Below, piece after piece: positions 1 through 64,000 of a stretch of 64,000 nt of DNA; the first letter of the stretch is position 1, and every line of letters starts with the position of its first letter. Location: contig NZ_JARHUJ010000009.1 in the NCBI RefSeq assembly GCF_029223285.1, positions 124,001 through 188,000 of the forward strand, read 5' to 3'. Under the pieces are notes generated by a model that saw nothing but the letters and a program-made list of their open reading frames with translations, was not told the DNA's origin and did no database searches. The position numbers were made by a program, and so were the translations under genes. Source of the stretch: Paraflavitalea sp. CAU 1676 (GTDB taxonomy: Bacteria > Bacteroidota > Bacteroidia > Chitinophagales > Chitinophagaceae).

Positions 1-12
1 ACATTTACGTGT

Positions 13-963
13 ATGCAAACTTCCATCAAGGTATTCTCCGGTACTGGATCACAGTACCTGGCTGAAAAGATCGCCCGAAAATACGGGATTACATTAGGAA
101 AAATTACAATTTCAAAGTTTAGTGATGGGGAAATTCAGCCTGTTTTCCAGGAAAGCATCCGGGGCGACATGGTTTTTCTCATTCAAAGCACCTTTGCGCC
201 GGCTGAGAACTTATTGGAATTGTTGCTGATGATCGATGCGGCCCGCCGGGCTTCGGCCTATAAGGTCGTGGCCGTGATCCCTTATTATGGATATGCCCGC
301 CAGGACCGTAAAGACAAACCACGGGTGGCCATCGGTTCCAAAATGATCGCCAATATGTTGGTGGCAGCCGGGGCCGACAGGGTGATTACCATGGACTTAC
401 ACGCTCCGCAAATTCAGGGCTATTTCGATATTCCGGTAGACCATCTCGATAGCTCGGCGATATTTATCCCTTACATTCAGCAACTTCAGCTTGAAAACCT
501 TACCTTTGCGGCCCCTGACGTGGGTAGCGCCAACAGGATTCGTGAAATCGCTTCCTATTTCAATGCTGAAATGGTGATTTGCGACAAACATCGTAAGCGT
601 GCGAATGAAATTGCGAGCATGGTGGTGATCGGTGATGTAGCCGGCAGGGATGTAGTTCTTATCGATGATATCTGCGACACGGGCGGCACCCTGGCCAAAT
701 CGGCTGGTTTGCTGAAAGACAAGGGAGCCAGAAGCGTTCGCGCCTTGTGTACACACCCGGTTTTAAGTGGTAACGCTTACTCGAATATCGAGAATAGTGT
801 GCTGGAAGAACTGGTGGTGTGCGATACGATCCCGTTGAGGCAAAAGATATCGAAGATCAAAGTGTTGAGTGTTGCTGAGCTGTTTGCTGTAGCGATCCGC
901 AATGCCTACGAGAACAGAAGTATCACTGGCTTGTTTATCCATAGCCAGCGGAGAAATAACTAA
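13..963 (+). CDS. prs: ribose-phosphate pyrophosphokinase
   Basis: Cytosolic PRPP synthetase: transfers pyrophosphate from ATP to ribose 5-phosphate, giving PRPP for purine, pyrimidine, His, Trp and NAD synthesis. The 316 aa length is normal for the class I enzyme. Visible landmarks are the early FSGTGSQYLAEKIA segment, the flexible loop YARQDRK, the metal/ATP motif DLHAPQIQGYF near residue 128, and the PRPP-binding loop VVLIDDICDTGGTL near residue 214. The ATG at 13 is the first available and gives the usual N-terminus; the promoter lies outside the window. It ends 23 bases before the L25 gene, an order common in Bacteroidota, so the two are probably co-transcribed. Confidence 0.97.
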   Translation: MQTSIKVFSGTGSQYLAEKIARKYGITLGKITISKFSDGEIQPVFQESIRGDMVFLIQSTFAPAENLLELLLMIDAARRASAYKVVAVIPYYGYARQDRKDKPRVAIGSKMIANMLVAAGADRVITMDLHAPQIQGYFDIPVDHLDSSAIFIPYIQQLQLENLTFAAPDVGSANRIREIASYFNAEMVICDKHRKRANEIASMVVIGDVAGRDVVLIDDICDTGGTLAKSAGLLKDKGARSVRALCTHPVLSGNAYSNIENSVLEELVVCDTIPLRQKISKIKVLSVAELFAVAIRNAYENRSITGLFIHSQRRNN

Positions 964-986
964 GGAAATTTTAAATTTAAATACAA

Positions 987-1625
987 ATGAAGTCAATTAC
1001 AATTGAAGGCCAACTGAGGACCGGAACCGGGAAGAAAGCCGCCCGCCAACTCCGCTCTCAGGGTCAGGTACCCAGTGTAATTTATGGCGGCGCTACGGAG
1101 ATCAGTTTTTCTGCTCCTGTGCTGGCTTTCAAAACGCTGGTTTACACGCCTGAATTCTTATTAGCAGACATCAAGGTAGATGGCAAATCTTACCAGTGCA
1201 TCCTGAAGGACATTCAGTTTGACAAGGTAGATGACAGCCTCGCTCACATCGACTTTTTGGAACTCGTAGCTGACAAGCCTGTTATCGCTACTATTCCTTT
1301 GAAATTCGTTGGTACTTCTGCCGGTGTTAAAGCGGGTGGTAAGCTGATCACGAAGATCAAGTCGCTGAAGATCAAAACCCTTCCCAAGTTCCTGAAAGAG
1401 AACATTGAAGTAGACCTTACTTCGCTGGAACTGAACGGAAATATCCGTGTGGAAGATGTGGTTGCCCCAGGATACGAGATCCTCAACTCGCCCCGTATTC
1501 CTATCGCTTCCGTAGTAATGACACGTCAGCTGAAACAGGAAGAAGCTACAGCACCTGCTGCTAAAGCTCCTGCTACCAAGGCTGCTGCTCCTGCTGCTGC
1601 TGCGAAACCGGCCGCGAAGAAGTAA
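987..1625 (+). CDS. rplY: 50S ribosomal protein L25/general stress protein Ctc
   Basis: Binds 5S rRNA in the large ribosomal subunit. At 212 aa this is the long CTC form: an N-terminal L25 beta-barrel (about residues 1-92, beginning with a GQLRTGTGKKAARQLR segment) and a C-terminal TL5/CTC beta domain (about 95-185). The tail from about residue 186 is a low-complexity Ala/Pro/Lys run, as is common in Bacteroidota L25. It follows prs after 23 bases and is closed by a strong terminator about 25 bases downstream, so prs-rplY looks like one transcript. Confidence 0.96.
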   Translation: MKSITIEGQLRTGTGKKAARQLRSQGQVPSVIYGGATEISFSAPVLAFKTLVYTPEFLLADIKVDGKSYQCILKDIQFDKVDDSLAHIDFLELVADKPVIATIPLKFVGTSAGVKAGGKLITKIKSLKIKTLPKFLKENIEVDLTSLELNGNIRVEDVVAPGYEILNSPRIPIASVVMTRQLKQEEATAPAAKAPATKAAAPAAAAKPAAKK

Positions 1626-1649
1626 TCATGTAAAGTTGAACATATTCAT

Positions 1650-1681
1650 AAAGCCCGGTATCCTTTCCGGGCTTTTTTTTT
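1650..1681 (+). terminator. rho-independent terminator after rplY
   Basis: Stem aaagcccgg (1650-1658) pairs with ccgggcttt (1667-1675) across an 8-base loop and runs into nine T residues. It separates prs-rplY from pth. Confidence 0.9.
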
Positions 1682-1750
1682 CCTTCCGGTATTCCAAAGA
1701 ATACCACGATGTGAGTATAGGCAGTACAGCTTATTTTAACTACTTTTTCC

Positions 1751-2329
1751 ATGTCTAAGTTCCTGGTCATTGGTTTGGGTAATATCGGAGCAGATTATGT
1801 GCATACCCGCCATAATATTGGGTTTGATGTTGCCGAGGCCCTCGCTGCCAAGCATGGCGGCGCTTTCCGGGTCGACCGCCTCGCCGAGGTGGCCGAAGTG
1901 AAATGGAAGGGCAGGCAATTGATAATTATCAAGCCGACCACTTACATGAACCTGAGTGGTAAAGCTGTTAAGTATTGGATGGATAAGGAAAAGATCTCGT
2001 TAAACAACCTGTTGGTTATTGTAGATGATTTAGCCCTAACGCTGGCCAAGCTGCGTTTGCGCGGTTCTGGTAGCGATGCAGGGCACAATGGTTTAAAAAG
2101 TATCCAGGAATCACTTCTCACTGATCAATATCCCCGTTTGCGGTTTGGAATCGGAAATAATTATCCGAAAGGTCGCCAGGTTGATTTTGTATTGGGAAGA
2201 TGGGCTGAAAATGAAATCCCGGTAGTGAAACAAAAGGTTGAAAAATCTGTCGAGATCATTGAAAGCTTTGCTACTATTGGTATCGAAAGGACTATGAATG
2301 AAGCGAATAAATTGGAGTTTCCACTATGA
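1751..2329 (+). CDS. pth: peptidyl-tRNA hydrolase
   Basis: Cleaves the ester bond of peptidyl-tRNAs that drop off the ribosome, recycling tRNA. 192 aa, normal for bacterial Pth. The expected active-site pattern is present: an N-terminal LVIGLGNIG segment, the catalytic His21 in TRHNIGFDV, the Asp of VIVDDLAL, and the Asn of AGHNGLKS. The ATG at 1751 gives the canonical MSKFLVIGLGN start. Neighbours are rplY upstream and an FAH-family gene downstream; the rplY-pth order is common in bacteria. Confidence 0.96.
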   Translation: MSKFLVIGLGNIGADYVHTRHNIGFDVAEALAAKHGGAFRVDRLAEVAEVKWKGRQLIIIKPTTYMNLSGKAVKYWMDKEKISLNNLLVIVDDLALTLAKLRLRGSGSDAGHNGLKSIQESLLTDQYPRLRFGIGNNYPKGRQVDFVLGRWAENEIPVVKQKVEKSVEIIESFATIGIERTMNEANKLEFPL

Positions 2330-2474
2330 TTTGTTAATTTCAATCTTTATTTTCGCCTTAATTATCCTTTCGGGGATTAAGATTAGTATCTAATATTCCT
2401 GTGAACCTGTACCCCCTGCCTTTCCAGGCTATGAAACTTGAAAACAATTATCTCAGTTAAACCCTTTGTTGAGT

Positions 2475-3086
2475 ATGAAAATTTTCTGTGTTGGCCGTAA
2501 CTATGTGGCTCACGCAAAAGAATTGGGTAATGAGGTTCCGGACGAACCTATCATATTTATGAAACCCAAGAGTGCTTTATTGCAAGCACACACACCGTTT
2601 TACTATCCTGAGTTCACCAACGAATTGCATTACGAATGCGAATTGGTATTGCGTATATCCAAGAATGGAAAATATATCCAGGACCGTTTTGCCAGCAAAT
2701 ACTATGATGCAGTAACCGTAGGCATTGATTTTACTGCACGCGACATACAAAACGAGCTGAAAGAAAAAGGCCTGCCCTGGGAAAAAGCCAAGGCGTGGGA
2801 CAACTCGGCTGTTATTGGCAAATGGATCCCGCTGCAGAATATCAAGAACAAAAAGGATATCAACTTTTGCCTGTATAAGAACAAGGAGTTGGTGCAACAG
2901 GGCAATTCCAGCCTGATGCTCAACAACTTCGATAAAGTAGTGGCTTATATCTCCAATTACTTCTCGGTGAATATCGGCGACCTGGTGTTTACCGGTACTC
3001 CGGCAGGGGTGGGCGAATGTGTAGTAGGTGATGAACTGGAAGGATTTATTGAAGATGACAGCCTGATGAGTTTAGAAATCAAGTAA
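2475..3086 (+). CDS. fumarylacetoacetate hydrolase family protein
   Basis: Small single-domain FAH-family enzyme of 203 aa. Members hydrolyse or decarboxylate acylpyruvate or oxaloacetate-like substrates; this one cannot be assigned further from sequence. It carries the family signature: N-terminal MKIFCVGRNYVAHAKEL, the metal ligands in HYECELV, Asp in GIDFTARD, and the C-terminal TGTPAGVG. The reading frame could open nine bases earlier at a TTG, but the ATG at 2475 gives the standard start. A strong hairpin terminator follows directly. Likely cytosolic; no partner gene is adjacent. Confidence 0.9.
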   Translation: MKIFCVGRNYVAHAKELGNEVPDEPIIFMKPKSALLQAHTPFYYPEFTNELHYECELVLRISKNGKYIQDRFASKYYDAVTVGIDFTARDIQNELKEKGLPWEKAKAWDNSAVIGKWIPLQNIKNKKDINFCLYKNKELVQQGNSSLMLNNFDKVVAYISNYFSVNIGDLVFTGTPAGVGECVVGDELEGFIEDDSLMSLEIK

Positions 3087-3107
3087 TGAGTTGATTACAT
3101 TATAAAG

Positions 3108-3143
3108 AAAAAAGCCATTTCGTGACAACGGAATGGCTTTTTT
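3108..3143 (+). terminator. strong rho-independent terminator between FAH gene and E1
   Basis: Bases 3108-3123 pair with 3128-3143, a 16-bp stem with a single G-U pair, around the tetraloop gaca (3124-3127), ending in a T run. The right arm contains an in-frame ATG (3133) that would lengthen the next gene; because it lies in the terminator it is not the true start. Confidence 0.93.
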
Positions 3144-3171
3144 ACTATTTTCCATACTTTGTTTGCTTGCC

Positions 3172-5301
3172 ATGATCCATTCCGATGTTTTACTCAAAGC
3201 CTATGGCCTGATGTGTACGGCCGGGGCTATGGCCCAAACGTATGAGGCCAACCGTACCGTTTGTAAGTATGTTCATTCCACCTCTCGTGGCCATGAAGCC
3301 ATACAACTGTCGACCGCTTTTCAATTACTTCCCTGCGATTATGTGAGTCCCTATTACCGCGATGAAAGTTTATTGCTGGGTTTGGGTTTTACGCCCTACC
3401 AGCTCATGCTTCAATTGCTGGCGAAGGCCGACGATCCGTTTACAGGTGGCAGAGAGTATTATTCCCATCCCAATTACCGTGGCAAGGACAAACCCGGTAT
3501 CATTCACCAAAGCAGTGCTACCGGTATGCAGGTAATCCCTACTACCGGACTCGCACAGGGTATTCAACACATTGAAAAGCACCTCTCCGACAGGTTGCAG
3601 AAAGGTCCTAACGGCGAACTGCCGGTGGTGATCTGCTCGCTGGGCGATGCCAGTGTTACCGAGGGGGAAGTCAGTGAGGCATTCCAGTTTGCTGTATTGA
3701 AAAGGCTGCCTATTATTTACCTCGTGCAGGATAATCAGTGGGGCATCAGCGTGAGTGCGCAGGAAGCGCGTGTAATGGATGCTTATGACTATGCCGCCGG
3801 GTTTCCCGGTTTGGAGCGGGTACGTATTGATGGCAGTAATTTCGAAGAAAGCTTTGATAATATGCGCCGCGTGGTGCAATACGTACGGCAACACCGTACT
3901 CCTTACCTGGTGCAGGCCAAAGTTCCGCTGCTGGGCCACCATACCAGCGGTGTGCGAAAAGAGTTTTACCGCTCGGCAACCGATTGGGAGCAGCACCTGG
4001 CCAACGACCCGGTACCCAGGCTGCGGCAGGTATTGCAGGCGAGAGGGTATAGGGAGCCGCAATTGCTGCAAATAGAGCAGGATGCGCGGGCTGCTGTAGC
4101 TGCCCAGTTTGGGCAGGCACAGGCTGCTCCGGAGCCTTCTCCGGATATGGTGCAGGATTTCGTCTTTGCCCCAACGCCGGTGGTGAAGGAGCAGGGCAAC
4201 CGGAACGGGGCCGCTGCAGTTATTGGAGGGCCTGAGGAGGCGGTAAATGGCCCCCAGGCTGCCACAGGAGCCCAGGGCGGTAGTAAGATCATGATGGTTG
4301 ATGCTGCACTCTTTGCGATCCGGGAGATCATGGAAGAGTATCCGGAAGCGATCCTGTACGGCCAGGATGTTGGCCGCCGGCTTGGCGGGGTATTCCGCGA
4401 AGCGGCTACCCTGGCGGAGCAATTTGGCGACCACCGCGTTTTCAATACGGCCATCCAGGAGGCCTATATCATTGGTTCTACGGTAGGTATGAGTGCTGTA
4501 GGGTTGAAGCCCATCGTAGAGGTGCAGTTTGCTGATTATATTTACCCCGGTTTTAATCAACTTGTTACGGAAATCTCCAAATCATGTTACCTTAGCTGTG
4601 GAAAGTTTCCGGTACAAACGGTTATCCGCGTACCGATCGGAGCATATGGCGGCGGAGGTCCTTACCATAGCGGCAGTGTAGAAACTACCCTGCTTTCCAT
4701 CAAAGGACTGAAGATCGCCTATCCATCCAACGCGGCCGACATGAAAGGGCTGATGAAAGCAGCCTTCCTGGACCCCAATCCTGTGATCATGTTAGAACAC
4801 AAAGGGCTTTACTGGAGTAAAGTTCCCGGCACTGAAGACGCAAAGACCACTGAACCCTCCCGGGATTATATCCTGCCGTTTGGCAAAGGCAATGTTGTAT
4901 TGCAGGCCAGTGAAAGCGCCGTCCGTAACGGCGAATCCTGTTGCATCATTACGTATGGAATGGGCGTGTATTGGGCCAAAGCAGCAGCGAAATATTTTCC
5001 CGGTCAGGTGGAGGTTGTAGATTTGCGTACACTGTACCCATTAGATGAAAAGCTGGTATACGAAACCGTGGCCAGGCACGGTAAATGTCTTGTGCTGACA
5101 GAAGAGCAACAACAGAATTCTTTTGCAGAAGCACTGGCCGGCCGTATTGCCCGCAATTGTTTTCAATCACTCGACGCCCCCGTAGAAATAACAGGCTGTA
5201 TCAACATTCCAGCCATACCCATGAACATGCAGCTCGAACAGGCTGCATTGCCTAATTCTGAAAAAGTAAAAGCTGCTATAAGCAGGCTGCTATTGTTTTA
5301 G
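3172..5301 (+). CDS. 2-oxo acid dehydrogenase E1, fused alpha and beta subunits
   Basis: Thiamine-diphosphate-dependent decarboxylase component of a pyruvate or branched-chain 2-oxo acid dehydrogenase complex, with alpha and beta subunits in one 709 aa chain. The alpha half carries the ThDP motif from GD at residues 158-159 (GDASVTEGE) to Asn188 in QDNQWG. An Ala/Pro/Gly-rich linker spans about residues 317-372. The beta half follows (AIREIMEEYPEAILYGQDVG, then FNTAIQEAYIIGSTVGMS). The start at 3172 is chosen because the upstream in-frame ATG at 3133 sits in the preceding terminator. Fused E1 proteins are common in Bacteroidota; no E2 or E3 gene is nearby, so the substrate is uncertain. Confidence 0.9.
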   Translation: MIHSDVLLKAYGLMCTAGAMAQTYEANRTVCKYVHSTSRGHEAIQLSTAFQLLPCDYVSPYYRDESLLLGLGFTPYQLMLQLLAKADDPFTGGREYYSHPNYRGKDKPGIIHQSSATGMQVIPTTGLAQGIQHIEKHLSDRLQKGPNGELPVVICSLGDASVTEGEVSEAFQFAVLKRLPIIYLVQDNQWGISVSAQEARVMDAYDYAAGFPGLERVRIDGSNFEESFDNMRRVVQYVRQHRTPYLVQAKVPLLGHHTSGVRKEFYRSATDWEQHLANDPVPRLRQVLQARGYREPQLLQIEQDARAAVAAQFGQAQAAPEPSPDMVQDFVFAPTPVVKEQGNRNGAAAVIGGPEEAVNGPQAATGAQGGSKIMMVDAALFAIREIMEEYPEAILYGQDVGRRLGGVFREAATLAEQFGDHRVFNTAIQEAYIIGSTVGMSAVGLKPIVEVQFADYIYPGFNQLVTEISKSCYLSCGKFPVQTVIRVPIGAYGGGGPYHSGSVETTLLSIKGLKIAYPSNAADMKGLMKAAFLDPNPVIMLEHKGLYWSKVPGTEDAKTTEPSRDYILPFGKGNVVLQASESAVRNGESCCIITYGMGVYWAKAAAKYFPGQVEVVDLRTLYPLDEKLVYETVARHGKCLVLTEEQQQNSFAEALAGRIARNCFQSLDAPVEITGCINIPAIPMNMQLEQAALPNSEKVKAAISRLLLF

Positions 5302-5323
5302 CACGAAAAATGAGTTTACGTTA

Positions 5324-5334
5324 CCATGACAATT
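5324..5334. repeat. 11-base inverted repeat, left copy
   Basis: ccatgacaatt here is the exact reverse complement of bases 6468-6478; the pair encloses the IS1595-like gene over 1155 bases. Similarity does not continue inward, so it is only a weak candidate for terminal repeats. Confidence 0.35.
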
Positions 5335-5494
5335 GTCCTTAATCTACCCATTTAGTTGGTTACACATGATAAGTAGGTTTCGCAATGGTTGCATACATCC
5401 CCTGCATTGGCCGCTTATAATAATTTAACAAACTGGATATACTAAAAATTGTCTTATTTACGTAGAGTATCGTACTTAACACCCAGCTAGCGCC

Positions 5495-6208
5495 ATGAAA
5501 AACAAATACCTTAAAGGCGCCCACCTTTCCGAACGGAAAGTGAGGGAGCTATTGAAACTGTTTTGCGAAGACCTCACCGCTACGCAAATAGCAAACATCT
5601 CCGGTATAAGCCGGATCACGGTGAACGCCTATTTTAAATTGATTCGCACCCACATTGCCAGGTTTTGCGAAGAAAAGAATCCCTTACGTTACCGGAATGG
5701 TGACGTAGCCTTCCTCCCCATGGAGCACGGGATTGGGCATAGCCCCGAAAGCAATGGACTCACGGGTAAGAAAGCATTCTACGGCATTTTCAAGAAGGAA
5801 GAGCACATTTTCACCGACAAGATGCCCTGTGTTGAAACCAGTTGGTTGTACGACTGGCTGAAAGGCAGGGTAGAAGCCGATGAAGAGTTGTTGCAGCGGC
5901 ATCACCTGCATGTGTACAACGGGATCGCCGACTTCAACAATGTGCGTCTGCTGCGACTGCAGGCGGGCCTCAATGGAAATGTACGGGGAAGATCACACAT
6001 CGATGAGATCGACCTCTTCTGGGGTATGCTGAAAGCCCGGCTGGTCAAGTTCAGGGGCCTTAATGGAAACACCCTTTACCTACATGTGAAGGAAACAGAA
6101 TTCCGCTACAATTTCAGGGATGCCGACATCTTCGAATTGTTGCTGGATATCCTGCACAAACAGCCATTACATTATTCCAAGATCGTTCGGCAAAAGGCCG
6201 AAGGATAA
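5495..6208 (+). CDS. IS1595/ISXO2-like transposase-derived protein, probably inactive
   Basis: 237 aa. An N-terminal helix-turn-helix (about residues 12-52, LTATQIANISGISRITVNAYFKLI) is followed by a region that resembles the ISXO2-type DDE domain. The C-terminal block around residues 168-206 (HIDEIDLFWGMLK ... KETEFRYNFR) matches the end of IS1595-family transposases. Aligned by eye, the usual catalytic positions look substituted: the first Asp region reads FLPMEHGIG, and the Glu of the N-x-IE-x-FW motif is Asp. A DNA-binding but non-cutting role, or a decaying transposase, are both possible. No full terminal inverted repeats or target duplication were found, only an 11-base inverted pair (5324-5334, 6468-6478). 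Confidence 0.6.
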   Translation: MKNKYLKGAHLSERKVRELLKLFCEDLTATQIANISGISRITVNAYFKLIRTHIARFCEEKNPLRYRNGDVAFLPMEHGIGHSPESNGLTGKKAFYGIFKKEEHIFTDKMPCVETSWLYDWLKGRVEADEELLQRHHLHVYNGIADFNNVRLLRLQAGLNGNVRGRSHIDEIDLFWGMLKARLVKFRGLNGNTLYLHVKETEFRYNFRDADIFELLLDILHKQPLHYSKIVRQKAEG

Positions 6209-6303
6209 AACTTACTCCGGGGATTTTCCGGTATATGCCTATCGCAACTCATCCCTGGATCATTAAAAACAGTTGCGGTAATAGAATTTTTCTCATGTGA
6301 CTC

Positions 6304-6334
6304 GCAGGTGGTTTCTACCACCTGCTTTTTTTTT
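6304..6334 (+). terminator. rho-independent terminator after the IS1595-like gene
   Basis: Perfect 8-bp stem gcaggtgg (6304-6311) with ccacctgc (6318-6325), loop of six, followed by nine T residues. Its stem closely resembles the terminator at 11439-11468. Confidence 0.92.
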
Positions 6335-6628
6335 AACGGTTCCATCCATCCGCTGCATTTCCCTTTTAAATAGTGGAAGATTTAGATACATGATAAACTG
6401 ATGTCGCATTATCAGTGCAAATGATTAGTCTTCTTTTTATTGTGACCTTGATAACATGATCGCAAATAATTGTCATGGGAAATTATGGCATATAGTTCGC
6501 CCGCTGCTTTGCTCATCGCACCATGCTTCTGCTGAACAATACTTATTTACCATTCATCATTGACGCCGAAAGCCGATCTGTTGCTACAACCCGCGAACAA
6601 TACGCATCCCGTTTCGCCGTACTTATCA
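6335..6628. other. non-coding stretch upstream of the first SusC gene
   Basis: No supported gene. It holds the right copy of the 11-base inverted repeat (6468-6478) and must contain the promoter of the SusC/SusD pair, but no clear TAnnTTTG element was found. The open frame that starts at 6523 overlaps the SusC start in another frame and has no recognisable protein features. Confidence 0.5.
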
Positions 6629-6702
6629 AGCCTGTTAACGCGACATGTAATAACGTGCTAACAGGCTGGGCTATCTGGATAGCTTTGGTGCAAACAAAGC
6701 TA
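6629..6702 (+). promoter_or_regulatory. two consecutive hairpins in the 5' leader of susC-1
   Basis: Hairpin 1: agcctgtta (6629-6637) pairs perfectly with taacaggct (6659-6667), with three further pairs inside. Hairpin 2: tagctttg (6680-6687) pairs perfectly with caaagcta (6695-6702) and ends 8 bases before the ATG at 6710. Neither has a T run, so a terminator role is unlikely. The position suggests control of translation or mRNA stability; function is inferred. Confidence 0.5.
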
Positions 6703-6709
6703 TACTGTT

Positions 6710-9700
6710 ATGAGACGATCTTTACTCATTGCGATATGGTTGCTATGCATGGCAGCCGTTGTGCAGGCTCAATCGAGAACCATCACCGGCAAAGTAACCG
6801 ACAAAGCAGGTACCGGACTGGCCGGCGTTTCAGTTACGATCAAAAACTCTTCTACCGGTACTCAAACTGCCGACAATGGCGATTATTCCCTTACGGTACC
6901 TTCCAATGCACGTATACTGGTTTTCTCGTTTGTGGGTCATGCGGTGGAAGAAGTAAATATCGGCCGCAGCAACACCCTCAACGTAACGCTTTCTACGGAG
7001 GAAAAGAAACTCGATGAAGTAGTAGTCGTGGCGTATGGCACCCAACGCAAGCGTGAAGTGACCAGTTCCATCGCTATAGTGGATGATAAAGCTATTAAAC
7101 GCCAGCAGGTAACGACTGTTGGCCAGGCATTGCAGGGCACCGCCGCCGGCGTGCTGGTGGTGAACAATTCCGGCCAGCCGGGTGATAACCCGCAGATACG
7201 CATCCGGGGTATTGCTTCGCTCAATGCCAATGCCGAACCGCTGCTGGTGCTTGATGGCATTCCATTCGATGGCAACCTGAATATGATCAACCCCAACGAC
7301 ATCGAGAATTTCAGTGTATTGAAAGATGGTACGGCCACTGCCTTGTATGGTTCCCGGGCTGCAGCCGGGGTAATACTCATCAATACCAAAAGAGGACGTA
7401 AAGGGATGGCGCCCTCCATCTCAGCAGGCGCCAGCTTTGGCGTGGCTTCGCGCGCCCTGCCCGAATACAATTTCGTCAACTCGCAGCAAATGTTCGAGCT
7501 GGGTTGGGAAGCACTCCGCAACCTGTATGTCGATAATGCCGTGCCCAACCCGGCACAGCAAGCTACCGACGATCTGATCGGGGAGATCAAGTACAATCCT
7601 TTCGGTGTACCCAAGCCGGTAGGTACCGATGGTAAACTCATTCCAGGCACCAACCTGTTGTGGAATACCGACTGGAGTAAAGAGCTTACCCGCACCAATG
7701 CGCTGCGGCGCGATGTAAACCTGTCGGTTGCAGGTGGCGGTGATCAATCGCGTTATTTCTGTTCAGCGGGTTATCTTACCCAGGAGGGATATGTCATCAC
7801 CTCCAAATTCAACCGCATCAGTGCACGGTTCAATTATACGAACAACCTGAAGGACTGGCTCGAGATCGGCGCCCGCACCGCGGTGGTTTTCTCCGACCAG
7901 AACTATCCCGACCAGGCAGGCGGTAATTTCGAGAACGTTATTCAATACATCCGCACCATGTCGTCCATCTACCCGGTTTACAAACGGGGCGAGAACGGGG
8001 AGGAGCTGCTGGATGCACAAGGCAAACCGATCTATGATTTTGGCAGTCCCGACGCCAGCAGAACGGTGAACGTGAACCGCAATTCGCTGCAACCTTCGAA
8101 CCTGGTGGCTACCACACTCGTCAACACCGAATCGCGTAAACGTTACCAGACCAATCTCAACACCTACGCCGATATCAGGCTGGCCAAAGGGCTCAAGTTC
8201 AGGAGCAGTTTCGGGATCGATAAGTACCTGTTCGAGTCGTTGAGCTATGAAACGCCCGAATTTGGTAACGGACAGAATGTAGGCGGACGTGCCCGCCGGC
8301 AGAACGACAATACGACTTCCTGGACCTGGAACAATATGCTCAGCTACAATCGCTCCATTGGCTTCCATACCATCGATGTGATGGCGAGTACCGAAGCCTA
8401 TAAATATGAGTTGAAGACATTGGGAGGCCGCAAGATCGCGTTTCCCTTTGCAGGGTTAACCGAGTTCAGTACGGCTGCTACCACCGAAGCCCTCACCAGC
8501 GGCACTACCACAGAAACTCTTAACAGTTACCTGGGACGTGTGAAGTACGATTTCAAGGGTAAATACTTTGCCGAGCTCACCGTGCGGTGGGATGGATCGT
8601 CGCGCTTTGCACCGGGCAATCAGTGGGGCTTCTTCCCGGCGGGTGGTGTTTCCTGGCTCCTCAGTGAAGAGGAATTCGTGAAGAATATTTCTTTCATCAA
8701 TTTCCTCAAGCTGAGAGCGAGCTATGGCGAGGTAGGCAACAACCGGCTCACCAGTTATTTCCCTTACCTCAGCACGTTCAGCGGGGGCTACGATAACCTC
8801 AACAATCCGGGCATCTACCTCGATCAACTGGCCAATGCCGATGTACGCTGGGAAAAGCAGGGCAACCTGGATATCGGGGTCGACTTCGGTATCTGGAAGA
8901 ACAGGATCAATGGTAGCATCGATTACTTCCGGAAATCATCCATCGATCTGCTGTTCACCAAACCGCTGGTCTTTTCGGGCGGTATTCCCTCCATCGATTA
9001 CAATATCGGTACCGTTGTCAATGCCGGCGTAGAGTTTACGATCAATGCCCGTGTACTGGCCAAAAAGAACTTCGAGTGGAACTCGATCATCAATGCTTCT
9101 TTCGTGAAGAACACCATTAAAAAGCTGCCACAGGAAAAAGTGCTTTCCGGCCCTTATCAACTCGAAGTAGGCCGGTCGTTCTATGATTTCTATATCCAGG
9201 AATGGGCTGGGGTAGACCCCACCAACGGCAAACCGCAATGGTTTGCCGATGAGCTCGACAACAATGGCAACCCCACCGGCAAAAAGAATATCGTGAACAC
9301 GTATGCAGAAGCTTCGCGGTATTATATGGGTACGGCCATTCCCAAGGTAACGGGTGGCTGGACCAATACGCTCACCTTTAAGAGTTTCGACTTCAGTATG
9401 CTCATCAACTTTGCCCTTGGCGGCAAGATCTATGATGGAGAATACAGTAACCTGATGCATGGTTTTACCGCAGGCTTTGGTGATCAGCTGCATACCGACA
9501 TGCTCGGCAGGTGGCAAAAAGCGGGTGATGTGACCGATGTGCCACGGATCGATCTGAACAATACCGATATCAACCAACGGTCGTCAAAGTATCTCTATGA
9601 CGGCGACTATGTAAGGTTGCGCAACATCACCCTCGGTTTTACTTTCAATCCCGACAGGCAGCAAAAGGTCATCAAGAGTTCCAGGTTCTATGTACAGGCC

Positions 9701-9826
9701 GATAACATCGGCACCTGGAGTAAACTGAAGAAAGGATCGGATCCGGAGACCGACGTGGATGGCAATTCCCGTCCTCAGTCATCGGTGTTCAAGATCATTT
9801 CTGCCGGACTGGAACTTACTTTCTAA
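6710..9826 (+). CDS. SusC/RagA-family TonB-linked outer membrane protein
   Basis: Outer-membrane TonB-dependent transporter of 1038 aa, expected to pair with the SusD lipoprotein encoded 22 bases downstream for import of an oligosaccharide or peptide. It has a signal peptide (MRRSLLIAIWLLCMAAVVQAQ), a carboxypeptidase-regulatory-like domain (about 22-105), the SusC signature around the plug (AYGTQRKREVTSSIA, LVLDGIPFDG, NPNDIENFSVLKDGTATALYGSRAA) and a long beta-barrel. There is no N-terminal STN domain and no adjacent sigma/anti-sigma pair. No hydrolase gene accompanies it, so the substrate cannot be named. Confidence 0.95.
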   Translation: MRRSLLIAIWLLCMAAVVQAQSRTITGKVTDKAGTGLAGVSVTIKNSSTGTQTADNGDYSLTVPSNARILVFSFVGHAVEEVNIGRSNTLNVTLSTEEKKLDEVVVVAYGTQRKREVTSSIAIVDDKAIKRQQVTTVGQALQGTAAGVLVVNNSGQPGDNPQIRIRGIASLNANAEPLLVLDGIPFDGNLNMINPNDIENFSVLKDGTATALYGSRAAAGVILINTKRGRKGMAPSISAGASFGVASRALPEYNFVNSQQMFELGWEALRNLYVDNAVPNPAQQATDDLIGEIKYNPFGVPKPVGTDGKLIPGTNLLWNTDWSKELTRTNALRRDVNLSVAGGGDQSRYFCSAGYLTQEGYVITSKFNRISARFNYTNNLKDWLEIGARTAVVFSDQNYPDQAGGNFENVIQYIRTMSSIYPVYKRGENGEELLDAQGKPIYDFGSPDASRTVNVNRNSLQPSNLVATTLVNTESRKRYQTNLNTYADIRLAKGLKFRSSFGIDKYLFESLSYETPEFGNGQNVGGRARRQNDNTTSWTWNNMLSYNRSIGFHTIDVMASTEAYKYELKTLGGRKIAFPFAGLTEFSTAATTEALTSGTTTETLNSYLGRVKYDFKGKYFAELTVRWDGSSRFAPGNQWGFFPAGGVSWLLSEEEFVKNISFINFLKLRASYGEVGNNRLTSYFPYLSTFSGGYDNLNNPGIYLDQLANADVRWEKQGNLDIGVDFGIWKNRINGSIDYFRKSSIDLLFTKPLVFSGGIPSIDYNIGTVVNAGVEFTINARVLAKKNFEWNSIINASFVKNTIKKLPQEKVLSGPYQLEVGRSFYDFYIQEWAGVDPTNGKPQWFADELDNNGNPTGKKNIVNTYAEASRYYMGTAIPKVTGGWTNTLTFKSFDFSMLINFALGGKIYDGEYSNLMHGFTAGFGDQLHTDMLGRWQKAGDVTDVPRIDLNNTDINQRSSKYLYDGDYVRLRNITLGFTFNPDRQQKVIKSSRFYVQADNIGTWSKLKKGSDPETDVDGNSRPQSSVFKIISAGLELTF

Positions 9827-9848
9827 GGAACGACTAAAACGAATGTTT

Positions 9849-11360
9849 ATGAAACGACAATTATCATTATTATATATAGGTGCGCTGTTGCTGGCTGTAG
9901 TTACCGGCAGTGGTTGTAAAAAAGAATTCATCACCGATCCCAAACCAACGGATGCAGTATCTGAAGACGATGTCTTTAAATCGGTGAGCGGCGTGCGTTC
10001 GTATTTTTCGGGTATCTACCGCAATATGCGCAGGCAGTGGTCGAACCTGGACAATACAGCCGGTGGCGCTACCGATACCTGGGGTTACAATTCGATCAAC
10101 CTGGCGCGCATCAATAAAGGAACCGATATCATCAATCCCGGCGGGTTCTATCAATTCGATTACCGGCACGAAAACCGGGAGCCTACTTACCGGCGAACCA
10201 TCTTTACCTGGGGTTTCTTTTATGAACACATCAACCAGGCCAACGTAATAATAAAGGGGGTAACGGCAAGCACCTTGCCGGCTGCCGATAAGAAATTGCT
10301 GGAGGCCGAAGCCAGGGCCATACGCGCCTGGTTCTATTTCGATCTTATCCGCGAGTTTCAGCACACGATTGCCAAAGACGCCAATGCGCCGGGCGTTCCA
10401 TTGTATACCGAACCCACCGGGTTGGAGAACGAGGGCAAACCAAGAGGTACCATTAAAGAAGTATATGACCTCATCAATGCCGATATTGAATTTGCTACCC
10501 AATCGTTGGGCACCGGACGCCTGGTGAAGAGTGATATCAATATAAATGTGGCCTGGGGTATGGCCGCCCGCATTTACCTCGAGCAGCGACGCTGGGCCGA
10601 TGCGAAGAATGCAGCACAGAAAGCGAGGGCGGGCTACTCACTCGATGCAGCCTCTTATGCCAATGGTTTCAGTGATCTGGGTTCGCCCGAAGTGATCTGG
10701 GGATTTCCGCAGGCGACGGATATCGGCGGGCAGTCATTATATTATGGTACACCCAGTTCCTTTTACGAGAAAACCGGCAATGGCTACGATAACTTGTTTG
10801 TGAACTCTTCCCTCGTGGCCAGTTTTGCACCCACCGACGTGCGCAACCTGTTTTTTCTCACCAGCGGCAATCCGAACAGCGCCCAGCGTTTTTCGACCAA
10901 TAAGTTTGGTAGCGCCATTGCGGAGGAAGTGGAACTGATTACCGGCGAGGTGGTGCCGCTGAAGGCGACTTTTTTCAACGAGGCGCTGCCCATGATCCGC
11001 GTGGCGGAAATGTACCTGGTAGAAGCGGAGGCCAAAGCCGAATTGAATGAAGCAGATGCGGGCGTGCCTTTGCTGGCTGTTCAAAAAAGCAGGGATGCTT
11101 CGGCAACAGCTTCCGGCAATACGGGCGCCGCGCTCATTACCGAAATATTGCTCGAACGACGTAAGGAGTTCTATGGCGAGCTGGGCCTGGATTACCTGGA
11201 TGTAAAAAGGCGACAACTACCACTCGTTCGTACAGGTAATCATCCGGCTGCCTATCGCTTCACTATTCCCGCCAATGACAACCGGTTTATCATGAAGATC
11301 CCGCAAAAAGAATTCGACTCGAACAAGAAACTCAACCCGGCGACCGACCAAAACGGATGA
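9849..11360 (+). CDS. RagB/SusD family nutrient-uptake lipoprotein
   Basis: Surface lipoprotein of 503 aa that caps the SusC channel and binds ligand. The signal peptide MKRQLSLLYIGALLLAVVTGSGC ends in a lipobox Cys, followed by a mature start (KKEFITDPKPTDAVSEDDVFKSV) typical of SusD. The C-terminal FNEALPMIRVAEMYLVEAEAKAEL and LLERRKEFYGE-LGLDYLDVKRR segments match the SusD helical core. The open frame runs back into susC, but a start at 9849 (or 9843) gives the correct signal peptide. It forms a two-gene operon with susC-1 and is closed by the terminator at 11439. Confidence 0.94.
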   Translation: MKRQLSLLYIGALLLAVVTGSGCKKEFITDPKPTDAVSEDDVFKSVSGVRSYFSGIYRNMRRQWSNLDNTAGGATDTWGYNSINLARINKGTDIINPGGFYQFDYRHENREPTYRRTIFTWGFFYEHINQANVIIKGVTASTLPAADKKLLEAEARAIRAWFYFDLIREFQHTIAKDANAPGVPLYTEPTGLENEGKPRGTIKEVYDLINADIEFATQSLGTGRLVKSDININVAWGMAARIYLEQRRWADAKNAAQKARAGYSLDAASYANGFSDLGSPEVIWGFPQATDIGGQSLYYGTPSSFYEKTGNGYDNLFVNSSLVASFAPTDVRNLFFLTSGNPNSAQRFSTNKFGSAIAEEVELITGEVVPLKATFFNEALPMIRVAEMYLVEAEAKAELNEADAGVPLLAVQKSRDASATASGNTGAALITEILLERRKEFYGELGLDYLDVKRRQLPLVRTGNHPAAYRFTIPANDNRFIMKIPQKEFDSNKKLNPATDQNG

Positions 11361-11438
11361 TGAAAAAGCTATGCCCGAGAGCTCAAATTGGGTGCTTTAC
11401 TTTCAACATCGTAGGGTAATAGCAAGTCTCATGGAAAG

Positions 11439-11468
11439 GCAGGTGGTATTTACCGCCTGCTTTTTTTT
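11439..11468 (+). terminator. rho-independent terminator after susC-1/susD-1
   Basis: gcaggtggta (11439-11448) pairs with taccgcctgc (11451-11460), one G-U pair and a two-base gap, then eight T residues. Confidence 0.92.
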
Positions 11469-11775
11469 GTGAGAAAAGTCATTTTGTCACCAGAAACTTT
11501 GCCAGACCGACCTAATCCGATGCTCAAACATCGTTTTTGTGCACCGAGCCGACGTAAAAAAGCGACATTGATCAGCTATTGACTGCGGGTCTAAACAAGG
11601 ACAGCGAAATCAATAATCGTCGGGTTTTTACATGGTTATGATGTAATGAAGTAAAAAATCATAGTAAACCCGGGAATCGGGTGAATCTTTATAAGGCTTT
11701 ACGGGATTCAGGGGCCAAAAAGTGGGGTTTGATAGTCAAATTTGGAACTTTGGTGGGTCAAGAAAAACGCAAGAC
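11469..11775. other. non-coding stretch before the LytTR gene
   Basis: About 300 bases with no supported gene. It presumably carries the LytTR promoter; only AT-rich runs and a weak 5-bp hairpin near 11518 were seen. Confidence 0.4.
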
Positions 11776-12309
11776 ATGAGCAACATTACTTCAGCAACCA
11801 TCAACAAAAGCACTATGCAAACCGTGACATTACGACATGAGGAAGAAGCGATCGTAGCATCTTTATTTCCCCGCCAGGAGCAGCCCACCTCAAGCGCTCA
11901 ACTCACAGCGCAACTACAGGAGTTGCTTCAATTACTGAACCCCGATCAACCCAAACCAGCCGGACCCGTTTACCGCAACCGATTCCTGATCCGCAAAGGC
12001 CATCAGTTCATTTCACTGCCCGTAACAGAGGTCAGGTATTTTTATTCCAAAGAGAAGATCTGTTTCGTAAAAACAAATGATAACCGCGATTATGTGGTGC
12101 CCTTTACCATCACGGAGATCGAGGAAATGATATCGCCCGATATGTTCTTCAGGGCTAGCCGGAAATATATTATCAGTCACAGCGCAATTACTAAAATACT
12201 CGTTTGGTTCAACGGCAAACTGAAGGTGGAAATACAGCCCAATGTTGGCGAGGAAATTATCATCAGCCGGGAGCGTGTTAACAATTTCAAGGTTTGGCTG
12301 GGCGAATAA
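11776..12309 (+). CDS. LytTR-domain DNA-binding protein without receiver domain
   Basis: 177 aa from the ATG at 11776. The first ~75 residues are low in structure (Gln/Pro-rich, QLTAQLQELLQLLNPDQPKP). A LytTR DNA-binding domain fills the rest: RFLIRKGHQFISLPVTEVRYFYSKEKICFVKTNDNRDYVVPFTITEIEEM then FFRASRKYIISHSAI and a C-terminal ISRERVNNFKVWLGE. No receiver domain or membrane segment is visible, so it is not a standard two-component regulator. An in-frame ATG at 11722 would add 18 unconvincing residues. It sits 98 bases before the AraC triplet and may regulate it; that is inference. Confidence 0.85.
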   Translation: MSNITSATINKSTMQTVTLRHEEEAIVASLFPRQEQPTSSAQLTAQLQELLQLLNPDQPKPAGPVYRNRFLIRKGHQFISLPVTEVRYFYSKEKICFVKTNDNRDYVVPFTITEIEEMISPDMFFRASRKYIISHSAITKILVWFNGKLKVEIQPNVGEEIIISRERVNNFKVWLGE

Positions 12310-12347
12310 CTTTAAGAAAAATTCTTGAAAGCGGGTTAGAACTTTAG

Positions 12348-12407
12348 CGTCATTCTGGCTAATATTGCTGCGCAAACATTATCTGGTAGCATATTAGTAT
12401 TGTGGGT
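12348..12407 (+). repeat. upstream direct repeat, copy 1 (promoter of AraC copy 1)
   Basis: Begins cgtcattctggctaatatt and ends just before the ATG at 12408. The same block precedes each of the three AraC paralogues at 60-61 bases from the start codon. It includes a conserved TAGTATTG a few bases before the ATG, resembling the TAnnTTTG -7 element. Confidence 0.75.
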
Positions 12408-13541
12408 ATGACTGATTCGATGTTTATTTTGCCCGGTTTTTTCAAGTGGCTTTTCCTAATGGCGGGGGCCCAGGGAGTTATTCTATCGCTGGTACTCTGG
12501 CGCCATAAAAGCAACCGTAAGCAAAACAGGCTGCTGAGTCTGATCGTGCTGATCTATTCTTATGCAGTATTCTTTTTTATAGGTACATATACTAAGGAGG
12601 TCTTTTTCCATCCCCTGTATCCCGGCGTGGTATCGGGCTGGGTATTCGGAACTACTGGCGTTGTCTTATTGCTGATGTATGTACGTACCTGTTTTGGGCT
12701 ACCGGCCCATCCACCAAGGGCCTGGTTGTACTGGATTCCCACAGCTTTCTTCCTGGTAATATTGGTAATGCATTATGCACATCCCGAAAGGGAGGGGGGG
12801 CGTTATGGCAATTGGGGAAGACTTGGTGTTGCCTATGTTGTTTTTATGACCGGGCTTTGCTATTACAGGTTCCGTCAATTCTCCAGGTGGGGAACCATGG
12901 CAATACAGAGCCAGAAAACCAAACAATACCTTCGTTGGGTGCTGGCCTTTTTCGCGACCTACTCAGGCATGCAGATCGTTAGCTTTTCGCTGTGGGATTT
13001 TATTTCTTTCGAGGCTTCGCTATACATTTCAATTGCGGTAAAGCTGTTTACTACGCTTGGTATCTATGCCATCGCTTACCTGAATGTGCAGAATGCGCAC
13101 CAGGTGGCGCCGGTAATGATGGCGTTGCCGGTTGAACAGGCAGAAAAATACCGCTTCTCTTCGCTCGATGAAGATACCGCCAACAGTATTCGTGAACAGT
13201 TGATGGCGTTGGTAGGGGCAGAGAAGATCTACCTGCAGCGCGACCTCAAGCTCAAGGATGTGGCCGACCGATTAAATACCACCGTGCATCATTTATCGCA
13301 GGTACTCAATGAGCGGATGGGTATAAGCTTCCCCGACTTCGTCAACAAGCTGCGCATCGAAGAAGCTACCCGCCTGCTGGCAGGCGGCGACGACAGCAAG
13401 ATCGAATCCATTGCCCTCGATACCGGTTTCAACAACAAAGTGTCGTTCAACAAAGCCTTCAAAAAGTTTACGGGACTTACTCCCTCCCAATACAAAACGC
13501 AGCACCACACTGTTTCGGGGGTCGATGCCAACCTCAATTGA
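12408..13541 (+). CDS. membrane-bound AraC-family regulator, tandem copy 1
   Basis: 377 aa. The N-terminal ~225 residues form about seven hydrophobic segments (first FKWLFLMAGAQGVILSLVLW, last YISIAVKLFTTLGIYAIAYL). A short linker follows, then an AraC HTH domain over about residues 275-365 (DVADRLNTTVHHLSQVLNER ... IESIALDTGFNNKVSFNKAFKKFTG-LTPSQYK). This suggests a membrane sensor with a cytoplasmic DNA-binding output. The start MTDSMFILP at 12408 is chosen because it is shared with copy 2 and gives identical lengths; the in-frame ATG at 12402 is two codons earlier. It is the first of three paralogues with the same upstream repeat. Ligand and targets are unknown. Confidence 0.88.
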   Translation: MTDSMFILPGFFKWLFLMAGAQGVILSLVLWRHKSNRKQNRLLSLIVLIYSYAVFFFIGTYTKEVFFHPLYPGVVSGWVFGTTGVVLLLMYVRTCFGLPAHPPRAWLYWIPTAFFLVILVMHYAHPEREGGRYGNWGRLGVAYVVFMTGLCYYRFRQFSRWGTMAIQSQKTKQYLRWVLAFFATYSGMQIVSFSLWDFISFEASLYISIAVKLFTTLGIYAIAYLNVQNAHQVAPVMMALPVEQAEKYRFSSLDEDTANSIREQLMALVGAEKIYLQRDLKLKDVADRLNTTVHHLSQVLNERMGISFPDFVNKLRIEEATRLLAGGDDSKIESIALDTGFNNKVSFNKAFKKFTGLTPSQYKTQHHTVSGVDANLN

Positions 13542-13730
13542 GCAATAGAAAGTTAAAGCATCTCCTTTCTGTCTTTGCGCCATTGCCGATGGTTTAGCCG
13601 CAAACTTACCGTGATCTCGCAACTCCATAAAACTGAGGTGATTGTCACCGTGTCATCCGTATGGGTAATGACAAAAAAGGACCCCGGGATTAATTTTAGT
13701 AAAAAATTAATTGACCGGTTGGCACATGAT

Positions 13731-13791
13731 CGTCATTCTGGCTAATATTGTTGTGCAAACATTATCTGGCAGCATTATTAGTATTGTGTGA
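13731..13791 (+). repeat. upstream direct repeat, copy 2
   Basis: Starts cgtcattctggctaatatt and ends directly before the ATG of AraC copy 2, matching 12348-12407 with few changes. Similarity to copy 3 extends another ~35 bases upstream (AT-rich run, then ttgacc and ggcac). Confidence 0.75.
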
Positions 13792-14925
13792 ATGACTGAT
13801 TCAATGTTCATATTGCCCGACTTTTTCAAGTGGCTTTTTTGGATGGCGGGAGCCCAGGGGATCATATTATCCATTGTGTTGTGGCGTCAAAAGAGTAACC
13901 GGCAACAGAACAAATTGCTGAGTTTGATATTGCTGACCTTTTCATTGGGTCTGTTCTATTTCATTGCTACTTATACTAAAGCAATTTATTCTCATCCGCT
14001 ATATCCCGGCACCATGTCGGGATGGATTATCGGTACGGCAGGCGCCACCTTGTTGTTAATGTACCTGCGCACCTGCTTCGGTTTACCCGCCCATCCGCGA
14101 ATGGCCTGGTTATACTGGTTGCCTACCGCTTTTTTTGTCGGGCTGGCGATCGTTTATTATACGAATCCAAAACGCAATGGGGAAGATTACGCGCTGCTTG
14201 GCTGGATAGGGCTGCTCTATTTTATCAGTATTACTATTTTATGTTGCCTCAGGTTCAGTAAGTTTTCCCGGTGGAGTACGATTGCCCAGCAAAGTCAGAA
14301 AACAAAACTGTACCTGAAATGGGTTTTGTCGATGTATGCTTCTTATTGTGTGTTGCAGCTTATTACCTTTTCCCTATGGTATTTTGTACCCTTTGTAGTT
14401 GCATTGTATGTATCGGTGTCGGTAAAGCTGATCACGTCCGTTGCCATTTATGTGATTGCCTACCTCAATGTGCAGCATGCGCACCAGGTGGCGCCGGTGA
14501 TGATGGCGTTGCCGGTTGAGCAGGCTGAAAAATACCGCTTCTCTTCGCTCGATGAAGATATGGCCAACAGTATCCGTGAGCAGTTGATGGCGTTGGTAGG
14601 AGCGGAGAAGATCTATCTGCAGCGCGACCTCAAGCTCAAGGAGGTGGCCGACCGGTTGAATACCTCGGTGCATCACCTGTCGCAGGTACTTAATGAGCGG
14701 ATGGGCATAAGTTTCTCCGACTTCGTCAACAAACTGCGAATTGAGGAAGCTGCCCGCCTGCTGGCCGCTGGCGACGACAGCAAGATAGAATCCATTGCCC
14801 TCGACACCGGTTTCAACAACAAGGTATCGTTCAACAAAGCCTTTAAAAAGTTTACAGGCACTACGCCCTCCCAATACAAAATACAGCACCTGGCAGATGC
14901 AGCTATCGATGCGCACCACCATTGA
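13792..14925 (+). CDS. membrane-bound AraC-family regulator, tandem copy 2
   Basis: 377 aa, exactly the length of copies 1 and 3. Seven hydrophobic segments (about 10-225) precede an AraC HTH domain. From the segment NVQHAHQVAP to TPSQYK it differs from copy 1 at only 9 of 140 positions, while the membrane half has many more changes (TFSLGLFYFIATYTKAIYSH here against IYSYAVFFFIGTYTKEVFFH). It therefore probably recognises the same DNA as its siblings but may sense a different cue. It lies 250 bases after copy 1 with its own copy of the upstream repeat, so it is likely transcribed separately. Confidence 0.88.
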   Translation: MTDSMFILPDFFKWLFWMAGAQGIILSIVLWRQKSNRQQNKLLSLILLTFSLGLFYFIATYTKAIYSHPLYPGTMSGWIIGTAGATLLLMYLRTCFGLPAHPRMAWLYWLPTAFFVGLAIVYYTNPKRNGEDYALLGWIGLLYFISITILCCLRFSKFSRWSTIAQQSQKTKLYLKWVLSMYASYCVLQLITFSLWYFVPFVVALYVSVSVKLITSVAIYVIAYLNVQHAHQVAPVMMALPVEQAEKYRFSSLDEDMANSIREQLMALVGAEKIYLQRDLKLKEVADRLNTSVHHLSQVLNERMGISFSDFVNKLRIEEAARLLAAGDDSKIESIALDTGFNNKVSFNKAFKKFTGTTPSQYKIQHLADAAIDAHHH

Positions 14926-14982
14926 AGACTTCCCCTGAACGCAGGTGAATAAAAAATTGTATTTGACGGGTAGGCACCTGAT

Positions 14983-15043
14983 CGTCATTCTGAATATTAT
15001 CGCCTGGCAAATATTTTCTGGCAGCATTGTTAGTATTGAGTGT
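14983..15043 (+). repeat. upstream direct repeat, copy 3
   Basis: Diverged copy beginning cgtcattctgaatattat and ending before the ATG at 15044. The TTAGTATTG block near the start codon is kept. It overlaps a TTG/ATG-poor extension that could be misread as an N-terminal extension of copy 3. Confidence 0.7.
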
Positions 15044-16177
15044 ATGAAGGATTCAATGTTCATATTGCCCGACTTTTTCAAGTGGCTTTTTTTGATGGCG
15101 GGGGCGCAGGGCGTCTTTTTGTCAATTGTGTTGTGGCGTCATAAAAGCAACCGGCAACAGAATAGATTGCTGAGTTTGATCGTGCTGGCCTTTTCCTTGT
15201 CCTTGTTTTACTTCATCGCCATCTATACCAAAGCGATTAATACCCATCCTTTATTTCCAGGCATCGTGACCGGTTGGGGGCTGGGTACCGCCTGTGTCAC
15301 CTTGCTGTTGATGTATGTAAGGACCTGCTTTGGATTGCCGGCCAGTCCCCCGATGGCCTGGCTGTACTGGTTGCCCACCGCCTTCTTTGCAGGGCTGATG
15401 GTGGTGTTTTATGCCGACCCCAACAGGGATGGCGCAAGTCTTGGGGAATTTGGATGGGTTGGACTTGTGTATGTCCTGACCATAACCTGTGTTTGTTTTT
15501 ACAAGTTCTATAAGTTTTCTCAATGGGGTACCATGGCGCAACGGAGTCAAAAGACCCGGCAATACCTGCGCTGGATATTGTTATTCTTTGCAACGTACTT
15601 TGGTGTGCAGCTCATCAGGGCCATACTCTGGTTTTTTGTACCCTTTGAGATCTCCCTCTACATTGCCATATTGATAAAGCTGTTTTCTACTGTCGGTATC
15701 TATGCCATTGCTTACCTCAATGTGCAGCATGCACACCAGGTGGCGCCGGTGAGGATGGACTTGCCGGTTGAACAGGCTGAAAAATACCGCTATTCTTCAC
15801 TCGATGACGATACCGCCAACAGTATCCGAGAGCAGTTGATGGCGTTGGTTGGTGCGGAGAAGTTCTACCTGCAGCGCGACCTCAAGCTCAAGGGGGTTGC
15901 TGACCGTTTAAACACCACCGTGCACCATTTATCGCAGGTGCTCAATGAACGAATGGGCGTTAGCTTTCCCGACTTCGTCAACAAACTGCGTATTGAAGAA
16001 GCTACCCGTCTGCTGGCGGGCGGCGACGAGAGCAAGATCGAATCCATCGCCCTCGATACCGGCTTCAATAACAAGGTATCGTTCAACAAAGCCTTTAAGA
16101 AGTTTACAGGAACTACTCCTTCCCAATACAAAATGCGGCGCCTTACGGATGAAGCTGCGGATGCAAGCCTCCAGTAA
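15044..16177 (+). CDS. membrane-bound AraC-family regulator, tandem copy 3
   Basis: 377 aa, third paralogue with the same seven-segment membrane half and AraC HTH output. The frame is open back to 14945, but that part is the conserved promoter repeat; starting at MKDSMFILPDFFKW (15044) restores the length shared by all three. The HTH domain keeps the same helices (GVADRLNTTVHHLSQVLNER, IALDTGFNNKVSFNKAF). It is followed by the promoter of the SAM riboswitch unit. The three genes are most simply explained by tandem duplication including the promoter. Confidence 0.88.
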   Translation: MKDSMFILPDFFKWLFLMAGAQGVFLSIVLWRHKSNRQQNRLLSLIVLAFSLSLFYFIAIYTKAINTHPLFPGIVTGWGLGTACVTLLLMYVRTCFGLPASPPMAWLYWLPTAFFAGLMVVFYADPNRDGASLGEFGWVGLVYVLTITCVCFYKFYKFSQWGTMAQRSQKTRQYLRWILLFFATYFGVQLIRAILWFFVPFEISLYIAILIKLFSTVGIYAIAYLNVQHAHQVAPVRMDLPVEQAEKYRYSSLDDDTANSIREQLMALVGAEKFYLQRDLKLKGVADRLNTTVHHLSQVLNERMGVSFPDFVNKLRIEEATRLLAGGDESKIESIALDTGFNNKVSFNKAFKKFTGTTPSQYKMRRLTDEAADASLQ

Positions 16178-16318
16178 GGCCGGGATATGTAACGGCTACG
16201 CATTTGATATAAGGCAATTATGACAGTTCTGTGGCGTAGATTTCCGGTTTTCTGACTTTTTCTTATCCCTTGGCAAAATATTTACACATTCTATTTCTGT
16301 TTAAACAGATGGATTCTA

Positions 16319-16326
16319 TATATTTG
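16319..16326 (+). promoter_or_regulatory. Bacteroidota-type -7 element before the SAM riboswitch
   Basis: TATATTTG is an exact match to TAnnTTTG and lies 22 bases before the first base of riboswitch helix P1, placing the transcript start at about 16330-16335. No clean TTTG -33 element was seen at the expected distance. Confidence 0.6.
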
Positions 16327-16348
16327 CTACGTTCTTTTTTATGTGTTG

Positions 16349-16499
16349 CTTATCAAGAAAGGCTGAGGGAAAACGGGCCCGATGACGCCTTGGCAACCCT
16401 TCTTATGTTTCATGCTGTATAGACATTGTGCATGATGCTGAGGATGAAGGTGCCAATTCCTGCTCCATCGAAAGGTGGAGGTAGATAAGTCTGTGTACA
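16349..16499 (+). ncRNA. SAM-I (S-box) riboswitch aptamer
   Basis: The consensus core is present in order: cttatcaagaaaggctgagg, then gggcccgatga, ccttggcaaccc, ggtgccaattcctgc and closing gataag. P1 forms between cttatc (16349-16354) and gataag (16494-16499). P3 is long, with cttc/gaag at its base and a catgc/gcatg extension. P4 is ctccatc-gaaa-ggtggag, a stem with a GNRA tetraloop. SAM-I aptamers bind S-adenosylmethionine and normally control methionine or SAM genes; none is found downstream here. Confidence 0.95.
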
Positions 16500-16542
16500 G
16501 CTTTGAAAGGCACTGCCATTGGCATTGTATAAATATTTTCAG

Positions 16543-16578
16543 GCTCACCTGGCTTATTTGCAGGTGAGCTATTTTTTT
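16543..16578 (+). terminator. riboswitch expression platform: intrinsic terminator with antiterminator
   Basis: gctcacctg (16543-16551) pairs perfectly with caggtgagc (16561-16569), then ta and seven T residues. The loop plus stem edge, gcttattt (16552-16559), can pair over 8 bases (two G-U) with the 3' strand of P1, agataagt (16493-16500). This is the expected switch: SAM-bound P1 leaves the terminator free, while unliganded RNA forms the antiterminator. Confidence 0.85.
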
Positions 16579-16648
16579 GCCCACACTTCAGGAATCATTC
16601 AGTAACCATTTTAAAAAACTTCCCGATCAGCTACCAGGCTTTGCAGTA

Positions 16649-16780
16649 ATGCTTCGCCCATGGTTTTCCGGGAACATTCAGGAGGGTTTTGTTTCTTCTT
16701 ATATGTCAATGTCCGCTTTGTCCTTATCCCGGTTAAGCCGGGATGGGACACGGGCAAAAGCAGGAAGAACTAAAAATTGA
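16649..16780 (+). CDS. possible 43-aa small protein in riboswitch read-through region
   Basis: The only ATG-started frame of note between the riboswitch terminator and the next terminator. It encodes MLRPWFSGNIQEG...RTKN, with no recognised domain, signal or membrane segment. The DNA around 16721-16750 folds into a hairpin (atcccgg/ccgggat with an outer gtcc/ggac), which suggests the RNA rather than a protein may be the product. Low confidence as a gene. Confidence 0.15.
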   Translation: MLRPWFSGNIQEGFVSSYMSMSALSLSRLSRDGTRAKAGRTKN

Positions 16781-16832
16781 CAGTAACCTTTGTTTCAAAT
16801 AGTAGATTTTCTCATGTGACCTTTTGGTTAAC

Positions 16833-16865
16833 CAGGGATTGTTTTTACTTTCCCTGCTTTTTTTT
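16833..16865 (+). terminator. second terminator between the riboswitch and rteC-like gene
   Basis: caggga (16833-16838) pairs with tccctg (16851-16856), followed by a T run to 16865. It lies 44 bases before the RteC start codon, so riboswitch transcripts should stop here even when the first terminator is read through. Confidence 0.75.
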
Positions 16866-16908
16866 GAAACCCGTTTATTCAAAATCCCTATAACCCCCTG
16901 GACCGTCT

Positions 16909-17463
16909 ATGAAAGATCAATGCCAACGCCTGTACGATGCAATGCTTTCCGAAATGGAGCAATGCAGGCAACAGCATACATCCGAGAAAGAGCAGATCGA
17001 ATGTGCTTTTCGCACCTGCGAAATGAACTGGAAAAAGCTTCAGACCCTACTACACACCTACCGGTTTCAAAGTGAAGCCGAAGAAGCCTGGTTCTTCAAG
17101 ACCATCAAGCCCAAATTTACCGGCCTCATCGAATACTATGCCCTCGTATACAAGGCTGCCCTGTTTCTGCCCGATGACGATGCCCGTGATATCAACCGTT
17201 TCTGGCAAAATGAACTACAGCTGGCCCGGCGCTTTTTTGCCGAACATGAAACGTTCTATAAATATTATAAGGCAGGTCTTACCGAAATGGACACCATTTA
17301 CTTTGTACGCGCCAACAACGATCCTACGCTGGTGCCTGCCGCCAAGGCCTACGATATTGCCCCCGAAGCCACTACGTCGCACGACCACCTGGTAGCGTCC
17401 ATCATTGCCCGCGAACGGTATATGGAATACGTACAGCGGCAGCTGCAGCGCATGACTAATTAG
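16909..17463 (+). CDS. RteC-domain protein
   Basis: 184 aa. The sequence follows the RteC pattern: W-x-x-L near residue 44, SEAEEAWFFKTIKPKFTGLIEYYALVYK, then FFAEHETFYKYYKAGLTEMDTIYFVRAN, and a C-terminal TTSHDHLVASIIARERYMEYVQRQL. In Bacteroides, RteC activates excision of the conjugative transposon CTnDOT. No integrase, excisionase or transfer gene is seen in the window, so this is a free-standing chromosomal member of unknown role. The terminator 44 bases upstream implies its own promoter. Confidence 0.82.
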   Translation: MKDQCQRLYDAMLSEMEQCRQQHTSEKEQIECAFRTCEMNWKKLQTLLHTYRFQSEAEEAWFFKTIKPKFTGLIEYYALVYKAALFLPDDDARDINRFWQNELQLARRFFAEHETFYKYYKAGLTEMDTIYFVRANNDPTLVPAAKAYDIAPEATTSHDHLVASIIARERYMEYVQRQLQRMTN

Positions 17464-17626
17464 TGGCGTCACTTCGATCGTAGTGTATTGATATTTAACC
17501 TACAGATAATGTAATGGATGCAGGGGGCAGCTTCATGAACCCTTTTTATTGCCGTATTTCGTGCCCCGCATAGGGGTAAGCTTCCCGCCGGTTGTCAATT
17601 AATAAAGCGCAATTGGGAGAAGCAGT

Positions 17627-17634
17627 TATATTTG
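17627..17634 (+). promoter_or_regulatory. -7 promoter element of the ECF sigma gene
   Basis: TATATTTG matches TAnnTTTG and lies 24 bases before the ATG at 17658. It supports that start over the upstream in-frame TTG at 17592, which would lie before the promoter. Confidence 0.5.
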
Positions 17635-17657
17635 GAGGCAGATATCAAACCGTTCGA

Positions 17658-18230
17658 ATGGCAGTTAACGATACGGGCAGCATTCAGCTAAGGACTGAGA
17701 GCGGCACGACTCTTTTTGAGGATGTTTTTAAATCGCATTTTAAGAACCTGCATGCGTATGCCTGCACGATCGTTAAGGATGATATCATGGCCGAAGAGAT
17801 GGTGCAAAACGTGTTCTACAAGATCTGGGAACGCAAGGCGCATCTCAATATTCAAACCTCCCTGACTGCCTACCTGTACCGCGCTGTGTACCACGAAAGT
17901 CTCAATTACATCAAGCACCTCAAGGTCAAAACCGCCTACCAGTCCTATGCAACAGCGCGCATGAATCAACAAGCCGATAACGCCGAGAAGAAAGTTTTGC
18001 TGGGTGAGCTGGAAGCGCGTTTGCGTACCGCCTTGCAGGAGTTGCCCGAACAGTGCCGCACCATATTTCAGATGAGCCGGTTCGAAGAATTGAAATACCA
18101 GGAGATCGCCGACCGCCTGGGCTTATCCATCAAGACGGTAGAAAACCAGATGGGGAAGGCCCTTAAGTTGATGCGATTGAAACTGATCGATTTTTTACCG
18201 TTTCTGATCCTGTCCCTGTTAAACCTGTAA
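17658..18230 (+). CDS. RNA polymerase sigma factor, ECF (FecI-like) subfamily
   Basis: 190 aa. Region 2 is visible as LFEDVFKSHFKNLHAYACTIVKDDIMAEEMVQNVFYKIWER (about residues 18-60), and region 4 as LQELPEQCRTIFQMSRFEELKYQEIADRLGLSIKTVENQMGKALKLMR (about 125-172). The spacing and the sequence NVFYKIWE are typical of the Bacteroidota sigma factors paired with FecR anti-sigma factors. The FecR gene starts 32 bases later, followed by an STN-domain protein, so the three form a cell-surface signalling unit. The regulon is unknown; the STN gene is an obvious candidate target. Confidence 0.93.
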   Translation: MAVNDTGSIQLRTESGTTLFEDVFKSHFKNLHAYACTIVKDDIMAEEMVQNVFYKIWERKAHLNIQTSLTAYLYRAVYHESLNYIKHLKVKTAYQSYATARMNQQADNAEKKVLLGELEARLRTALQELPEQCRTIFQMSRFEELKYQEIADRLGLSIKTVENQMGKALKLMRLKLIDFLPFLILSLLNL

Positions 18231-18262
18231 ACCCGTAAAGATTGAAAGAACATGTACACGAT

Positions 18263-19225
18263 ATGAACGATGACCTGCTGGTAAAATACCTGCTGCAGGA
18301 AACCACGCTGCACGAAAGCAGAACGGTGGAATCCTGGATCAGGGCCACTCCTGGCAACCAGCGGTATTTCGATCACTTTAAGTTGATCTGGGACCGCAGC
18401 CGCGAGCTTGCTGCCACCAGCAGCGTAGATGAAGAAATGGCGTGGCAGCGTTTTCAGCAACGGGTGATCGAAGATGGAACGCCGTCGCGCGGTATCGTGC
18501 GCACTATGAACAGGCGCACGAGCAGCTGGCAGGTGGCCGCCATCCTGGCGGGCCTGGTGGGCATAGTGGCCATGATCTACTATTTTGGGCGCCTTGGAAA
18601 AACGCCGGTAGTGCTGGCGGCCGCGGAAATCGCCCAGGTCGATACCTTGCCCGATGGATCGGTGATCACCCTCAACCGCCATTCCTCCCTCAGCTATGCC
18701 GGTGGCTACAATGAAAAGAAAAGAACCGTAGCCCTGAAAGGCGAGGCTTTCTTCAGCATCGTACCCGACAAAAAGAAACCCTTTGTGGTGGAGGTGAATG
18801 GCATCACAGTTACAGTAACCGGTACTTCTTTCAACATCAAGACCACGGGCCGCCAAACAGAAGTGATCGTTGAAACCGGTACGGTGCTGGTAAGCAATGG
18901 CCACGAAACCATTGCCCTTACGCCAAAGGAAAAGGTGATCGTAGCCGATCCCGATTCAACCCTCAACAAAGAACAAAACACCGACGACCTGTACAGGTAT
19001 TACCGCGACAAAACCTTCGTTTGCGATAAAACACCCCTTTGGAAAGTAGTGAAAGTGATCAATGAAGCTTACGATGCCAATATTGTTATTGGATCGAAAG
19101 AGCTGGCACAGCAGCCACTCTCTACTACTTTTCACAATCAGTCGCTGGATCAGATACTAGTCGTACTCCAGGAAACATTTGGTTGCACCATTGAACGTAC
19201 CAATTCCACGATCGTGTTGAAATAG
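18263..19225 (+). CDS. FecR-family anti-sigma factor
   Basis: 320 aa inner-membrane protein that would hold the ECF sigma factor and receive a signal from the STN domain of a partner. The cytoplasmic N-terminus begins MNDDLLVKYLLQ. A membrane segment lies at about residues 90-112 (WQVAAILAGLVGIVAMIYYFG). The FecR domain follows (DTLPDGSVITLNRHSSLSY ... VTGTSFNIKTTGR), and the C-terminal DUF4974/STN-like domain (DKTPLWKVVKVINEAYDANI ... TIVLK) ends the protein. A TTG at 18242 would extend it by seven residues. It ends 19 bases before the STN gene. Confidence 0.93.
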   Translation: MNDDLLVKYLLQETTLHESRTVESWIRATPGNQRYFDHFKLIWDRSRELAATSSVDEEMAWQRFQQRVIEDGTPSRGIVRTMNRRTSSWQVAAILAGLVGIVAMIYYFGRLGKTPVVLAAAEIAQVDTLPDGSVITLNRHSSLSYAGGYNEKKRTVALKGEAFFSIVPDKKKPFVVEVNGITVTVTGTSFNIKTTGRQTEVIVETGTVLVSNGHETIALTPKEKVIVADPDSTLNKEQNTDDLYRYYRDKTFVCDKTPLWKVVKVINEAYDANIVIGSKELAQQPLSTTFHNQSLDQILVVLQETFGCTIERTNSTIVLK

Positions 19226-19244
19226 TTATACTACACATTAAGTT

Positions 19245-21167
19245 ATGAAGCAGTTAGCAGGATTGGTAAGCGCCGCCTTACTCACTATTCTTTTATTGTT
19301 TTCCACCGCCTCTACCGCACAGAGCATCCTTGGCCGAAACGTTTCCTTTGTCGTGAACCGTCAGCAACTGGATCAGGTGCTGGAGATACTGAGTAACAAG
19401 GCCAATTTCTATTTCTCCTACAACAGCAATATCATCAAGGGGGATAGCCTCGTTACGCTTACTGTTTATAACAAGACTGTAAAGCAGGTGATGGAGCAAT
19501 TGTTTCCCAACGGGTATGAATACCGTGAGAGCGGCAATTATATCATCCTCCGTAAAACGCCGATCAAAATACCGGCTGTTACCAGCCGTACGGAGACGGA
19601 AGAGAAATATTACTTCATCAGCGGTTATATCCTGGACGATCAAACGGGCGAAACGATCCCCCATGCCAGTATCTATGAAAAAAGTCAGCTGGCTTCCGCG
19701 ATGAGTGATGGGCAGGGCTATTTCAAACTGAAACTGAAGAGCCGGTACAGCCGGGCATCCCTTACAGTGAGCAAAGATCTGTACCTCGATACCACCATCG
19801 CTGTGCAACCCAAATACAACCAGCAGATGTCGATTGCCATCATGCCGGTGGAAGTGTCGGACAAGACTATCACCATTACACCGTATACCTTCGAGGTGCC
19901 CGATTCGATCGTGGTGGCCGTGCGCAAGGCCGATAGTACACACTGGATCTATACATATCGCAAAGCCGATTCGGCCATGGTCGACAAAACGAATATCGGC
20001 CGATGGTTCCTGTCCACCTGGCAAAAGGTGCAGGCCATCAACATGAAGAAATTCTTCACTGTGCGTCCCTACCAGCTATCGCTGCTGCCCGGCCTCAGTA
20101 CGAACGGTCCGCTCAATAGCCAGGTGATCAACAATGTGTCGCTCAACGTATGGGGCGGCTACTCGGGCGGGGTGAATGGGGTAGAGCTCGGTGGCTGGTT
20201 CAATATCGACAACAAAGATGTTCGCTGGGTACAGTTCGCCGGCTGGTTTAATGTGGTAGGCGGGCGCATGACGGGCGTGCAATTAGCAGGTATTCACAAT
20301 ACGGTCATGGATAGTGTGAACGGGGTGCAGGGCAGTGGTATATCCAACCACGTGCGGAGAAACTTTACGGGCGCGCAATTGGGCGGCATCTACAACCACG
20401 TGGGTGGCAGATTGAATGGCGTACAGGCTGGTGGTATAGGCAACTATACCAATAGCGGTACTACGGGTGCGCAAGTGGGCGGCATATTCAACGTAAACAG
20501 CCGGTCGTTCAATGGAGCGCAGATTGCCGGGGTGGTCAATGCCAACTTCAAGAATATGCGGGGTGCCCAGGTAGCCGGTCTGCTGAACGTAAACCTGGGG
20601 GAGGTAAAAGGCGCGCAAATTGCGAGCATTATCAACTATACCAAAAAGCTGTCGGGCGTGCAGATCGGGTTGATCAATATCGCCGATACTTCCGACGGCT
20701 ACAGTATCGGGTTGGTCAACATCATCTTCAAAGGATATCATAAGCTGGCGTTGTATGGTAACGAGGAGTTTCCGTTCAACGCGGCTTTCAAAACGGGCAA
20801 TTCCAAATTGTATAGCATTCTGCTGGCGGGTGTAGAACCTACCAAAGACGAAAAGGCCTACACCTTCGGATATGGTTTAGGACACGAAAGGAAGTTCAAC
20901 AGAAAGCTGGCACTCAATATAGAAGCTACTACGCAGCATGTATACCTGGGCAGTTGGGACTACCTCAACCTGCTAACGCGGCTGGAGGCGCACGTGCATC
21001 TCAAGCTGGCCAAATGGTTTTCGATCTACGCTGGTCCGTCGGTGTCACTCTATTACTCCGATCAGGAGACCAAATTCACGGGTTACAAACAAAATATCCG
21101 CTCGCTCGACAAAGGAAAGAACCTGGCCGTATGGTCGGGCTTCACAGTGGGTATGCACTTGTTCTAA
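19245..21167 (+). CDS. STN and carboxypeptidase-regulatory-like domain protein with LA_2272-type surface repeats
   Basis: 640 aa. A signal peptide (cleavage near STAQ, residue 26) leads into an STN domain (about 27-108, SFVVNRQQLDQVLEILSNKANFYFSYNSN). A carboxypeptidase-regulatory-like domain spans about 122-200 (YFISGYILDDQTGETIPHASIYE). From about residue 297 to 497 there is an array of ~20-22-residue units of the form G-x-x-L/V-G-G-I/W-x-N (GVELGGWFN, GVQLAGIHN, GAQLGGIYN, GVQAGGIGN, GAQVGGIFN and others). The rest is probably outer-membrane beta structure ending in HLF. It takes the position normally held by a TonB receptor after fecI-fecR, so it is the likely signal-giving partner of FecR. 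Confidence 0.8.
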   Translation: MKQLAGLVSAALLTILLLFSTASTAQSILGRNVSFVVNRQQLDQVLEILSNKANFYFSYNSNIIKGDSLVTLTVYNKTVKQVMEQLFPNGYEYRESGNYIILRKTPIKIPAVTSRTETEEKYYFISGYILDDQTGETIPHASIYEKSQLASAMSDGQGYFKLKLKSRYSRASLTVSKDLYLDTTIAVQPKYNQQMSIAIMPVEVSDKTITITPYTFEVPDSIVVAVRKADSTHWIYTYRKADSAMVDKTNIGRWFLSTWQKVQAINMKKFFTVRPYQLSLLPGLSTNGPLNSQVINNVSLNVWGGYSGGVNGVELGGWFNIDNKDVRWVQFAGWFNVVGGRMTGVQLAGIHNTVMDSVNGVQGSGISNHVRRNFTGAQLGGIYNHVGGRLNGVQAGGIGNYTNSGTTGAQVGGIFNVNSRSFNGAQIAGVVNANFKNMRGAQVAGLLNVNLGEVKGAQIASIINYTKKLSGVQIGLINIADTSDGYSIGLVNIIFKGYHKLALYGNEEFPFNAAFKTGNSKLYSILLAGVEPTKDEKAYTFGYGLGHERKFNRKLALNIEATTQHVYLGSWDYLNLLTRLEAHVHLKLAKWFSIYAGPSVSLYYSDQETKFTGYKQNIRSLDKGKNLAVWSGFTVGMHLF

Positions 21168-21238
21168 TTCTAAGTTTTCTGGAATTTTTGGTTTGCCTGG
21201 TGAAGGCCCGGATGGCCTGACTGGTTCTGACAAGAGGC

Positions 21239-21269
21239 CCTGGCCAGACCGCCATTTTGGTCGGCCAGG
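21239..21269. repeat. stable hairpin downstream of the STN gene
   Basis: cctggcc (21239-21245) pairs with ggccagg (21263-21269), and gacc (21247-21250) with ggtc (21259-21262) inside. There is no T run. It could be the end of either converging transcript. Confidence 0.5.
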
Positions 21270-21464
21270 CTCTGTGATGTTCGTGGATTCAGCGCGGGTC
21301 TTAGCCCGGGTTTGTTTTCTGGATGCTGGCAGGTTCGCCGCATTCAGCACGACCATTGTCGCTGTTTAATCTTCGGCTCCCGATGTTTAGTCATTCCTAA
21401 ACAATCTCACCTGTTGCCGGTTTTTTCGACGTGCCTGAGAGGGGTTTTATTATTATTTTCTTCG

Positions 21465-21560
21465 GTCCTTGTTCGGTATTTGTTCGGTATTTCATTGGTA
21501 AATCACCGTAAAATACCGAAGGAGGTACGAATAAGAAGCGAACAAATACCGAACAAGGAC
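21465..21560. repeat. 22-base perfect inverted repeat with nested repeats
   Basis: Bases 21465-21486 are the exact reverse complement of 21539-21560. The left arm contains the first copy of gttcggtattt (21471-21481), repeated directly at 21482-21492. A further inverted copy (aaataccgaa, 21511-21520) sits inside, so two alternative nested stems are possible. Confidence 0.85.
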
Positions 21561-21771
21561 ATAACGGTTTACGAGCGAGGAGCGAATGAAGCACGATGTC
21601 CTTTGCTAAAATAACTATACAAGTTTTCGTGTCTTGTACTGAAAAAACTTTACAGGTGGGTAGTCTATTACCGGGAGAGCTTTACAGTAGTCCCTCTGCC
21701 ACAGGGTTTTGCATGCTAACGGCCTGCCTGGGGCGGCCCAACCATAGACCAAGGGTATTGAATCCGCGCCC

Positions 21772-21863
21772 CATAGCCTGCACATGGCCTGCATAGAGCC
21801 AACATATTGTCAATGAAAGAACAGGCCTTTCAGGCAATGTGCAGGCAATATGCAGACAATATG
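21772..21863. repeat. 11-base-period tandem repeats in inverted arrangement
   Basis: Right side: caggcaatgtg, caggcaatatg and cagacaatatg are three adjacent 11-base units (21831-21863). Left side: gcctgcacatg followed by gcctgcatag (21776-21796) has the same period and is roughly the reverse complement of the right side, so the cluster can fold on itself. Confidence 0.7.
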
Positions 21864-21965
21864 CGGAGAAGTGCAACCCATGTTGCCGGCATCAGCCGCA
21901 AAGAAAAGCCCCGCAACGGCAGGGCGAATCAGTTTGGGCAAAATCCTTCATCGCGTTTAAGGCCA

Positions 21966-23393
21966 TTAGCGGCCCATTTTCATCAGCTTGGGATAAAAAC
22001 GAAGGTAGAGCTGACCGCCCACCGGATTGCGGCCGTAAAGCACTTCTAAATCCTTTGCAGGCCGGTAGAAGCTCAGGTGTCCACCCGCAGCAATGTTAAC
22101 CGGCCCCAGGACCAGGAGTTGGTAGTTGAGACCAGCGGTGAATGCGTGGACCGGAAATATGGCATCGTGGCCAAATTCTGACTCATCGAGGTGCAGCTCT
22201 TCGGTCGATTTTTGTACCCATTCATAACGGCTGTACAGGGCCAGCTTCTTCAATTGCAAAGCGCCTTCTACCAATACCGCATGCTCTCCATCGTGTCCTG
22301 CTGTTTTGTTAACACCCCACAAGGTGGTCACATTCAGGAAACGATCCTTCTGCAAAGGCAGGCTATACACAGCAGAAGCCGTGGTGCGGTGCACATCCTC
22401 GTCGTCGTGCAGGGCCTCCGGGCTTTTGATATATCCATGAGATACCTGTAAGGCCCAGTTGGCGGTAGGGTTGTACGAAAGACGGCCGCTCCAGGAATCG
22501 AAACGGGCTTTATCGAAATTGTATCGGTCCTCATCGGGCTCGCGACCGGTAAAGGAAGAACCTTCAATTTTAAACTTACCCAGGCGCACACCCAGCGTGG
22601 CTACGCCAAATGTAATGTGCGTGCCATCGTTCCAGTGGTGACTGAGCGGTGCATCGGGATTGGGCAGGGCCGAGGGCCGGTGCATGAACGCTACCGAGCC
22701 AAGGGCCGGCTCGCCGGGATAACCGAAATATCCAAATACGTCTATGTTCTTCGAAATGCTATGCGTGTATCCGACAGATAGTTCAGAGAAAAGATCGTGC
22801 GGGTGTTGCCGGTCGACCAGAGGTTGCCCTTTCCAGGACTCGCCCGACTGAAACAACAGCGGATAACCGGAGCCGCCGGCAATCGGTGCATCGAACGAAA
22901 GCATGGCGCTGAAGCGGAAGAGCCCGCGGTTGCCTACTTTGCGCTGCCCCATTGCCATCAGCCAGTTGGGCGCATCCCATTTCTCTCCGCCACGAACTCC
23001 TTTATTGCCGATATCCTGTTTGTTGTAACGGAGGAACACACTGCCGTGGATCATGTACATCCATTTCTTCGCATGCAACATGGCGCCATACATGGGCGAT
23101 GCATCGGGCAACCAGCCGGTGCCCGATCCGTTGCGGTTCATGGGCAGGTTGAGCGAAAAAGCGTGGCTCATCGGCGGCGTGGGGTGCGTGGCAGAGTCAT
23201 GCTGTGCACCATGAGCCATATGATCCATGCCAGCCCGTTGCTGACGAGCCGATTGTTTCTTTTGCGCGGGTGTATCGTGCTGATGTTGGGCAGCCTTCGG
23301 TTTTATTGTATCTGTTGTATGGTGTTCGTGTTGAGCAAACGCGGTTGCGCCGGTAAGCAGGTGTGCAAGAAGGGTGATGAATACTCTTGACAT
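21966..23393 (-). CDS. outer-membrane beta-barrel protein with His/Met-rich N-terminus
   Basis: 475 aa from MSRVFITLLAHLLTGATAFAQ, a clear signal peptide; the longer frame adds 17 unlikely residues. The mature N-terminus (about 20-75) is rich in His and Met (QHEHHTTD, QHQHD, MDHMAHGAQHD). The rest is Gly/Tyr/Trp-rich with alternating hydrophobicity (GSVFLRYNKQDIG, SFTGREPDEDRYNFDKARFDSWSGRLSYNPTANWALQVSHGYIKSPE), typical of an outer-membrane barrel. No characterised family was recognised. It lies 144 bases behind, and on the same strand as, a regulator with a CxxC metal motif, which suggests a copper or other soft-metal role; this is inference. Confidence 0.7.
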   Translation of the reverse strand: MSRVFITLLAHLLTGATAFAQHEHHTTDTIKPKAAQHQHDTPAQKKQSARQQRAGMDHMAHGAQHDSATHPTPPMSHAFSLNLPMNRNGSGTGWLPDASPMYGAMLHAKKWMYMIHGSVFLRYNKQDIGNKGVRGGEKWDAPNWLMAMGQRKVGNRGLFRFSAMLSFDAPIAGGSGYPLLFQSGESWKGQPLVDRQHPHDLFSELSVGYTHSISKNIDVFGYFGYPGEPALGSVAFMHRPSALPNPDAPLSHHWNDGTHITFGVATLGVRLGKFKIEGSSFTGREPDEDRYNFDKARFDSWSGRLSYNPTANWALQVSHGYIKSPEALHDDEDVHRTTASAVYSLPLQKDRFLNVTTLWGVNKTAGHDGEHAVLVEGALQLKKLALYSRYEWVQKSTEELHLDESEFGHDAIFPVHAFTAGLNYQLLVLGPVNIAAGGHLSFYRPAKDLEVLYGRNPVGGQLYLRFYPKLMKMGR

Positions 23394-23537
23394 ATTGATC
23401 AGTTTTGTGGGTGCGGCCTTTACCGCACCGGTTGATGATGGCACAAAACTATTGCCAGCTTGCTGCCCGCCTGTTACATCTTTCGGAAGGAGAGTTATAT
23501 AATTCTAAGATGGGACCTAACCGTACGACTGCAACCT

Positions 23538-24074
23538 TTAATCTTCTTTTAATTGGCGGAAGGCCGAAGGCGTGAAACCGGTTACTTTTTTAAACTGGGC
23601 CGATAAGTGGGCCACACTGCTATAACCCATTTTGAAAGCAATATCATTCAGCGAAAGTTTGTCGTAGATCATCAATTCTTTTACCTTCTCTATTTTTTCG
23701 TTGATGACATATTTCTCTATGGTGATGCCTTCCACTTCCGAAAACAATTTGCTGAGGTAGGAGTATTCTTTTTGTAACGCATCCGACAAGAGGGCAGAGA
23801 ATTTATGGTTGTCTTCCAGATCGGCCTGGCCGATCAGTCGCTGAATGGTTGACTTGATCTGTTCGATGGTCTTTTGCCGCTGGTTATCGAGCAGCTCAAA
23901 ACCGAGGGCCTCCAATTTCGACTTCAGGGTGTCGAGTACCGGCGCTGCAGGCGCTTCCGCCAGTTCTACTTCGCCGAGTTTTATGTTCAATGGGTGCAAT
24001 CCTGTTTCTTCCAATGTTTGCCGCACGATCATGATGCAGCGGTTACATACCATGTTCCTGATATAAAGTTCCAT
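23538..24074 (-). CDS. AraC-family regulator with N-terminal CxxC (HMA-like) domain
   Basis: 178 aa starting MELYIRNMVCNRCIMIVRQTL. The N-terminal ~65 residues look like a small ferredoxin-fold HMA-type domain with Cys10-x-x-Cys13 in place of the usual GMxCxxC. An AraC HTH domain covers about residues 95-178 (KIEKVKELMIYDKLSLNDIAFKMGYSSVAHLSAQFKKVTGFTPSAFRQL). The 14-residue extension from 24116 is unlikely because the methionine at 24074 gives the usual start of this family. It is probably a soluble metal- or thiol-responsive regulator of the His-rich outer-membrane protein downstream. Confidence 0.85.
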   Translation of the reverse strand: MELYIRNMVCNRCIMIVRQTLEETGLHPLNIKLGEVELAEAPAAPVLDTLKSKLEALGFELLDNQRQKTIEQIKSTIQRLIGQADLEDNHKFSALLSDALQKEYSYLSKLFSEVEGITIEKYVINEKIEKVKELMIYDKLSLNDIAFKMGYSSVAHLSAQFKKVTGFTPSAFRQLKED

Positions 24075-24233
24075 CGGGTGCAATGTAGTAATTATGCTTT
24101 TGCTTTCGTTAACCACTTGTTAAGCGGCCTGCAACTATCTGCCGGTCAGCGATGCTACTGAATGACAACCGTCGAAAAGCGCCCGCTGTTTGTCGCAGGG
24201 TGCGGGGCATCCGTCTAATTTTATAAACATTTT

Positions 24234-24250
24234 AATCTGGCCATTGTTTG
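24234..24250. promoter_or_regulatory. 17-base sequence shared with the second RND promoter region, copy 1
   Basis: aatctggccattgtttg lies 19 bases before the AraC start at 24270 and is repeated exactly at 34317-34333, upstream of the second efflux operon. It could be an operator; the TTTG at its end also resembles a -33 element. Confidence 0.35.
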
Positions 24251-24269
24251 ATTTTCATAATTTCACAGA

Positions 24270-25205
24270 ATGGGCAAGGCGGAATCCATCAGCGAATTCT
24301 ATAAAAGGCTTGGCGCACCGGCGGCCGACGCCAGTTGTGTGATCTATGATAAACATCAGCAACGACAGGAGCTCGGACACCTGAATGTGTACAAGCGTGG
24401 TGAATACGGCTGCAAAACTTATTCCCCCTACAACAGACGCGATTTTTACAAGATCTCCCTCATTATCGGTGAAGGCATGTTGTACTATGCGGATAAAGGT
24501 ATCAGGATCGACCGGCCGGCCCTGTTGTTTTCCAACCCGACGATCCCGTATGCCTGGGAGGCTTCATCGCCGCAACAGGATGGTTATTTCTGTCTCTTCG
24601 ATCAGCAGTTTGCCGATCGTACGCAGCAGCGCAGCGAAGGCATCATGGAATCGCCCCTGTTCAAGATCGGTGGCGATCCCATTTATTTCGTGACGCCGCA
24701 ACAGGTCGATTTTCTCTATGATATATTTGCTAAAATGCAGGTAGAGCTTGCCTCGGAGTATATTCATAAGTACGACCTGCTGCGCAATTATGTGAACCTG
24801 ATCATTCATGAAGCGTTGAAGTCGAAACCGGCCGACTGTTATTTTCAACATACCAATGCTTCTTCAAGAATAGTTGCTTTGTTCGTTGAATTGCTCGAAA
24901 GGCAGTTCCCCATCGATTCGCCCGATCATGTGCTGCGATTAAAAACGGCCGGCGATTATGCGCTGCACCTCTCGGTGCATGCCAATCACCTCAACCGGGT
25001 AGTGAAAGAGATGACCGGCAAAACGACCACCGAGCATATTGCCGATCGTATCGTGAAGGAAGCCAAGGCACTGCTGATGCATACCAATTGGAATGTGTCG
25101 GAGATCGCTTACAGCCTGGGCTTTGAGTATCCCGCTTACTTCAATAACTTCTTCAAGAAACAAACCTTGCAAACGCCCCGCACCTTCCGCGGAGCGGTTG
25201 TTTGA
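24270..25205 (+). CDS. AraC-family transcriptional regulator
   Basis: 311 aa, cytosolic. The N-terminal half resembles the cupin-like ligand domain of AraC proteins (KISLIIGEGMLYYADKGIRIDRPALLFSNPTIPYAWE). The C-terminal HTH domain covers about residues 215-311 (DYALHLSVHANHLNRVVKEMTGKTTTEHIADRIVKEAKALLMHTNWNVSEIAYSLGFEYPAYFNNFFKKQ). It directly precedes a tolC-RND-adaptor operon on the same strand, which it probably controls. It is divergent from the CxxC regulator at 23538-24074. Confidence 0.92.
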   Translation: MGKAESISEFYKRLGAPAADASCVIYDKHQQRQELGHLNVYKRGEYGCKTYSPYNRRDFYKISLIIGEGMLYYADKGIRIDRPALLFSNPTIPYAWEASSPQQDGYFCLFDQQFADRTQQRSEGIMESPLFKIGGDPIYFVTPQQVDFLYDIFAKMQVELASEYIHKYDLLRNYVNLIIHEALKSKPADCYFQHTNASSRIVALFVELLERQFPIDSPDHVLRLKTAGDYALHLSVHANHLNRVVKEMTGKTTTEHIADRIVKEAKALLMHTNWNVSEIAYSLGFEYPAYFNNFFKKQTLQTPRTFRGAVV

Positions 25206-25252
25206 ATTTTATAGTTATTTGTTTGAAATCTATAATGCCTGTACCTATGACA

Positions 25253-25270
25253 GCAGGTAATTTTACCTGC
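25253..25270 (+). terminator. hairpin after the AraC gene, weak terminator
   Basis: gcaggtaa (25253-25260) pairs perfectly with ttacctgc (25263-25270), followed only by ttaataaaa. It lies between the regulator and the efflux operon. Confidence 0.5.
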
Positions 25271-25350
25271 TTAATAAAACTCTCGCACTAACGCGCTTGC
25301 CCGAGGTTAAGGACATCAAAAAAGGAATGCCATTCATTCATTCGCTCAGC

Positions 25351-26748
25351 ATGTTAAAGAAATTTTCTCTTCCCTTATCAGGGATCATAGCTATTGTTTT
25401 CGGTACTACCGTCGCTCAGGCGCAGGTGCTAACCCTTAAGGAAGCGGTGCAAACCGGCTTGCAGAACTACAATGCCATCAAGGCAAAGGCGAGTTATGTA
25501 AGTGCTTCCAAAGCTTCTGTGAAACAAAGTGTGAAAGAATATTATCCCGATCTCAGTGTTTCGTTCCAGCATGACTATGGAACGGTGAACGGCCAAACAG
25601 GGCCGTTATACGGATTCCGCGGCCTGGGTACCGCCTCTTCGGGGCAACCACTGGCCGATCAAAATTGGAATGCCGCATTCGGTGCGCTGTATCTTACCAA
25701 TATCAACTGGGATTTTTATTCCTTTGGCCGGGCGCGTGAAAAGATCAAAACGGCGCAGGCCGTGGTAGCGCGCGACGAGAGCGACCTGGTGCAGGAGCAG
25801 TTTCAGCATGAAGTGCGGGTAGCGGCAGCTTATCTCAACCTGCTGGCAGCGCAGCGACTCACACAGTCCTGGCAAAACAACCTCGACCGCGCGGTGGCGC
25901 TGCAGGGCATCGTAACCACCCGCGTAAAGAATGGTCTCAATGCCGGTGTCGATTCGTCGCTTGCCAATGCAGAGGTTTCCAATGCGCGCATCGTGTTGAC
26001 GCGGGCGCGGGATTATGAACAGGAGCAGGCCAACCAACTCGCGATACTGATGGGTGTACAGCACCAGGTCTTTACACTCGATTCGGTATTCGTAGCCAGG
26101 ATACCGACGGCCCTGTACGATTCGGGCAGCAGCAAACAGGTGCATCCCTTGCTGGCCTTTTATCAACGCAGGATCGACCTCAGCAATGAACAGGCTAAAT
26201 ATTTCAAAACCCTCAGCTATCCCACGTTCACCCTGTTTGGTGTTTTCCAGGGGCGCGGCTCTGGCTTCGATCCGGAATATGGTATCAATGACCTGAATAA
26301 ATTTTCCCGGAGTTATTTAAAGGGCATCGATCCGGTGCGCGCCAACTACCTCTTTGGGGTGGGCATGATCTGGAATCTTACAACACCCTTGCGCGTGCAG
26401 CAGCAGGTCACTTCACAGAAGTTCATCTCGCAGGCGCTCAAAGAAGAATATGAACTCACCGATCAGCGATTGAAAGCGCAGCTGGCTTTGTCGGACAACA
26501 AGATCAAAAATGCGCTCGATAATTACCGGGAAGTACCGGTGCAGGTGAAAGCTGCTTCCGATGCTTTTCTGCAGAAATCGGTGTTGTATAAGAATGGGTT
26601 GACGAATATGGTAGATGTTACGCAGGCCCTGTATGCGTTGAACCGTGCCGAGACCGATCGGGCTATTACCTATAACAATGTATGGCAGGCGCTCTTGCTG
26701 AAAGCAGCTGCCTCAGGTGATTTCGCTTTATTTATTAATGAGTTTTAA
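25351..26748 (+). CDS. TolC-family outer-membrane efflux protein (operon 1)
   Basis: 465 aa from MLKKFSLPLSGIIAIVFGTTVAQAQ, a good signal peptide; an ATG at 25327 would add eight residues. Two repeated coiled-coil halves are visible (LTLKEAVQTGLQNYNAIKAKASYVSASKASVKQSVKEYYPDLSVSF near the start; QALYALNRAETDRAITYNNVWQALLLKAA near the end), as expected for the trimeric export duct. It is 18 bases before the RND permease, so it is co-transcribed with the permease and adaptor. Confidence 0.93.
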   Translation: MLKKFSLPLSGIIAIVFGTTVAQAQVLTLKEAVQTGLQNYNAIKAKASYVSASKASVKQSVKEYYPDLSVSFQHDYGTVNGQTGPLYGFRGLGTASSGQPLADQNWNAAFGALYLTNINWDFYSFGRAREKIKTAQAVVARDESDLVQEQFQHEVRVAAAYLNLLAAQRLTQSWQNNLDRAVALQGIVTTRVKNGLNAGVDSSLANAEVSNARIVLTRARDYEQEQANQLAILMGVQHQVFTLDSVFVARIPTALYDSGSSKQVHPLLAFYQRRIDLSNEQAKYFKTLSYPTFTLFGVFQGRGSGFDPEYGINDLNKFSRSYLKGIDPVRANYLFGVGMIWNLTTPLRVQQQVTSQKFISQALKEEYELTDQRLKAQLALSDNKIKNALDNYREVPVQVKAASDAFLQKSVLYKNGLTNMVDVTQALYALNRAETDRAITYNNVWQALLLKAAASGDFALFINEF

Positions 26749-26765
26749 CTGAACCTTTCGTAGTC

Positions 26766-29700
26766 ATGGGATTGATCAGAACAGCTTTAAGGAAACCTAT
26801 CTCCATCCTGGTATTGGTAGCAGGGCTCTTGTTCTTTGGCATTGGCGCTGTACGCACGATCAAGGTCGATATATTTCCGCAGATGAACCTGCCGGTGATC
26901 TATGTTTCGCACCCCTTTGGTGGTTATACACCCTCTCAAATGGAGGCCTTCTTCGGCAAGCAGTACATCAATATTCTCTTGTATGTGAATGGTATCAAGT
27001 CGATCGAGACAAAGAACGCACAGGGGCTTACCCTCATGAAGATCACTTTTTACCCCAGTACCAATATGGCGCAGGCGGCTGCCGAACTGGGCGCCTTTTG
27101 TAACCGGGCGCAGGCCATCTTTCCGCCGGGATCTCAACCTCCTTTTATCATTCGCTTCGATGCATCTACACTGCCGGTTGGTCAGCTGGTGCTAAGCAGT
27201 CCCTCGCGTACCAACAACGAACTGATGGATATGGCCAACGTGTATGTGCGCAGCGCTTTCACGTCCATTCCCGGCCTTATCGGCTCGCCTCCCTTTGGTG
27301 GCAATATCCGTACCATTGTGATCAAGGCCGATCCCGAATTACTTCGTTCGCATCAGCTAACGCCCGATCAGTTGGTGGAAGCCCTGCGCCTCAACAACCA
27401 GATATCGCCGGGTGGTAATGTACGGGTGGGTGATTATAATTACCTCACACCGGCCAATACGGTGATCAAGAGTGTAAAAGACTTTGAAAATATTCCTTTG
27501 TATAAAGGCGGCGTACAAAACCTGTACCTGCGCGATGTGGCCACGGTAGAAGATGGCGCCGATATCACCATGGGTTATGCCCTGGTGAACGGCAAGCGCT
27601 CGGTATATGTGAGCATCGCCAAATCGTCGGACGCTTCTACCTGGGAAGTGGTGCAGAAGCTGAAAGCGGCCCTGCCAACCTTTCAGGCACAGCTGCCCGA
27701 AGATGTGAAACTGTCGTATGAGTTTGACCAGTCTGTTTATGTAATGAATGCGGTGAAGAGTCTGTTGAGTGAAGGCGCCATCGGCGCTATCCTTACAGGC
27801 CTGATGGTATTGATGTTCCTGGGCGATGCGCGGGGCGCGTTGATCGTGATCCTCACGATCCCTACCTCCATCATTGCCGGTGTGTTGTTCCTGCAACTGT
27901 TTGGACAAACCATCAATATCATGACCCTCAGCGGTCTGTCACTGGCTATTGGTATCCTCGTCGATGAATCGACGGTAACGATAGAAAATATTCACCAGCA
28001 CCTCGATATGGGCAAGCCGAAGGCCAAGGCCATCTGGGATGCGTGTAAGGAAATTGCGTTTCCAAAGCTGTTGATCCTGTTCTGTATCCTGGCGGTGTTT
28101 GCACCGGCGTTTACCATGCAGGGCATTCCGGGTTCGCTCTTCCTGCCCTTGTCGCTGGCGATCGGCTTTTCGATGATCGTCTCTTATTTCCTGTCGCAGA
28201 CCTTCGTACCCATCATGGCCAACTGGATCATGAAATCGCACAAGAAGGTGCATGCGGTAGCTGGTGCTCACCAGGACGACTGGGAGTTGAAAGCAGCGAT
28301 GGCCGAGCGAACCGATACCAATAGTGATGGAAAACTCACCCGGTTTGAAAAGTTCCGGGCCCGCTTCATGCGTTTCCTCGACAGGCTGCTGCGTTTCCGC
28401 AAGGTGGTGGTAGGGGTTTACCTGGTACTTGCCATTGGTGCGGTGGTATTGTTGCTGTCGAATATCGGGCGCGATGTGTTGCCCAAGGTGAATGGTGCAC
28501 AATTCCAGGTGCGCCTGAAAGCGCCGGAAGGTATGCGTATCGAACGTACCGAAGAAAAAGTGGTACGCATGCTGCACATACTGGATACGCTTGTTGGGAA
28601 AGATAATATTGCGATCAGCTCGGCATTTGTGGGTCAGCACCCGGCCCAATTCTCCATTGCGCCTATCTATTTGTTTACCGGTGGTCCGCATGAAGCCGTA
28701 TTACAGGTAGCTTTGCAGGAGCATTATAAGGTGAACATGGACGAGCTCAAAGAGAAGCTGCGTACAGAAGTGGCGAAGGCCATGCCCGAAGTGAAATTGT
28801 CGTTCGAGCCGATCGAACTTACTGATAAGATATTGAGTCAGGGTTCACCTACACCGGTAGAAGTGCGCATTGCAGGCCGTAATAAGAAACTCAATGAAGC
28901 TTATGCGCACAAGATCATGGATAAGTTGGCGCAGATCTCTTACCTGCGCGATATCCAGATCGCACAACCTATTCGTTATCCTGCCCTTAATATCAATATT
29001 GATCGTATCAAGGCGGCACAGCTGGGTGTTGATATGTCGGATATCTCCCGCTCGGTGGTTGCTTCTACTTCTTCTTCGCGCTATACAGAAAAGAACGTGT
29101 GGCTCGATGAAAAAGCTGGTTTAAGTTATAACGTGCAGGTGCAGATCCCGGAAAGCAAGATGGCCAGCATCAACAGCATCGGTGAAATTCCGGTATTGCG
29201 AAATGCGCCGAGGCCGTTATTGAGCGATGTGGCAACGATTGAAACGGATACTACTTACGGACAAAATGATAACCTGGGCGCCATGCCGATCGTTTCGGTA
29301 ACGGCCAACCTGATGGATAAAGATCTTGGTGTTGCGACGGTTGATGTGAAAGCGGCGATCGCTTCGCTGGGCGAGTTGCCGCGGGGCCTCACGGTAGAGC
29401 CCATTGGCTTGGGGCAGGTGCTTACGGAAACCCTCGATAGTTTGCAAACAGGTTTGCTCGTGGCGATCGTGGTGATCTTCCTGATGCTGGCGGCCAACTT
29501 CCAGTCGTTCAAGGTATCGGCGGTGGTGTTGACTACGGTGCCGGCTGTATTGCTGGGTGCTTTGCTGATGTTGCTGGCTACGGGCTCAACGCTCAACCTG
29601 CAATCGTATATGGGCATCATCATGTCGGTAGGGGTGTCAATCGCCAATGCCGTATTGCTGATCACGAATGCAGAGCAGTTGCGTAAGCACAATGGCAATG

Positions 29701-29984
29701 CACTGCAAAGTGCGCGGGAAGCGGCGGCTTTGCGTTTGCGCCCCATCCTGATGACGAGTGTGGCGATGGTGGTGGGCATGGTGCCTATGGCAGCCGGTTT
29801 GGGCGAAGCGGGCGACCAGGTATCGCCACTGGCGCGTGCGGTGATCGGTGGGCTGATCGCTTCTACTTTTGCTACCTTGCTGATGCTGCCGCTGGTATTT
29901 GCCTGGATGCAGGGTAAGGCTTCGACGGCGTCGGTATCGCTCGATCCCGAGGATAAGGAAAGTAAATTCTATGTTGGCGAATAA
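26766..29984 (+). CDS. RND-family efflux permease with an EF-hand-like loop (operon 1)
   Basis: 1072 aa inner-membrane proton-driven pump. TM1 is RKPISILVLVAGLLFFGIGAV. The TM4 proton-relay region reads AIGILVDESTVTIENIHQHL, with Asp-Glu in place of the Asp-Asp of AcrB. The two large periplasmic loops and the second TM bundle (GLLVAIVVIFLMLAANFQSF ... MTSVAMVVGMVPMAAGL) are present. Between the two halves, in the cytoplasmic loop after TM6, residues 517-528 read DTNSDGKLTRFE, matching every key position of a canonical EF-hand loop (1, 3, 5, 6, 8, 9, 12). Substrate cannot be told; gene order is tolC-RND-adaptor. Confidence 0.93.
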   Translation: MGLIRTALRKPISILVLVAGLLFFGIGAVRTIKVDIFPQMNLPVIYVSHPFGGYTPSQMEAFFGKQYINILLYVNGIKSIETKNAQGLTLMKITFYPSTNMAQAAAELGAFCNRAQAIFPPGSQPPFIIRFDASTLPVGQLVLSSPSRTNNELMDMANVYVRSAFTSIPGLIGSPPFGGNIRTIVIKADPELLRSHQLTPDQLVEALRLNNQISPGGNVRVGDYNYLTPANTVIKSVKDFENIPLYKGGVQNLYLRDVATVEDGADITMGYALVNGKRSVYVSIAKSSDASTWEVVQKLKAALPTFQAQLPEDVKLSYEFDQSVYVMNAVKSLLSEGAIGAILTGLMVLMFLGDARGALIVILTIPTSIIAGVLFLQLFGQTINIMTLSGLSLAIGILVDESTVTIENIHQHLDMGKPKAKAIWDACKEIAFPKLLILFCILAVFAPAFTMQGIPGSLFLPLSLAIGFSMIVSYFLSQTFVPIMANWIMKSHKKVHAVAGAHQDDWELKAAMAERTDTNSDGKLTRFEKFRARFMRFLDRLLRFRKVVVGVYLVLAIGAVVLLLSNIGRDVLPKVNGAQFQVRLKAPEGMRIERTEEKVVRMLHILDTLVGKDNIAISSAFVGQHPAQFSIAPIYLFTGGPHEAVLQVALQEHYKVNMDELKEKLRTEVAKAMPEVKLSFEPIELTDKILSQGSPTPVEVRIAGRNKKLNEAYAHKIMDKLAQISYLRDIQIAQPIRYPALNINIDRIKAAQLGVDMSDISRSVVASTSSSRYTEKNVWLDEKAGLSYNVQVQIPESKMASINSIGEIPVLRNAPRPLLSDVATIETDTTYGQNDNLGAMPIVSVTANLMDKDLGVATVDVKAAIASLGELPRGLTVEPIGLGQVLTETLDSLQTGLLVAIVVIFLMLAANFQSFKVSAVVLTTVPAVLLGALLMLLATGSTLNLQSYMGIIMSVGVSIANAVLLITNAEQLRKHNGNALQSAREAAALRLRPILMTSVAMVVGMVPMAAGLGEAGDQVSPLARAVIGGLIASTFATLLMLPLVFAWMQGKASTASVSLDPEDKESKFYVGE

Positions 29985-30005
29985 ATAAACGGGTTCTTTT
30001 ATACA

Positions 30006-31136
30006 ATGCATATGACATCAAAACATATAGTGCTCTTTTTACTGGCAGGCTACGGATTGGTGAACACGGCCTGTAATTCTTCTCACGGAGAGAAGAAAGG
30101 GGAACCGGCTGCTGCCGTGGCTCCACCCGTGGTGGAGGCTTTTGCGCTGCAGAAGGACAAACTATCTACTGCTTTTCAAACACCGGCAGAACTGATCGCC
30201 TGGCAACAGGTGGATCTGTATGCGAAGGAAAATAGTTTTGTACGCAAACTGTTTGTGGATGTTGGTTCGGAAGTGAAGACAGGTCAACTGCTGGCATCGC
30301 TGGAAGCACCGGAACTCAATTCAAGGCTGGCGGCTGCTGAGTCGAGGTTGAAAGCACAGGAAGCGATCTATACCGCGAGCAAGTCGCAATACGACCGCCT
30401 GTATGAAACGAGCAAAACGCCGGGTACTATTTCGCAGAATGATCTGGACCAGGCGGCGGCCCGCAAGAACTCGGACCTCGCGCAGCTGGATGCTGCCCGC
30501 GCTGCGCATCGCGAGATCACGGTGCTGCAGGGTTATCTCGAGATCAGGGCGCCGTTTGATGGGGTGATCAGTGCACGTAATGCCAACCTGGGTGGTTATG
30601 TGGGACCTTCGGGCAAAGGATCGGAATTTCCAATGTTCACCTTGCAGGCGCAAAAAAAGCTGAGACTGGTAGTGGCTGTGCCCGAAGCTTATACGGGATA
30701 CCTGGATGCAAAACATCCCGTGGAGTTTACGGTGAAGTCAATGCCCAATGAACTGTTCAAGGGTACGGTGAACCGCCAGGCCGGTGCATTGGATACAAGG
30801 CTGCGCTCGGAGCGCATCGAGATCGATGTGGACAATAACAGCAAGAGATTACTGCCGGGTATGATTGCCGAGGTGAAGATCCCTTTCCCGGCGAAGGACA
30901 GTACCTTGATCGTGCCTAAATCGGCCCTGGTCAATTCGCCCGAAAGATTGTTTGTAGTAAGAGTGGTGAACAACAAAGCCGAGTGGGTGGATGTGAAGAA
31001 GGGGCGTGAAACGGGCGGGAAGATCGAGGTGTTCAGTGATAAGCTGCAGCCCGGCGATCAGTTGGTGAAGAAGGCCAGCGAAGAAGTGCGCGATGGTTCG
31101 GACTTGAAAAATGTTAAGACCGTGGCGGGATATTAA
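30006..31136 (+). CDS. RND efflux periplasmic adaptor, lipoprotein (operon 1)
   Basis: 376 aa. The signal peptide (MTSKHIVLFLLAGYGLVNTAC, start 30006 or 30012) ends in a lipobox Cys, so it is membrane-anchored. A short lipoyl/barrel-sandwich region (VDLYAKENSFVRKLFVDVGSEVKTGQLLASLEAPEL) flanks an alpha-hairpin (RLAAAESRLKAQEAIYTASKSQYDRLYETS). The beta-barrel and membrane-proximal domains follow. It bridges the permease and TolC protein encoded just upstream and is the last gene of the operon, closed by the terminator at 31203. Confidence 0.93.
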   Translation: MHMTSKHIVLFLLAGYGLVNTACNSSHGEKKGEPAAAVAPPVVEAFALQKDKLSTAFQTPAELIAWQQVDLYAKENSFVRKLFVDVGSEVKTGQLLASLEAPELNSRLAAAESRLKAQEAIYTASKSQYDRLYETSKTPGTISQNDLDQAAARKNSDLAQLDAARAAHREITVLQGYLEIRAPFDGVISARNANLGGYVGPSGKGSEFPMFTLQAQKKLRLVVAVPEAYTGYLDAKHPVEFTVKSMPNELFKGTVNRQAGALDTRLRSERIEIDVDNNSKRLLPGMIAEVKIPFPAKDSTLIVPKSALVNSPERLFVVRVVNNKAEWVDVKKGRETGGKIEVFSDKLQPGDQLVKKASEEVRDGSDLKNVKTVAGY

Positions 31137-31202
31137 AGGAGAAGGAGGGCTGGAAGTGTGGTTTATGTAAGCCAGCTCTGCAACATAAAGGTTATCTGTG
31201 AT

Positions 31203-31233
31203 CAGCTGCCGGGCATCCGGCGGCTGTTTTTTT
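31203..31233 (+). terminator. rho-independent terminator of efflux operon 1
   Basis: cagctgccgg (31203-31212) pairs with ccggcggctg (31217-31226), one G-U, tetraloop gcat, then seven T residues. Confidence 0.92.
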
Positions 31234-31385
31234 GGGGTAGAGGGGGCGCCGGTCGAAACGCTGCGGTCGGTTTGGTGTGCTGAGCGGCAAGTTGCAGCGC
31301 TGTTTGAATTTCATAAGGAATGGTTTGATCTGTGTAAAAATGCCCCGGTGCTTAGCTGTACCTTTAGGGTATAAATTACTTAGCT

Positions 31386-32369
31386 ATGAAGTATAGACCT
31401 TTAGGAAAAACAGGAGAACAGCTTTCGGCTGTTGGTTTGGGTTGCATGGGCATGAGCTTTGCGTATGGCCCGGTAGACGATAACGAATCGATCGCTACCC
31501 TGCACCGCGCGCTCGATCTGGGTATCAATTTCTGGGATACGGCAGATATGTACGCGGTCGGTAAGAATGAAGAGTTGATCTCGAAGGTCCTGGTGCCCAA
31601 CCGGGATAAGGTATTTATCGCCACTAAATTTGGTTTCCGTCAACGCGAAGATGGTTCCACTTATTTCGACGGATCGGTAGCGCATTTGAAAACGGCAGTA
31701 GAAGCCAGTTTGAAGCGCCTGAAGATCGATACGATCGATCTGTATTATGCGCACCGCGTTGATCCGAACGTACCGGTAGAGGAGATGGTGGGCGCTATGG
31801 CTCAGCTGGTGAAGGAAGGCAAAATGCGTTACCTCGGTTTGTCTGAAGCCTCTGCTGCTTCCATTCGCAAGGCCCATGCGGTGCACCCCATTGCTGCCCT
31901 GCAAAGTGAGTACGCAGTAGTGACCCGCGGAGTGGAAAAGGAAATACTGCCTGTGGTGCGAGAGCTGGGTATTACGCTGGTGCCTTATAGTCCGCTGGGG
32001 CGTGGCCTGATCACGGCCACCATGCAGGGCACGGAGCAACTGGCTGCCGACGATTTCCGCAGAACACTGCCCCGGTTTAAGGAAGGCAATTGGGAAGATA
32101 ATCAAAAGATGGTGGCGGAATTTGCCGGTCTGGCCCAGGCGAAGAACATTACGCCGGCACAACTGGCGCTGGCCTGGGTACTGGCACAGGGTGATGATAT
32201 TATTCCGATACCCGGTACCAAGAAACGCAAATACCTCGAAGAGAATGCAGGTGCTGTGGAGGTGGTGCTGACTGCTGCTGATCTGCAGGCGGTGGAAGAA
32301 CTGTTGAAGAAATACCCCACTGCGGGTGAACGGTATAGCGAAGGTGCGATGAAGCTGGTCAATCACTAA
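31386..32369 (+). CDS. aldo/keto reductase
   Basis: 327 aa cytosolic NADPH-dependent oxidoreductase with a (beta/alpha)8 barrel. The catalytic tetrad is readable: Asp and Tyr in [16 protein letters not shown], Lys in FIATKFGF, His in YYAHRVDPN. The start [25 protein letters not shown] is typical of the family that includes YakC-like and pyridoxal-reductase-like enzymes; the natural substrate cannot be deduced. It is a single-gene unit between two terminators (31203 and 32441). Confidence 0.94.
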
Positions 32370-32440
32370 GGTGCTTTGACGGTATGGGGTAGATGTATAG
32401 CGTATCGTTTTGCAAGTTGACGTTGCGTGATCTAATTTAG

Positions 32441-32490
32441 CGGCCGGTCGATGGCTGCCTTACCGGGCAGCTGTTGACCGGCCGTTTTTT
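32441..32490 (+). terminator. rho-independent terminator after the aldo/keto reductase
   Basis: cggccggtc (32441-32449) pairs perfectly with gaccggccg (32476-32484), with an inner ggctgcc/ggcagct stem, then six T residues. Confidence 0.92.
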
Positions 32491-32598
32491 GCAGCAACTC
32501 ATTCACTAAAATATTCGTACATTTCTACTATTAGTGCTGCCTGTGGCGCGCATGTACGGTTTGGGGTCTGATATAGCTGCACGCCTAAATCACTCAAC

Positions 32599-34260
32599 AT
32601 GAAAGGAATCTCCATTGTCCGCCGGATAAGGGATGTCTCGATCAAAAAGAAACTGTATTTCACCGTGGGCATCATGGCCCTCCTGATCGCGATTGAACTG
32701 TGCGCGCTTTTTTTCTCCATCAATACACTTTCTTCGGTACGCGCCTATGTAAATGGCGAAGGCTTATGGTCGAAGGCCCAGAAGGACGCCATGTACCAGT
32801 TGCTCAAGTACGGTCGTACCCGCAATGACAGCGACTACGTGCAGTTCCAGGAATTCATGAAAGTACCATTGGGCGACCACCGTGCCCTGGTAGAGATGCA
32901 GAAGCCAGAACCCGATAATGAGATTACACGCGAGGGATTGATTGCTGGCCGCAACCATCCAGATGACGTGGATGGCATGATCACGTTGTTTCGCCGTTTT
33001 CACAAGAACCGGTATATCAACAAAGCCATTGGCGCCTGGACGGCGGCCGACAGCCTGGTACCCGGCTTTATTGTTATTGGCGACCAATTGCATCAGGAGA
33101 TCAATAGTGTCAATCCGTCGGACGAACGCATACAGGCCATCCTGGCCGAGATCGATCCGCTCAACAGGAAAATAACGCCCTTCGAAGATAAATTCTCTTA
33201 TACCATGGGGGAGGGGTCGCGCTGGTTGGAAAACCTGGTGCTGAAGATACTTTTCTTTATCGCACTTACGGTAGAGCTAACGGGGCTGGGGCTTGCGTTT
33301 TGGGTGAGCCGTAATATTCAAAAAGGGCTGGATGAAATATTACGATCTGCACAGGCCGTTACGCAGGGCGATCTGAGTAGCCGTGCGCAATCTTTTTCAA
33401 ATGACGAGATCGGCAAGCTGGCGAATGATTTCAATAAGATGACGGCCGAGCTGGAGCGGATGACCGAAGTGATCCAGGAAACCAATGTGACGCTGGAGCG
33501 TAAAGTGCAGCACCGTACGGCTGAGCTCGAACGAAAGAACAAGGAGCTGGAGCAGTTTGCCTATGTGGCTTCTCACGATCTGCAGGAACCCTTGCGTACC
33601 ACCACCGGTTTTGTGGAAGCGCTGCGTAAACAATACAAAGGACGACTGGATGATCATGCCGACAAATACCTCGATTATATTGCCCAATCGGCCGAGCGCA
33701 TGAAAACGTTGATCAAAGACCTGCTCGACTATTCGAGGATCGGTCGCGAAAAACTTTTTGTGCCGGTGCACTGCAACAACCTGCTGGCAGAAGTGAAGGC
33801 TGATCTCGATACGGTGATCCAGGAAAGCAAAGCCGTCATTACCGTAGGGGAATTGCCTGTAGTGCATGCGCTGCCCACCGAATTGAAGCTGTTATTCCAA
33901 AACCTCATCAGTAACTCCATAAAATTCCGCCGGGCCGGCGTGGCGCCTGTTATCCATATTGATGTACAGGCGGACAAGGCCAGCTGGAAATTCTCCGTCA
34001 AAGACAATGGTATCGGCATGGATCCGGGCTACCAGGACCGCATCTTCATCATCTTCCAAAGGCTGCATACGCGGCAGGACTACGAAGGGTCGGGTATTGG
34101 CCTGGCGCATTGTAAAAAGATCGTGGAGCTGCATGGTGGTTCCATCTGGGTGGACTCTGTTCCCGGGCAGGGCAGTACATTTTATTTTACGATCGCGGAA
34201 ATGCCTTTGCAGTCGGAGGACCTGAAACCGCAGCCATCCCGGCAGCCGGTAAGCCTGTAA
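32599..34260 (+). CDS. membrane sensor histidine kinase with HAMP domain
   Basis: 553 aa. Two membrane segments (about 23-45 and 213-237) enclose a ~165-residue extracytoplasmic sensor region without a recognised ligand motif. A HAMP domain follows (SRNIQKGLDEILRSAQAVTQGDLSSRA), then a coiled coil (about 288-320). The kinase core has the H-box ASHDLQEPLRT, N-box NLISNSIKFR, G1 DNGIGMD, F-box IFIIFQRLH and G2 GSGIGLAHCKKIVELHGG. The H-box type resembles phytochrome-like kinases. No response regulator is adjacent, so it is an orphan. It lies upstream of efflux operon 2 but is separated by 384 bases. Confidence 0.93.
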   Translation: MKGISIVRRIRDVSIKKKLYFTVGIMALLIAIELCALFFSINTLSSVRAYVNGEGLWSKAQKDAMYQLLKYGRTRNDSDYVQFQEFMKVPLGDHRALVEMQKPEPDNEITREGLIAGRNHPDDVDGMITLFRRFHKNRYINKAIGAWTAADSLVPGFIVIGDQLHQEINSVNPSDERIQAILAEIDPLNRKITPFEDKFSYTMGEGSRWLENLVLKILFFIALTVELTGLGLAFWVSRNIQKGLDEILRSAQAVTQGDLSSRAQSFSNDEIGKLANDFNKMTAELERMTEVIQETNVTLERKVQHRTAELERKNKELEQFAYVASHDLQEPLRTTTGFVEALRKQYKGRLDDHADKYLDYIAQSAERMKTLIKDLLDYSRIGREKLFVPVHCNNLLAEVKADLDTVIQESKAVITVGELPVVHALPTELKLLFQNLISNSIKFRRAGVAPVIHIDVQADKASWKFSVKDNGIGMDPGYQDRIFIIFQRLHTRQDYEGSGIGLAHCKKIVELHGGSIWVDSVPGQGSTFYFTIAEMPLQSEDLKPQPSRQPVSL

Positions 34261-34644
34261 ATTGTTGAACCAGCGATAAGGCTGTTCTATACCCTGATAT
34301 TGACTACATATCCCTGAATCTGGCCATTGTTTGGTGCCACTAAGGGGGACAAATTTGCATTTCGTTGGCAGGAAAGCGTCTTATACAACGTGTTGCAAAA
34401 TTGGTTCGCCCTTTAATAAAATATTGTAACCAAACAAATTAAAGTGCAAATGCGTAAAATTAATTCCAAGGTTACGATGCTCTTTAATAATTTTGCACCA
34501 TCTCAGGAAAAGTCCCTGCAACTCTCAGGCAGGTATTATCCAGGATTGACGCCCCTGTCATCCCTGCTTTTAAACAAAAGCAGCCCAGATCATCTATGCA
34601 ATCTATTTTGCAGGTTCCGGTTTATTCGAAAATAAAAGTGCAAT
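34261..34644. other. non-coding promoter region of efflux operon 2
   Basis: No supported gene. It holds the second copy of the 17-base shared sequence (34317-34333), whose TTTG end (34330-34333) lies 20 bases before another TTTG (34354-34357) and so could form a -33/-7-like pair. The mRNA leader of the tolC gene would then be nearly 300 bases. Confidence 0.4.
34317..34333. promoter_or_regulatory. 17-base sequence shared with the AraC promoter, copy 2
   Basis: Exact repeat of 24234-24250 (aatctggccattgtttg), here 311 bases before the TolC start of efflux operon 2. A common regulator of the two loci is possible. Confidence 0.35.
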
Positions 34645-35997
34645 ATGAGCAACTTAAATAAAGAAAGGCTTTCTCAAAAGAAGAAGATCCTCCTGGCAAG
34701 CCTATTGGCTTTGTCCATGCCATTCCTGTTGCCGGCACAGCAACAGAGCGGCGACAGCATTCTGCAGAACGCAACACTGGAAAATGTAATTCAGTACGCG
34801 ATCCGACGGCAACCATTGATACAGCAATCGCTGATCGATGAGCAAACCACCGAGGCCCAGATCCGGAGTAAGCTGGCCGAGTGGTATCCGCAACTGAATT
34901 TCAATTACCTGTTGCAGCACAATTTCGAAGTGCAAACGGCCGTGATCGGCGGCGAGGCCAGGAAACTCGGGGTGAACAATACATCCTCCCTACAGTTCCA
35001 GGCAACGCAAAATCTTTTCAACCGTGATGTCATGCTGGCCAGCCGTACGGCAAAGGATGTACGGTTGCTGGCGAAGCAATCTACCGCCAATACCAAGATC
35101 GATGTGGCCGTGAATGTAGCCAAGGCGTTTTATGATGTGCTTACGAGCGAGCAGCAGATCAGGGTGTCGAACGAAGATATCCTGCGCCTGGAGCGGAGTC
35201 TGAAAGATGCGACCGCGCAGTACAATGCGGGTGTGGCGGATAAGACGGACTACAAAAGGGCCACCATCGCTTTGAACAATGCCAAAGGATTGTTGAAGGG
35301 GCAGGAAGAGGCTTTGAAGGCGAGGCGCGAATACCTAAAGGCTTTAATGGGGTATCCCATCAGCGAGCCCATCGACATCATTTACGATACCCTGCAAATG
35401 GAAAAGGAGATTCCGCTCGACACGACGCAACAGGTAAGTTATACCAGTCGTATCGAATTTCAATTGTTGCAAACCCAACGCAGATTACAGGAAGCGAATG
35501 TGAAGTATAATAAGTGGGCCTACCTGCCGAATGTGTATGCAACGGGCGCTTACAATTTCAACTTTCAGAACGATTCGTTCAGCAAGTTGTACAATACCAA
35601 CTATCCCAACTCTTTTGCGGGCCTCACGTTATCGTTACCCCTGTTTCAGGGCGGTAAACGTAAATATAATATCCAGCAGGCTGAGTGGGACCTCAAATCG
35701 ATCAACTGGCAGGAGATCGGCTTAAAGAACTCGATCAACTCGGAATATGCACAGGCATTGGCCCAATACAAAGGGAGCCTGGCGGTTTACCTGGCATTGA
35801 AGGAGAATATGGAACTGGCGAAGGAGGTGTATGATGTCATCAACCTGCAGTACCGCAATGGTGTAAAAACGTACCTGGAAGTTATCACGGCCGAGTCGGA
35901 CCTGCGCACTGCGCGCATCAATTATTTCAATGCACTGAACCTGTTGTTATCGGCCAAGATCGATGTTCAAAAGGCATTGGGGCAAATCAATTATTAA
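34645..35997 (+). CDS. TolC-family outer-membrane efflux protein (operon 2)
   Basis: 450 aa with an N-terminal signal region ending in LLPAQQQS. The coiled-coil repeats are NATLENVIQYAIRRQPLIQQSLIDEQTTEAQIRSKLAEWYPQLNFNY near the N-terminus and YRNGVKTYLEVITAESDLRTARINYFNALNLLLSAKIDVQKAL at the end, the usual outer-membrane factor pattern. It is 18 bases before the adaptor gene. Here the order is tolC-adaptor-RND, unlike operon 1. Confidence 0.93.
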   Translation: MSNLNKERLSQKKKILLASLLALSMPFLLPAQQQSGDSILQNATLENVIQYAIRRQPLIQQSLIDEQTTEAQIRSKLAEWYPQLNFNYLLQHNFEVQTAVIGGEARKLGVNNTSSLQFQATQNLFNRDVMLASRTAKDVRLLAKQSTANTKIDVAVNVAKAFYDVLTSEQQIRVSNEDILRLERSLKDATAQYNAGVADKTDYKRATIALNNAKGLLKGQEEALKARREYLKALMGYPISEPIDIIYDTLQMEKEIPLDTTQQVSYTSRIEFQLLQTQRRLQEANVKYNKWAYLPNVYATGAYNFNFQNDSFSKLYNTNYPNSFAGLTLSLPLFQGGKRKYNIQQAEWDLKSINWQEIGLKNSINSEYAQALAQYKGSLAVYLALKENMELAKEVYDVINLQYRNGVKTYLEVITAESDLRTARINYFNALNLLLSAKIDVQKALGQINY

Positions 35998-36015
35998 TCT
36001 CAAACATCTCAGCAT

Positions 36016-37176
36016 ATGTTGTTCAAAAGGATAGGATATTATACAAGCGTAAGTTGCCTGGCGGCTATGGCCTCCTGTGGTGGCGGTAATCAACAGCAAC
36101 CCGGCGCGATGGCGCCGCAGGCCGTTCCGGTAACCACTACTAAAGTGACGACTACCGATGCCGTTTATTTCGATGAATACCCCGGCACCGTTACCGCGCT
36201 CAACGAGGTTGAATTGCGTGCCCAGGTTAACGGTTATGTAACAGGGGTCTTTTTCAAAGATGGCGACCGGGTAAAGAAAGGACAACGCCTGTACACCATC
36301 GATCCGCAGGCTTACGAGGCTACCTATCAACAGGCGCAGGCGAACCTCGCCGTACAGGAAGCCAACCTGATCAAGGCGCAAAAAGATGCAGATCGCTACC
36401 ATGAGCTCGACAAGCAGGATGCGATCGCCAAACAGCAGGTCGATAATGCGGATGCTGCGCTTGAAGCGGCTAAAAAGCAGGTAGAAGCTGCCAAGGCCAA
36501 TATCCGTGCGGTGCAAACCAATGTACGGTATACGTCTATCCTGGCGCCGTTCGACGGTACCATCGGTATCTCGCAGGTAAAGGTGGGCGGCCCTATTTAT
36601 GCCGGTACCACGGTGTTGAATACCGTATCGTCCGACGATCCGATCGCGGTCGACTTTGCGGTCAATCAACAGGAGTTGTATCGCTACAGTCAGTTGCAGA
36701 TGGGCAAAGCCAAACCTAAGGATTCCTTGTTCACCATTGCCTTCGGCAAAGAAGTATATCCCATACCAGGTTCCATCAGTATGATCGACAGAGCCGTTGA
36801 TCCGCAAACCGGCAATATCAAAGCCAGGCTGGTATTCCCCAATCCCCAACACCTGCTCCGTTCGGGCATGACGACAACAGTACGGGTGAAGAATGCTTCT
36901 GCCACTCAATCGGTAGTGATACCTTATAAAGCAGTTACCGAGCAATTGGGCGATTTCTTCGTGTATGTGGAAGGTGATAGCAGCAAGGTTACGCAACGTA
37001 AAGTGGCACTGGGCCGCCAGATAGGAACGGATGTGATTATCCGCGACGGTTTGCAGGCCGGTGAAACGATCGTGGTGCAGGGTGTACAAAACCTGCGTGA
37101 AGGATCGAAGATCACAACGGCTCCGCCACAGCAACCCGGGGCTCCTGCGGCCGGTGGCGCACCCGCTAAGAAATAA
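36016..37176 (+). CDS. RND efflux periplasmic adaptor, lipoprotein (operon 2)
   Basis: 386 aa, AcrA/MexA-like. The lipobox is LAAMASC, followed by a Gly/Gln/Pro-rich tether. The lipoyl half-motifs (ELRAQVNGYVTGVFFKDGDRVKKGQRLYTIDPQAYEA and YTSILAPFDGTIGISQVKVGGPI) flank a long alpha-hairpin (about 110-165, with DADRYHELDKQDAIAKQQVDNADAALEAAKKQVEAAKANI). It ends in an Ala/Pro/Lys tail. It links the TolC and RND proteins of the same operon. Confidence 0.95.
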   Translation: MLFKRIGYYTSVSCLAAMASCGGGNQQQPGAMAPQAVPVTTTKVTTTDAVYFDEYPGTVTALNEVELRAQVNGYVTGVFFKDGDRVKKGQRLYTIDPQAYEATYQQAQANLAVQEANLIKAQKDADRYHELDKQDAIAKQQVDNADAALEAAKKQVEAAKANIRAVQTNVRYTSILAPFDGTIGISQVKVGGPIYAGTTVLNTVSSDDPIAVDFAVNQQELYRYSQLQMGKAKPKDSLFTIAFGKEVYPIPGSISMIDRAVDPQTGNIKARLVFPNPQHLLRSGMTTTVRVKNASATQSVVIPYKAVTEQLGDFFVYVEGDSSKVTQRKVALGRQIGTDVIIRDGLQAGETIVVQGVQNLREGSKITTAPPQQPGAPAAGGAPAKK

Positions 37177-37231
37177 GCAAAGGTTTACAGCGCGTATTAT
37201 TTGAACTGAGGACCAATAAAGAAGATAACTA

Positions 37232-40200
37232 ATGATAGCAGATACTTTTATAAAACGCCCGGTAACGGCCATAGTAATATCGATCGTGATCGTGCTGGTG
37301 GGTTTGATCTCGATGAATGCCCTGCCGATCGCACAGTACCCGGATATTACGCCGCCCACGGTTTCCATATCGGGCATCTTTACCGGGGCCGATGCGCAGA
37401 CGGTGGAGCAAACCACTACCACGGCCATCGAAACACAGGTGAATGGTACGCCGGGTATGACCTTCATCAACAGTAACAGTACCAGTAGCGGACAGAGCAG
37501 CATTACCGTGAACTTCGAAGTAGGTACTGATATCAATATAGCTACGCTCGATGTACAGAACCGGGTGAGTGTGGCAGAACCTACTTTGCCCGATGCGGTA
37601 AAGCGGTTGGGACTTACCGTACGGAAACGCAATCCCAGCATCATGGTGGCGCTGGCGCTCTATTCGCCCAATGGCACCCGAAGCCCGGTGTTTCTCGGCA
37701 ACTATGCCAATATTTATATTAAGGATGCCTTGTTGCGTGTAAAAGGGGTGGGTGATATCGTAACCCGCGGTGATGATTTTGGTATGCGTATCTGGCTCGA
37801 TCCCAAGAAGCTGGCAGCGCTCAATATGACCACTTCCGAGGTGTTGAGTTCACTTTCCGAACAAAACCTGCAGGCAGCTGCCGGTACCATTGGTGGTAAC
37901 CCGCAGCCCAATTTACAGGCTTTTGAATACAGTGTACTGACCAATAGCCGTATCAACACGGTTGCTCAATTTGAGCAGATCGTGGTGCGTACGCGTCCGG
38001 CAGATGGGAGCATCGTGCATTTAAAGGACGTGGCACGTGTGGAGTTGGGTAAGTTTGACTATGGCAATAATGCCTTTGTAGACGGAAAGTCGGCTGCGTT
38101 CATCCTCATCTACCAGGCGCCGGGCGCCAATGCGATCGATACCTGGGATGGTTTGCAGAAAACCCTGGCAGAGCTTAAAAAGCAATTCCCCAAAGATGTT
38201 GACTACGCTGTGCCCCTGGAGACGATCTCGGTGGTGAAAGTGTCTATCAGTGAGGTAATGCATACCCTGGTGGAAGCGTTGATCCTGGTGGTGATCGTGG
38301 TATTCCTGTTCCTCCAGAACTGGCGCGCTACGTTGATCCCTGTACTGGCGATCCCGGTTTCGCTGATCGGTACCTTCATTTTCTTCCTGCCTTTCGATTT
38401 TACGATCAATACGCTTACTCTGTTCGCGTTCGTACTGGCCATTGGTATCGTGGTGGATGACGCCATTGTGGTGGTGGAAGCGGTTCAACATTATATCGAC
38501 CATGAAAAGCTATCGCCGAAAGAGGCCACGCAGAAAGCGATGGCCGATATCTCGGGCCCGGTAGTAGCGATCGCCCTGATCCTTGCCGCGGTGTTTGTTC
38601 CGGTAGGGTTTATTCCGGGTATCGTAGGGCGCTTGTATCAGCAGTTTGCGATCACCATTGCGGTGTCGGTGGTGATATCGGCCTTTGTGGCCCTGTCACT
38701 TACGCCGGCCTTGTGTACCATCATGCTGAAACCTTCGAAAGAGGAGGGGGCCAGAAAGAATATCCTTGAGAAATTCTTCGCTTGGTTCAACCGTGTTTTT
38801 GGCCGCATCACCAGTTCGTATACAAGAGGTGTAGGTAAGTGGATCAAGGCCTCGCCTTATGTAGTGATCATGATGATCTGTTTGTTCGTAGGCTTGTTCT
38901 ATATGTTCAGGTCGAAACCTACGGGCTTTATTCCAACGGAAGATGAAGGCCGCTTGTATGTGACCTATGAAATGCCGGAAGGTACTTCCACTACGCGTAG
39001 CGTGGCTATGCTGAAAGATGTAATGGCCAGGGTACAGGCTATTCCCGGTGTGCGCATCGTGGGTGGTTTGGCTGGTTTGAACATCATCAACTTCTCGTTC
39101 AAGTCCAACTCGGGTACCATGTTCGTGAGTCTCGATCCCTGGGATGACCGGAAGGAGAAAGGGATGCAACTGGAAGGTATCATAGCCGAGATTCGGAAGC
39201 GGACGGGCGATATCAAAGAAGCGCGTATCCTGCCGATCGCTCCCCCAGCGATCCCCGGTCTGGGTCAAACTTCGGGTTTCACCTTCGAGTTGCAACAAAC
39301 GACCAGTACGGACAATATCCAGGAGTTTGAAAAGGTGGGACAAAGGTTCTGGGGTGCGCTGATGCAGCGTCCGGAAATTGGTGTCGCCTATACCTTCTTC
39401 TCTACCAAAACGCCGAGCTACCAGGTAGATGTAGATAAAGAGAAGGCGAAGCGACTGGGCGTACTGGTATCGGATGTATATGCAACGATGTCGACGCTGC
39501 TGGGTAGTAGTTACGTGAACGACTTCAACCTGTATGGCCGTAACTTCCGCGTGATGGCGATGGCCGACAGTAGTTTCCGTACTTCGGTGAATGATTTCCA
39601 GAACTATTATGTACGCAATAGTCAGGGTAATATGATCCCGCTGAATTCACTGGTGAGCTCGAGGCTGGTGGAAAACCCGGCGGTGATCTCGCACTATAAT
39701 ATTTATCGTTCCATTGAATTTAATGGTTCACCCAAAGCGGGTTATAGTAGTGGTCAGGCCATCCAGGCACTGCGTGAAGTGGCGGCCCAGGTATTGCCAG
39801 TGGGTTACTCGTACGAGTTTTCGGGTATGAGCCGTGAGGAGATCAAGGCGGGTGATGCTACCACCACCATCTTTGCCATCTCGATCGTGTTCGTGTTCCT
39901 CTTCCTTGCTGCCCTGTACGAGAGCTGGTCGATCCCGTTCTCGGTATTGTTTGCGGTACCGATCGGTTTGTTTGGATCTATCCTGACGCTGGTATTGATT
40001 CCCAGGTTGTCGAACAATATCTATGCACAAATTGGTATGATCACGCTGATCGGTTTGGCGGCGAAGAACGCCATCCTGATCGTGGAGTTTGCCAAAGAGC
40101 GGGTAGACAGGGGCATCGACGTGGTGCACGCTACCTTGCAGGCGGTTCAATTGCGTCTCCGACCGATCGTGATGACCTCGCTGGCCTTCATCCTAGGGGT

Positions 40201-40426
40201 GTTGCCGCTGGCCTTTGCAACAGGTGCAGCGTCGGTATCGCGTAATACGATCGGCTGGACGGTGTTTGGCGGTATGCTGGCTGCGACCACGCTGGCCATC
40301 TTTGTGGTGCCGGTGTTGTTCGTGCTCATTACCAAGATTGCTTATGGCAACAAGCTGAAGAAGTTAAGGGACAGTCAGCAGTTGGTAGAAGAGGTGGATA
40401 AGAATATTGCGACCGGCGAAAGCTGA
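37232..40426 (+). CDS. RND-family efflux permease, HAE1 (AcrB-like) type (operon 2)
   Basis: 1064 aa inner-membrane drug/proton antiporter. It begins MIADTFIKRPVTAIVISIVIVLVGLISMNALPIAQYPDITPP, the HAE1 signature. TM4 has the proton-relay Asp pair in AIGIVVDDAIVVVEAVQHY. The second half keeps the family blocks (LFLAALYESWSIPFSVLFAVPIGLFGS, AKNAILIVEFAKE, MTSLAFILGVLPLAFATGAA). No unusual insertion was seen. It is probably a broad-range exporter of hydrophobic or amphiphilic compounds. The operon ends at the terminator near 40501. Confidence 0.96.
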   Translation: MIADTFIKRPVTAIVISIVIVLVGLISMNALPIAQYPDITPPTVSISGIFTGADAQTVEQTTTTAIETQVNGTPGMTFINSNSTSSGQSSITVNFEVGTDINIATLDVQNRVSVAEPTLPDAVKRLGLTVRKRNPSIMVALALYSPNGTRSPVFLGNYANIYIKDALLRVKGVGDIVTRGDDFGMRIWLDPKKLAALNMTTSEVLSSLSEQNLQAAAGTIGGNPQPNLQAFEYSVLTNSRINTVAQFEQIVVRTRPADGSIVHLKDVARVELGKFDYGNNAFVDGKSAAFILIYQAPGANAIDTWDGLQKTLAELKKQFPKDVDYAVPLETISVVKVSISEVMHTLVEALILVVIVVFLFLQNWRATLIPVLAIPVSLIGTFIFFLPFDFTINTLTLFAFVLAIGIVVDDAIVVVEAVQHYIDHEKLSPKEATQKAMADISGPVVAIALILAAVFVPVGFIPGIVGRLYQQFAITIAVSVVISAFVALSLTPALCTIMLKPSKEEGARKNILEKFFAWFNRVFGRITSSYTRGVGKWIKASPYVVIMMICLFVGLFYMFRSKPTGFIPTEDEGRLYVTYEMPEGTSTTRSVAMLKDVMARVQAIPGVRIVGGLAGLNIINFSFKSNSGTMFVSLDPWDDRKEKGMQLEGIIAEIRKRTGDIKEARILPIAPPAIPGLGQTSGFTFELQQTTSTDNIQEFEKVGQRFWGALMQRPEIGVAYTFFSTKTPSYQVDVDKEKAKRLGVLVSDVYATMSTLLGSSYVNDFNLYGRNFRVMAMADSSFRTSVNDFQNYYVRNSQGNMIPLNSLVSSRLVENPAVISHYNIYRSIEFNGSPKAGYSSGQAIQALREVAAQVLPVGYSYEFSGMSREEIKAGDATTTIFAISIVFVFLFLAALYESWSIPFSVLFAVPIGLFGSILTLVLIPRLSNNIYAQIGMITLIGLAAKNAILIVEFAKERVDRGIDVVHATLQAVQLRLRPIVMTSLAFILGVLPLAFATGAASVSRNTIGWTVFGGMLAATTLAIFVVPVLFVLITKIAYGNKLKKLRDSQQLVEEVDKNIATGES

Positions 40427-40500
40427 TAAAGAATATAAACGGCTGATCGCCTGATGAAAAGGTGATCATGCTTTTAGCTCCGGCCGGGCCGGAACTGACG

Positions 40501-40535
40501 AACAGGAAGGGCTTCCACCCTTCCTGTTTTGTTTT
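40501..40535 (+). terminator. rho-independent terminator of efflux operon 2
   Basis: aacaggaaggg (40501-40511) pairs perfectly with cccttcctgtt (40518-40528) around a six-base loop, then a T-rich run. Confidence 0.92.
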
Positions 40536-40627
40536 GGGGTTAAATAGTGTAGAATTGACAATAATAATATATCTTTCTGGGCTTATTGACTGGCAACCCA
40601 ACCTGCCATTATTGAAAATACAGCTAT

Positions 40628-42553
40628 ATGAGATTACGATTATTTTGCCTGATCCTGCTTTGCAGCGCATCTGCTGCTTTTGCCCAACAAAAGACGGCCG
40701 CTATTTCGAGTCCCGACAATCAGATACGCGTTACTACTGGTGTTACAGATGGGCATGCCTGGTATCACGTGCAGTATAAAGGAAAAGAGTTGATCGCATC
40801 CTCCAGACTGGGCGTTGACCGTCGGGATGAATCGTTTAGCAGCGATCTGCGCTTCGCGGGTGTTGATAAAGTAGTGCTGGTGAAAGATAGTTATACGATG
40901 GTCAACGCGAAGAAAAGCCGTATAGCTTATACTGCCAATAAAGGAGCCATTCATTTGCAGAATGCATCCGGTAACAAAATGGATCTCATCTTCCAGGTGT
41001 CGAATGATGGCGTGGCATTCCGCTATTATTTTCCGGGTGCTTCTTCTGATAAGAAAACCATTACAGCCGAGTATACATCCTGGGCCCTGGGCAATGAAGT
41101 GCAGGCCTGGTTGCAGCCCAAGCAGGATGCACAGGGTGGGTGGGAGCATACTTTCCCCAGCTATGAGGAGCATTATAGGCAAGGTATATCGCCTGCGACT
41201 GCATCGCCTACCAAGGCAGGCTGGATCTACCCGGCTTTGTTTAAGAAGCAGGATACCTGGTTGTTGCTGACGGAAGCGGCGGTAGATGGTGCTTACTGTG
41301 CTACCAATTTGAAGGGTACTTCGCCCAATGGTGAATATGCCATCAATTTCCCCGATCCGCGTGAGGTATTTACGGGTAAAGGTTTTCTGCCCGAGTCGGA
41401 ATTGCCCTGGTATTCGCCCTGGCGCATCATTACGATCGGCAGTCTGGCAGCTGTAACTGAATCCACGCTGGGCACGGACCTGGCCAAACCTGCCGTGAAA
41501 ATAGATGCTGCCTTTGTGAAGCCGGGCAAAGCTTCGTGGAGCTGGGCTTTGCTGAAAGACAATTCTGTTGTGTATGATGTGCAGAAACGGTTTATCGATT
41601 ATGCAGCGGATATGCACTGGCAGTATTGCCTGGTGGATGTTGACTGGGATACCCGCATCGGTTATGATAAGATGAAGGAGCTGGCTCAATATGCCAACTC
41701 GAAGAATGTGGGCTTGATCGTGTGGTACAATTCTTCGGGCGATTGGAATACCACGAAGTATCATCCGAAGAGTGAGCTGTTGACGCGTGAAGCGCGGGAG
41801 GCTGTTTTCAGTCGTTTGCAAGGCATGGGCATCAAAGGTGTGAAGATCGATTTCTTTGCCGGCGATGGCCGTTCGATGATGGAGTATTATACAAGCATTC
41901 TCGATGATGCGGCACGATATAAGCTGCTGGTGAATTTCCATGGCGCCACTTTGCCACGCGGCTGGCAGCGCACCTACCCGCACCTGATGAGTATGGAAGC
42001 GGTGAAGGGTTTTGAGATGATCACCTTCGGTCAGCAGGATGCCAATGCAGCGGCGAATCATTGCACCGTGTTGCCGTTTACGCGCAATGCTTTTGACCCG
42101 ATGGATTTTACGCCGATGTGTTTATACAAGATCCCTAATATTGAAAGAAAGACTACCAGCGGCTTTGAGCTGGCTTTGTCGGTGGCATTCCTGTCGGGCA
42201 TTCAGCATTTTGCCGAAACGCCGGAGGGGATGGGGCATGTACCCGGTTATGTGAAATCATTTCTGCAGGTGTTGCCAACGCACTGGGATGATGTGAAGTT
42301 CCTCGATGGCTTTCCTGGTAAGCTTTATGTGGTGGCCAGGAGGGCTGGCAATAAATGGTATGTAGCCGGCCTCAATGGAGAAGCTACTGCAAAGAAGATC
42401 GATCTCAACCTTGGCTTCCTTCGTGGAAAAAAGGGAACGCTGATCACCGATGGCAGTGAACCGCTTTCTTTTCAGCAAAAGGACTTGGTGGCGAGTGTTG
42501 CAACCACAGTAGAAATGTTACCACAAGGAGGTTTTGTAATGGTATTTGAATAA
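40628..42553 (+). CDS. glycoside hydrolase family 97 protein
   Basis: 641 aa secreted enzyme with signal peptide MRLRLFCLILLCSASAAFAQ. The N-terminal beta-sandwich (DGHAWYHVQYKGKELI ... DLIFQVSNDGVAFRYYFPG), the (beta/alpha)8 catalytic domain (IDYAADMHWQYCLVDVDWD, GVKIDFFAGDGRSMMEYY, VNFHGATLPRGWQRTYPHLMSMEAVKGFE) and a C-terminal beta domain match GH97. Asp in VKIDFF occupies the place of the nucleophile of the retaining subgroup, known for alpha-galactosidases, rather than the inverting alpha-glucosidases (SusB type). It stands alone, facing the xylan locus, with a shared bidirectional terminator between. Confidence 0.92.
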   Translation: MRLRLFCLILLCSASAAFAQQKTAAISSPDNQIRVTTGVTDGHAWYHVQYKGKELIASSRLGVDRRDESFSSDLRFAGVDKVVLVKDSYTMVNAKKSRIAYTANKGAIHLQNASGNKMDLIFQVSNDGVAFRYYFPGASSDKKTITAEYTSWALGNEVQAWLQPKQDAQGGWEHTFPSYEEHYRQGISPATASPTKAGWIYPALFKKQDTWLLLTEAAVDGAYCATNLKGTSPNGEYAINFPDPREVFTGKGFLPESELPWYSPWRIITIGSLAAVTESTLGTDLAKPAVKIDAAFVKPGKASWSWALLKDNSVVYDVQKRFIDYAADMHWQYCLVDVDWDTRIGYDKMKELAQYANSKNVGLIVWYNSSGDWNTTKYHPKSELLTREAREAVFSRLQGMGIKGVKIDFFAGDGRSMMEYYTSILDDAARYKLLVNFHGATLPRGWQRTYPHLMSMEAVKGFEMITFGQQDANAAANHCTVLPFTRNAFDPMDFTPMCLYKIPNIERKTTSGFELALSVAFLSGIQHFAETPEGMGHVPGYVKSFLQVLPTHWDDVKFLDGFPGKLYVVARRAGNKWYVAGLNGEATAKKIDLNLGFLRGKKGTLITDGSEPLSFQQKDLVASVATTVEMLPQGGFVMVFE

Positions 42554-42578
42554 GATCTTTCTATAGGTATTAATGAAG

Positions 42579-42607
42579 AAGGCCCCTTGCGGGGCCTTTC
42601 TTTTTTT
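42579..42607. terminator. bidirectional terminator between GH97 and CE15-GH10
   Basis: aaggcccc (42579-42586) pairs perfectly with ggggcctt (42591-42598) around loop ttgc. T residues follow on the + side and A residues precede it, serving the - strand gene as well. Confidence 0.9.
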
Positions 42608-42672
42608 GGTAAGCGTTTGAGCGCTCGTGTGAATCTATTGGTTAACCTTTAACTGGTATGGCTTAAGAGTGC

Positions 42673-45057
42673 TCAAAAGTTCGTCACTGCTTCAAAGGCT
42701 TTTTTAGGTTGCCCGTTGCGGTCGAACAGAAGAGGGTAGTCCTTTCTGCCGGTAACCGGGAAATTATCGAGCCAGCTATGCCGGTCGGATATATTCCAGA
42801 AGGTGACACTGGTGATATGTTTTGCATACTTCCTGAATAGTTCGAAGATCATGCTGTACTTCGCTACCTGTGCCTGTTCGCGGTCGGCGGTGAAATCGCT
42901 GTTGGCGTCTTCGGGCTTTCTGGCGCGGGCGTTATGTTCTTTGGGATACACCGATATGTCGAGCTCGGTGATTTGTAATGGCAGCCCGAGGGAGGCAAAA
43001 TCCTTTAGGGTGCTGTCGAGTTGTTCTTTGGATGGTTCGTTGGTAGCCCAATGGCCCTGCAGGCCGATGCCATGTATAGGTATGCCTTTTTGTTGCAGTG
43101 ACCGGATGAGCCGGATGATCTTTGCTCTTTTATCACTGCTGATCTCGTTGTAATCATTGTAGAATAGTTGTGCTGCAGGATCGGCTTCATGCGCCCATTG
43201 AAAGGCTTTGGTGATGTATTCTTCTCCGGCTATCTGCAGCCAGGGTGATGGACGTAAGTATTCGCCCGGCTTGTCGGATATGACCTCGTTCACGACATCC
43301 CACGCATAGACGGTGCCTTTGTACCTGCTTACGATGGTATTGATATGGTCTTTGAGCCGTTGCAGTAATACTTCTTTGCTGACTGCTTTTCCATCGGCAT
43401 CTACGAAGAGCCAGGTGGGTGTTTGGTTGTGCCAGCACAAAGTATGACCGCGTAATTTTAGGCCATGGCGTTTGGCAAATGCGGCGATAGAGTCGGCATC
43501 TTTCCAGTTGTATTCTTTTTCGCGTGGATGAATGGGGCCCATCTTCATGGCATTCTCGGCAGTGAGGCTATTGAATTGGTGTAATATCAAATCTGCTTCG
43601 TCGGTTTTGAGCGCCCTGGCCGATACGGCTACGCCTATAGGGAAGTAGTTGTTGTAGTAATCTTTCAATCCTTTCGTATTGCTGGCGGTGTTAGTTCCCA
43701 TATAGCGACTGGCAAATTGAATGAAGAAAAGCCAGTTGGGTCCGGTAGTGTGGCCGCCGGCATGTTGCCGGAAGGCGAGTTCGCCATCGAGCAGGCCCGT
43801 TTCGAGTGGCGGCATTTGGGTAGTGCCAAGGGATCTTTTTCCCAGTAAAGTGTAAACAGGTCCTGCATGAGCGGCGCCGAGGAACATGCCTTTGGCATCG
43901 ATCCAATTGCCTTCTACCTGCGGTGAACCCGAGCTGATGAACACGGGGCGGGGTGCACAAAGGGCAATGAGTTCGTGGGCATCTACCGGCAGGTCGTTCG
44001 GTGTTAACGGACCTGCATACCGGATAAAGTTCCCGGCAAACCAATGATATTCTCCGGAAGACGCGAGGTTCTCTACCTGTTCTCCAAATACACGACGGAG
44101 TATCTTGGCGCCGCCTGCGCCGGATGAACTGATGCAGCCAACGGCAAAGCGGTGATCGTAGGCCATGGTTACCAGGGCGGCTTTGCCATACCTCGATAAT
44201 CCTTCTATGGCTACATGTTTTGCATCTATTGACCTGTTTGTTTCGAAATAATCGAGTGCACGACTGGCGCCCCAGGCCCAGGCTTTGAGGGTACCCCAAT
44301 CGTCCGGTTTGCGGGGCTGCCCTTTGTTGACGAGTCCGATGATGCCTTGTGTTAATCCTGCACCATTGTCGGCCTGGTAGCTGGTGGGTATGATGACGGC
44401 ATAACCCCAGCCTTTGGCCAATAGTTGTTCCTGCCAGCTGGCTGGTGCGTTCCTGGAGGTATCGCGGGGCGGCGCAACATCCGGCGGTAGCTGCCAGCCA
44501 AATTCCATGACCACGGGTACGGGGCCTTTAGCATCAGCGGGGATGCTAAGTGTAAGTTGAATATCTACCTTGATGGATGGAAAGGCGCTGTTGTCTACAT
44601 GGCCAATCAGCTTTTTAGTGATGGCTGCAAATGCTCCCTGCTGTTCGCGGATGGTTTCTACCACCTCCCATTGAACGGTTGGGGTGCTGGCGGGTGTGCG
44701 GCCATATACTTCGCGGTCGAATAGTTCAACGAGTTCGGGGCGGCGTTTGCTCCACCAGATGGCAGCATCGGTTACTGGCTGTCCGTTGTTCAGTAGTAGC
44801 GGGTCGGGCAGGGAGGTATAGGGAGAGGCTTTCGATTCGTCGGTATTGGCAGCATCGGGAGCTTGTGGGTTGCCGGAGGGGCCGCGACGAACAGTGGTAA
44901 TGTTCAGTGATTGCAGTGTGCGGTTGTAATCAAGCTGCGTTAATTTTTTGATACTGTCTATGCGCACACTATCAGCATAAGAAAGCCGGCGTGTTTGCGC
45001 ATAGGTGTTGGCCGAGAGCAGCCAGGCTACCAGGAAGCAGATAAGGGACGACTTCAT
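42673..45057 (-). CDS. two-headed glucuronoyl esterase (CE15) - endo-xylanase (GH10)
   Basis: 794 aa secreted protein (signal peptide MKSSLICFLVAWLLSANTYAQ). The CE15 domain covers about residues 80-455: Ser288 in the nucleophile motif GLSRYGKA, His436 in GGHTT, and the conserved SGEYHWFAGNF. The GH10 domain covers about 456-794, with acid/base Glu591 in DVVNEV and nucleophile Glu698 in ITELDIS. The esterase would cut lignin ester bonds on (4-O-methyl)glucuronate and the xylanase the backbone beside them. The GH10 part lacks the CBM insert of the other xylanase (59540-61156). It is last in the - strand series, 158 bases after the acetylesterase. Confidence 0.95.
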   Translation of the reverse strand: MKSSLICFLVAWLLSANTYAQTRRLSYADSVRIDSIKKLTQLDYNRTLQSLNITTVRRGPSGNPQAPDAANTDESKASPYTSLPDPLLLNNGQPVTDAAIWWSKRRPELVELFDREVYGRTPASTPTVQWEVVETIREQQGAFAAITKKLIGHVDNSAFPSIKVDIQLTLSIPADAKGPVPVVMEFGWQLPPDVAPPRDTSRNAPASWQEQLLAKGWGYAVIIPTSYQADNGAGLTQGIIGLVNKGQPRKPDDWGTLKAWAWGASRALDYFETNRSIDAKHVAIEGLSRYGKAALVTMAYDHRFAVGCISSSGAGGAKILRRVFGEQVENLASSGEYHWFAGNFIRYAGPLTPNDLPVDAHELIALCAPRPVFISSGSPQVEGNWIDAKGMFLGAAHAGPVYTLLGKRSLGTTQMPPLETGLLDGELAFRQHAGGHTTGPNWLFFIQFASRYMGTNTASNTKGLKDYYNNYFPIGVAVSARALKTDEADLILHQFNSLTAENAMKMGPIHPREKEYNWKDADSIAAFAKRHGLKLRGHTLCWHNQTPTWLFVDADGKAVSKEVLLQRLKDHINTIVSRYKGTVYAWDVVNEVISDKPGEYLRPSPWLQIAGEEYITKAFQWAHEADPAAQLFYNDYNEISSDKRAKIIRLIRSLQQKGIPIHGIGLQGHWATNEPSKEQLDSTLKDFASLGLPLQITELDISVYPKEHNARARKPEDANSDFTADREQAQVAKYSMIFELFRKYAKHITSVTFWNISDRHSWLDNFPVTGRKDYPLLFDRNGQPKKAFEAVTNF

Positions 45058-45215
45058 GGAGGAACGATTTATTGGTAAAAAATGGTGTGTTCAAGGTTGT
45101 ACATGATCGTCAACGTGTTATTCGCTGGCCCTGGGGACCAGTCGTACTTGTCGGTGCAACGCCCCGACTTTGACCCGCGTGCATTGAAGGCCTTCCAGGA
45201 TTGGGCGTGAACGTC

Positions 45216-47237
45216 TTACTCACCCGCCCTGAACGGTGAAGCAGGCAGGCCTTCTTTGTTGTACAGGTTGGCGCCTTCCGGGTTATCGGCCCAGGCATAA
45301 CGCACGGCTACCGGGTTTGCTACAGCATCGCTCCATACGATGACCTCTTTGCCTTTGATCGTAGCATTAGCCCACACAAACTTTTTATCGGCACCGGCAA
45401 TGGCAAACTGTTGTAATGGTTTGCCGTCTTTCGCGATCAGTCCGCTGCCCGTGTTGTTGAATATGATCCTGACCTTATTCCCTTCTATTTGCATAGACTG
45501 GTATAGCGGTCCGGAATAAACCAGTTTCTTGTTGCCATAAGCGACGCGCTGGGCCGCCAGGGATAATCTTTGTCCTACGGCCTTTTTATTGAGCGGGTGG
45601 ATATCGTTCCATTCTCCCGCATCGATGATCACTGCCATGGCTGTATTGGGTACTGAGAGTGATTGCAGTTGTGCTTCGCGCAGTTCGGCCCACTGACTCT
45701 CCGCAGGCTGTGGTTTGGTGGCCATGAAATTGGCGAGTTGAACATAGAGGAAAGAAAAGTCTCCCTGCTGCCATTGTTGCCGCCAGTTGCTGATCAGGGC
45801 CGGGAAGAGCTGCTGGTATTCTTTGGCCCGGGAGGCATTGGCTTCGCCCTGGTACCAGATCACCCCTTTTATGGCGTATGGAGTGATGGGGGCTATCATA
45901 CCATTAAACAGGCCGCCGGGTTGATATTGGAAGGTGGTAGAGCCTGCCATCGCTTCGGCGGATGCGCCCTGTTTGTATTTCCAGGCGCCGGTGAGTTGAA
46001 TGGTGTCGCCGGGTGTTGCGAGCAGATAATCTTTGTCTTTGGTGAAACCTCCCCGGCCCGAACTATTGAACAACCGGATGGTGATAGTATTATTACCAGC
46101 CTTTAATATACCGGCTGGCACTTCGTACCGCCGGGGTGGGTATTGGTAGCCGGTAGTACCCACAAATAGGCCATTGATGTAAACAGAGTCCCGGTTGATC
46201 ATGGTGCCGAGTAGGAGTTTGGCTGGTTTGCCGGCCATGCTGGCCGGTACTTCGATCGATTTGCGGAACCACATGGTACCATAAATGTTCCGGTATCCCT
46301 GCTCATCCCAATAGCCCGGAATATTCATCGTAGGCCATTGTGCATCGTCGTAGGCCGCGGCGTACCAGGGGTTGCTTTCGTGGAGGCCGGCGTCGCCCTG
46401 CCATACTTTTGTATACCAGTTGATATCCGTTTCTCGGTCGCGCTGCATGGTTTGTTTTACGAGGTTGTCGTCTTTCCATTTTTGCGCCACGCTGAGTTGC
46501 GCCGGAAATGCCTGCAACGCTTCTTCGCTGAGCCAGGCTTCTACTGGTGAGCCGCCTACGGGCGCCTTAATGAGTCCGATAGGCACCTGGTATTTTTCGT
46601 ACAGGCTTTTGGCGAAGAAATAACCAGCGGCCGTGAAACGGCCAATACTTTCCTTCGTCAACGCCTCCCAGGCTCCGCCCGGCAGGTCATCTTGTGGCGC
46701 CTGAAAATTATACCGTGTGGCAATGAGGAACTGTCTGATCTGCGGATTGCCGGCGTTGGCCATCTCTTCCGGATACTTCCAGGCTACGCGTGCCATGGGC
46801 AGGTCCATATTCGATTGACCGGAACATACCCATACATCGCCCATCAGGATATTGTTGAGGGTGATTGTGTTGGTGGCTGATATCTCCATAGTATAGGGTC
46901 CACCGGATTTGGTGGGCTGCACCAGGAGTTGCCACTGGCCTGCTTCGTTGGTGGTAGTATAATAAACCTTGTTGTTGAACCGCACGGTGACTTTTTCTCC
47001 GGCGGTTGCCCAGCCCCATATTTTTACCGGCTTGTCGCGTTGCAATACCATGCCATCGCTCACGAGGCGCGGTAGCTTAAGCTGTGCTGTAGAGCTCAGT
47101 GCTGTGAGGATGAACAATGTCAGTATCGCAAGGACATAACCCTGGCTTCCACGTGGCTTAGCGGCTTCAATGGTAGTTTGCAACTGATGTTGCGGGGTGA
47201 TCGATTTGGTATCCTGAATGACAGTAGTTTTTTTCAT
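45216..47237 (-). CDS. sialate O-acetylesterase-family (SGNH) esterase, probably xylan deacetylase
   Basis: 673 aa. The N-terminal ~50 residues include one hydrophobic stretch (YVLAILTLFILTALSSTAQ), used as signal or anchor after a polar lead. The SGNH pattern is present: block I VCSGQSNMDLPM with the nucleophile Ser, and the late DIHPLNKKAVGQRL with the Asp-His pair. A beta-sandwich insertion (about 255-395, GYWDEQGYRNIYGTMWFRKSIEVPA) matches the sialate O-acetylesterase family. In xylan loci such proteins usually remove acetyl groups from xylan; this role is inferred from neighbours. It starts 7 bases after GH115 stops. Confidence 0.88.
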   Translation of the reverse strand: MKKTTVIQDTKSITPQHQLQTTIEAAKPRGSQGYVLAILTLFILTALSSTAQLKLPRLVSDGMVLQRDKPVKIWGWATAGEKVTVRFNNKVYYTTTNEAGQWQLLVQPTKSGGPYTMEISATNTITLNNILMGDVWVCSGQSNMDLPMARVAWKYPEEMANAGNPQIRQFLIATRYNFQAPQDDLPGGAWEALTKESIGRFTAAGYFFAKSLYEKYQVPIGLIKAPVGGSPVEAWLSEEALQAFPAQLSVAQKWKDDNLVKQTMQRDRETDINWYTKVWQGDAGLHESNPWYAAAYDDAQWPTMNIPGYWDEQGYRNIYGTMWFRKSIEVPASMAGKPAKLLLGTMINRDSVYINGLFVGTTGYQYPPRRYEVPAGILKAGNNTITIRLFNSSGRGGFTKDKDYLLATPGDTIQLTGAWKYKQGASAEAMAGSTTFQYQPGGLFNGMIAPITPYAIKGVIWYQGEANASRAKEYQQLFPALISNWRQQWQQGDFSFLYVQLANFMATKPQPAESQWAELREAQLQSLSVPNTAMAVIIDAGEWNDIHPLNKKAVGQRLSLAAQRVAYGNKKLVYSGPLYQSMQIEGNKVRIIFNNTGSGLIAKDGKPLQQFAIAGADKKFVWANATIKGKEVIVWSDAVANPVAVRYAWADNPEGANLYNKEGLPASPFRAGE

Positions 47238-47244
47238 ACGTATA

Positions 47245-49797
47245 TTATCTGCGTGTTTCGGGCGGACCTAAATAACTCTCCTTCGCTCCTCCAAGGTCGA
47301 TCACCAACTTTTGCAATACTACAGCCGGACTCACCATCCAATACTTCAGCACGTGTTTGCCAGGTTGCAGGGTTTTGTGGGTGGAGGTTTTTATGATGAT
47401 GTTGTTGGCGACCCATTGTTCCCAGGTCCGCACGTTGCTATCTTCTTTATTGAGACTGATCACTTGTGGTGTTTCATCGTCGATGGAGATGGCATATTGC
47501 AAACCCTCTGGCGCGTTCTGAATATTAAGGGTAGGCGAGAAGTAGGCGTTTACCGTAGCAGGTCCATTAATCGTTGTCTTAAACTCATACTGAAGATGAG
47601 GACTATTGGTGGTTAACTGTTGGATGGACGCTGTTACCGGAAAGGTGGTGACAGCATCACCCGTTTTGCCATGGTCGGGTAATACGGTCCAGGTAATCCC
47701 ATGGGCATTGACAGCTTTGGTATAGTGAGCGGCTTCAATAGAAACATAGTCGTCTGGTGCATGGAAAGTAGTATTGGAGTGCTCTTTATGGGTAGTAGCT
47801 GCAGGCAGTATGGAAGAAGAAAAAGTCGAATTGTCGGGGTCAACTCTATATACAGCCGGCATGTTGTTAAATGGTGGTTGCTGCCAGTAGGTATACCCGA
47901 TATGCGTTTGGCTCATCATATGGTTCCATTTGGCGTGGTGGAGCGTATGGTATTCCCGGGTAATAAGAGAGTCCTGCAGGTAATATTGATCGGCTTCTTT
48001 TGCCGTTCTGGCTACCAGCGAGTGATTTTGGTTGCGGTGAGCTTTGTTGTTTTCTGCAATAGCGTGGTACAGATTGTATAAGTTGCTGCTGGCTTTAACG
48101 GGGTGCAGTACCAATTGAAAGTAAGCGTCGCGGTATCGGGCGGGTAATTGCTGATTGATCTGGGTTGCTTTTTTCAACAGTTCGTCGTAAGCCCTGGTTA
48201 CGCGGCCGGCTTCGTCATAATGGTCGAAGTGGTAGGTATTGGCATCCAGCAGTTCGGGCTTGCGCCGGCTATTGTATTTGGTGTACTTCGATATAATGTC
48301 TGCGATGGACTTCGCCTGGGTGGCTCCGAATTGTTGTGCGGCCCATTTTTCCGTGTAGCGCTGCAGGTCTGCCGGCCCAATGGCTGTAGGATCCCAGGCA
48401 TAGTCGAGGAAGAAGGAGATGGGAAACTCCATGGGTTTGATGTCGCCTACATTCACGATCCATATCTCGCGGGCCTTATACTCCCAGGCCAGGTGCATCT
48501 GTTCCCATACGCGGGAGATGGCATTGGTGTTGATCCATTTGTAATTGCGCGGTCCGCCTACGTAGTCGAAATGATAATAGATGCCATAACCTCCTTTACG
48601 GGGATTTTCATCGGGTTTAGGCAGGCGGCGGATATTGCCCCAGTTGTCGTCGCAGAGCAGGAGGGTTACATCATCGGGCACACGCATTCCTTTGTCGTAG
48701 TAATCCTGCACTTCTTTATACAGGGCCCATAGCTGGGGAGTTTCGCTGGCAGGTTGTTGGGTTACTTCTTCAATGATGTTTCGCTGCTCTTTTACAATCC
48801 TTTCGAGCAGGGCGGTAGCGGTTTCCCGGCTCATGGGTTCATCGCCATCTCCGCGCATGCCGACGCTGACGATCTTTTCATTGGTGGCGCGCTGCATGCC
48901 GGTGCGCCAGAATTGTTGCAGCCTAACCTGGTTGCTGTCGTAATTCCATTTGCCGGTACCATAACGCCGCCATTCATCGTGAGCGCGCATGAGCGGTTCG
49001 TGGTGCGAGGTGCCGATCACGATGCCATAGGTGTCGGCCATTTTGATGTTGAGGCTGTCGTCGTCGTAGAAGGCATTGCCCCACATGGCGGGCCACAGGT
49101 AATTGGCTTTGAGGCGCAGCATCAGCTCAAATACTTTCTCATAGAATTGGTGGTTGAAGCCGCCAAACTTTTCCTTGCTCCAGCCGGAAAGGGCGGGCGC
49201 TTCGTCGTTGATGAAGATGCCGCGGTATTTGATGGCCGGGGCGTTGGCGGAATAATTGGTGTTAGTCAGGTATAAAGTAGAACGTTTCTGTACCGGTACG
49301 TCGGCCCACCAATACCAAGGCGATACGCCTATTTGTTTGGATAGTTCGAGCGTGCCGTAAGCTGCGCCGCGGCGGTCGCTGCCGGTAATAACCAGCGCAC
49401 GACGGATGCCCGGTGCAGGTGTTTTGATCAGTTGCCAGCGGTAGGCTTCCCACTTGCCTGAGAGGTCGCTTGTCTTGATCTGTTGTGATGCGGTCAGCTG
49501 TTGTATAATCGTTGATTTACCGAGCGACCCGATTACAATGAGTTGCGCGGCACTTGCGGGAAGCGTGTTGATCAGCGATGGCCGGCGGCTGGTGACGCGT
49601 TCGATATCGTCGCACAGGAGCGTCGCAGCCTTTTGTACCAGTTCATCATCGTTGATGTCGACATAAATGGCAGTGATGCTTTTGCTGTCTGCAATAGGAA
49701 ATGAGTTGGCAACCGGCTTACCGGTAATGAAGTTTTGCGTAAATGCAGGAACCATGGCGGCTGCCGTGAGCCACAGTAACAGTATCAGCTTTTTCAT
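47245..49797 (-). CDS. glycoside hydrolase family 115 xylan alpha-1,2-glucuronidase
   Basis: 850 aa with signal peptide ending in AFTQ. GH115 features are the N-terminal domain (DDELVQKAATLLCDDIERVTSRRP), then FINDEAPALSGWSKEKFGGFNHQFYEKVFELMLRLKANYLWPAMWGNAF, GIVIGTSHHEPLMRAHDEW and GMRGDGDEPMS, plus a C-terminal beta-rich domain. GH115 removes (4-O-methyl)glucuronic acid from internal xylose residues, unlike GH67, which acts at chain ends. It is tightly coupled to the downstream acetylesterase and lies 51 bases after the SDR gene. Confidence 0.94.
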   Translation of the reverse strand: MKKLILLLWLTAAAMVPAFTQNFITGKPVANSFPIADSKSITAIYVDINDDELVQKAATLLCDDIERVTSRRPSLINTLPASAAQLIVIGSLGKSTIIQQLTASQQIKTSDLSGKWEAYRWQLIKTPAPGIRRALVITGSDRRGAAYGTLELSKQIGVSPWYWWADVPVQKRSTLYLTNTNYSANAPAIKYRGIFINDEAPALSGWSKEKFGGFNHQFYEKVFELMLRLKANYLWPAMWGNAFYDDDSLNIKMADTYGIVIGTSHHEPLMRAHDEWRRYGTGKWNYDSNQVRLQQFWRTGMQRATNEKIVSVGMRGDGDEPMSRETATALLERIVKEQRNIIEEVTQQPASETPQLWALYKEVQDYYDKGMRVPDDVTLLLCDDNWGNIRRLPKPDENPRKGGYGIYYHFDYVGGPRNYKWINTNAISRVWEQMHLAWEYKAREIWIVNVGDIKPMEFPISFFLDYAWDPTAIGPADLQRYTEKWAAQQFGATQAKSIADIISKYTKYNSRRKPELLDANTYHFDHYDEAGRVTRAYDELLKKATQINQQLPARYRDAYFQLVLHPVKASSNLYNLYHAIAENNKAHRNQNHSLVARTAKEADQYYLQDSLITREYHTLHHAKWNHMMSQTHIGYTYWQQPPFNNMPAVYRVDPDNSTFSSSILPAATTHKEHSNTTFHAPDDYVSIEAAHYTKAVNAHGITWTVLPDHGKTGDAVTTFPVTASIQQLTTNSPHLQYEFKTTINGPATVNAYFSPTLNIQNAPEGLQYAISIDDETPQVISLNKEDSNVRTWEQWVANNIIIKTSTHKTLQPGKHVLKYWMVSPAVVLQKLVIDLGGAKESYLGPPETRR

Positions 49798-49848
49798 ATG
49801 TAATCGTTGGTAGCACCGGGAGCTGTTGCGCCTTTGCCGGCGCTCTCC

Positions 49849-50601
49849 TTAAAACCCGATGGAATTGCCGCCATCTACCGGGAGTATGACGCCCGTGATG
49901 TAGCGTGCTGCATCTGATGCCAGGAACACGGCTGCATCGCCAATATCCGCCGGGGTGCCGAGTTCGCCCATGGGCGTACGGTCGAGGGCCTTGTGTTTCC
50001 GTTCAGGGTCATCATTGAGTGCTTTGGCCGACATGTCGGTGGCGATGAAACCAGGGGCTATACAGTTCACCCGGATGCCCTTGGGCGATAGTTCTACTGC
50101 CATTGCTTTGGTCATGCCTTCGATGGCCGATTTGGAAGCTGTATAGGCGATCACTTTGGGGATGCCATACTGAGAGGCCATCGAGCTGATATTGATGATC
50201 GAACCGCCGCCATTGCTCATCATGTATTTCACCACTTCCCTCGACAAGGCGAATACGGCCGTTACATTGGTTTGTATAATGCGTTGGAAATCTTCATCCG
50301 ATACTTCCGTGAATTCCTTCTTCATGTTGATGCCTGCATTGTTGACCAGGATATCGATGCGGCCATGCTCTTTGAGTATCTGCTGTACCAGTTTGGGTAT
50401 GGCGGCCAGGTTGGTAAGGTCGCAGGATATGGGGACGCACAGGTTGCCCAGTTTCTCCTTTGCCTGGGTTAGCTTTTGCGGATCGCGGCCTACGATGATC
50501 GTCAGGATCTCGTTCTCGACAAACTTTTGTGCTATGGCCAATCCTATACCAGATCCTCCGCCGGTTACTATAGCTATCTTCTGTTGGTTGGTTGATTGCA
50601 T
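49849..50601 (-). CDS. SDR-family oxidoreductase, possibly fructuronate/mannonate reductase
   Basis: 250 aa cytosolic NAD(P)-dependent enzyme. Rossmann motif TGGGSGIG (about 13-20), NNAG, and catalytic Ser...Tyr-x-x-x-Lys in SSMASQYGIPKVIAYTASK are all present. The end, VDGGNSIGF, is typical of classical SDRs. Its place between GH67 and GH115, with mannonate dehydratase (uxuA) in the same locus and no UxuB gene seen, suggests that it reduces fructuronate to mannonate. Sequence alone would also fit a gluconate or 3-oxoacyl reductase. Confidence 0.85.
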   Translation of the reverse strand: MQSTNQQKIAIVTGGGSGIGLAIAQKFVENEILTIIVGRDPQKLTQAKEKLGNLCVPISCDLTNLAAIPKLVQQILKEHGRIDILVNNAGINMKKEFTEVSDEDFQRIIQTNVTAVFALSREVVKYMMSNGGGSIINISSMASQYGIPKVIAYTASKSAIEGMTKAMAVELSPKGIRVNCIAPGFIATDMSAKALNDDPERKHKALDRTPMGELGTPADIGDAAVFLASDAARYITGVILPVDGGNSIGF

Positions 50602-50706
50602 GGGTCGTTTTGTATTTCTTTTTTGCGAAGATCGTGATTCAAACAGGTGAATCGTTTATCGTGGCCTTCAACCTTTCGTCTTATCGTATCATTTTTCTTC
50701 CTTTCT

Positions 50707-52854
50707 TTAAATACCCGGAGCAAACGGGAACCGCAGGTTCATATAGTACTCCAGGGTTTGGTTGGGGGGCTCATACCCATCCGGCAGGGGCATGCGCGAA
50801 TAGGTTTGGAAATACAGCAGGCAGGCATTGCGCCACCATACTGCTTCCTGCTCCTGCATGGCCATCAATTGTTTCACCTGGTTATACCTTTCGGCATCGA
50901 CGTAAGTTTCCAATCCGTTCCAGGTTTGCTGCATCCTTCTTACAGCATCCACCCCTGCATAGTATTGTGCGCACAGAGCCTGCCACACGGTTTTGCCCGA
51001 CGACAGGCGGTAGCTCCAGGGTACGCGGTGAAACCACAACAGGTAATCATCGGGGCAACTGGAAAGCGTTTCATATTGGCGCCTCACTTCCGGGAAATAC
51101 TGGGCGAGGGCATTGCTGCCGGTGGTAGTTCTGTTGAATCCAATACCGGTAGTGTCTGCCTTGTGATAGTATACAGGGTCCCAATCGGCTCGCTGGGCGT
51201 GATTGGTCCAGGGGGCGGGGCCGTAATGATGGCTATTGCCCATGATATGATGAAGGCCCAGCGGTGTCATGTATTGTACCGTGTTCTCCCGCGATGCCAG
51301 CATGAATTCCTGTACAGGGTTGACAAATGATGGGTTGTTGCTAAACGTTTGCCGTATCCATTCATTGGCGATCTGTGCGGCATCAAGCGAGGGAGTCCAG
51401 GCGAGGCGTCCAAAGGCATACCAGTTTGACTGGGCGAATGGATGTCCGCACCAGTTGATGTCGTTGCCGATATTCGATACACCGGCGATGCCGGACAGGG
51501 AATGGTTATCGATGGAGCCGTTGACTATTTTAGCCACGGTTGTGCCTTTGCCTTTTGCATACGTGTCGCTATCGAGGCATTCTTTAAAGAGCGGAGCCAG
51601 GTATACGAGATTGGTGGCAAATCCGAGGTATTCCTGGGTGATCTGGAATTCCATCATCAGTGGCGTGGCCGGCATGGCGCCAAACAAGGGATGGAATGGT
51701 TCGCGTGGCTGAAAGTCTATAGGTCCATTCTTGACCTGCACCACTACATTCTTTCTGAACTTTCCGTCCAGCGGTTTGAATTCATCGTATGCCTGCTTGA
51801 AGCGGTCGTCGGGTTTTTCGCTGCTGTATACGAAAGCGCGCCACATTACGATACCGCCATGTGGGGCAACGGCATCGGCCAGCATGTTGGCGCCGTCGGC
51901 GTGGGTGCGGTTGTAATTCTGCGGTCCGGGCTGTCCTTCCGAATTGGCTTTTACCAGGAAGCCGCCGAAATCGGGCACGTAGGAGTAGATCTCTGCCGCT
52001 TTTTTCTTCCACCAGTCCTGGACCTGCGGATCGAGCGGATCGGCTGTTTTTAGGCCACCTAATTCCACGGGTGCGCTAAAGCGGGCGGTGAGGTATACTT
52101 TGATATGATAAGCCCGGAACACGTTGGCCAGGGCGGCTACTTTTTCCAGGTATTCTTTGCTGAGGATGCGGGCATTCGCATTTACGTTGGTGAGCACCGT
52201 GCCGTTGATGCCGATGGAGGCATTGGCGCGTGCGTAGTCGGTGTAACGGGGATCGAGGTATCCGGGCAAGCGGTGCCAGTCCCAGATAGAAGAACCGGCA
52301 TAGCCGCGTTCTACCGTACGGTTGAGGTTATCCCAGTGATTCAGCAGCCGGTGCTGAATGGCGGGGGCTGTAGTGATGGATAATTGTTGAATGGGTTGCC
52401 GGGTTTGCATGAGCCGCAACAAATGAAATACGCCATAGAGCAAGCCGGCATCGTCGTTGGCGGTGATGATCAGCATTTTTTTTTGCTGGCTGTTTACGGT
52501 ACGGATGATAAATCCTTCGTTGCCGAGCGTGTTCAGGTCTTTTTGATCAATCAGGGACCGGATCGTTTCATGGTTATTGTAGGTAGCTACCAGCAGCGTG
52601 CCGGTTTCCAGGGATGTTTTGTCTGAGATCCGCGTGTCCAGCAGGCCCTGCAAGCCTGTAAGGAGTTCCTTGCGGGCGTTCATCAGCACCGGACTGTTGC
52701 CGGCGATATGTACTGACCGGATGGCTGACTGGTATTGTTGCAGCAGGGAATTATTGTCGATCTTATCGTAACGAAGCCACAAGCGATACCCGTCTTCTGC
52801 CAGCAGGCAGTGGAATAACAATAAAAGCAGTAGTGTACAGCTCGTTCTTTTCAT
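50707..52854 (-). CDS. glycoside hydrolase family 67 alpha-glucuronidase
   Basis: 715 aa, exported (signal peptide ends near LLAED). Catalytic positions read clearly: acid Glu306 in VKANSEGQPGPQ, and the base pair Asp380 (GPIDFQPREP) and Glu408 (FQITQEYLG), spaced as in characterised GH67 enzymes. Other blocks are RLLNHWDNLNRTVERGYAGSSIWDW and WYAFGRLAWTP. GH67 frees 4-O-methylglucuronate from the non-reducing end of aldouronic acids made by the xylanases. It is the first enzyme gene after lacI (36 bases). Confidence 0.95.
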   Translation of the reverse strand: MKRTSCTLLLLLLFHCLLAEDGYRLWLRYDKIDNNSLLQQYQSAIRSVHIAGNSPVLMNARKELLTGLQGLLDTRISDKTSLETGTLLVATYNNHETIRSLIDQKDLNTLGNEGFIIRTVNSQQKKMLIITANDDAGLLYGVFHLLRLMQTRQPIQQLSITTAPAIQHRLLNHWDNLNRTVERGYAGSSIWDWHRLPGYLDPRYTDYARANASIGINGTVLTNVNANARILSKEYLEKVAALANVFRAYHIKVYLTARFSAPVELGGLKTADPLDPQVQDWWKKKAAEIYSYVPDFGGFLVKANSEGQPGPQNYNRTHADGANMLADAVAPHGGIVMWRAFVYSSEKPDDRFKQAYDEFKPLDGKFRKNVVVQVKNGPIDFQPREPFHPLFGAMPATPLMMEFQITQEYLGFATNLVYLAPLFKECLDSDTYAKGKGTTVAKIVNGSIDNHSLSGIAGVSNIGNDINWCGHPFAQSNWYAFGRLAWTPSLDAAQIANEWIRQTFSNNPSFVNPVQEFMLASRENTVQYMTPLGLHHIMGNSHHYGPAPWTNHAQRADWDPVYYHKADTTGIGFNRTTTGSNALAQYFPEVRRQYETLSSCPDDYLLWFHRVPWSYRLSSGKTVWQALCAQYYAGVDAVRRMQQTWNGLETYVDAERYNQVKQLMAMQEQEAVWWRNACLLYFQTYSRMPLPDGYEPPNQTLEYYMNLRFPFAPGI

Positions 52855-52890
52855 ATGGGGCTTTGTCGTTGAGTGTTGGATGGGCTATCG

Positions 52891-53922
52891 TCAGGTTTTT
52901 GATTTTTTGGAAGAACCCCGCACGATCAGTTCCGAGCGCAGGAGTATGGTATTGGTAGCTGTAATAGTGGCTATTCCATTCAGGTGGTTGATGAGGTTGC
53001 GGGCGGCTACTTCTCCCATCTCATAACCGGGGTAATTGATGGTGGTAAGGTTGGGCTCCACGACCTTCGATACAGGGTCATTGTTGAACCCTACAAACGC
53101 TATATCCTCGGGTATCCTGATGCCGGCCTGTTTTAAGGCGAGCATACAGCCTACGGCGCAGTTGTCGTTGGCTACGAATACGCCATCGGGCCGGGGATCC
53201 ATAGCCAGTATCTTCTCCGCGGCCAGCGTGCCGGCTTCCTGGCTCAGGTTGCCGATGATGAGCAGGTCGTCGGAGAAAGGCAGGTCGAATTCTGCCAGCG
53301 CTTTCTTGTATCCCTCCAGACGTTCTATATATACGTTACGCTTTGGCGTGGCTGTAATATGGGCGATGCGCCTGCAACCCTCCTGAGCAAGATGCCTCGT
53401 TGCTTCGTAGGCGGCTTTCCGGTTGTCGATGAGTACATTGGTGCACATATCCTTTTCGGCTACCCGGTCGAAGAATATGATGGGGATATTTTTACGGTAG
53501 AAGGTGTCGAAGTGTGAAATGTCTTCCGTATCATAGGCCAATGAAACGAGCAATCCATCCACGCGGTTGTTGAACATCGTTTTGGCGCTGTTCATTTCTT
53601 TCTGCGCCGATTCGGACGACTGGCTGATGATGAGGTTATAGCCTTCGTTATTGGCCACATTTTCGATACCTGCGATCACTGTGCTCATGAAATAACTGTT
53701 GAGGCGGGGAACAATAACGCCGATGGTATCGGTACGCTGGTTGCGCAGGTTGCGGGCAAAATGGTTGGAACGGTAGCCCATTTCTTCCGCGAGATCGAAT
53801 ATCTTCTTCTTGGTCTTTTTGCTCACTACGGGGTCATCCTTCAGCGCGCGGCTTACGGTCGCTATCGAGATATTCAGCTTGCGGGCAAGGTCGTATATAG
53901 TAACTTCTTTCTCCTTTTCCAT
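52891..53922 (-). CDS. LacI-family transcriptional regulator of the xylan locus
   Basis: 343 aa. The N-terminal HTH and hinge are standard (VTIYDLARKLNISIATVSRALKDDPVVSKKTKKKIFDLAEEMGYRSNHFARNLR), followed by a periplasmic-binding-protein-like sensor domain (TDTIGVIVPRLNSYFMSTVIAGIENVANNEGYNLII to the end). It is likely a repressor responding to a xylo-oligosaccharide or uronate. It is transcribed divergently from susC-2, and a LacI-type operator lies between them at 53990-54003. It leads the - strand gene series. Confidence 0.94.
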   Translation of the reverse strand: MEKEKEVTIYDLARKLNISIATVSRALKDDPVVSKKTKKKIFDLAEEMGYRSNHFARNLRNQRTDTIGVIVPRLNSYFMSTVIAGIENVANNEGYNLIISQSSESAQKEMNSAKTMFNNRVDGLLVSLAYDTEDISHFDTFYRKNIPIIFFDRVAEKDMCTNVLIDNRKAAYEATRHLAQEGCRRIAHITATPKRNVYIERLEGYKKALAEFDLPFSDDLLIIGNLSQEAGTLAAEKILAMDPRPDGVFVANDNCAVGCMLALKQAGIRIPEDIAFVGFNNDPVSKVVEPNLTTINYPGYEMGEVAARNLINHLNGIATITATNTILLRSELIVRGSSKKSKT

Positions 53923-54468
53923 TACAATCGTTTACATCGCTGTAAGTAGCTGTAGGTAAAGCTAAGCAATATTTTTTTTAAAATATTTATGTAATCGGTT
54001 ACAATTTTAGGAAAATAGTTCGATATTAGCCTAGTAAACGTGTAACTGCATACTTGCCATAACCCTAAAAAACGATTGTTTATATGCAGCCAAAACCAGA
54101 ACTGATAAGGCTTTCAGGCTATGCCGATAGCTTCAGGCGACTGTTTCCCGTTCTATTTTTCCCCTCGCTCCGGGCAGTCTTTTCCCATCATTTTTGTGAG
54201 ATTTTGTGCGCAGTCAGGCTTTTTGTGATGCAGGCCCCTTCCGGAGGCTTGCAGCCCGTTCCCCGATCAACGTTTTCTGCTAATAATATGGCGTCCCGAA
54301 AAGGCGCTGTATAGTCCGTTTCCTGCACAGCCGGGACCTTACCGGCGCTTCGTACCTGGTGAATGTGGAGCATAATAGGCTCACGATCCAATGTTCGCCC
54401 GATCGCATCCGGGATCAATGTTCAATTAGAGTTGGCTACGGCTCTTTCATTTTTTAAAACGATTTTTT
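53923..54468. other. divergent promoter region between lacI and susC-2
   Basis: 546 bases without a supported gene; a short frame at 54084-54314 has no recognisable features. The LacI-type operator (53990-54003) lies at the lacI end. A related half-site, cgtttaca (53929-53936), is just before the lacI start. A long leader (several hundred bases) would precede susC-2 if its promoter is beside the operator. Confidence 0.6.
53990..54003. promoter_or_regulatory. probable LacI-family operator
   Basis: tgtaatcggttaca is a 14-base near-palindrome (one mismatched pair) centred on CG, the form bound by LacI/GalR proteins. It lies 68 bases upstream of lacI and between the two divergent arms, so it could control both. 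Confidence 0.65.
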
Positions 54469-57400
54469 ATGACATTTTTGGTTACGCACCATCTTCACAA
54501 AATGGCTGTCTCTTCCCGGCTGTATCCGGGAAAGGTGATAGCGATCGTACTGTCTGTGCTGGCTGCCATCACGCTGGCCGTTCCAGTGTATGCACAAACT
54601 GACATCCGCGTTAAAGGCCGTATCACCGGGCCCGGCGCACAACCCGTTCCACGTGCTTCCGTTACCGTTAAGGGCAGCACGGTAGGAACCAGCAGTGACG
54701 ATCTGGGTAATTTTGAGATCACGGTAGCGTCCAACGGGACCCTGGTGATCTCATCCGTTGGCTTTGCAGCCAGGGAAGTGGCTGTTAATGGTCAAACCAC
54801 CCTGAACGTTTCACTGGCTGCTACGACCGACCTTGGCGAAGTGGTAGTAGTAGGTTATGGTACGCAAAGAAAAAGAGATGTAACCGGCGCCACGGTGAAC
54901 GTGAGTGAAAAAGCCCTGCGTGATGTGCCGGTTCCCAATATTCAACAGGCGCTCATAGGCAGGGCTGCCGGCCTGGAAATACAACAGGTAGGAAATCAGC
55001 CAGGCGCCGGTGCGCAGATCCGCATCCGCGGTACGCGCTCCATCAGCGGCCTCAACGAGCCGCTCTATGTACTGGATGGTATTCCCTGGGATGGAAACCT
55101 CAATGATATCAACCCGGATGACGTGGCTTCTGTCGATATCTTAAAAGACGCTTCTTCCACGGCCATCTACGGCTCCAGGGGCGCCAACGGCGTTATCCTG
55201 CTCACCACCAAAAAGGGCCGTACCGGGGAGACCCGCCTTTCCTATAATGGTTACTATGGTATAGGTTCAGCTACCAATAAATTTCCGGTATACAATGCGC
55301 AGGAATACCAGGCCATGCGTAATGCATCGAGCTGGGCTACCGGTTACCTGCCCGAAGAGCAGAACGGCATCAGCCTGGGCCGTAATACCGATTGGCAGGA
55401 TCTCATGTACGAGAACTCCATGCGCACCAATCACAACATCAGCATTCTGGGTGGCCGCGATGGCAACTCTTATTCACTCGGCGGAGGTTATTATAAAGAA
55501 ACAACCCTGATGCCGGGCGAAGACTTTACCCGCGGCTCTTTGCGCGCCACCATCGACTTTAAGGTCGGTAAACGCTTAAAGGCGGGTTTGAATACCATGA
55601 ACTCGATGAGCTATGCACGTGGATCGCAATTCGTTTCCGGATCGGCGATCTTCCGCATGCTGGCCAACAGCCCGTTGATGCCTGCCTATAAGGCCGATGG
55701 GAGTGTTTACCTGCTGCCCAACTCGAACGTGGATGATAACAATGCCGGTGTGTACAACCCCCTGTTGCTGAAAGGCGACAAAACCTGGGACGATCGCGTA
55801 AGACGTATCCGCACATTTAACTCCCTCTATGCAGAATATGAGTTCATCAAAGGATTGAAATACCGCATCAATGTGGGCTTGAGCTTTGCGCAGGAGTTTG
55901 GCGGTCAGTTCCGGAATCATGACGATACAGCAGCCGGACGACCCAGCTATTTCCGTCCTTCACAGGGTAACCTGGCGCGCGTAGCTAACGGAGAAGCCTG
56001 GGGTTATACGCTGGAGAACCTGTTGTACTATGACAAGACGATCGGTGATCACAAGATCAATTTTACGGGTTTGTACAGTGTGCAGGAATCACAGAGTTTC
56101 AGCAATTTTATCCAGAAGGACTCTATCACCGAAGATTTCGTGAAGTTCTATAACCTCGCTTTGTCTACGCCGGTGAATTCGCAGAATACCTCTGTTGGTG
56201 GTGCAGAATCACGCTGGGCTTTGATCTCTTATATGGCGCGATTGAACTACGCCTACAAAGACCGTTACCTGCTTACCGCTACTTTCAGAAGGGACGGCTC
56301 ATCCAGGCTGGCACCGGGTAACCAATGGTTCAACTATCCGGCGGTTTCTGCAGGCTGGATGTTGTCGGAAGAATCGTTCCTGCAAAACGTGAAGCAACTC
56401 TCTTTACTCAAATTACGCGTAGGCTGGGGCAGAACCTCCAACCAGGCCATCAATCCCTATGATTCCAAAGGGTTGGTGAACAACTCCAATGGATTGCCAG
56501 CGGGTAACACGGGCGGTAACATAACCCGTTACAACTTTGGTCCCACCATCGTTACCGGCTACAATGTAGTTACGCTGCCTAACCCAAACCTCTCGTGGGA
56601 GTTCACCAGCACCACCAATATCGGTGTTGACTTCGGCTTGTTGAACAACCGCATTACCGGTTCGATGGAGTATTATATCTCGAAGACCAATGATATCCTG
56701 TACAATGTGAACCTGCCTGTAACATCGGGTGTGGCTGGTGGTTTTGCTACCAATATCGGCGAGATGGAGAACAAGGGATTTGAGTTCGCTGCTTCTGCCG
56801 ATGTGATTAATTCCCGGTCGGGTTTCAACTGGAGTGTAGACCTTAACTTCTTCTGGAACAATAACAAGCTGGTAAAGATCAGCGATAATGTTACGCAGGA
56901 TATCGGCAGTCAGCTGTTTGTTGGTCAGTCGATGACCGCCTTGTACGATTTCAAGAAGCTGGGTGTTTGGCAACTGGAGGAGGCTGAGCAGGCTGCTGCT
57001 GCCGGTAGCTCTCCTGGTCAGTTGAAAATACTTGACTATAGTGGTCCCAATGGCAAACCCGATGGTGTTATCAACACAACATATGACCGCCACGTCATTG
57101 GTGACATGGACGCCGACTTCCAGGGAGGCATCACCAACCGTTTCTCCTACAAAGGATTCGATCTGTCGGCCGTTATTACTGCCAGGTTTGGCGGTTTACT
57201 AGTAAGCCAGGTACACCAGCCGCTGGCTTCCTATATCAGCATTCTCGATGGCAGAAGGAATGCGATCAAGGTGGATTACTGGACACCCAACAATCCCACC
57301 AACTGGTTCCCCATTCCGCAGGCCACTACCAGCGGCGATACCTGGCGTACACTGGGCTATTACGATGCCAGCTATGTGCGCATCAGGAGCATCAACCTGG

Positions 57401-57666
57401 GATACACCTTTGGTAAAGACCTGTTGAAACGAATGAATGTGCAGGGTGCCCGCTTGTACTTTACGATTGACAACGTAGGTATCCTGTATTCTCCCTACTT
57501 CGATAAAACAGGGCTCGATCCGCAGGCAACTGCCTCCGGCGACCGCGGGGTAGGTGGTGTATTGAACAACCTGCGTCAAAATGACCGGGGCAATGGCGCC
57601 CTGGTGGTAGGCTTAAGCACGCCTCCCCGCAGAACGTTCACCCTTGGAGTAAACTTATCGTTTTAG
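54469..57666 (+). CDS. SusC/RagA-family TonB-linked outer membrane protein (xylan locus)
   Basis: 1065 aa outer-membrane TonB-dependent importer, here presumably of xylo-oligosaccharides. The signal peptide ends near VPVYAQ; a methionine at 54502 (MAVSSRLYPGKV) is an equally good start. A carboxypeptidase-regulatory-like domain covers about 44-125. The SusC plug signature follows (GYGTQRKRDVTGATV, YVLDGIPWDGNLNDINPDDVASVDILKDASSTAIYGSRGANG), then the barrel, ending in LGVNLSF. It is followed by susD-2 after 15 bases and a xylanase, so the three are co-transcribed. Confidence 0.95.
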   Translation: MTFLVTHHLHKMAVSSRLYPGKVIAIVLSVLAAITLAVPVYAQTDIRVKGRITGPGAQPVPRASVTVKGSTVGTSSDDLGNFEITVASNGTLVISSVGFAAREVAVNGQTTLNVSLAATTDLGEVVVVGYGTQRKRDVTGATVNVSEKALRDVPVPNIQQALIGRAAGLEIQQVGNQPGAGAQIRIRGTRSISGLNEPLYVLDGIPWDGNLNDINPDDVASVDILKDASSTAIYGSRGANGVILLTTKKGRTGETRLSYNGYYGIGSATNKFPVYNAQEYQAMRNASSWATGYLPEEQNGISLGRNTDWQDLMYENSMRTNHNISILGGRDGNSYSLGGGYYKETTLMPGEDFTRGSLRATIDFKVGKRLKAGLNTMNSMSYARGSQFVSGSAIFRMLANSPLMPAYKADGSVYLLPNSNVDDNNAGVYNPLLLKGDKTWDDRVRRIRTFNSLYAEYEFIKGLKYRINVGLSFAQEFGGQFRNHDDTAAGRPSYFRPSQGNLARVANGEAWGYTLENLLYYDKTIGDHKINFTGLYSVQESQSFSNFIQKDSITEDFVKFYNLALSTPVNSQNTSVGGAESRWALISYMARLNYAYKDRYLLTATFRRDGSSRLAPGNQWFNYPAVSAGWMLSEESFLQNVKQLSLLKLRVGWGRTSNQAINPYDSKGLVNNSNGLPAGNTGGNITRYNFGPTIVTGYNVVTLPNPNLSWEFTSTTNIGVDFGLLNNRITGSMEYYISKTNDILYNVNLPVTSGVAGGFATNIGEMENKGFEFAASADVINSRSGFNWSVDLNFFWNNNKLVKISDNVTQDIGSQLFVGQSMTALYDFKKLGVWQLEEAEQAAAAGSSPGQLKILDYSGPNGKPDGVINTTYDRHVIGDMDADFQGGITNRFSYKGFDLSAVITARFGGLLVSQVHQPLASYISILDGRRNAIKVDYWTPNNPTNWFPIPQATTSGDTWRTLGYYDASYVRIRSINLGYTFGKDLLKRMNVQGARLYFTIDNVGILYSPYFDKTGLDPQATASGDRGVGGVLNNLRQNDRGNGALVVGLSTPPRRTFTLGVNLSF

Positions 57667-57681
57667 TACTAATAAATTCTT

Positions 57682-59511
57682 ATGATCATGAAGTCTCGTA
57701 ATAAATTCTTCATCGTTGCGCTGACCGCCCTGGTCATGCTGCTGCCACGATGCAGCAAGAAGCTGGAAGAACAGCCGTATACTGTTTTTACAGTGGATTA
57801 TTTTAAAACGCCTTCCGGTTTTCAGAATGGGGTCTATGCCCTGTATTCTGGTATGCGGTTCCTGTATGGTCCCGAGGGAGCCGTTAATATCGGTTGTGCC
57901 GGTACGGATGAGTGGAGCATGGGAGGTGAGGTAAGAAGGCAGGTAGGCAGTGACCTGTATACGCTGTGCGATTACAGCATGGATAATACATCCGGTGCTA
58001 TCCTGACACCCTGGAACAGAAGTTTCAACAATATCAACCTTGCCAACGGGCTCGTTGAGTATGCAAAGGATGTAGCGATTCCCGATGCAGCGAAAAATAC
58101 ACTGCTTGGCGAGATCAGGTTTTTGCGCGGTTTGTATTATTTCAACCTGGTACAGTATTTTGGAGCTGTACCGCTGGATCTGGGTAGCGGCGATCTGAAG
58201 TTCAACCAGAAGCCATTCCAGGGCTTCAACCGTTTACCGACAGCTGAGATCTTTGTAAAGGATTACCAACTGATCCTCGAAGACTTCACTTTTGCTACAC
58301 AGAACCTGCCCGACAAAAGACCCGCAGATGCGTTCAAGCTCTCCAAGTCGGCAGCTTTCCATATGCTGGCCAAGGCGTACCTGCACAGGTCATATTCGGC
58401 AGCCAAACAACCTACCGATACGAAGAGTGCTTACGATGCCGCCATGGAGCTCATCAACAACCAGGCGAAGTATGGCGTAGCCCTGCAAGCAAATTACGCG
58501 GATGTACACAAGCCCAATAATGACTACAATAGCGAGATCTTACTCTCTATAGAACGTATACCGGGCAATTTTGCAGCAGATGAAGTAGGTGACCCACCCA
58601 ATACCATTGGTGGCGGTAAGGGTGTTGATGCTGCCAATGATTTCTGCGGCGACTATACTTCGGTACGGTCTCCGACGATCCAGTCGGGTACCAAACCCGT
58701 CAACACCAGAACCGTGCAATATGGCCGTCCTATCCGCCGGATGTGCCCCACACCCTGGTTATTCAATGTAGCGTTTGCCGATAAGTTCAATGACAGCCGT
58801 TATGAAGGATCGTTCCGTACGGTATATATAGCATCTGTAACAGGAGGTGGTTTCACGGCCAATACCGACACTGGTTTTGTGATGGCGCTGAGCAACCGTA
58901 TAGCTGATTCTCTGAACGGTATCGTGCCTGCAGGCCCGCGCCTGAAACCATACCGGGTGATTGCTCCGCGGGAGTTCTACTTTGTAGGTGGTTCGGTAGA
59001 TCAAAGTGATCTCGTTACTTCCAACATGTACCCCAGTCTCAGCAAGTATGAAGATCCCGGAAAGGGCCTCGCCAATAACCCCGGTTCGCGTCCATTCGTG
59101 GTGGCGAAGCTGAGTGAAACTTACCTGATGGCAGCCGAAGCGGGCATGATCCTCAACAATAAAGCCCAGGCGATGGACTTTATCAATATCCTCAAGTTGC
59201 GTGCGGCATACCGCCCGGGTTTAGCTCCTGCAGAAGTTACCAATAGGTACAATGTGATCAAATTAACCGATGCCAACCAGGTAACGCTCGATTATATCCT
59301 CGACGAACGTACGAGAGAGCTTTGTGGGGAAAGCATCCGCTGGCCAGATCTTGCCGCGCGGGGTAAATTGATCGAGCGGGCAAAGTTATACAACACAGAT
59401 GCCGCTCCGAAGATCACCGCAAACAAACATGAATTGAGGCCTATTCCGAGAGAACAGCTGGATAGGGTGACCGATGCCGATAAGGGTAAATACCAAAATC
59501 CGGGTTATTAA
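57682..59511 (+). CDS. RagB/SusD family nutrient-uptake lipoprotein (xylan locus)
   Basis: 609 aa surface lipoprotein. The signal peptide (MIMKSRNKFFIVALTALVMLLPRC; 57682 or 57688 may be the start) ends in a lipobox Cys, followed by SKKLEEQPYTVFTVDYFKTPSGFQNGVYALYSG. The SusD core blocks LLGEIRFLRGLYYFNLVQYFGAVPL, KLSETYLMAAEAGMIL and LDERTRELCGESIRWPDLAARGK are clear. It is the partner of SusC-2 in glycan capture. No SusE/SGBP-like gene follows; the xylanase comes next, 28 bases on. Confidence 0.95.
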   Translation: MIMKSRNKFFIVALTALVMLLPRCSKKLEEQPYTVFTVDYFKTPSGFQNGVYALYSGMRFLYGPEGAVNIGCAGTDEWSMGGEVRRQVGSDLYTLCDYSMDNTSGAILTPWNRSFNNINLANGLVEYAKDVAIPDAAKNTLLGEIRFLRGLYYFNLVQYFGAVPLDLGSGDLKFNQKPFQGFNRLPTAEIFVKDYQLILEDFTFATQNLPDKRPADAFKLSKSAAFHMLAKAYLHRSYSAAKQPTDTKSAYDAAMELINNQAKYGVALQANYADVHKPNNDYNSEILLSIERIPGNFAADEVGDPPNTIGGGKGVDAANDFCGDYTSVRSPTIQSGTKPVNTRTVQYGRPIRRMCPTPWLFNVAFADKFNDSRYEGSFRTVYIASVTGGGFTANTDTGFVMALSNRIADSLNGIVPAGPRLKPYRVIAPREFYFVGGSVDQSDLVTSNMYPSLSKYEDPGKGLANNPGSRPFVVAKLSETYLMAAEAGMILNNKAQAMDFINILKLRAAYRPGLAPAEVTNRYNVIKLTDANQVTLDYILDERTRELCGESIRWPDLAARGKLIERAKLYNTDAAPKITANKHELRPIPREQLDRVTDADKGKYQNPGY

Positions 59512-59539
59512 ACCATGAACTCCATTCAAAAAACTGTTT

Positions 59540-61156
59540 ATGAACAATACATATAAATCAGCCCTGGTACTCCTAACCATTGCTGCCATAGGAGGAAGTT
59601 CCTGCACCAAGACTCCCGAGGTAGGCATTTTGAATACCGGCAACTATACGGATACAGAAGCGCCGCTCAAGGACGCTACGAACGACTTTCCCATCGGTAC
59701 GGCTGTCAACTATACCCCACTGACTGCCGAGCCTAAGTTTGCAGAGATCACCAAACGTGATTTCGATATCGTGACCTTCGGTTATGAAATGAAGCACGGC
59801 GCGGTGGTGAAAGACAATGGGACCTTCGATTTTACAAGGCCGGATGCGATGGTAGCTGCCCTGGGTAACGTCAGCATATTTGGGCATACACTGGTATGGC
59901 ATCAAAACCAGAATGCTACTTACCTGAAGAATTTTTCGGGCATTACAGTTCCCGCTGCTGTTGAGAACCTGGGTAATCCGGGATTCGAGAATGGGTTAAC
60001 CGGCTGGAGCACTTTCAATACCGGTAATCCTGCCGGTACAACCACCGTAACGTCTACTGCGGCGACGGGTGAAGTACGTACGGGAACCAGCGCGATGAAG
60101 ATCAATAATCCCATCGGTTACCCCGGTAGCCAATGGCGGGTGCAAATTGCCAGTATCCTCGTTCCTACCGTACCGGGTAAGCAATACATGTTCTCTTATT
60201 GGGCAAGGGCTGCCAGCGCGGGTGGTATCATCCGCTTGTCGACGCAGGATGAAAACAATGGCAATGCCCAGTACCAGGGTAATCAAACGATTGGGACTAC
60301 CTATGCACAGATATCCTGGACCATCACAGCCAATTCGAATCAAACAAGGTTCCTGTTCGATGCCGGTGAATCGGCCAATACGTTCTATATAGACGATGCT
60401 AGCTTTAAGGAAGTAATTGTGCCGCCAGGCGGACCAGCGATTGTAGCTAAACTCGATATCGCCATGGCAGATTTTATAAATACCCTGGTAGGCCGGTACA
60501 AGAACAAGGTGAAGGCCTGGGATGTAGTAAATGAGCCTTTTGCCGACAATCCGGTGGCGATCCGCGACAATGGCAATACCACCACCACAGGCAGCGATGT
60601 ATTGGTTTGGTCGAACTATCTGGGAAGAGATTTTGCGTTGAAGGCCTTCAACCTGGCGAAGGCGGCCGACCCTACTGCCGACCTGTACATCAATGAGTAT
60701 AATCTCGAAACCAACGGGGCCAAGCTTGATTCGCTGATCAAGTATGTGGCCGAGCTCAAAGGCAAGGGCGCGAAGATCGATGGCATCGGTACGCAAATGC
60801 ACATTGGCCGCACCAATATGAGCTATGCCGGTATCGACAATATGTTCAGGAAACTCGCGGCCACCGGCCTGAAGATCCGTGTATCGGAGCTGGATGTGAA
60901 AGTGATGCAAAGCAGCTCAGCTACCGCCCTCACACCCGAACTGGCAGGATACCAGGCGCAGATGTATGAGTATGTCGTGAAATCGTACATCAAGTACATC
61001 CCTGCGGCACAGCGGGCTGGTATTACCATCTGGGGTATCAACGACAAGAACAGCTGGCTGTACAATAGTGGCAAAGAATTCCCGCTGTTGTACGACAATG
61101 ACTACAATAAGAAGAAGGCCTACGGTGGCGTGCTGAAGGCATTGAAGGGACAATAG
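59540..61156 (+). CDS. lipoprotein GH10 endo-beta-1,4-xylanase with inserted CBM4-type module
   Basis: 538 aa. Lipobox IGGSSC gives lipidation at Cys22, so it probably sits on the cell surface. The GH10 domain starts at about residue 45 and includes FGHTLVWHQNQNATYL (114-129). It is then interrupted by a CBM4/9-like beta-sandwich (about 140-292, NLGNPGFENGLTGWSTFNTG ... FYIDDASFKEV) and resumes with acid/base Glu332 in DVVNEP and nucleophile Glu450 in VSELDV. A CBM inserted in a GH10 domain is known from Bacteroidota xylanases such as those of Prevotella and Bacteroides, often with two CBMs; here there is one. It should make the first cuts in xylan next to SusC/SusD. Confidence 0.94.
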   Translation: MNNTYKSALVLLTIAAIGGSSCTKTPEVGILNTGNYTDTEAPLKDATNDFPIGTAVNYTPLTAEPKFAEITKRDFDIVTFGYEMKHGAVVKDNGTFDFTRPDAMVAALGNVSIFGHTLVWHQNQNATYLKNFSGITVPAAVENLGNPGFENGLTGWSTFNTGNPAGTTTVTSTAATGEVRTGTSAMKINNPIGYPGSQWRVQIASILVPTVPGKQYMFSYWARAASAGGIIRLSTQDENNGNAQYQGNQTIGTTYAQISWTITANSNQTRFLFDAGESANTFYIDDASFKEVIVPPGGPAIVAKLDIAMADFINTLVGRYKNKVKAWDVVNEPFADNPVAIRDNGNTTTTGSDVLVWSNYLGRDFALKAFNLAKAADPTADLYINEYNLETNGAKLDSLIKYVAELKGKGAKIDGIGTQMHIGRTNMSYAGIDNMFRKLAATGLKIRVSELDVKVMQSSSATALTPELAGYQAQMYEYVVKSYIKYIPAAQRAGITIWGINDKNSWLYNSGKEFPLLYDNDYNKKKAYGGVLKALKGQ

Positions 61157-61256
61157 TCCGGATTGGCGCAACCTGGCTGGTTTTTAGATGGGTTGGCCGC
61201 CGGCCCCGAATGATAGCAACAGGTTCTCGTTACACATGGGTTCAGATTAATGCACC

Positions 61257-61293
61257 AAGGGAAGGATGATTAACTTCGTCCTTCCTTTATTTT
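61257..61293 (+). terminator. terminator after the surface xylanase
   Basis: Bases 61257-61269 pair with 61276-61288 (13 bp, two G-U) around a six-base loop, then atttt. It separates the susC-susD-xylanase operon from uxuA. Confidence 0.82.
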
Positions 61294-61345
61294 GTACCGG
61301 TAATCAATTTTCAATAGAGGGACCTCTTGGCAACTCCCTCAATAA

Positions 61346-62530
61346 ATGTTCGACGATATGATCTTAATGGAGCAAACAATGCGATGGTTCGGTCCCAATG
61401 ACCCGGTGAGTTTATGGGATATCAGGCAGGCTGGTTGTACGGGCGTAGTGACCGCTTTGCACCATATACCGGTAGGGGAAGTATGGACCGTCGGGGAGAT
61501 CAATGCACGAAAAGCTCTGATCGAAGCAGTGGGCATGAGCTGGACAGTCATTGAGAGTCTGCCGGTTCACGAAGACATCAAAAAGCAGACAGGCAATTAT
61601 CAGCAATACATCGAGAACTACCAGGTGAGTTTGAGGAATGTGGCTGCCTGCGGACTGAAGGTGGTGACCTATAATTTTATGCCGATCCTCGATTGGATGC
61701 GTACAGACGTCAATTATGAAATGCCCGACAGAAGCAGTGCTTTGTATTTCGAACGGGCGGCTTTTGTTGCGTTCGACCTGTTTCTGTTGAAAAGGCCTGG
61801 TGCTGAAAAAGATTATTCGGATACCGACATCCAAAAAGCCAAAGCAAAGTTCGATAGTATGGACGATGCGGCCAGAGCAACTTTGTTTAAGAATACGATG
61901 CTGGGACTTCCGGGTAGTGATGATGCGTTTACCCCCGGGCAGGTATTGACCGCGCTTAAGACGTATGAAGGCATCGATGCACAGCGGCTAAAGCAGCATT
62001 TGTATTATTTCCTGCATAAGGTGGTGCCGGTGGCGGAGGAGTGTGGATTGAAGCTGGCCATTCATCCGGATGATCCTCCTTATTCCATACTTGGATTGCC
62101 ACGTATAGTAAGCACCGAAAAGGATGCGCGGGACCTGCTGGCAGCAGCACCGTCACCTGCCAACGGGCTTTGCTTTTGCACTGGTTCTTATGGGGCGCGG
62201 GCCGATAATGATGTGCTGCGTATGTTGCAGCAATTCGGCGACCAGGTACATTTTCTGCATTTACGTAATACAAAGCGGGATTCAGCAGGGAATTTTTATG
62301 AGGCGGATCACCTGGCCGGCGATACGGATATGTACGAGATCGTGAAGGAAGCATTGAACATCATGCAGCGAAGGGGGGTGTCGATCCCCATGCGCCCCGA
62401 CCATGGTCATCAGATGCTCGACGACCTGCATAAGAAAACCTATCCTGGTTATTCGGCCATCGGCCGTTTGCGTGGGTTGGCGGAGTTGCGGGGATTGGAA
62501 TTGGGAATCAGTAAGGGTATGGTGGAGTAA
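61346..62530 (+). CDS. uxuA: D-mannonate dehydratase
   Basis: 394 aa cytosolic metal-dependent lyase: converts D-mannonate to 2-keto-3-deoxygluconate in glucuronate breakdown. The N-terminal [38 protein letters not shown] is diagnostic. The TIM-barrel metal and substrate blocks ([59 protein letters not shown]) are all present. Methionines at 61346, 61358 and 61367 are possible starts; homologues usually begin close to the third. It completes the link from xylan-derived glucuronate to central metabolism. Confidence 0.95.
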
Positions 62531-62551
62531 TTGGGGCTGGGGGTTAAAAGC

Positions 62552-62585
62552 AAAACGGGTGGCCCACCAGCGGCCCACCCGTTTT
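62552..62585. terminator. bidirectional terminator between uxuA and the phosphoesterase
   Basis: aaaacgggtgg (62552-62562) pairs with ccacccgtttt (62575-62585). A residues on one side and T residues on the other let it serve both converging genes. Confidence 0.88.
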
Positions 62586-62588
62586 ATT

Positions 62589-64000
62589 TTATACCAACTG
62601 AATGGTTTCTTTGAACACGTTGCCGAACCTGTCGGTTGCTTGTACGGTGATCTTCTTAGCCGCCGCTGATGGTTTGGCAAAGAAGAGGTGGTCAGTCAGG
62701 GTAGGCTCCACGAACTTGTGTTTCTTCGGTAGCTGTGGCCCGCCGTGCAATTCAACAGACCAGGGATCAAACTCAACCCTTTGTTCCATGAGTCCCTTTG
62801 CCTGGTCATCTTCCCACCATTCGATCTTCCATTTGGGATCCCAGTTCCATACGTTGGCTACCACTTCATCCGGTGCATTGGCCAGTTTACCTTTTTTATA
62901 TACGCGTAGCTGATGGTCTTTTTCTTTACCGGTCGATTTGTAATACCATTTGATATCGTCGCCATCTACCTCATACACGCCATAGCCATTGGGTGTTCCG
63001 TCGCTGCAGATGGGGCCTGTCCACCAGGCGCCGCAAACGGTACCATGCACGTGCTCGATCATGTTGTCCTTCTCCCATTTCTCGTTAACGTGGGTGTGGC
63101 CCGACATGATGTGCACTTTATAGGGCTTCAATAATTTGTACAGTTGATTCCTGTTGGCTACTGTGCCGCCGATCGCTTCTTCGGTCAGTTTGTTGCGACG
63201 CTGGTTGCCGGTATCAGTGGGGATGTGGTTGCCTACTACCACGGTAGAGCCGGGCTTCACCAGTGCCAGGTCCTGCGCCAGCCAGCTCAACTGGGCTTCG
63301 GTTAGGTAACCAATGTATTTCTTGGCTGTGCCGATGAAGAATACATTGTCGAGTACAATGTAGTGGACCTTTCCTCTGTTGAAGGAATAGTAAGTGGGGC
63401 CAAACTGTTTCTTGAAGGTCTTTGCCGATACATCATCCGAGCCGCCATCGATGTCCATATCGTGGTTGCCGATCACATTGAAGAAGGGTACACCGCTAAT
63501 GCCTACCGCTTCTTTGTAATCATCGAACAGTTCAAAGTGATCCCACACTAAGTCGCCACATCCGATACCATGAAACAGGCTTCCCTGGGGATAGCTGGCT
63601 ACGAGTTGCTTCAGGTCGGGCGCCGATTCTTTCTTGAGGAGTTCGCCGTCTTTTTCAGAAATGATCTGCGTATCTGCCCATACAACAAACTGGTGTTTGG
63701 TATCATCGGCAGCAAGTTTCTCCAGGGTGAAGTCTGCCTTCACCGAACCTTCTTTGCTGGTAATAGGTTGGTAGAACTGTGCGATGCCTTTCTCGTTGGG
63801 AAATGCATGTCCAGCGGGGATACTGATATAAACAAATTCTGCCGCCGAATGCGCGTTGATGGAATAGTTGCCTTTTTTATCGGTCGTGGTAACGGTGTAC
63901 CCATCGGTTACTGCTACGCCGGCAATGCCATTGCCATTGCTTTGTACGCGGCCTTTAATGACCAGTCCGGTGTTGTAGGAAATTGGTGCAGCATGAGCAA
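62589..64000 (-). CDS. calcineurin-like metallophosphoesterase, N-terminus cut by window edge
   Basis: At least 470 codons; the frame stays open to the right edge, so the true start lies outside. The visible N-terminus (AHAAPISYNTGLVIKGRVQSNG...) looks like the end of a signal peptide followed by a carboxypeptidase-regulatory-like module (TDGYTVTTTDKKGNYSINAHSAAEFVYISIPAG). The metallophosphoesterase core has GCGDLVWD, VIGNHDMD, VVGNHIP and MSGHTHV; the first metal motif reads ADTQ instead of DxH. A C-terminal beta domain ends ATDRFGNVFKETIQLV, as in phosphoesterases annotated with N- and C-terminal calcineurin-like accessory domains. It is exported; the substrate is unknown. Confidence 0.88.
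   Translation of the reverse strand, partial: AHAAPISYNTGLVIKGRVQSNGNGIAGVAVTDGYTVTTTDKKGNYSINAHSAAEFVYISIPAGHAFPNEKGIAQFYQPITSKEGSVKADFTLEKLAADDTKHQFVVWADTQIISEKDGELLKKESAPDLKQLVASYPQGSLFHGIGCGDLVWDHFELFDDYKEAVGISGVPFFNVIGNHDMDIDGGSDDVSAKTFKKQFGPTYYSFNRGKVHYIVLDNVFFIGTAKKYIGYLTEAQLSWLAQDLALVKPGSTVVVGNHIPTDTGNQRRNKLTEEAIGGTVANRNQLYKLLKPYKVHIMSGHTHVNEKWEKDNMIEHVHGTVCGAWWTGPICSDGTPNGYGVYEVDGDDIKWYYKSTGKEKDHQLRVYKKGKLANAPDEVVANVWNWDPKWKIEWWEDDQAKGLMEQRVEFDPWSVELHGGPQLPKKHKFVEPTLTDHLFFAKPSAAAKKITVQATDRFGNVFKETIQLV

Follow-up and report, generated by a model that had tools for sequence, protein, structure and literature searches.

A predicted SAM-I riboswitch conserved ahead of a multicopy terminator motif and a short rteC-like gene in Chitinophagaceae

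Gene content and conservation of the locus

The window considered here, by which we mean the whole 64-kb stretch of DNA that was analyzed, contains a predicted SAM-I riboswitch that is followed by an intrinsic terminator, a noncoding stretch ending in an element termed R1, a short rteC-like gene, and genes encoding an ECF sigma factor, a FecR-like anti-sigma factor, and an STN-domain protein (Table 1). This order, from the riboswitch through the terminator, R1, and short rteC to the sigma, FecR, and STN-domain genes, was found in all 11 genomes compared. These genomes represent two genera: g1, with five genomes that include Paraflavitalea pollutisoli H1-2-19X and a metagenome-assembled genome (MAG) labelled Niastella sp., and g3, for which the six genomes are a sample that includes Pseudoflavitalea rhizosphaerae, Pseudoflavitalea sp. 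G-6-1-2, a Pseudobacter MAG, and a Chitinophagaceae MAG. Paraflavitalea and Pseudoflavitalea both belong to the Chitinophagaceae, and the wider searches of this family used 394 genomes (294 for the SAM-I survey) drawn from a larger group.

SAM-I riboswitches are usually positioned before sulfur or methionine genes. An earlier note on this DNA had remarked that nothing related to sulfur metabolism follows the switch, and this was confirmed, as the genes that come next encode the RteC-like protein (PF09357), the ECF sigma factor, FecR, and the STN-domain protein. The note had also called the switch an orphan, a description that did not hold up, since the same downstream order is kept in 11/11 genomes of the two genera. 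The homolog search that it had proposed, for a unit conserved without a met gene, recovered exactly such a unit in every one of these genomes.

Table 1. Features of the riboswitch unit and the genes that follow it (positions in the window)
Feature	Position	Strand	Description and evidence
Promoter element TATATTTG	16319..16326	+	Matches TAnnTTTG, the -7 promoter element of Bacteroidota, exactly; found in 11/11 units
SAM-I riboswitch aptamer, long P3	16347..16491	+	RF00162, 79.3 bits; covariation over 11 sequences
Predicted antiterminator	16482..16560	+	Overlaps P1 3' strand and terminator 1 5' half and loop; fold
Intrinsic terminator 1 of the riboswitch	16542..16578	+	Fold; 94.2% of cells paired in 11 sequences
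Structured RNA domain, genus g1 only	16680..16790	+	Near-invariant in 5/5 g1 genomes; z -5.0
R1 element	16805..16866	+	Box UUUUCUCAUGUGA, then a small hairpin and a terminator hairpin (apical GU....AC conserved) with its U run; models R1 and R2; covariation
Terminator 2 (3' part of R1)	16833..16865	+	Hairpin 16833-16856, T run to 16865
Short RteC-like gene	16909..17463	+	184 aa; PF09357 positions 2-123 of 219; adjoins the switch in 11 genomes
Promoter element TATATTTG	17627..17634	+	Exact -7 element 31 nt ahead of the sigma start codon
ECF sigma-70 factor	17658..18230	+	PF08281, PF04542
FecR-like anti-sigma factor	18263..19225	+	PF04773
STN + CarbopepD_reg_2 domain protein	19245..21167	+	Outer-membrane location predicted from domains

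The genes upstream of the switch differ between the two genera. They are of AraC type in four of the five g1 genomes, and five of the six g3 genomes carry a shared gene set in this place, whose protein sequences we interpret as ilvN-ilvC-ilvA; in G001 and G268 the upstream genes are unlike those of their own genus as well. Because the genes above the riboswitch promoter differ and the block below it is kept, the conserved block begins at the riboswitch promoter. In the window, three similar AraC-type regulator genes stand in tandem upstream of the unit (12402-16177).

The promoter box itself was noted earlier as an exact TAnnTTTG element, and it was recovered as TATATTTG ahead of the aptamer in each of the 11 units. 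TAnnTTTG is given as the -7 consensus for B. fragilis (PMC7366714, in part). Between R1 and rteC, an exact TAnnTTTG was present in none of the 11 units. The sigma gene has an exact box of its own 31 nt before the start codon in 10 units, as scored by script. For the remaining unit (G177), the script probably set the sigma start codon too far upstream, and a box lies at +943. These boxes bear on the possibility that the sigma-FecR-STN cluster is the main beneficiary of read-through from the switch, which would place cell surface signaling under SAM control. The cluster does lie downstream in the same order in 11/11 genomes, but with an exact box of its own before the sigma gene in 10 of them and two terminators preceding that gene, we consider such control improbable.

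The SAM-I aptamer and its terminator

By score and covariation, the aptamer is a member of the SAM-I riboswitch family, as the earlier note had recognized, and we predict that it binds SAM. It matches RF00162 with 79.3 bits (E = 5.1e-17) against a gathering score of 44.4, no other Rfam match at gathering thresholds was found within the 64-kb window, and the aptamers of all 11 units exceed the RF00162 cutoff. Across the aptamer and terminator 1 in the 11 sequences, 91.2% of cells are standard pairs, and the number of double-change cells is 42, compared to 16.4 in shuffled alignments and 4 to 26 in slid versions. Double changes occur in four of four pairs of lower P3 and in five of seven pairs of P4 in these sequences; P1 and P2 are nearly invariant and thus uninformative for covariation. 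In the apical P3 helix just 65.0% of cells are paired.

P3 is a variable stem in SAM-I riboswitches. The apical P3 sequence is nearly identical among the five g1 copies, which is unusual for such a stem and would suit a terminated aptamer RNA that acts in trans like SreA and SreB of Listeria. The g3 copies do not have that sequence, however, and we regard a role of this kind, proposed by analogy, as quite unlikely.

The earlier note had also raised the idea that the switch is the remainder of a unit that lost its gene. That no met gene lies downstream would fit a decaying remnant, but the core is near-invariant, the aptamer and terminator covary, the exact promoter box precedes 11/11 copies, and the same genes follow them; decay is therefore very unlikely. 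Each of the five g1 genomes, the source genome included, has two SAM-I aptamers, and the second stands upstream of a cystathionine gamma-synthase-like gene (a name assigned from the protein sequence) in all five, so the met role is served elsewhere.

A terminator whose loop can pair with the 3' strand of P1 to form an antiterminator had been described from the sequence, and predicted folds form both structures with shared strands. When positions 16480-16580 are folded, terminator 1 forms (-29.4 kcal/mol); when the fold is cut before the terminator closes (16480-16560), the antiterminator forms through the P1 3' strand (-22.9 kcal/mol). In the 11 sequences the terminator is well kept (Table 1), whereas the antiterminator has 77.9% of its cells paired and a covariation score that 55 of 500 shuffles matched. 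Several of its inner pairs are kept in 11/11 sequences, several g3 copies cannot form the outer ones, and the conservation of the antiterminator is suggestive.

The noncoding stretch and the R1 element

The earlier note reported about 250 bases without a convincing gene between the two terminators. This description stands with respect to protein-coding genes, as no conserved reading frame was seen by eye in positions 16579-16866 of the five-species g1 alignment, but the stretch is not empty. After a portion that diverges among the g1 genomes (~16600-16675) comes the structured domain at 16680-16790, followed by a block kept in both g1 and g3 (~16790-16866). The structured domain is missing from all six g3 units, and it hardly varies and so is beyond what covariation can judge. 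A conserved small open reading frame in 16700-16790 (ATGTCAATG...) was considered and rejected by eye, since indels make the frames diverge among the five species. On the opposite strand of the noncoding stretch there was no evident antisense gene, only mechanical open reading frames. A search of Rfam with positions 16480-16910 returned five weak matches, none of them ANTAR, a result that is informative only if Rfam includes an ANTAR family. The second terminator that had been placed before the rteC-like gene was confirmed; it is formed by the 3' part of R1.

Rfam 15 gave no credible match for the downstream block or for 13 R1 loci. We describe the element by two models of our own, of which model R1 was built from 15 sequences and model R2 was built partly from short-rteC loci, which makes it mildly circular for counts of R1 beside short rteC; the E values of both are rough. 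The box UUUUCUCAUGUGA is single-stranded in the minimum-energy fold. In an alignment of 91 matches (83 distinct), the eight hairpin pairs are 97.0% standard and seven of them show double changes, with 110 double-change cells compared to 34.6 in shuffled alignments, the alignment having been fitted to the same structure.

At E ≤ 0.1, model R1 matched 206 of the 394 family genomes, where ~39 would be expected by chance. Outside g1 and g3, 14 genomes reach E ≤ 2.5e-12, of which four had contributed to model R1. A search of the class at E ≤ 0.01 matched 23 of 295 genomes, including three Chitinophagaceae; the remaining 20 exceed the ~3 expected, but these matches are weak (best, 5.6e-4), so that R1 is not clearly present outside the Chitinophagaceae. 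Judged by these sequence searches, R1 is a multicopy Chitinophagaceae motif that is absent from Rfam 15, and its strong covariation makes it a candidate RNA family.

In the source genome, R1 occurs at 8 places at E ≤ 0.01 and at 11 at E ≤ 0.1. The nearest mechanical open reading frame upstream of R1 is on the same strand in 42 of 47 loci, and downstream the next such frame lies on either strand; some copies come after an ECF sigma gene. Another R1-class element in the window, at 6286-6334 on the forward strand (E = 2.7e-7), has the box TTTTTCTCATGTGAC and the hairpin GCAGGTGGTTTCTACCACCTGC and lies ~80 nt past the stop codon of a 237-aa open reading frame (5495-6208). A weak one is found at 11422-11469, also on the forward strand (E = 0.079). 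In four g1 genomes (loci L097, L098, L099, and L100), a second similar sequence, with CTCATGTGCATC and then a hairpin-like stretch around CTCTTCAGGGTACAGAAGAGG, lies past the second R1 copy.

A short RteC-like protein associated with R1

The protein encoded after R1 is like RteC (PF09357) in its N-terminal part and differs from it in having no C-terminal part, so that it falls short of a full-length PF09357 domain. The five other rteC-family genes of the source genome are full length (277 to 305 aa) and have no R1 nearby. Short forms of rteC, defined here as open frames under ~245 aa, are also present elsewhere in the Chitinophagaceae, as shown by a search of the 394 family genomes. Among 34 short rteC loci outside the SAM units, R1 lay on the same strand and no more than 450 nt upstream in 17 with model R1 at E ≤ 0.001 and in 19 at E ≤ 0.05; the 34 exclude L107, which was recruited through R1 itself, and the R1-positive loci include L235 (G381), which supplied a sequence to model R1. 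The set also leaves out four candidates in G209, G288, G309, and G196, and the source list may be incomplete. Model R2 placed R1 upstream of 16 of the 34 loci (17 of 35 when L107 is counted). For full-length rteC, R1 was found in 0 of 11 loci with model R1 at E ≤ 1 and in 0 of 11 with model R2 at E ≤ 0.05, these controls being loci of convenience (five from the source genome and six others).

A scan of 35 locus records, 33 of them with short rteC, gave no SAM-I aptamer at the gathering score, the sole match being one tRNA; L227 was outside that scan, though L250 covers the L227 gene and 2.8 kb upstream of it. As R1 precedes half of the short rteC genes examined and none of the full-length ones, and SAM-I was not found at these other loci, R1 and short rteC form a pair of their own. 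In the g1/g3 clade, the predicted SAM-I switch is placed ahead of this pair.

The arrangement of R1-class elements around short rteC varies among loci. They flank the gene on both sides at L229, L234, and L247, stand in tandem upstream of it at L249, L250, and L261, and lie downstream of it, as detected with model R2, at L228, L238, and L248.

The short RteC has an all-helical predicted fold (pLDDT, 80.1). A search of the PDB by fold returned nothing at E ≤ 0.001 (best E, 0.6), and by sequence the best E value was 0.13; NCBIfam gave no match, and the best E values against PHROGs and PADLOC were 0.33 and 0.2. In type III toxin-antitoxin systems, a ToxN-like fold is encoded behind tandem RNA repeats. 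Such a system was considered because of the tandem R1 elements before some short rteC genes, and it was rejected on the grounds of the all-helical RteC model, the empty PDB fold search at E ≤ 0.001, and the single R1 before rteC at this locus. We also compared the R1 box with the rteC start codon by eye: some copies could pair, the source copy would pair poorly, and we do not claim such pairing.

Two proposed terminator gates or a possible regulated noncoding RNA

We lean, with modest confidence, toward the view that the SAM-I element is an OFF switch in the leader of the short rteC-like gene, where it is the first of two terminator gates. With SAM bound, P1 would hold, and terminator 1 would end a leader RNA of ~250 nt. 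Without SAM, the 3' strand of P1 would pair with terminator 1 in its 5' half and loop, and RNA synthesis would proceed through the noncoding stretch to R1, whose terminator (to 16865) would stop most transcripts and leave a noncoding RNA of ~535 nt. The fraction that reads through past R1 would yield the short RteC protein, and the ECF sigma/FecR/STN cluster would follow downstream with its own promoter box. Termination in vivo, read-through, and the roles of R1 and the short RteC are steps that we infer, and the noncoding RNA that ends at R1 may be a product in its own right. Against this scheme, terminator 2 looks strong, so that rteC may hardly be read, and rteC could be served by a promoter of another type; the limited pairing of the antiterminator and of the apical P3 helix also counts against it.

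It is also possible, though we hold this more tentatively, that the switch has the R1-terminated noncoding RNA as its regulated product. This RNA would be repressed by SAM and would belong to a multicopy family of small RNAs that work like FopS of Bacteroides; the box UUUUCUCAUGUGA would pair near start codons or bind a protein, and rteC would be a neighbor or a minor product. The number of R1 copies in the source genome, the single-stranded box, and the covarying terminator hairpin all suit such an RNA. The position of R1 elsewhere, mostly 3' of open reading frames, fits a transcript end better than it fits a gate. By our own arithmetic, the complement of the box is UCACAUGAGAAAA, possibly a start region. 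In two g3 units (G227 and G006), TACGTTTG lies ~20 nt ahead of the R1 box, so that R1 might start separately there. FopS offers a precedent, with 14 copies, a single-stranded 5' stretch followed by a terminator, and binding near susC start codons (PMC11697453, in part). R1 is like FopS in being multicopy and in having a single-stranded stretch and then a terminator, features read from its sequence and fold, but the two are likened by description and not by sequence, R1 is clear in the Chitinophagaceae only, and it lies mostly 3' of open reading frames (42/47). An R1 RNA product would also leave the link between R1 and short rteC unexplained, and R1 has no credible match in Rfam. Sequence cannot decide between this possibility and the leader with two gates, which we continue to favor.

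In a broader and somewhat more speculative proposal, R1 would be an undescribed Chitinophagaceae family of multicopy noncoding RNAs, one of which is the output of the SAM-I switch, and the short RteC coupled to it would act with R1 elements genome-wide. The SAM level would in that case feed into an RNA-based regulatory network.

Relation to known systems

SAM-I switches are known as cis controllers of methionine genes. The unit described here is like other SAM-I (S-box, RF00162) riboswitches in the sequence and structure of its aptamer and in its terminator-type platform, and it differs from them in standing ahead of a noncoding stretch, R1, and short rteC. In Listeria, B12 riboswitches control the noncoding RNAs Rli55 and AspocR, and in these, as in the unit proposed here, a riboswitch with a terminator is followed by a longer noncoding RNA (PMC8079631, in part); here the noncoding stretch has a terminator of its own. 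The present unit differs in that the predicted ligand is SAM and not B12, a protein gene directly follows, no match named ANTAR was obtained, and there is no evident antisense gene. SreA and SreB are SAM riboswitches whose terminated form is a short RNA, and SreA acts in cis on a putative operon for methionine uptake (the same source, likewise in part). The predicted unit shares with them a SAM riboswitch with a terminator and a predicted short terminated RNA, and it differs from SreA in having no methionine-uptake gene behind the switch.

The literature, mainly what is freely available, was searched by title or the start of the abstract, and among the matches listed there was neither a SAM-I riboswitch before an rteC or ECF sigma gene nor a report of the R1 motif. 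A conserved SAM-I riboswitch leading a noncoding RNA and a short RteC beside an ECF sigma system would extend the targets of SAM-I and would give a handle on RNA regulation in the Chitinophagaceae. R1 is genetically linked to short RteC proteins, and this link is directly testable.

The SAM-I survey matched 231 of the 294 family genomes. The context of SAM-I was inspected in a minority of these, and other SAM-I loci without a met gene may therefore exist. At locus L102 (~1880-2031), TATATTTG and a stretch resembling the 5' half of SAM-I run straight into an R1 element; this region had no Rfam match at E ≤ 0.05. At six loci, three in g3 (L120, L122, and L131) and three in g5 (L121, L123, and L127), a run of cysteine codons follows the SAM-I aptamer before the next genes and, judged by eye, resembles a cysteine-rich leader peptide.
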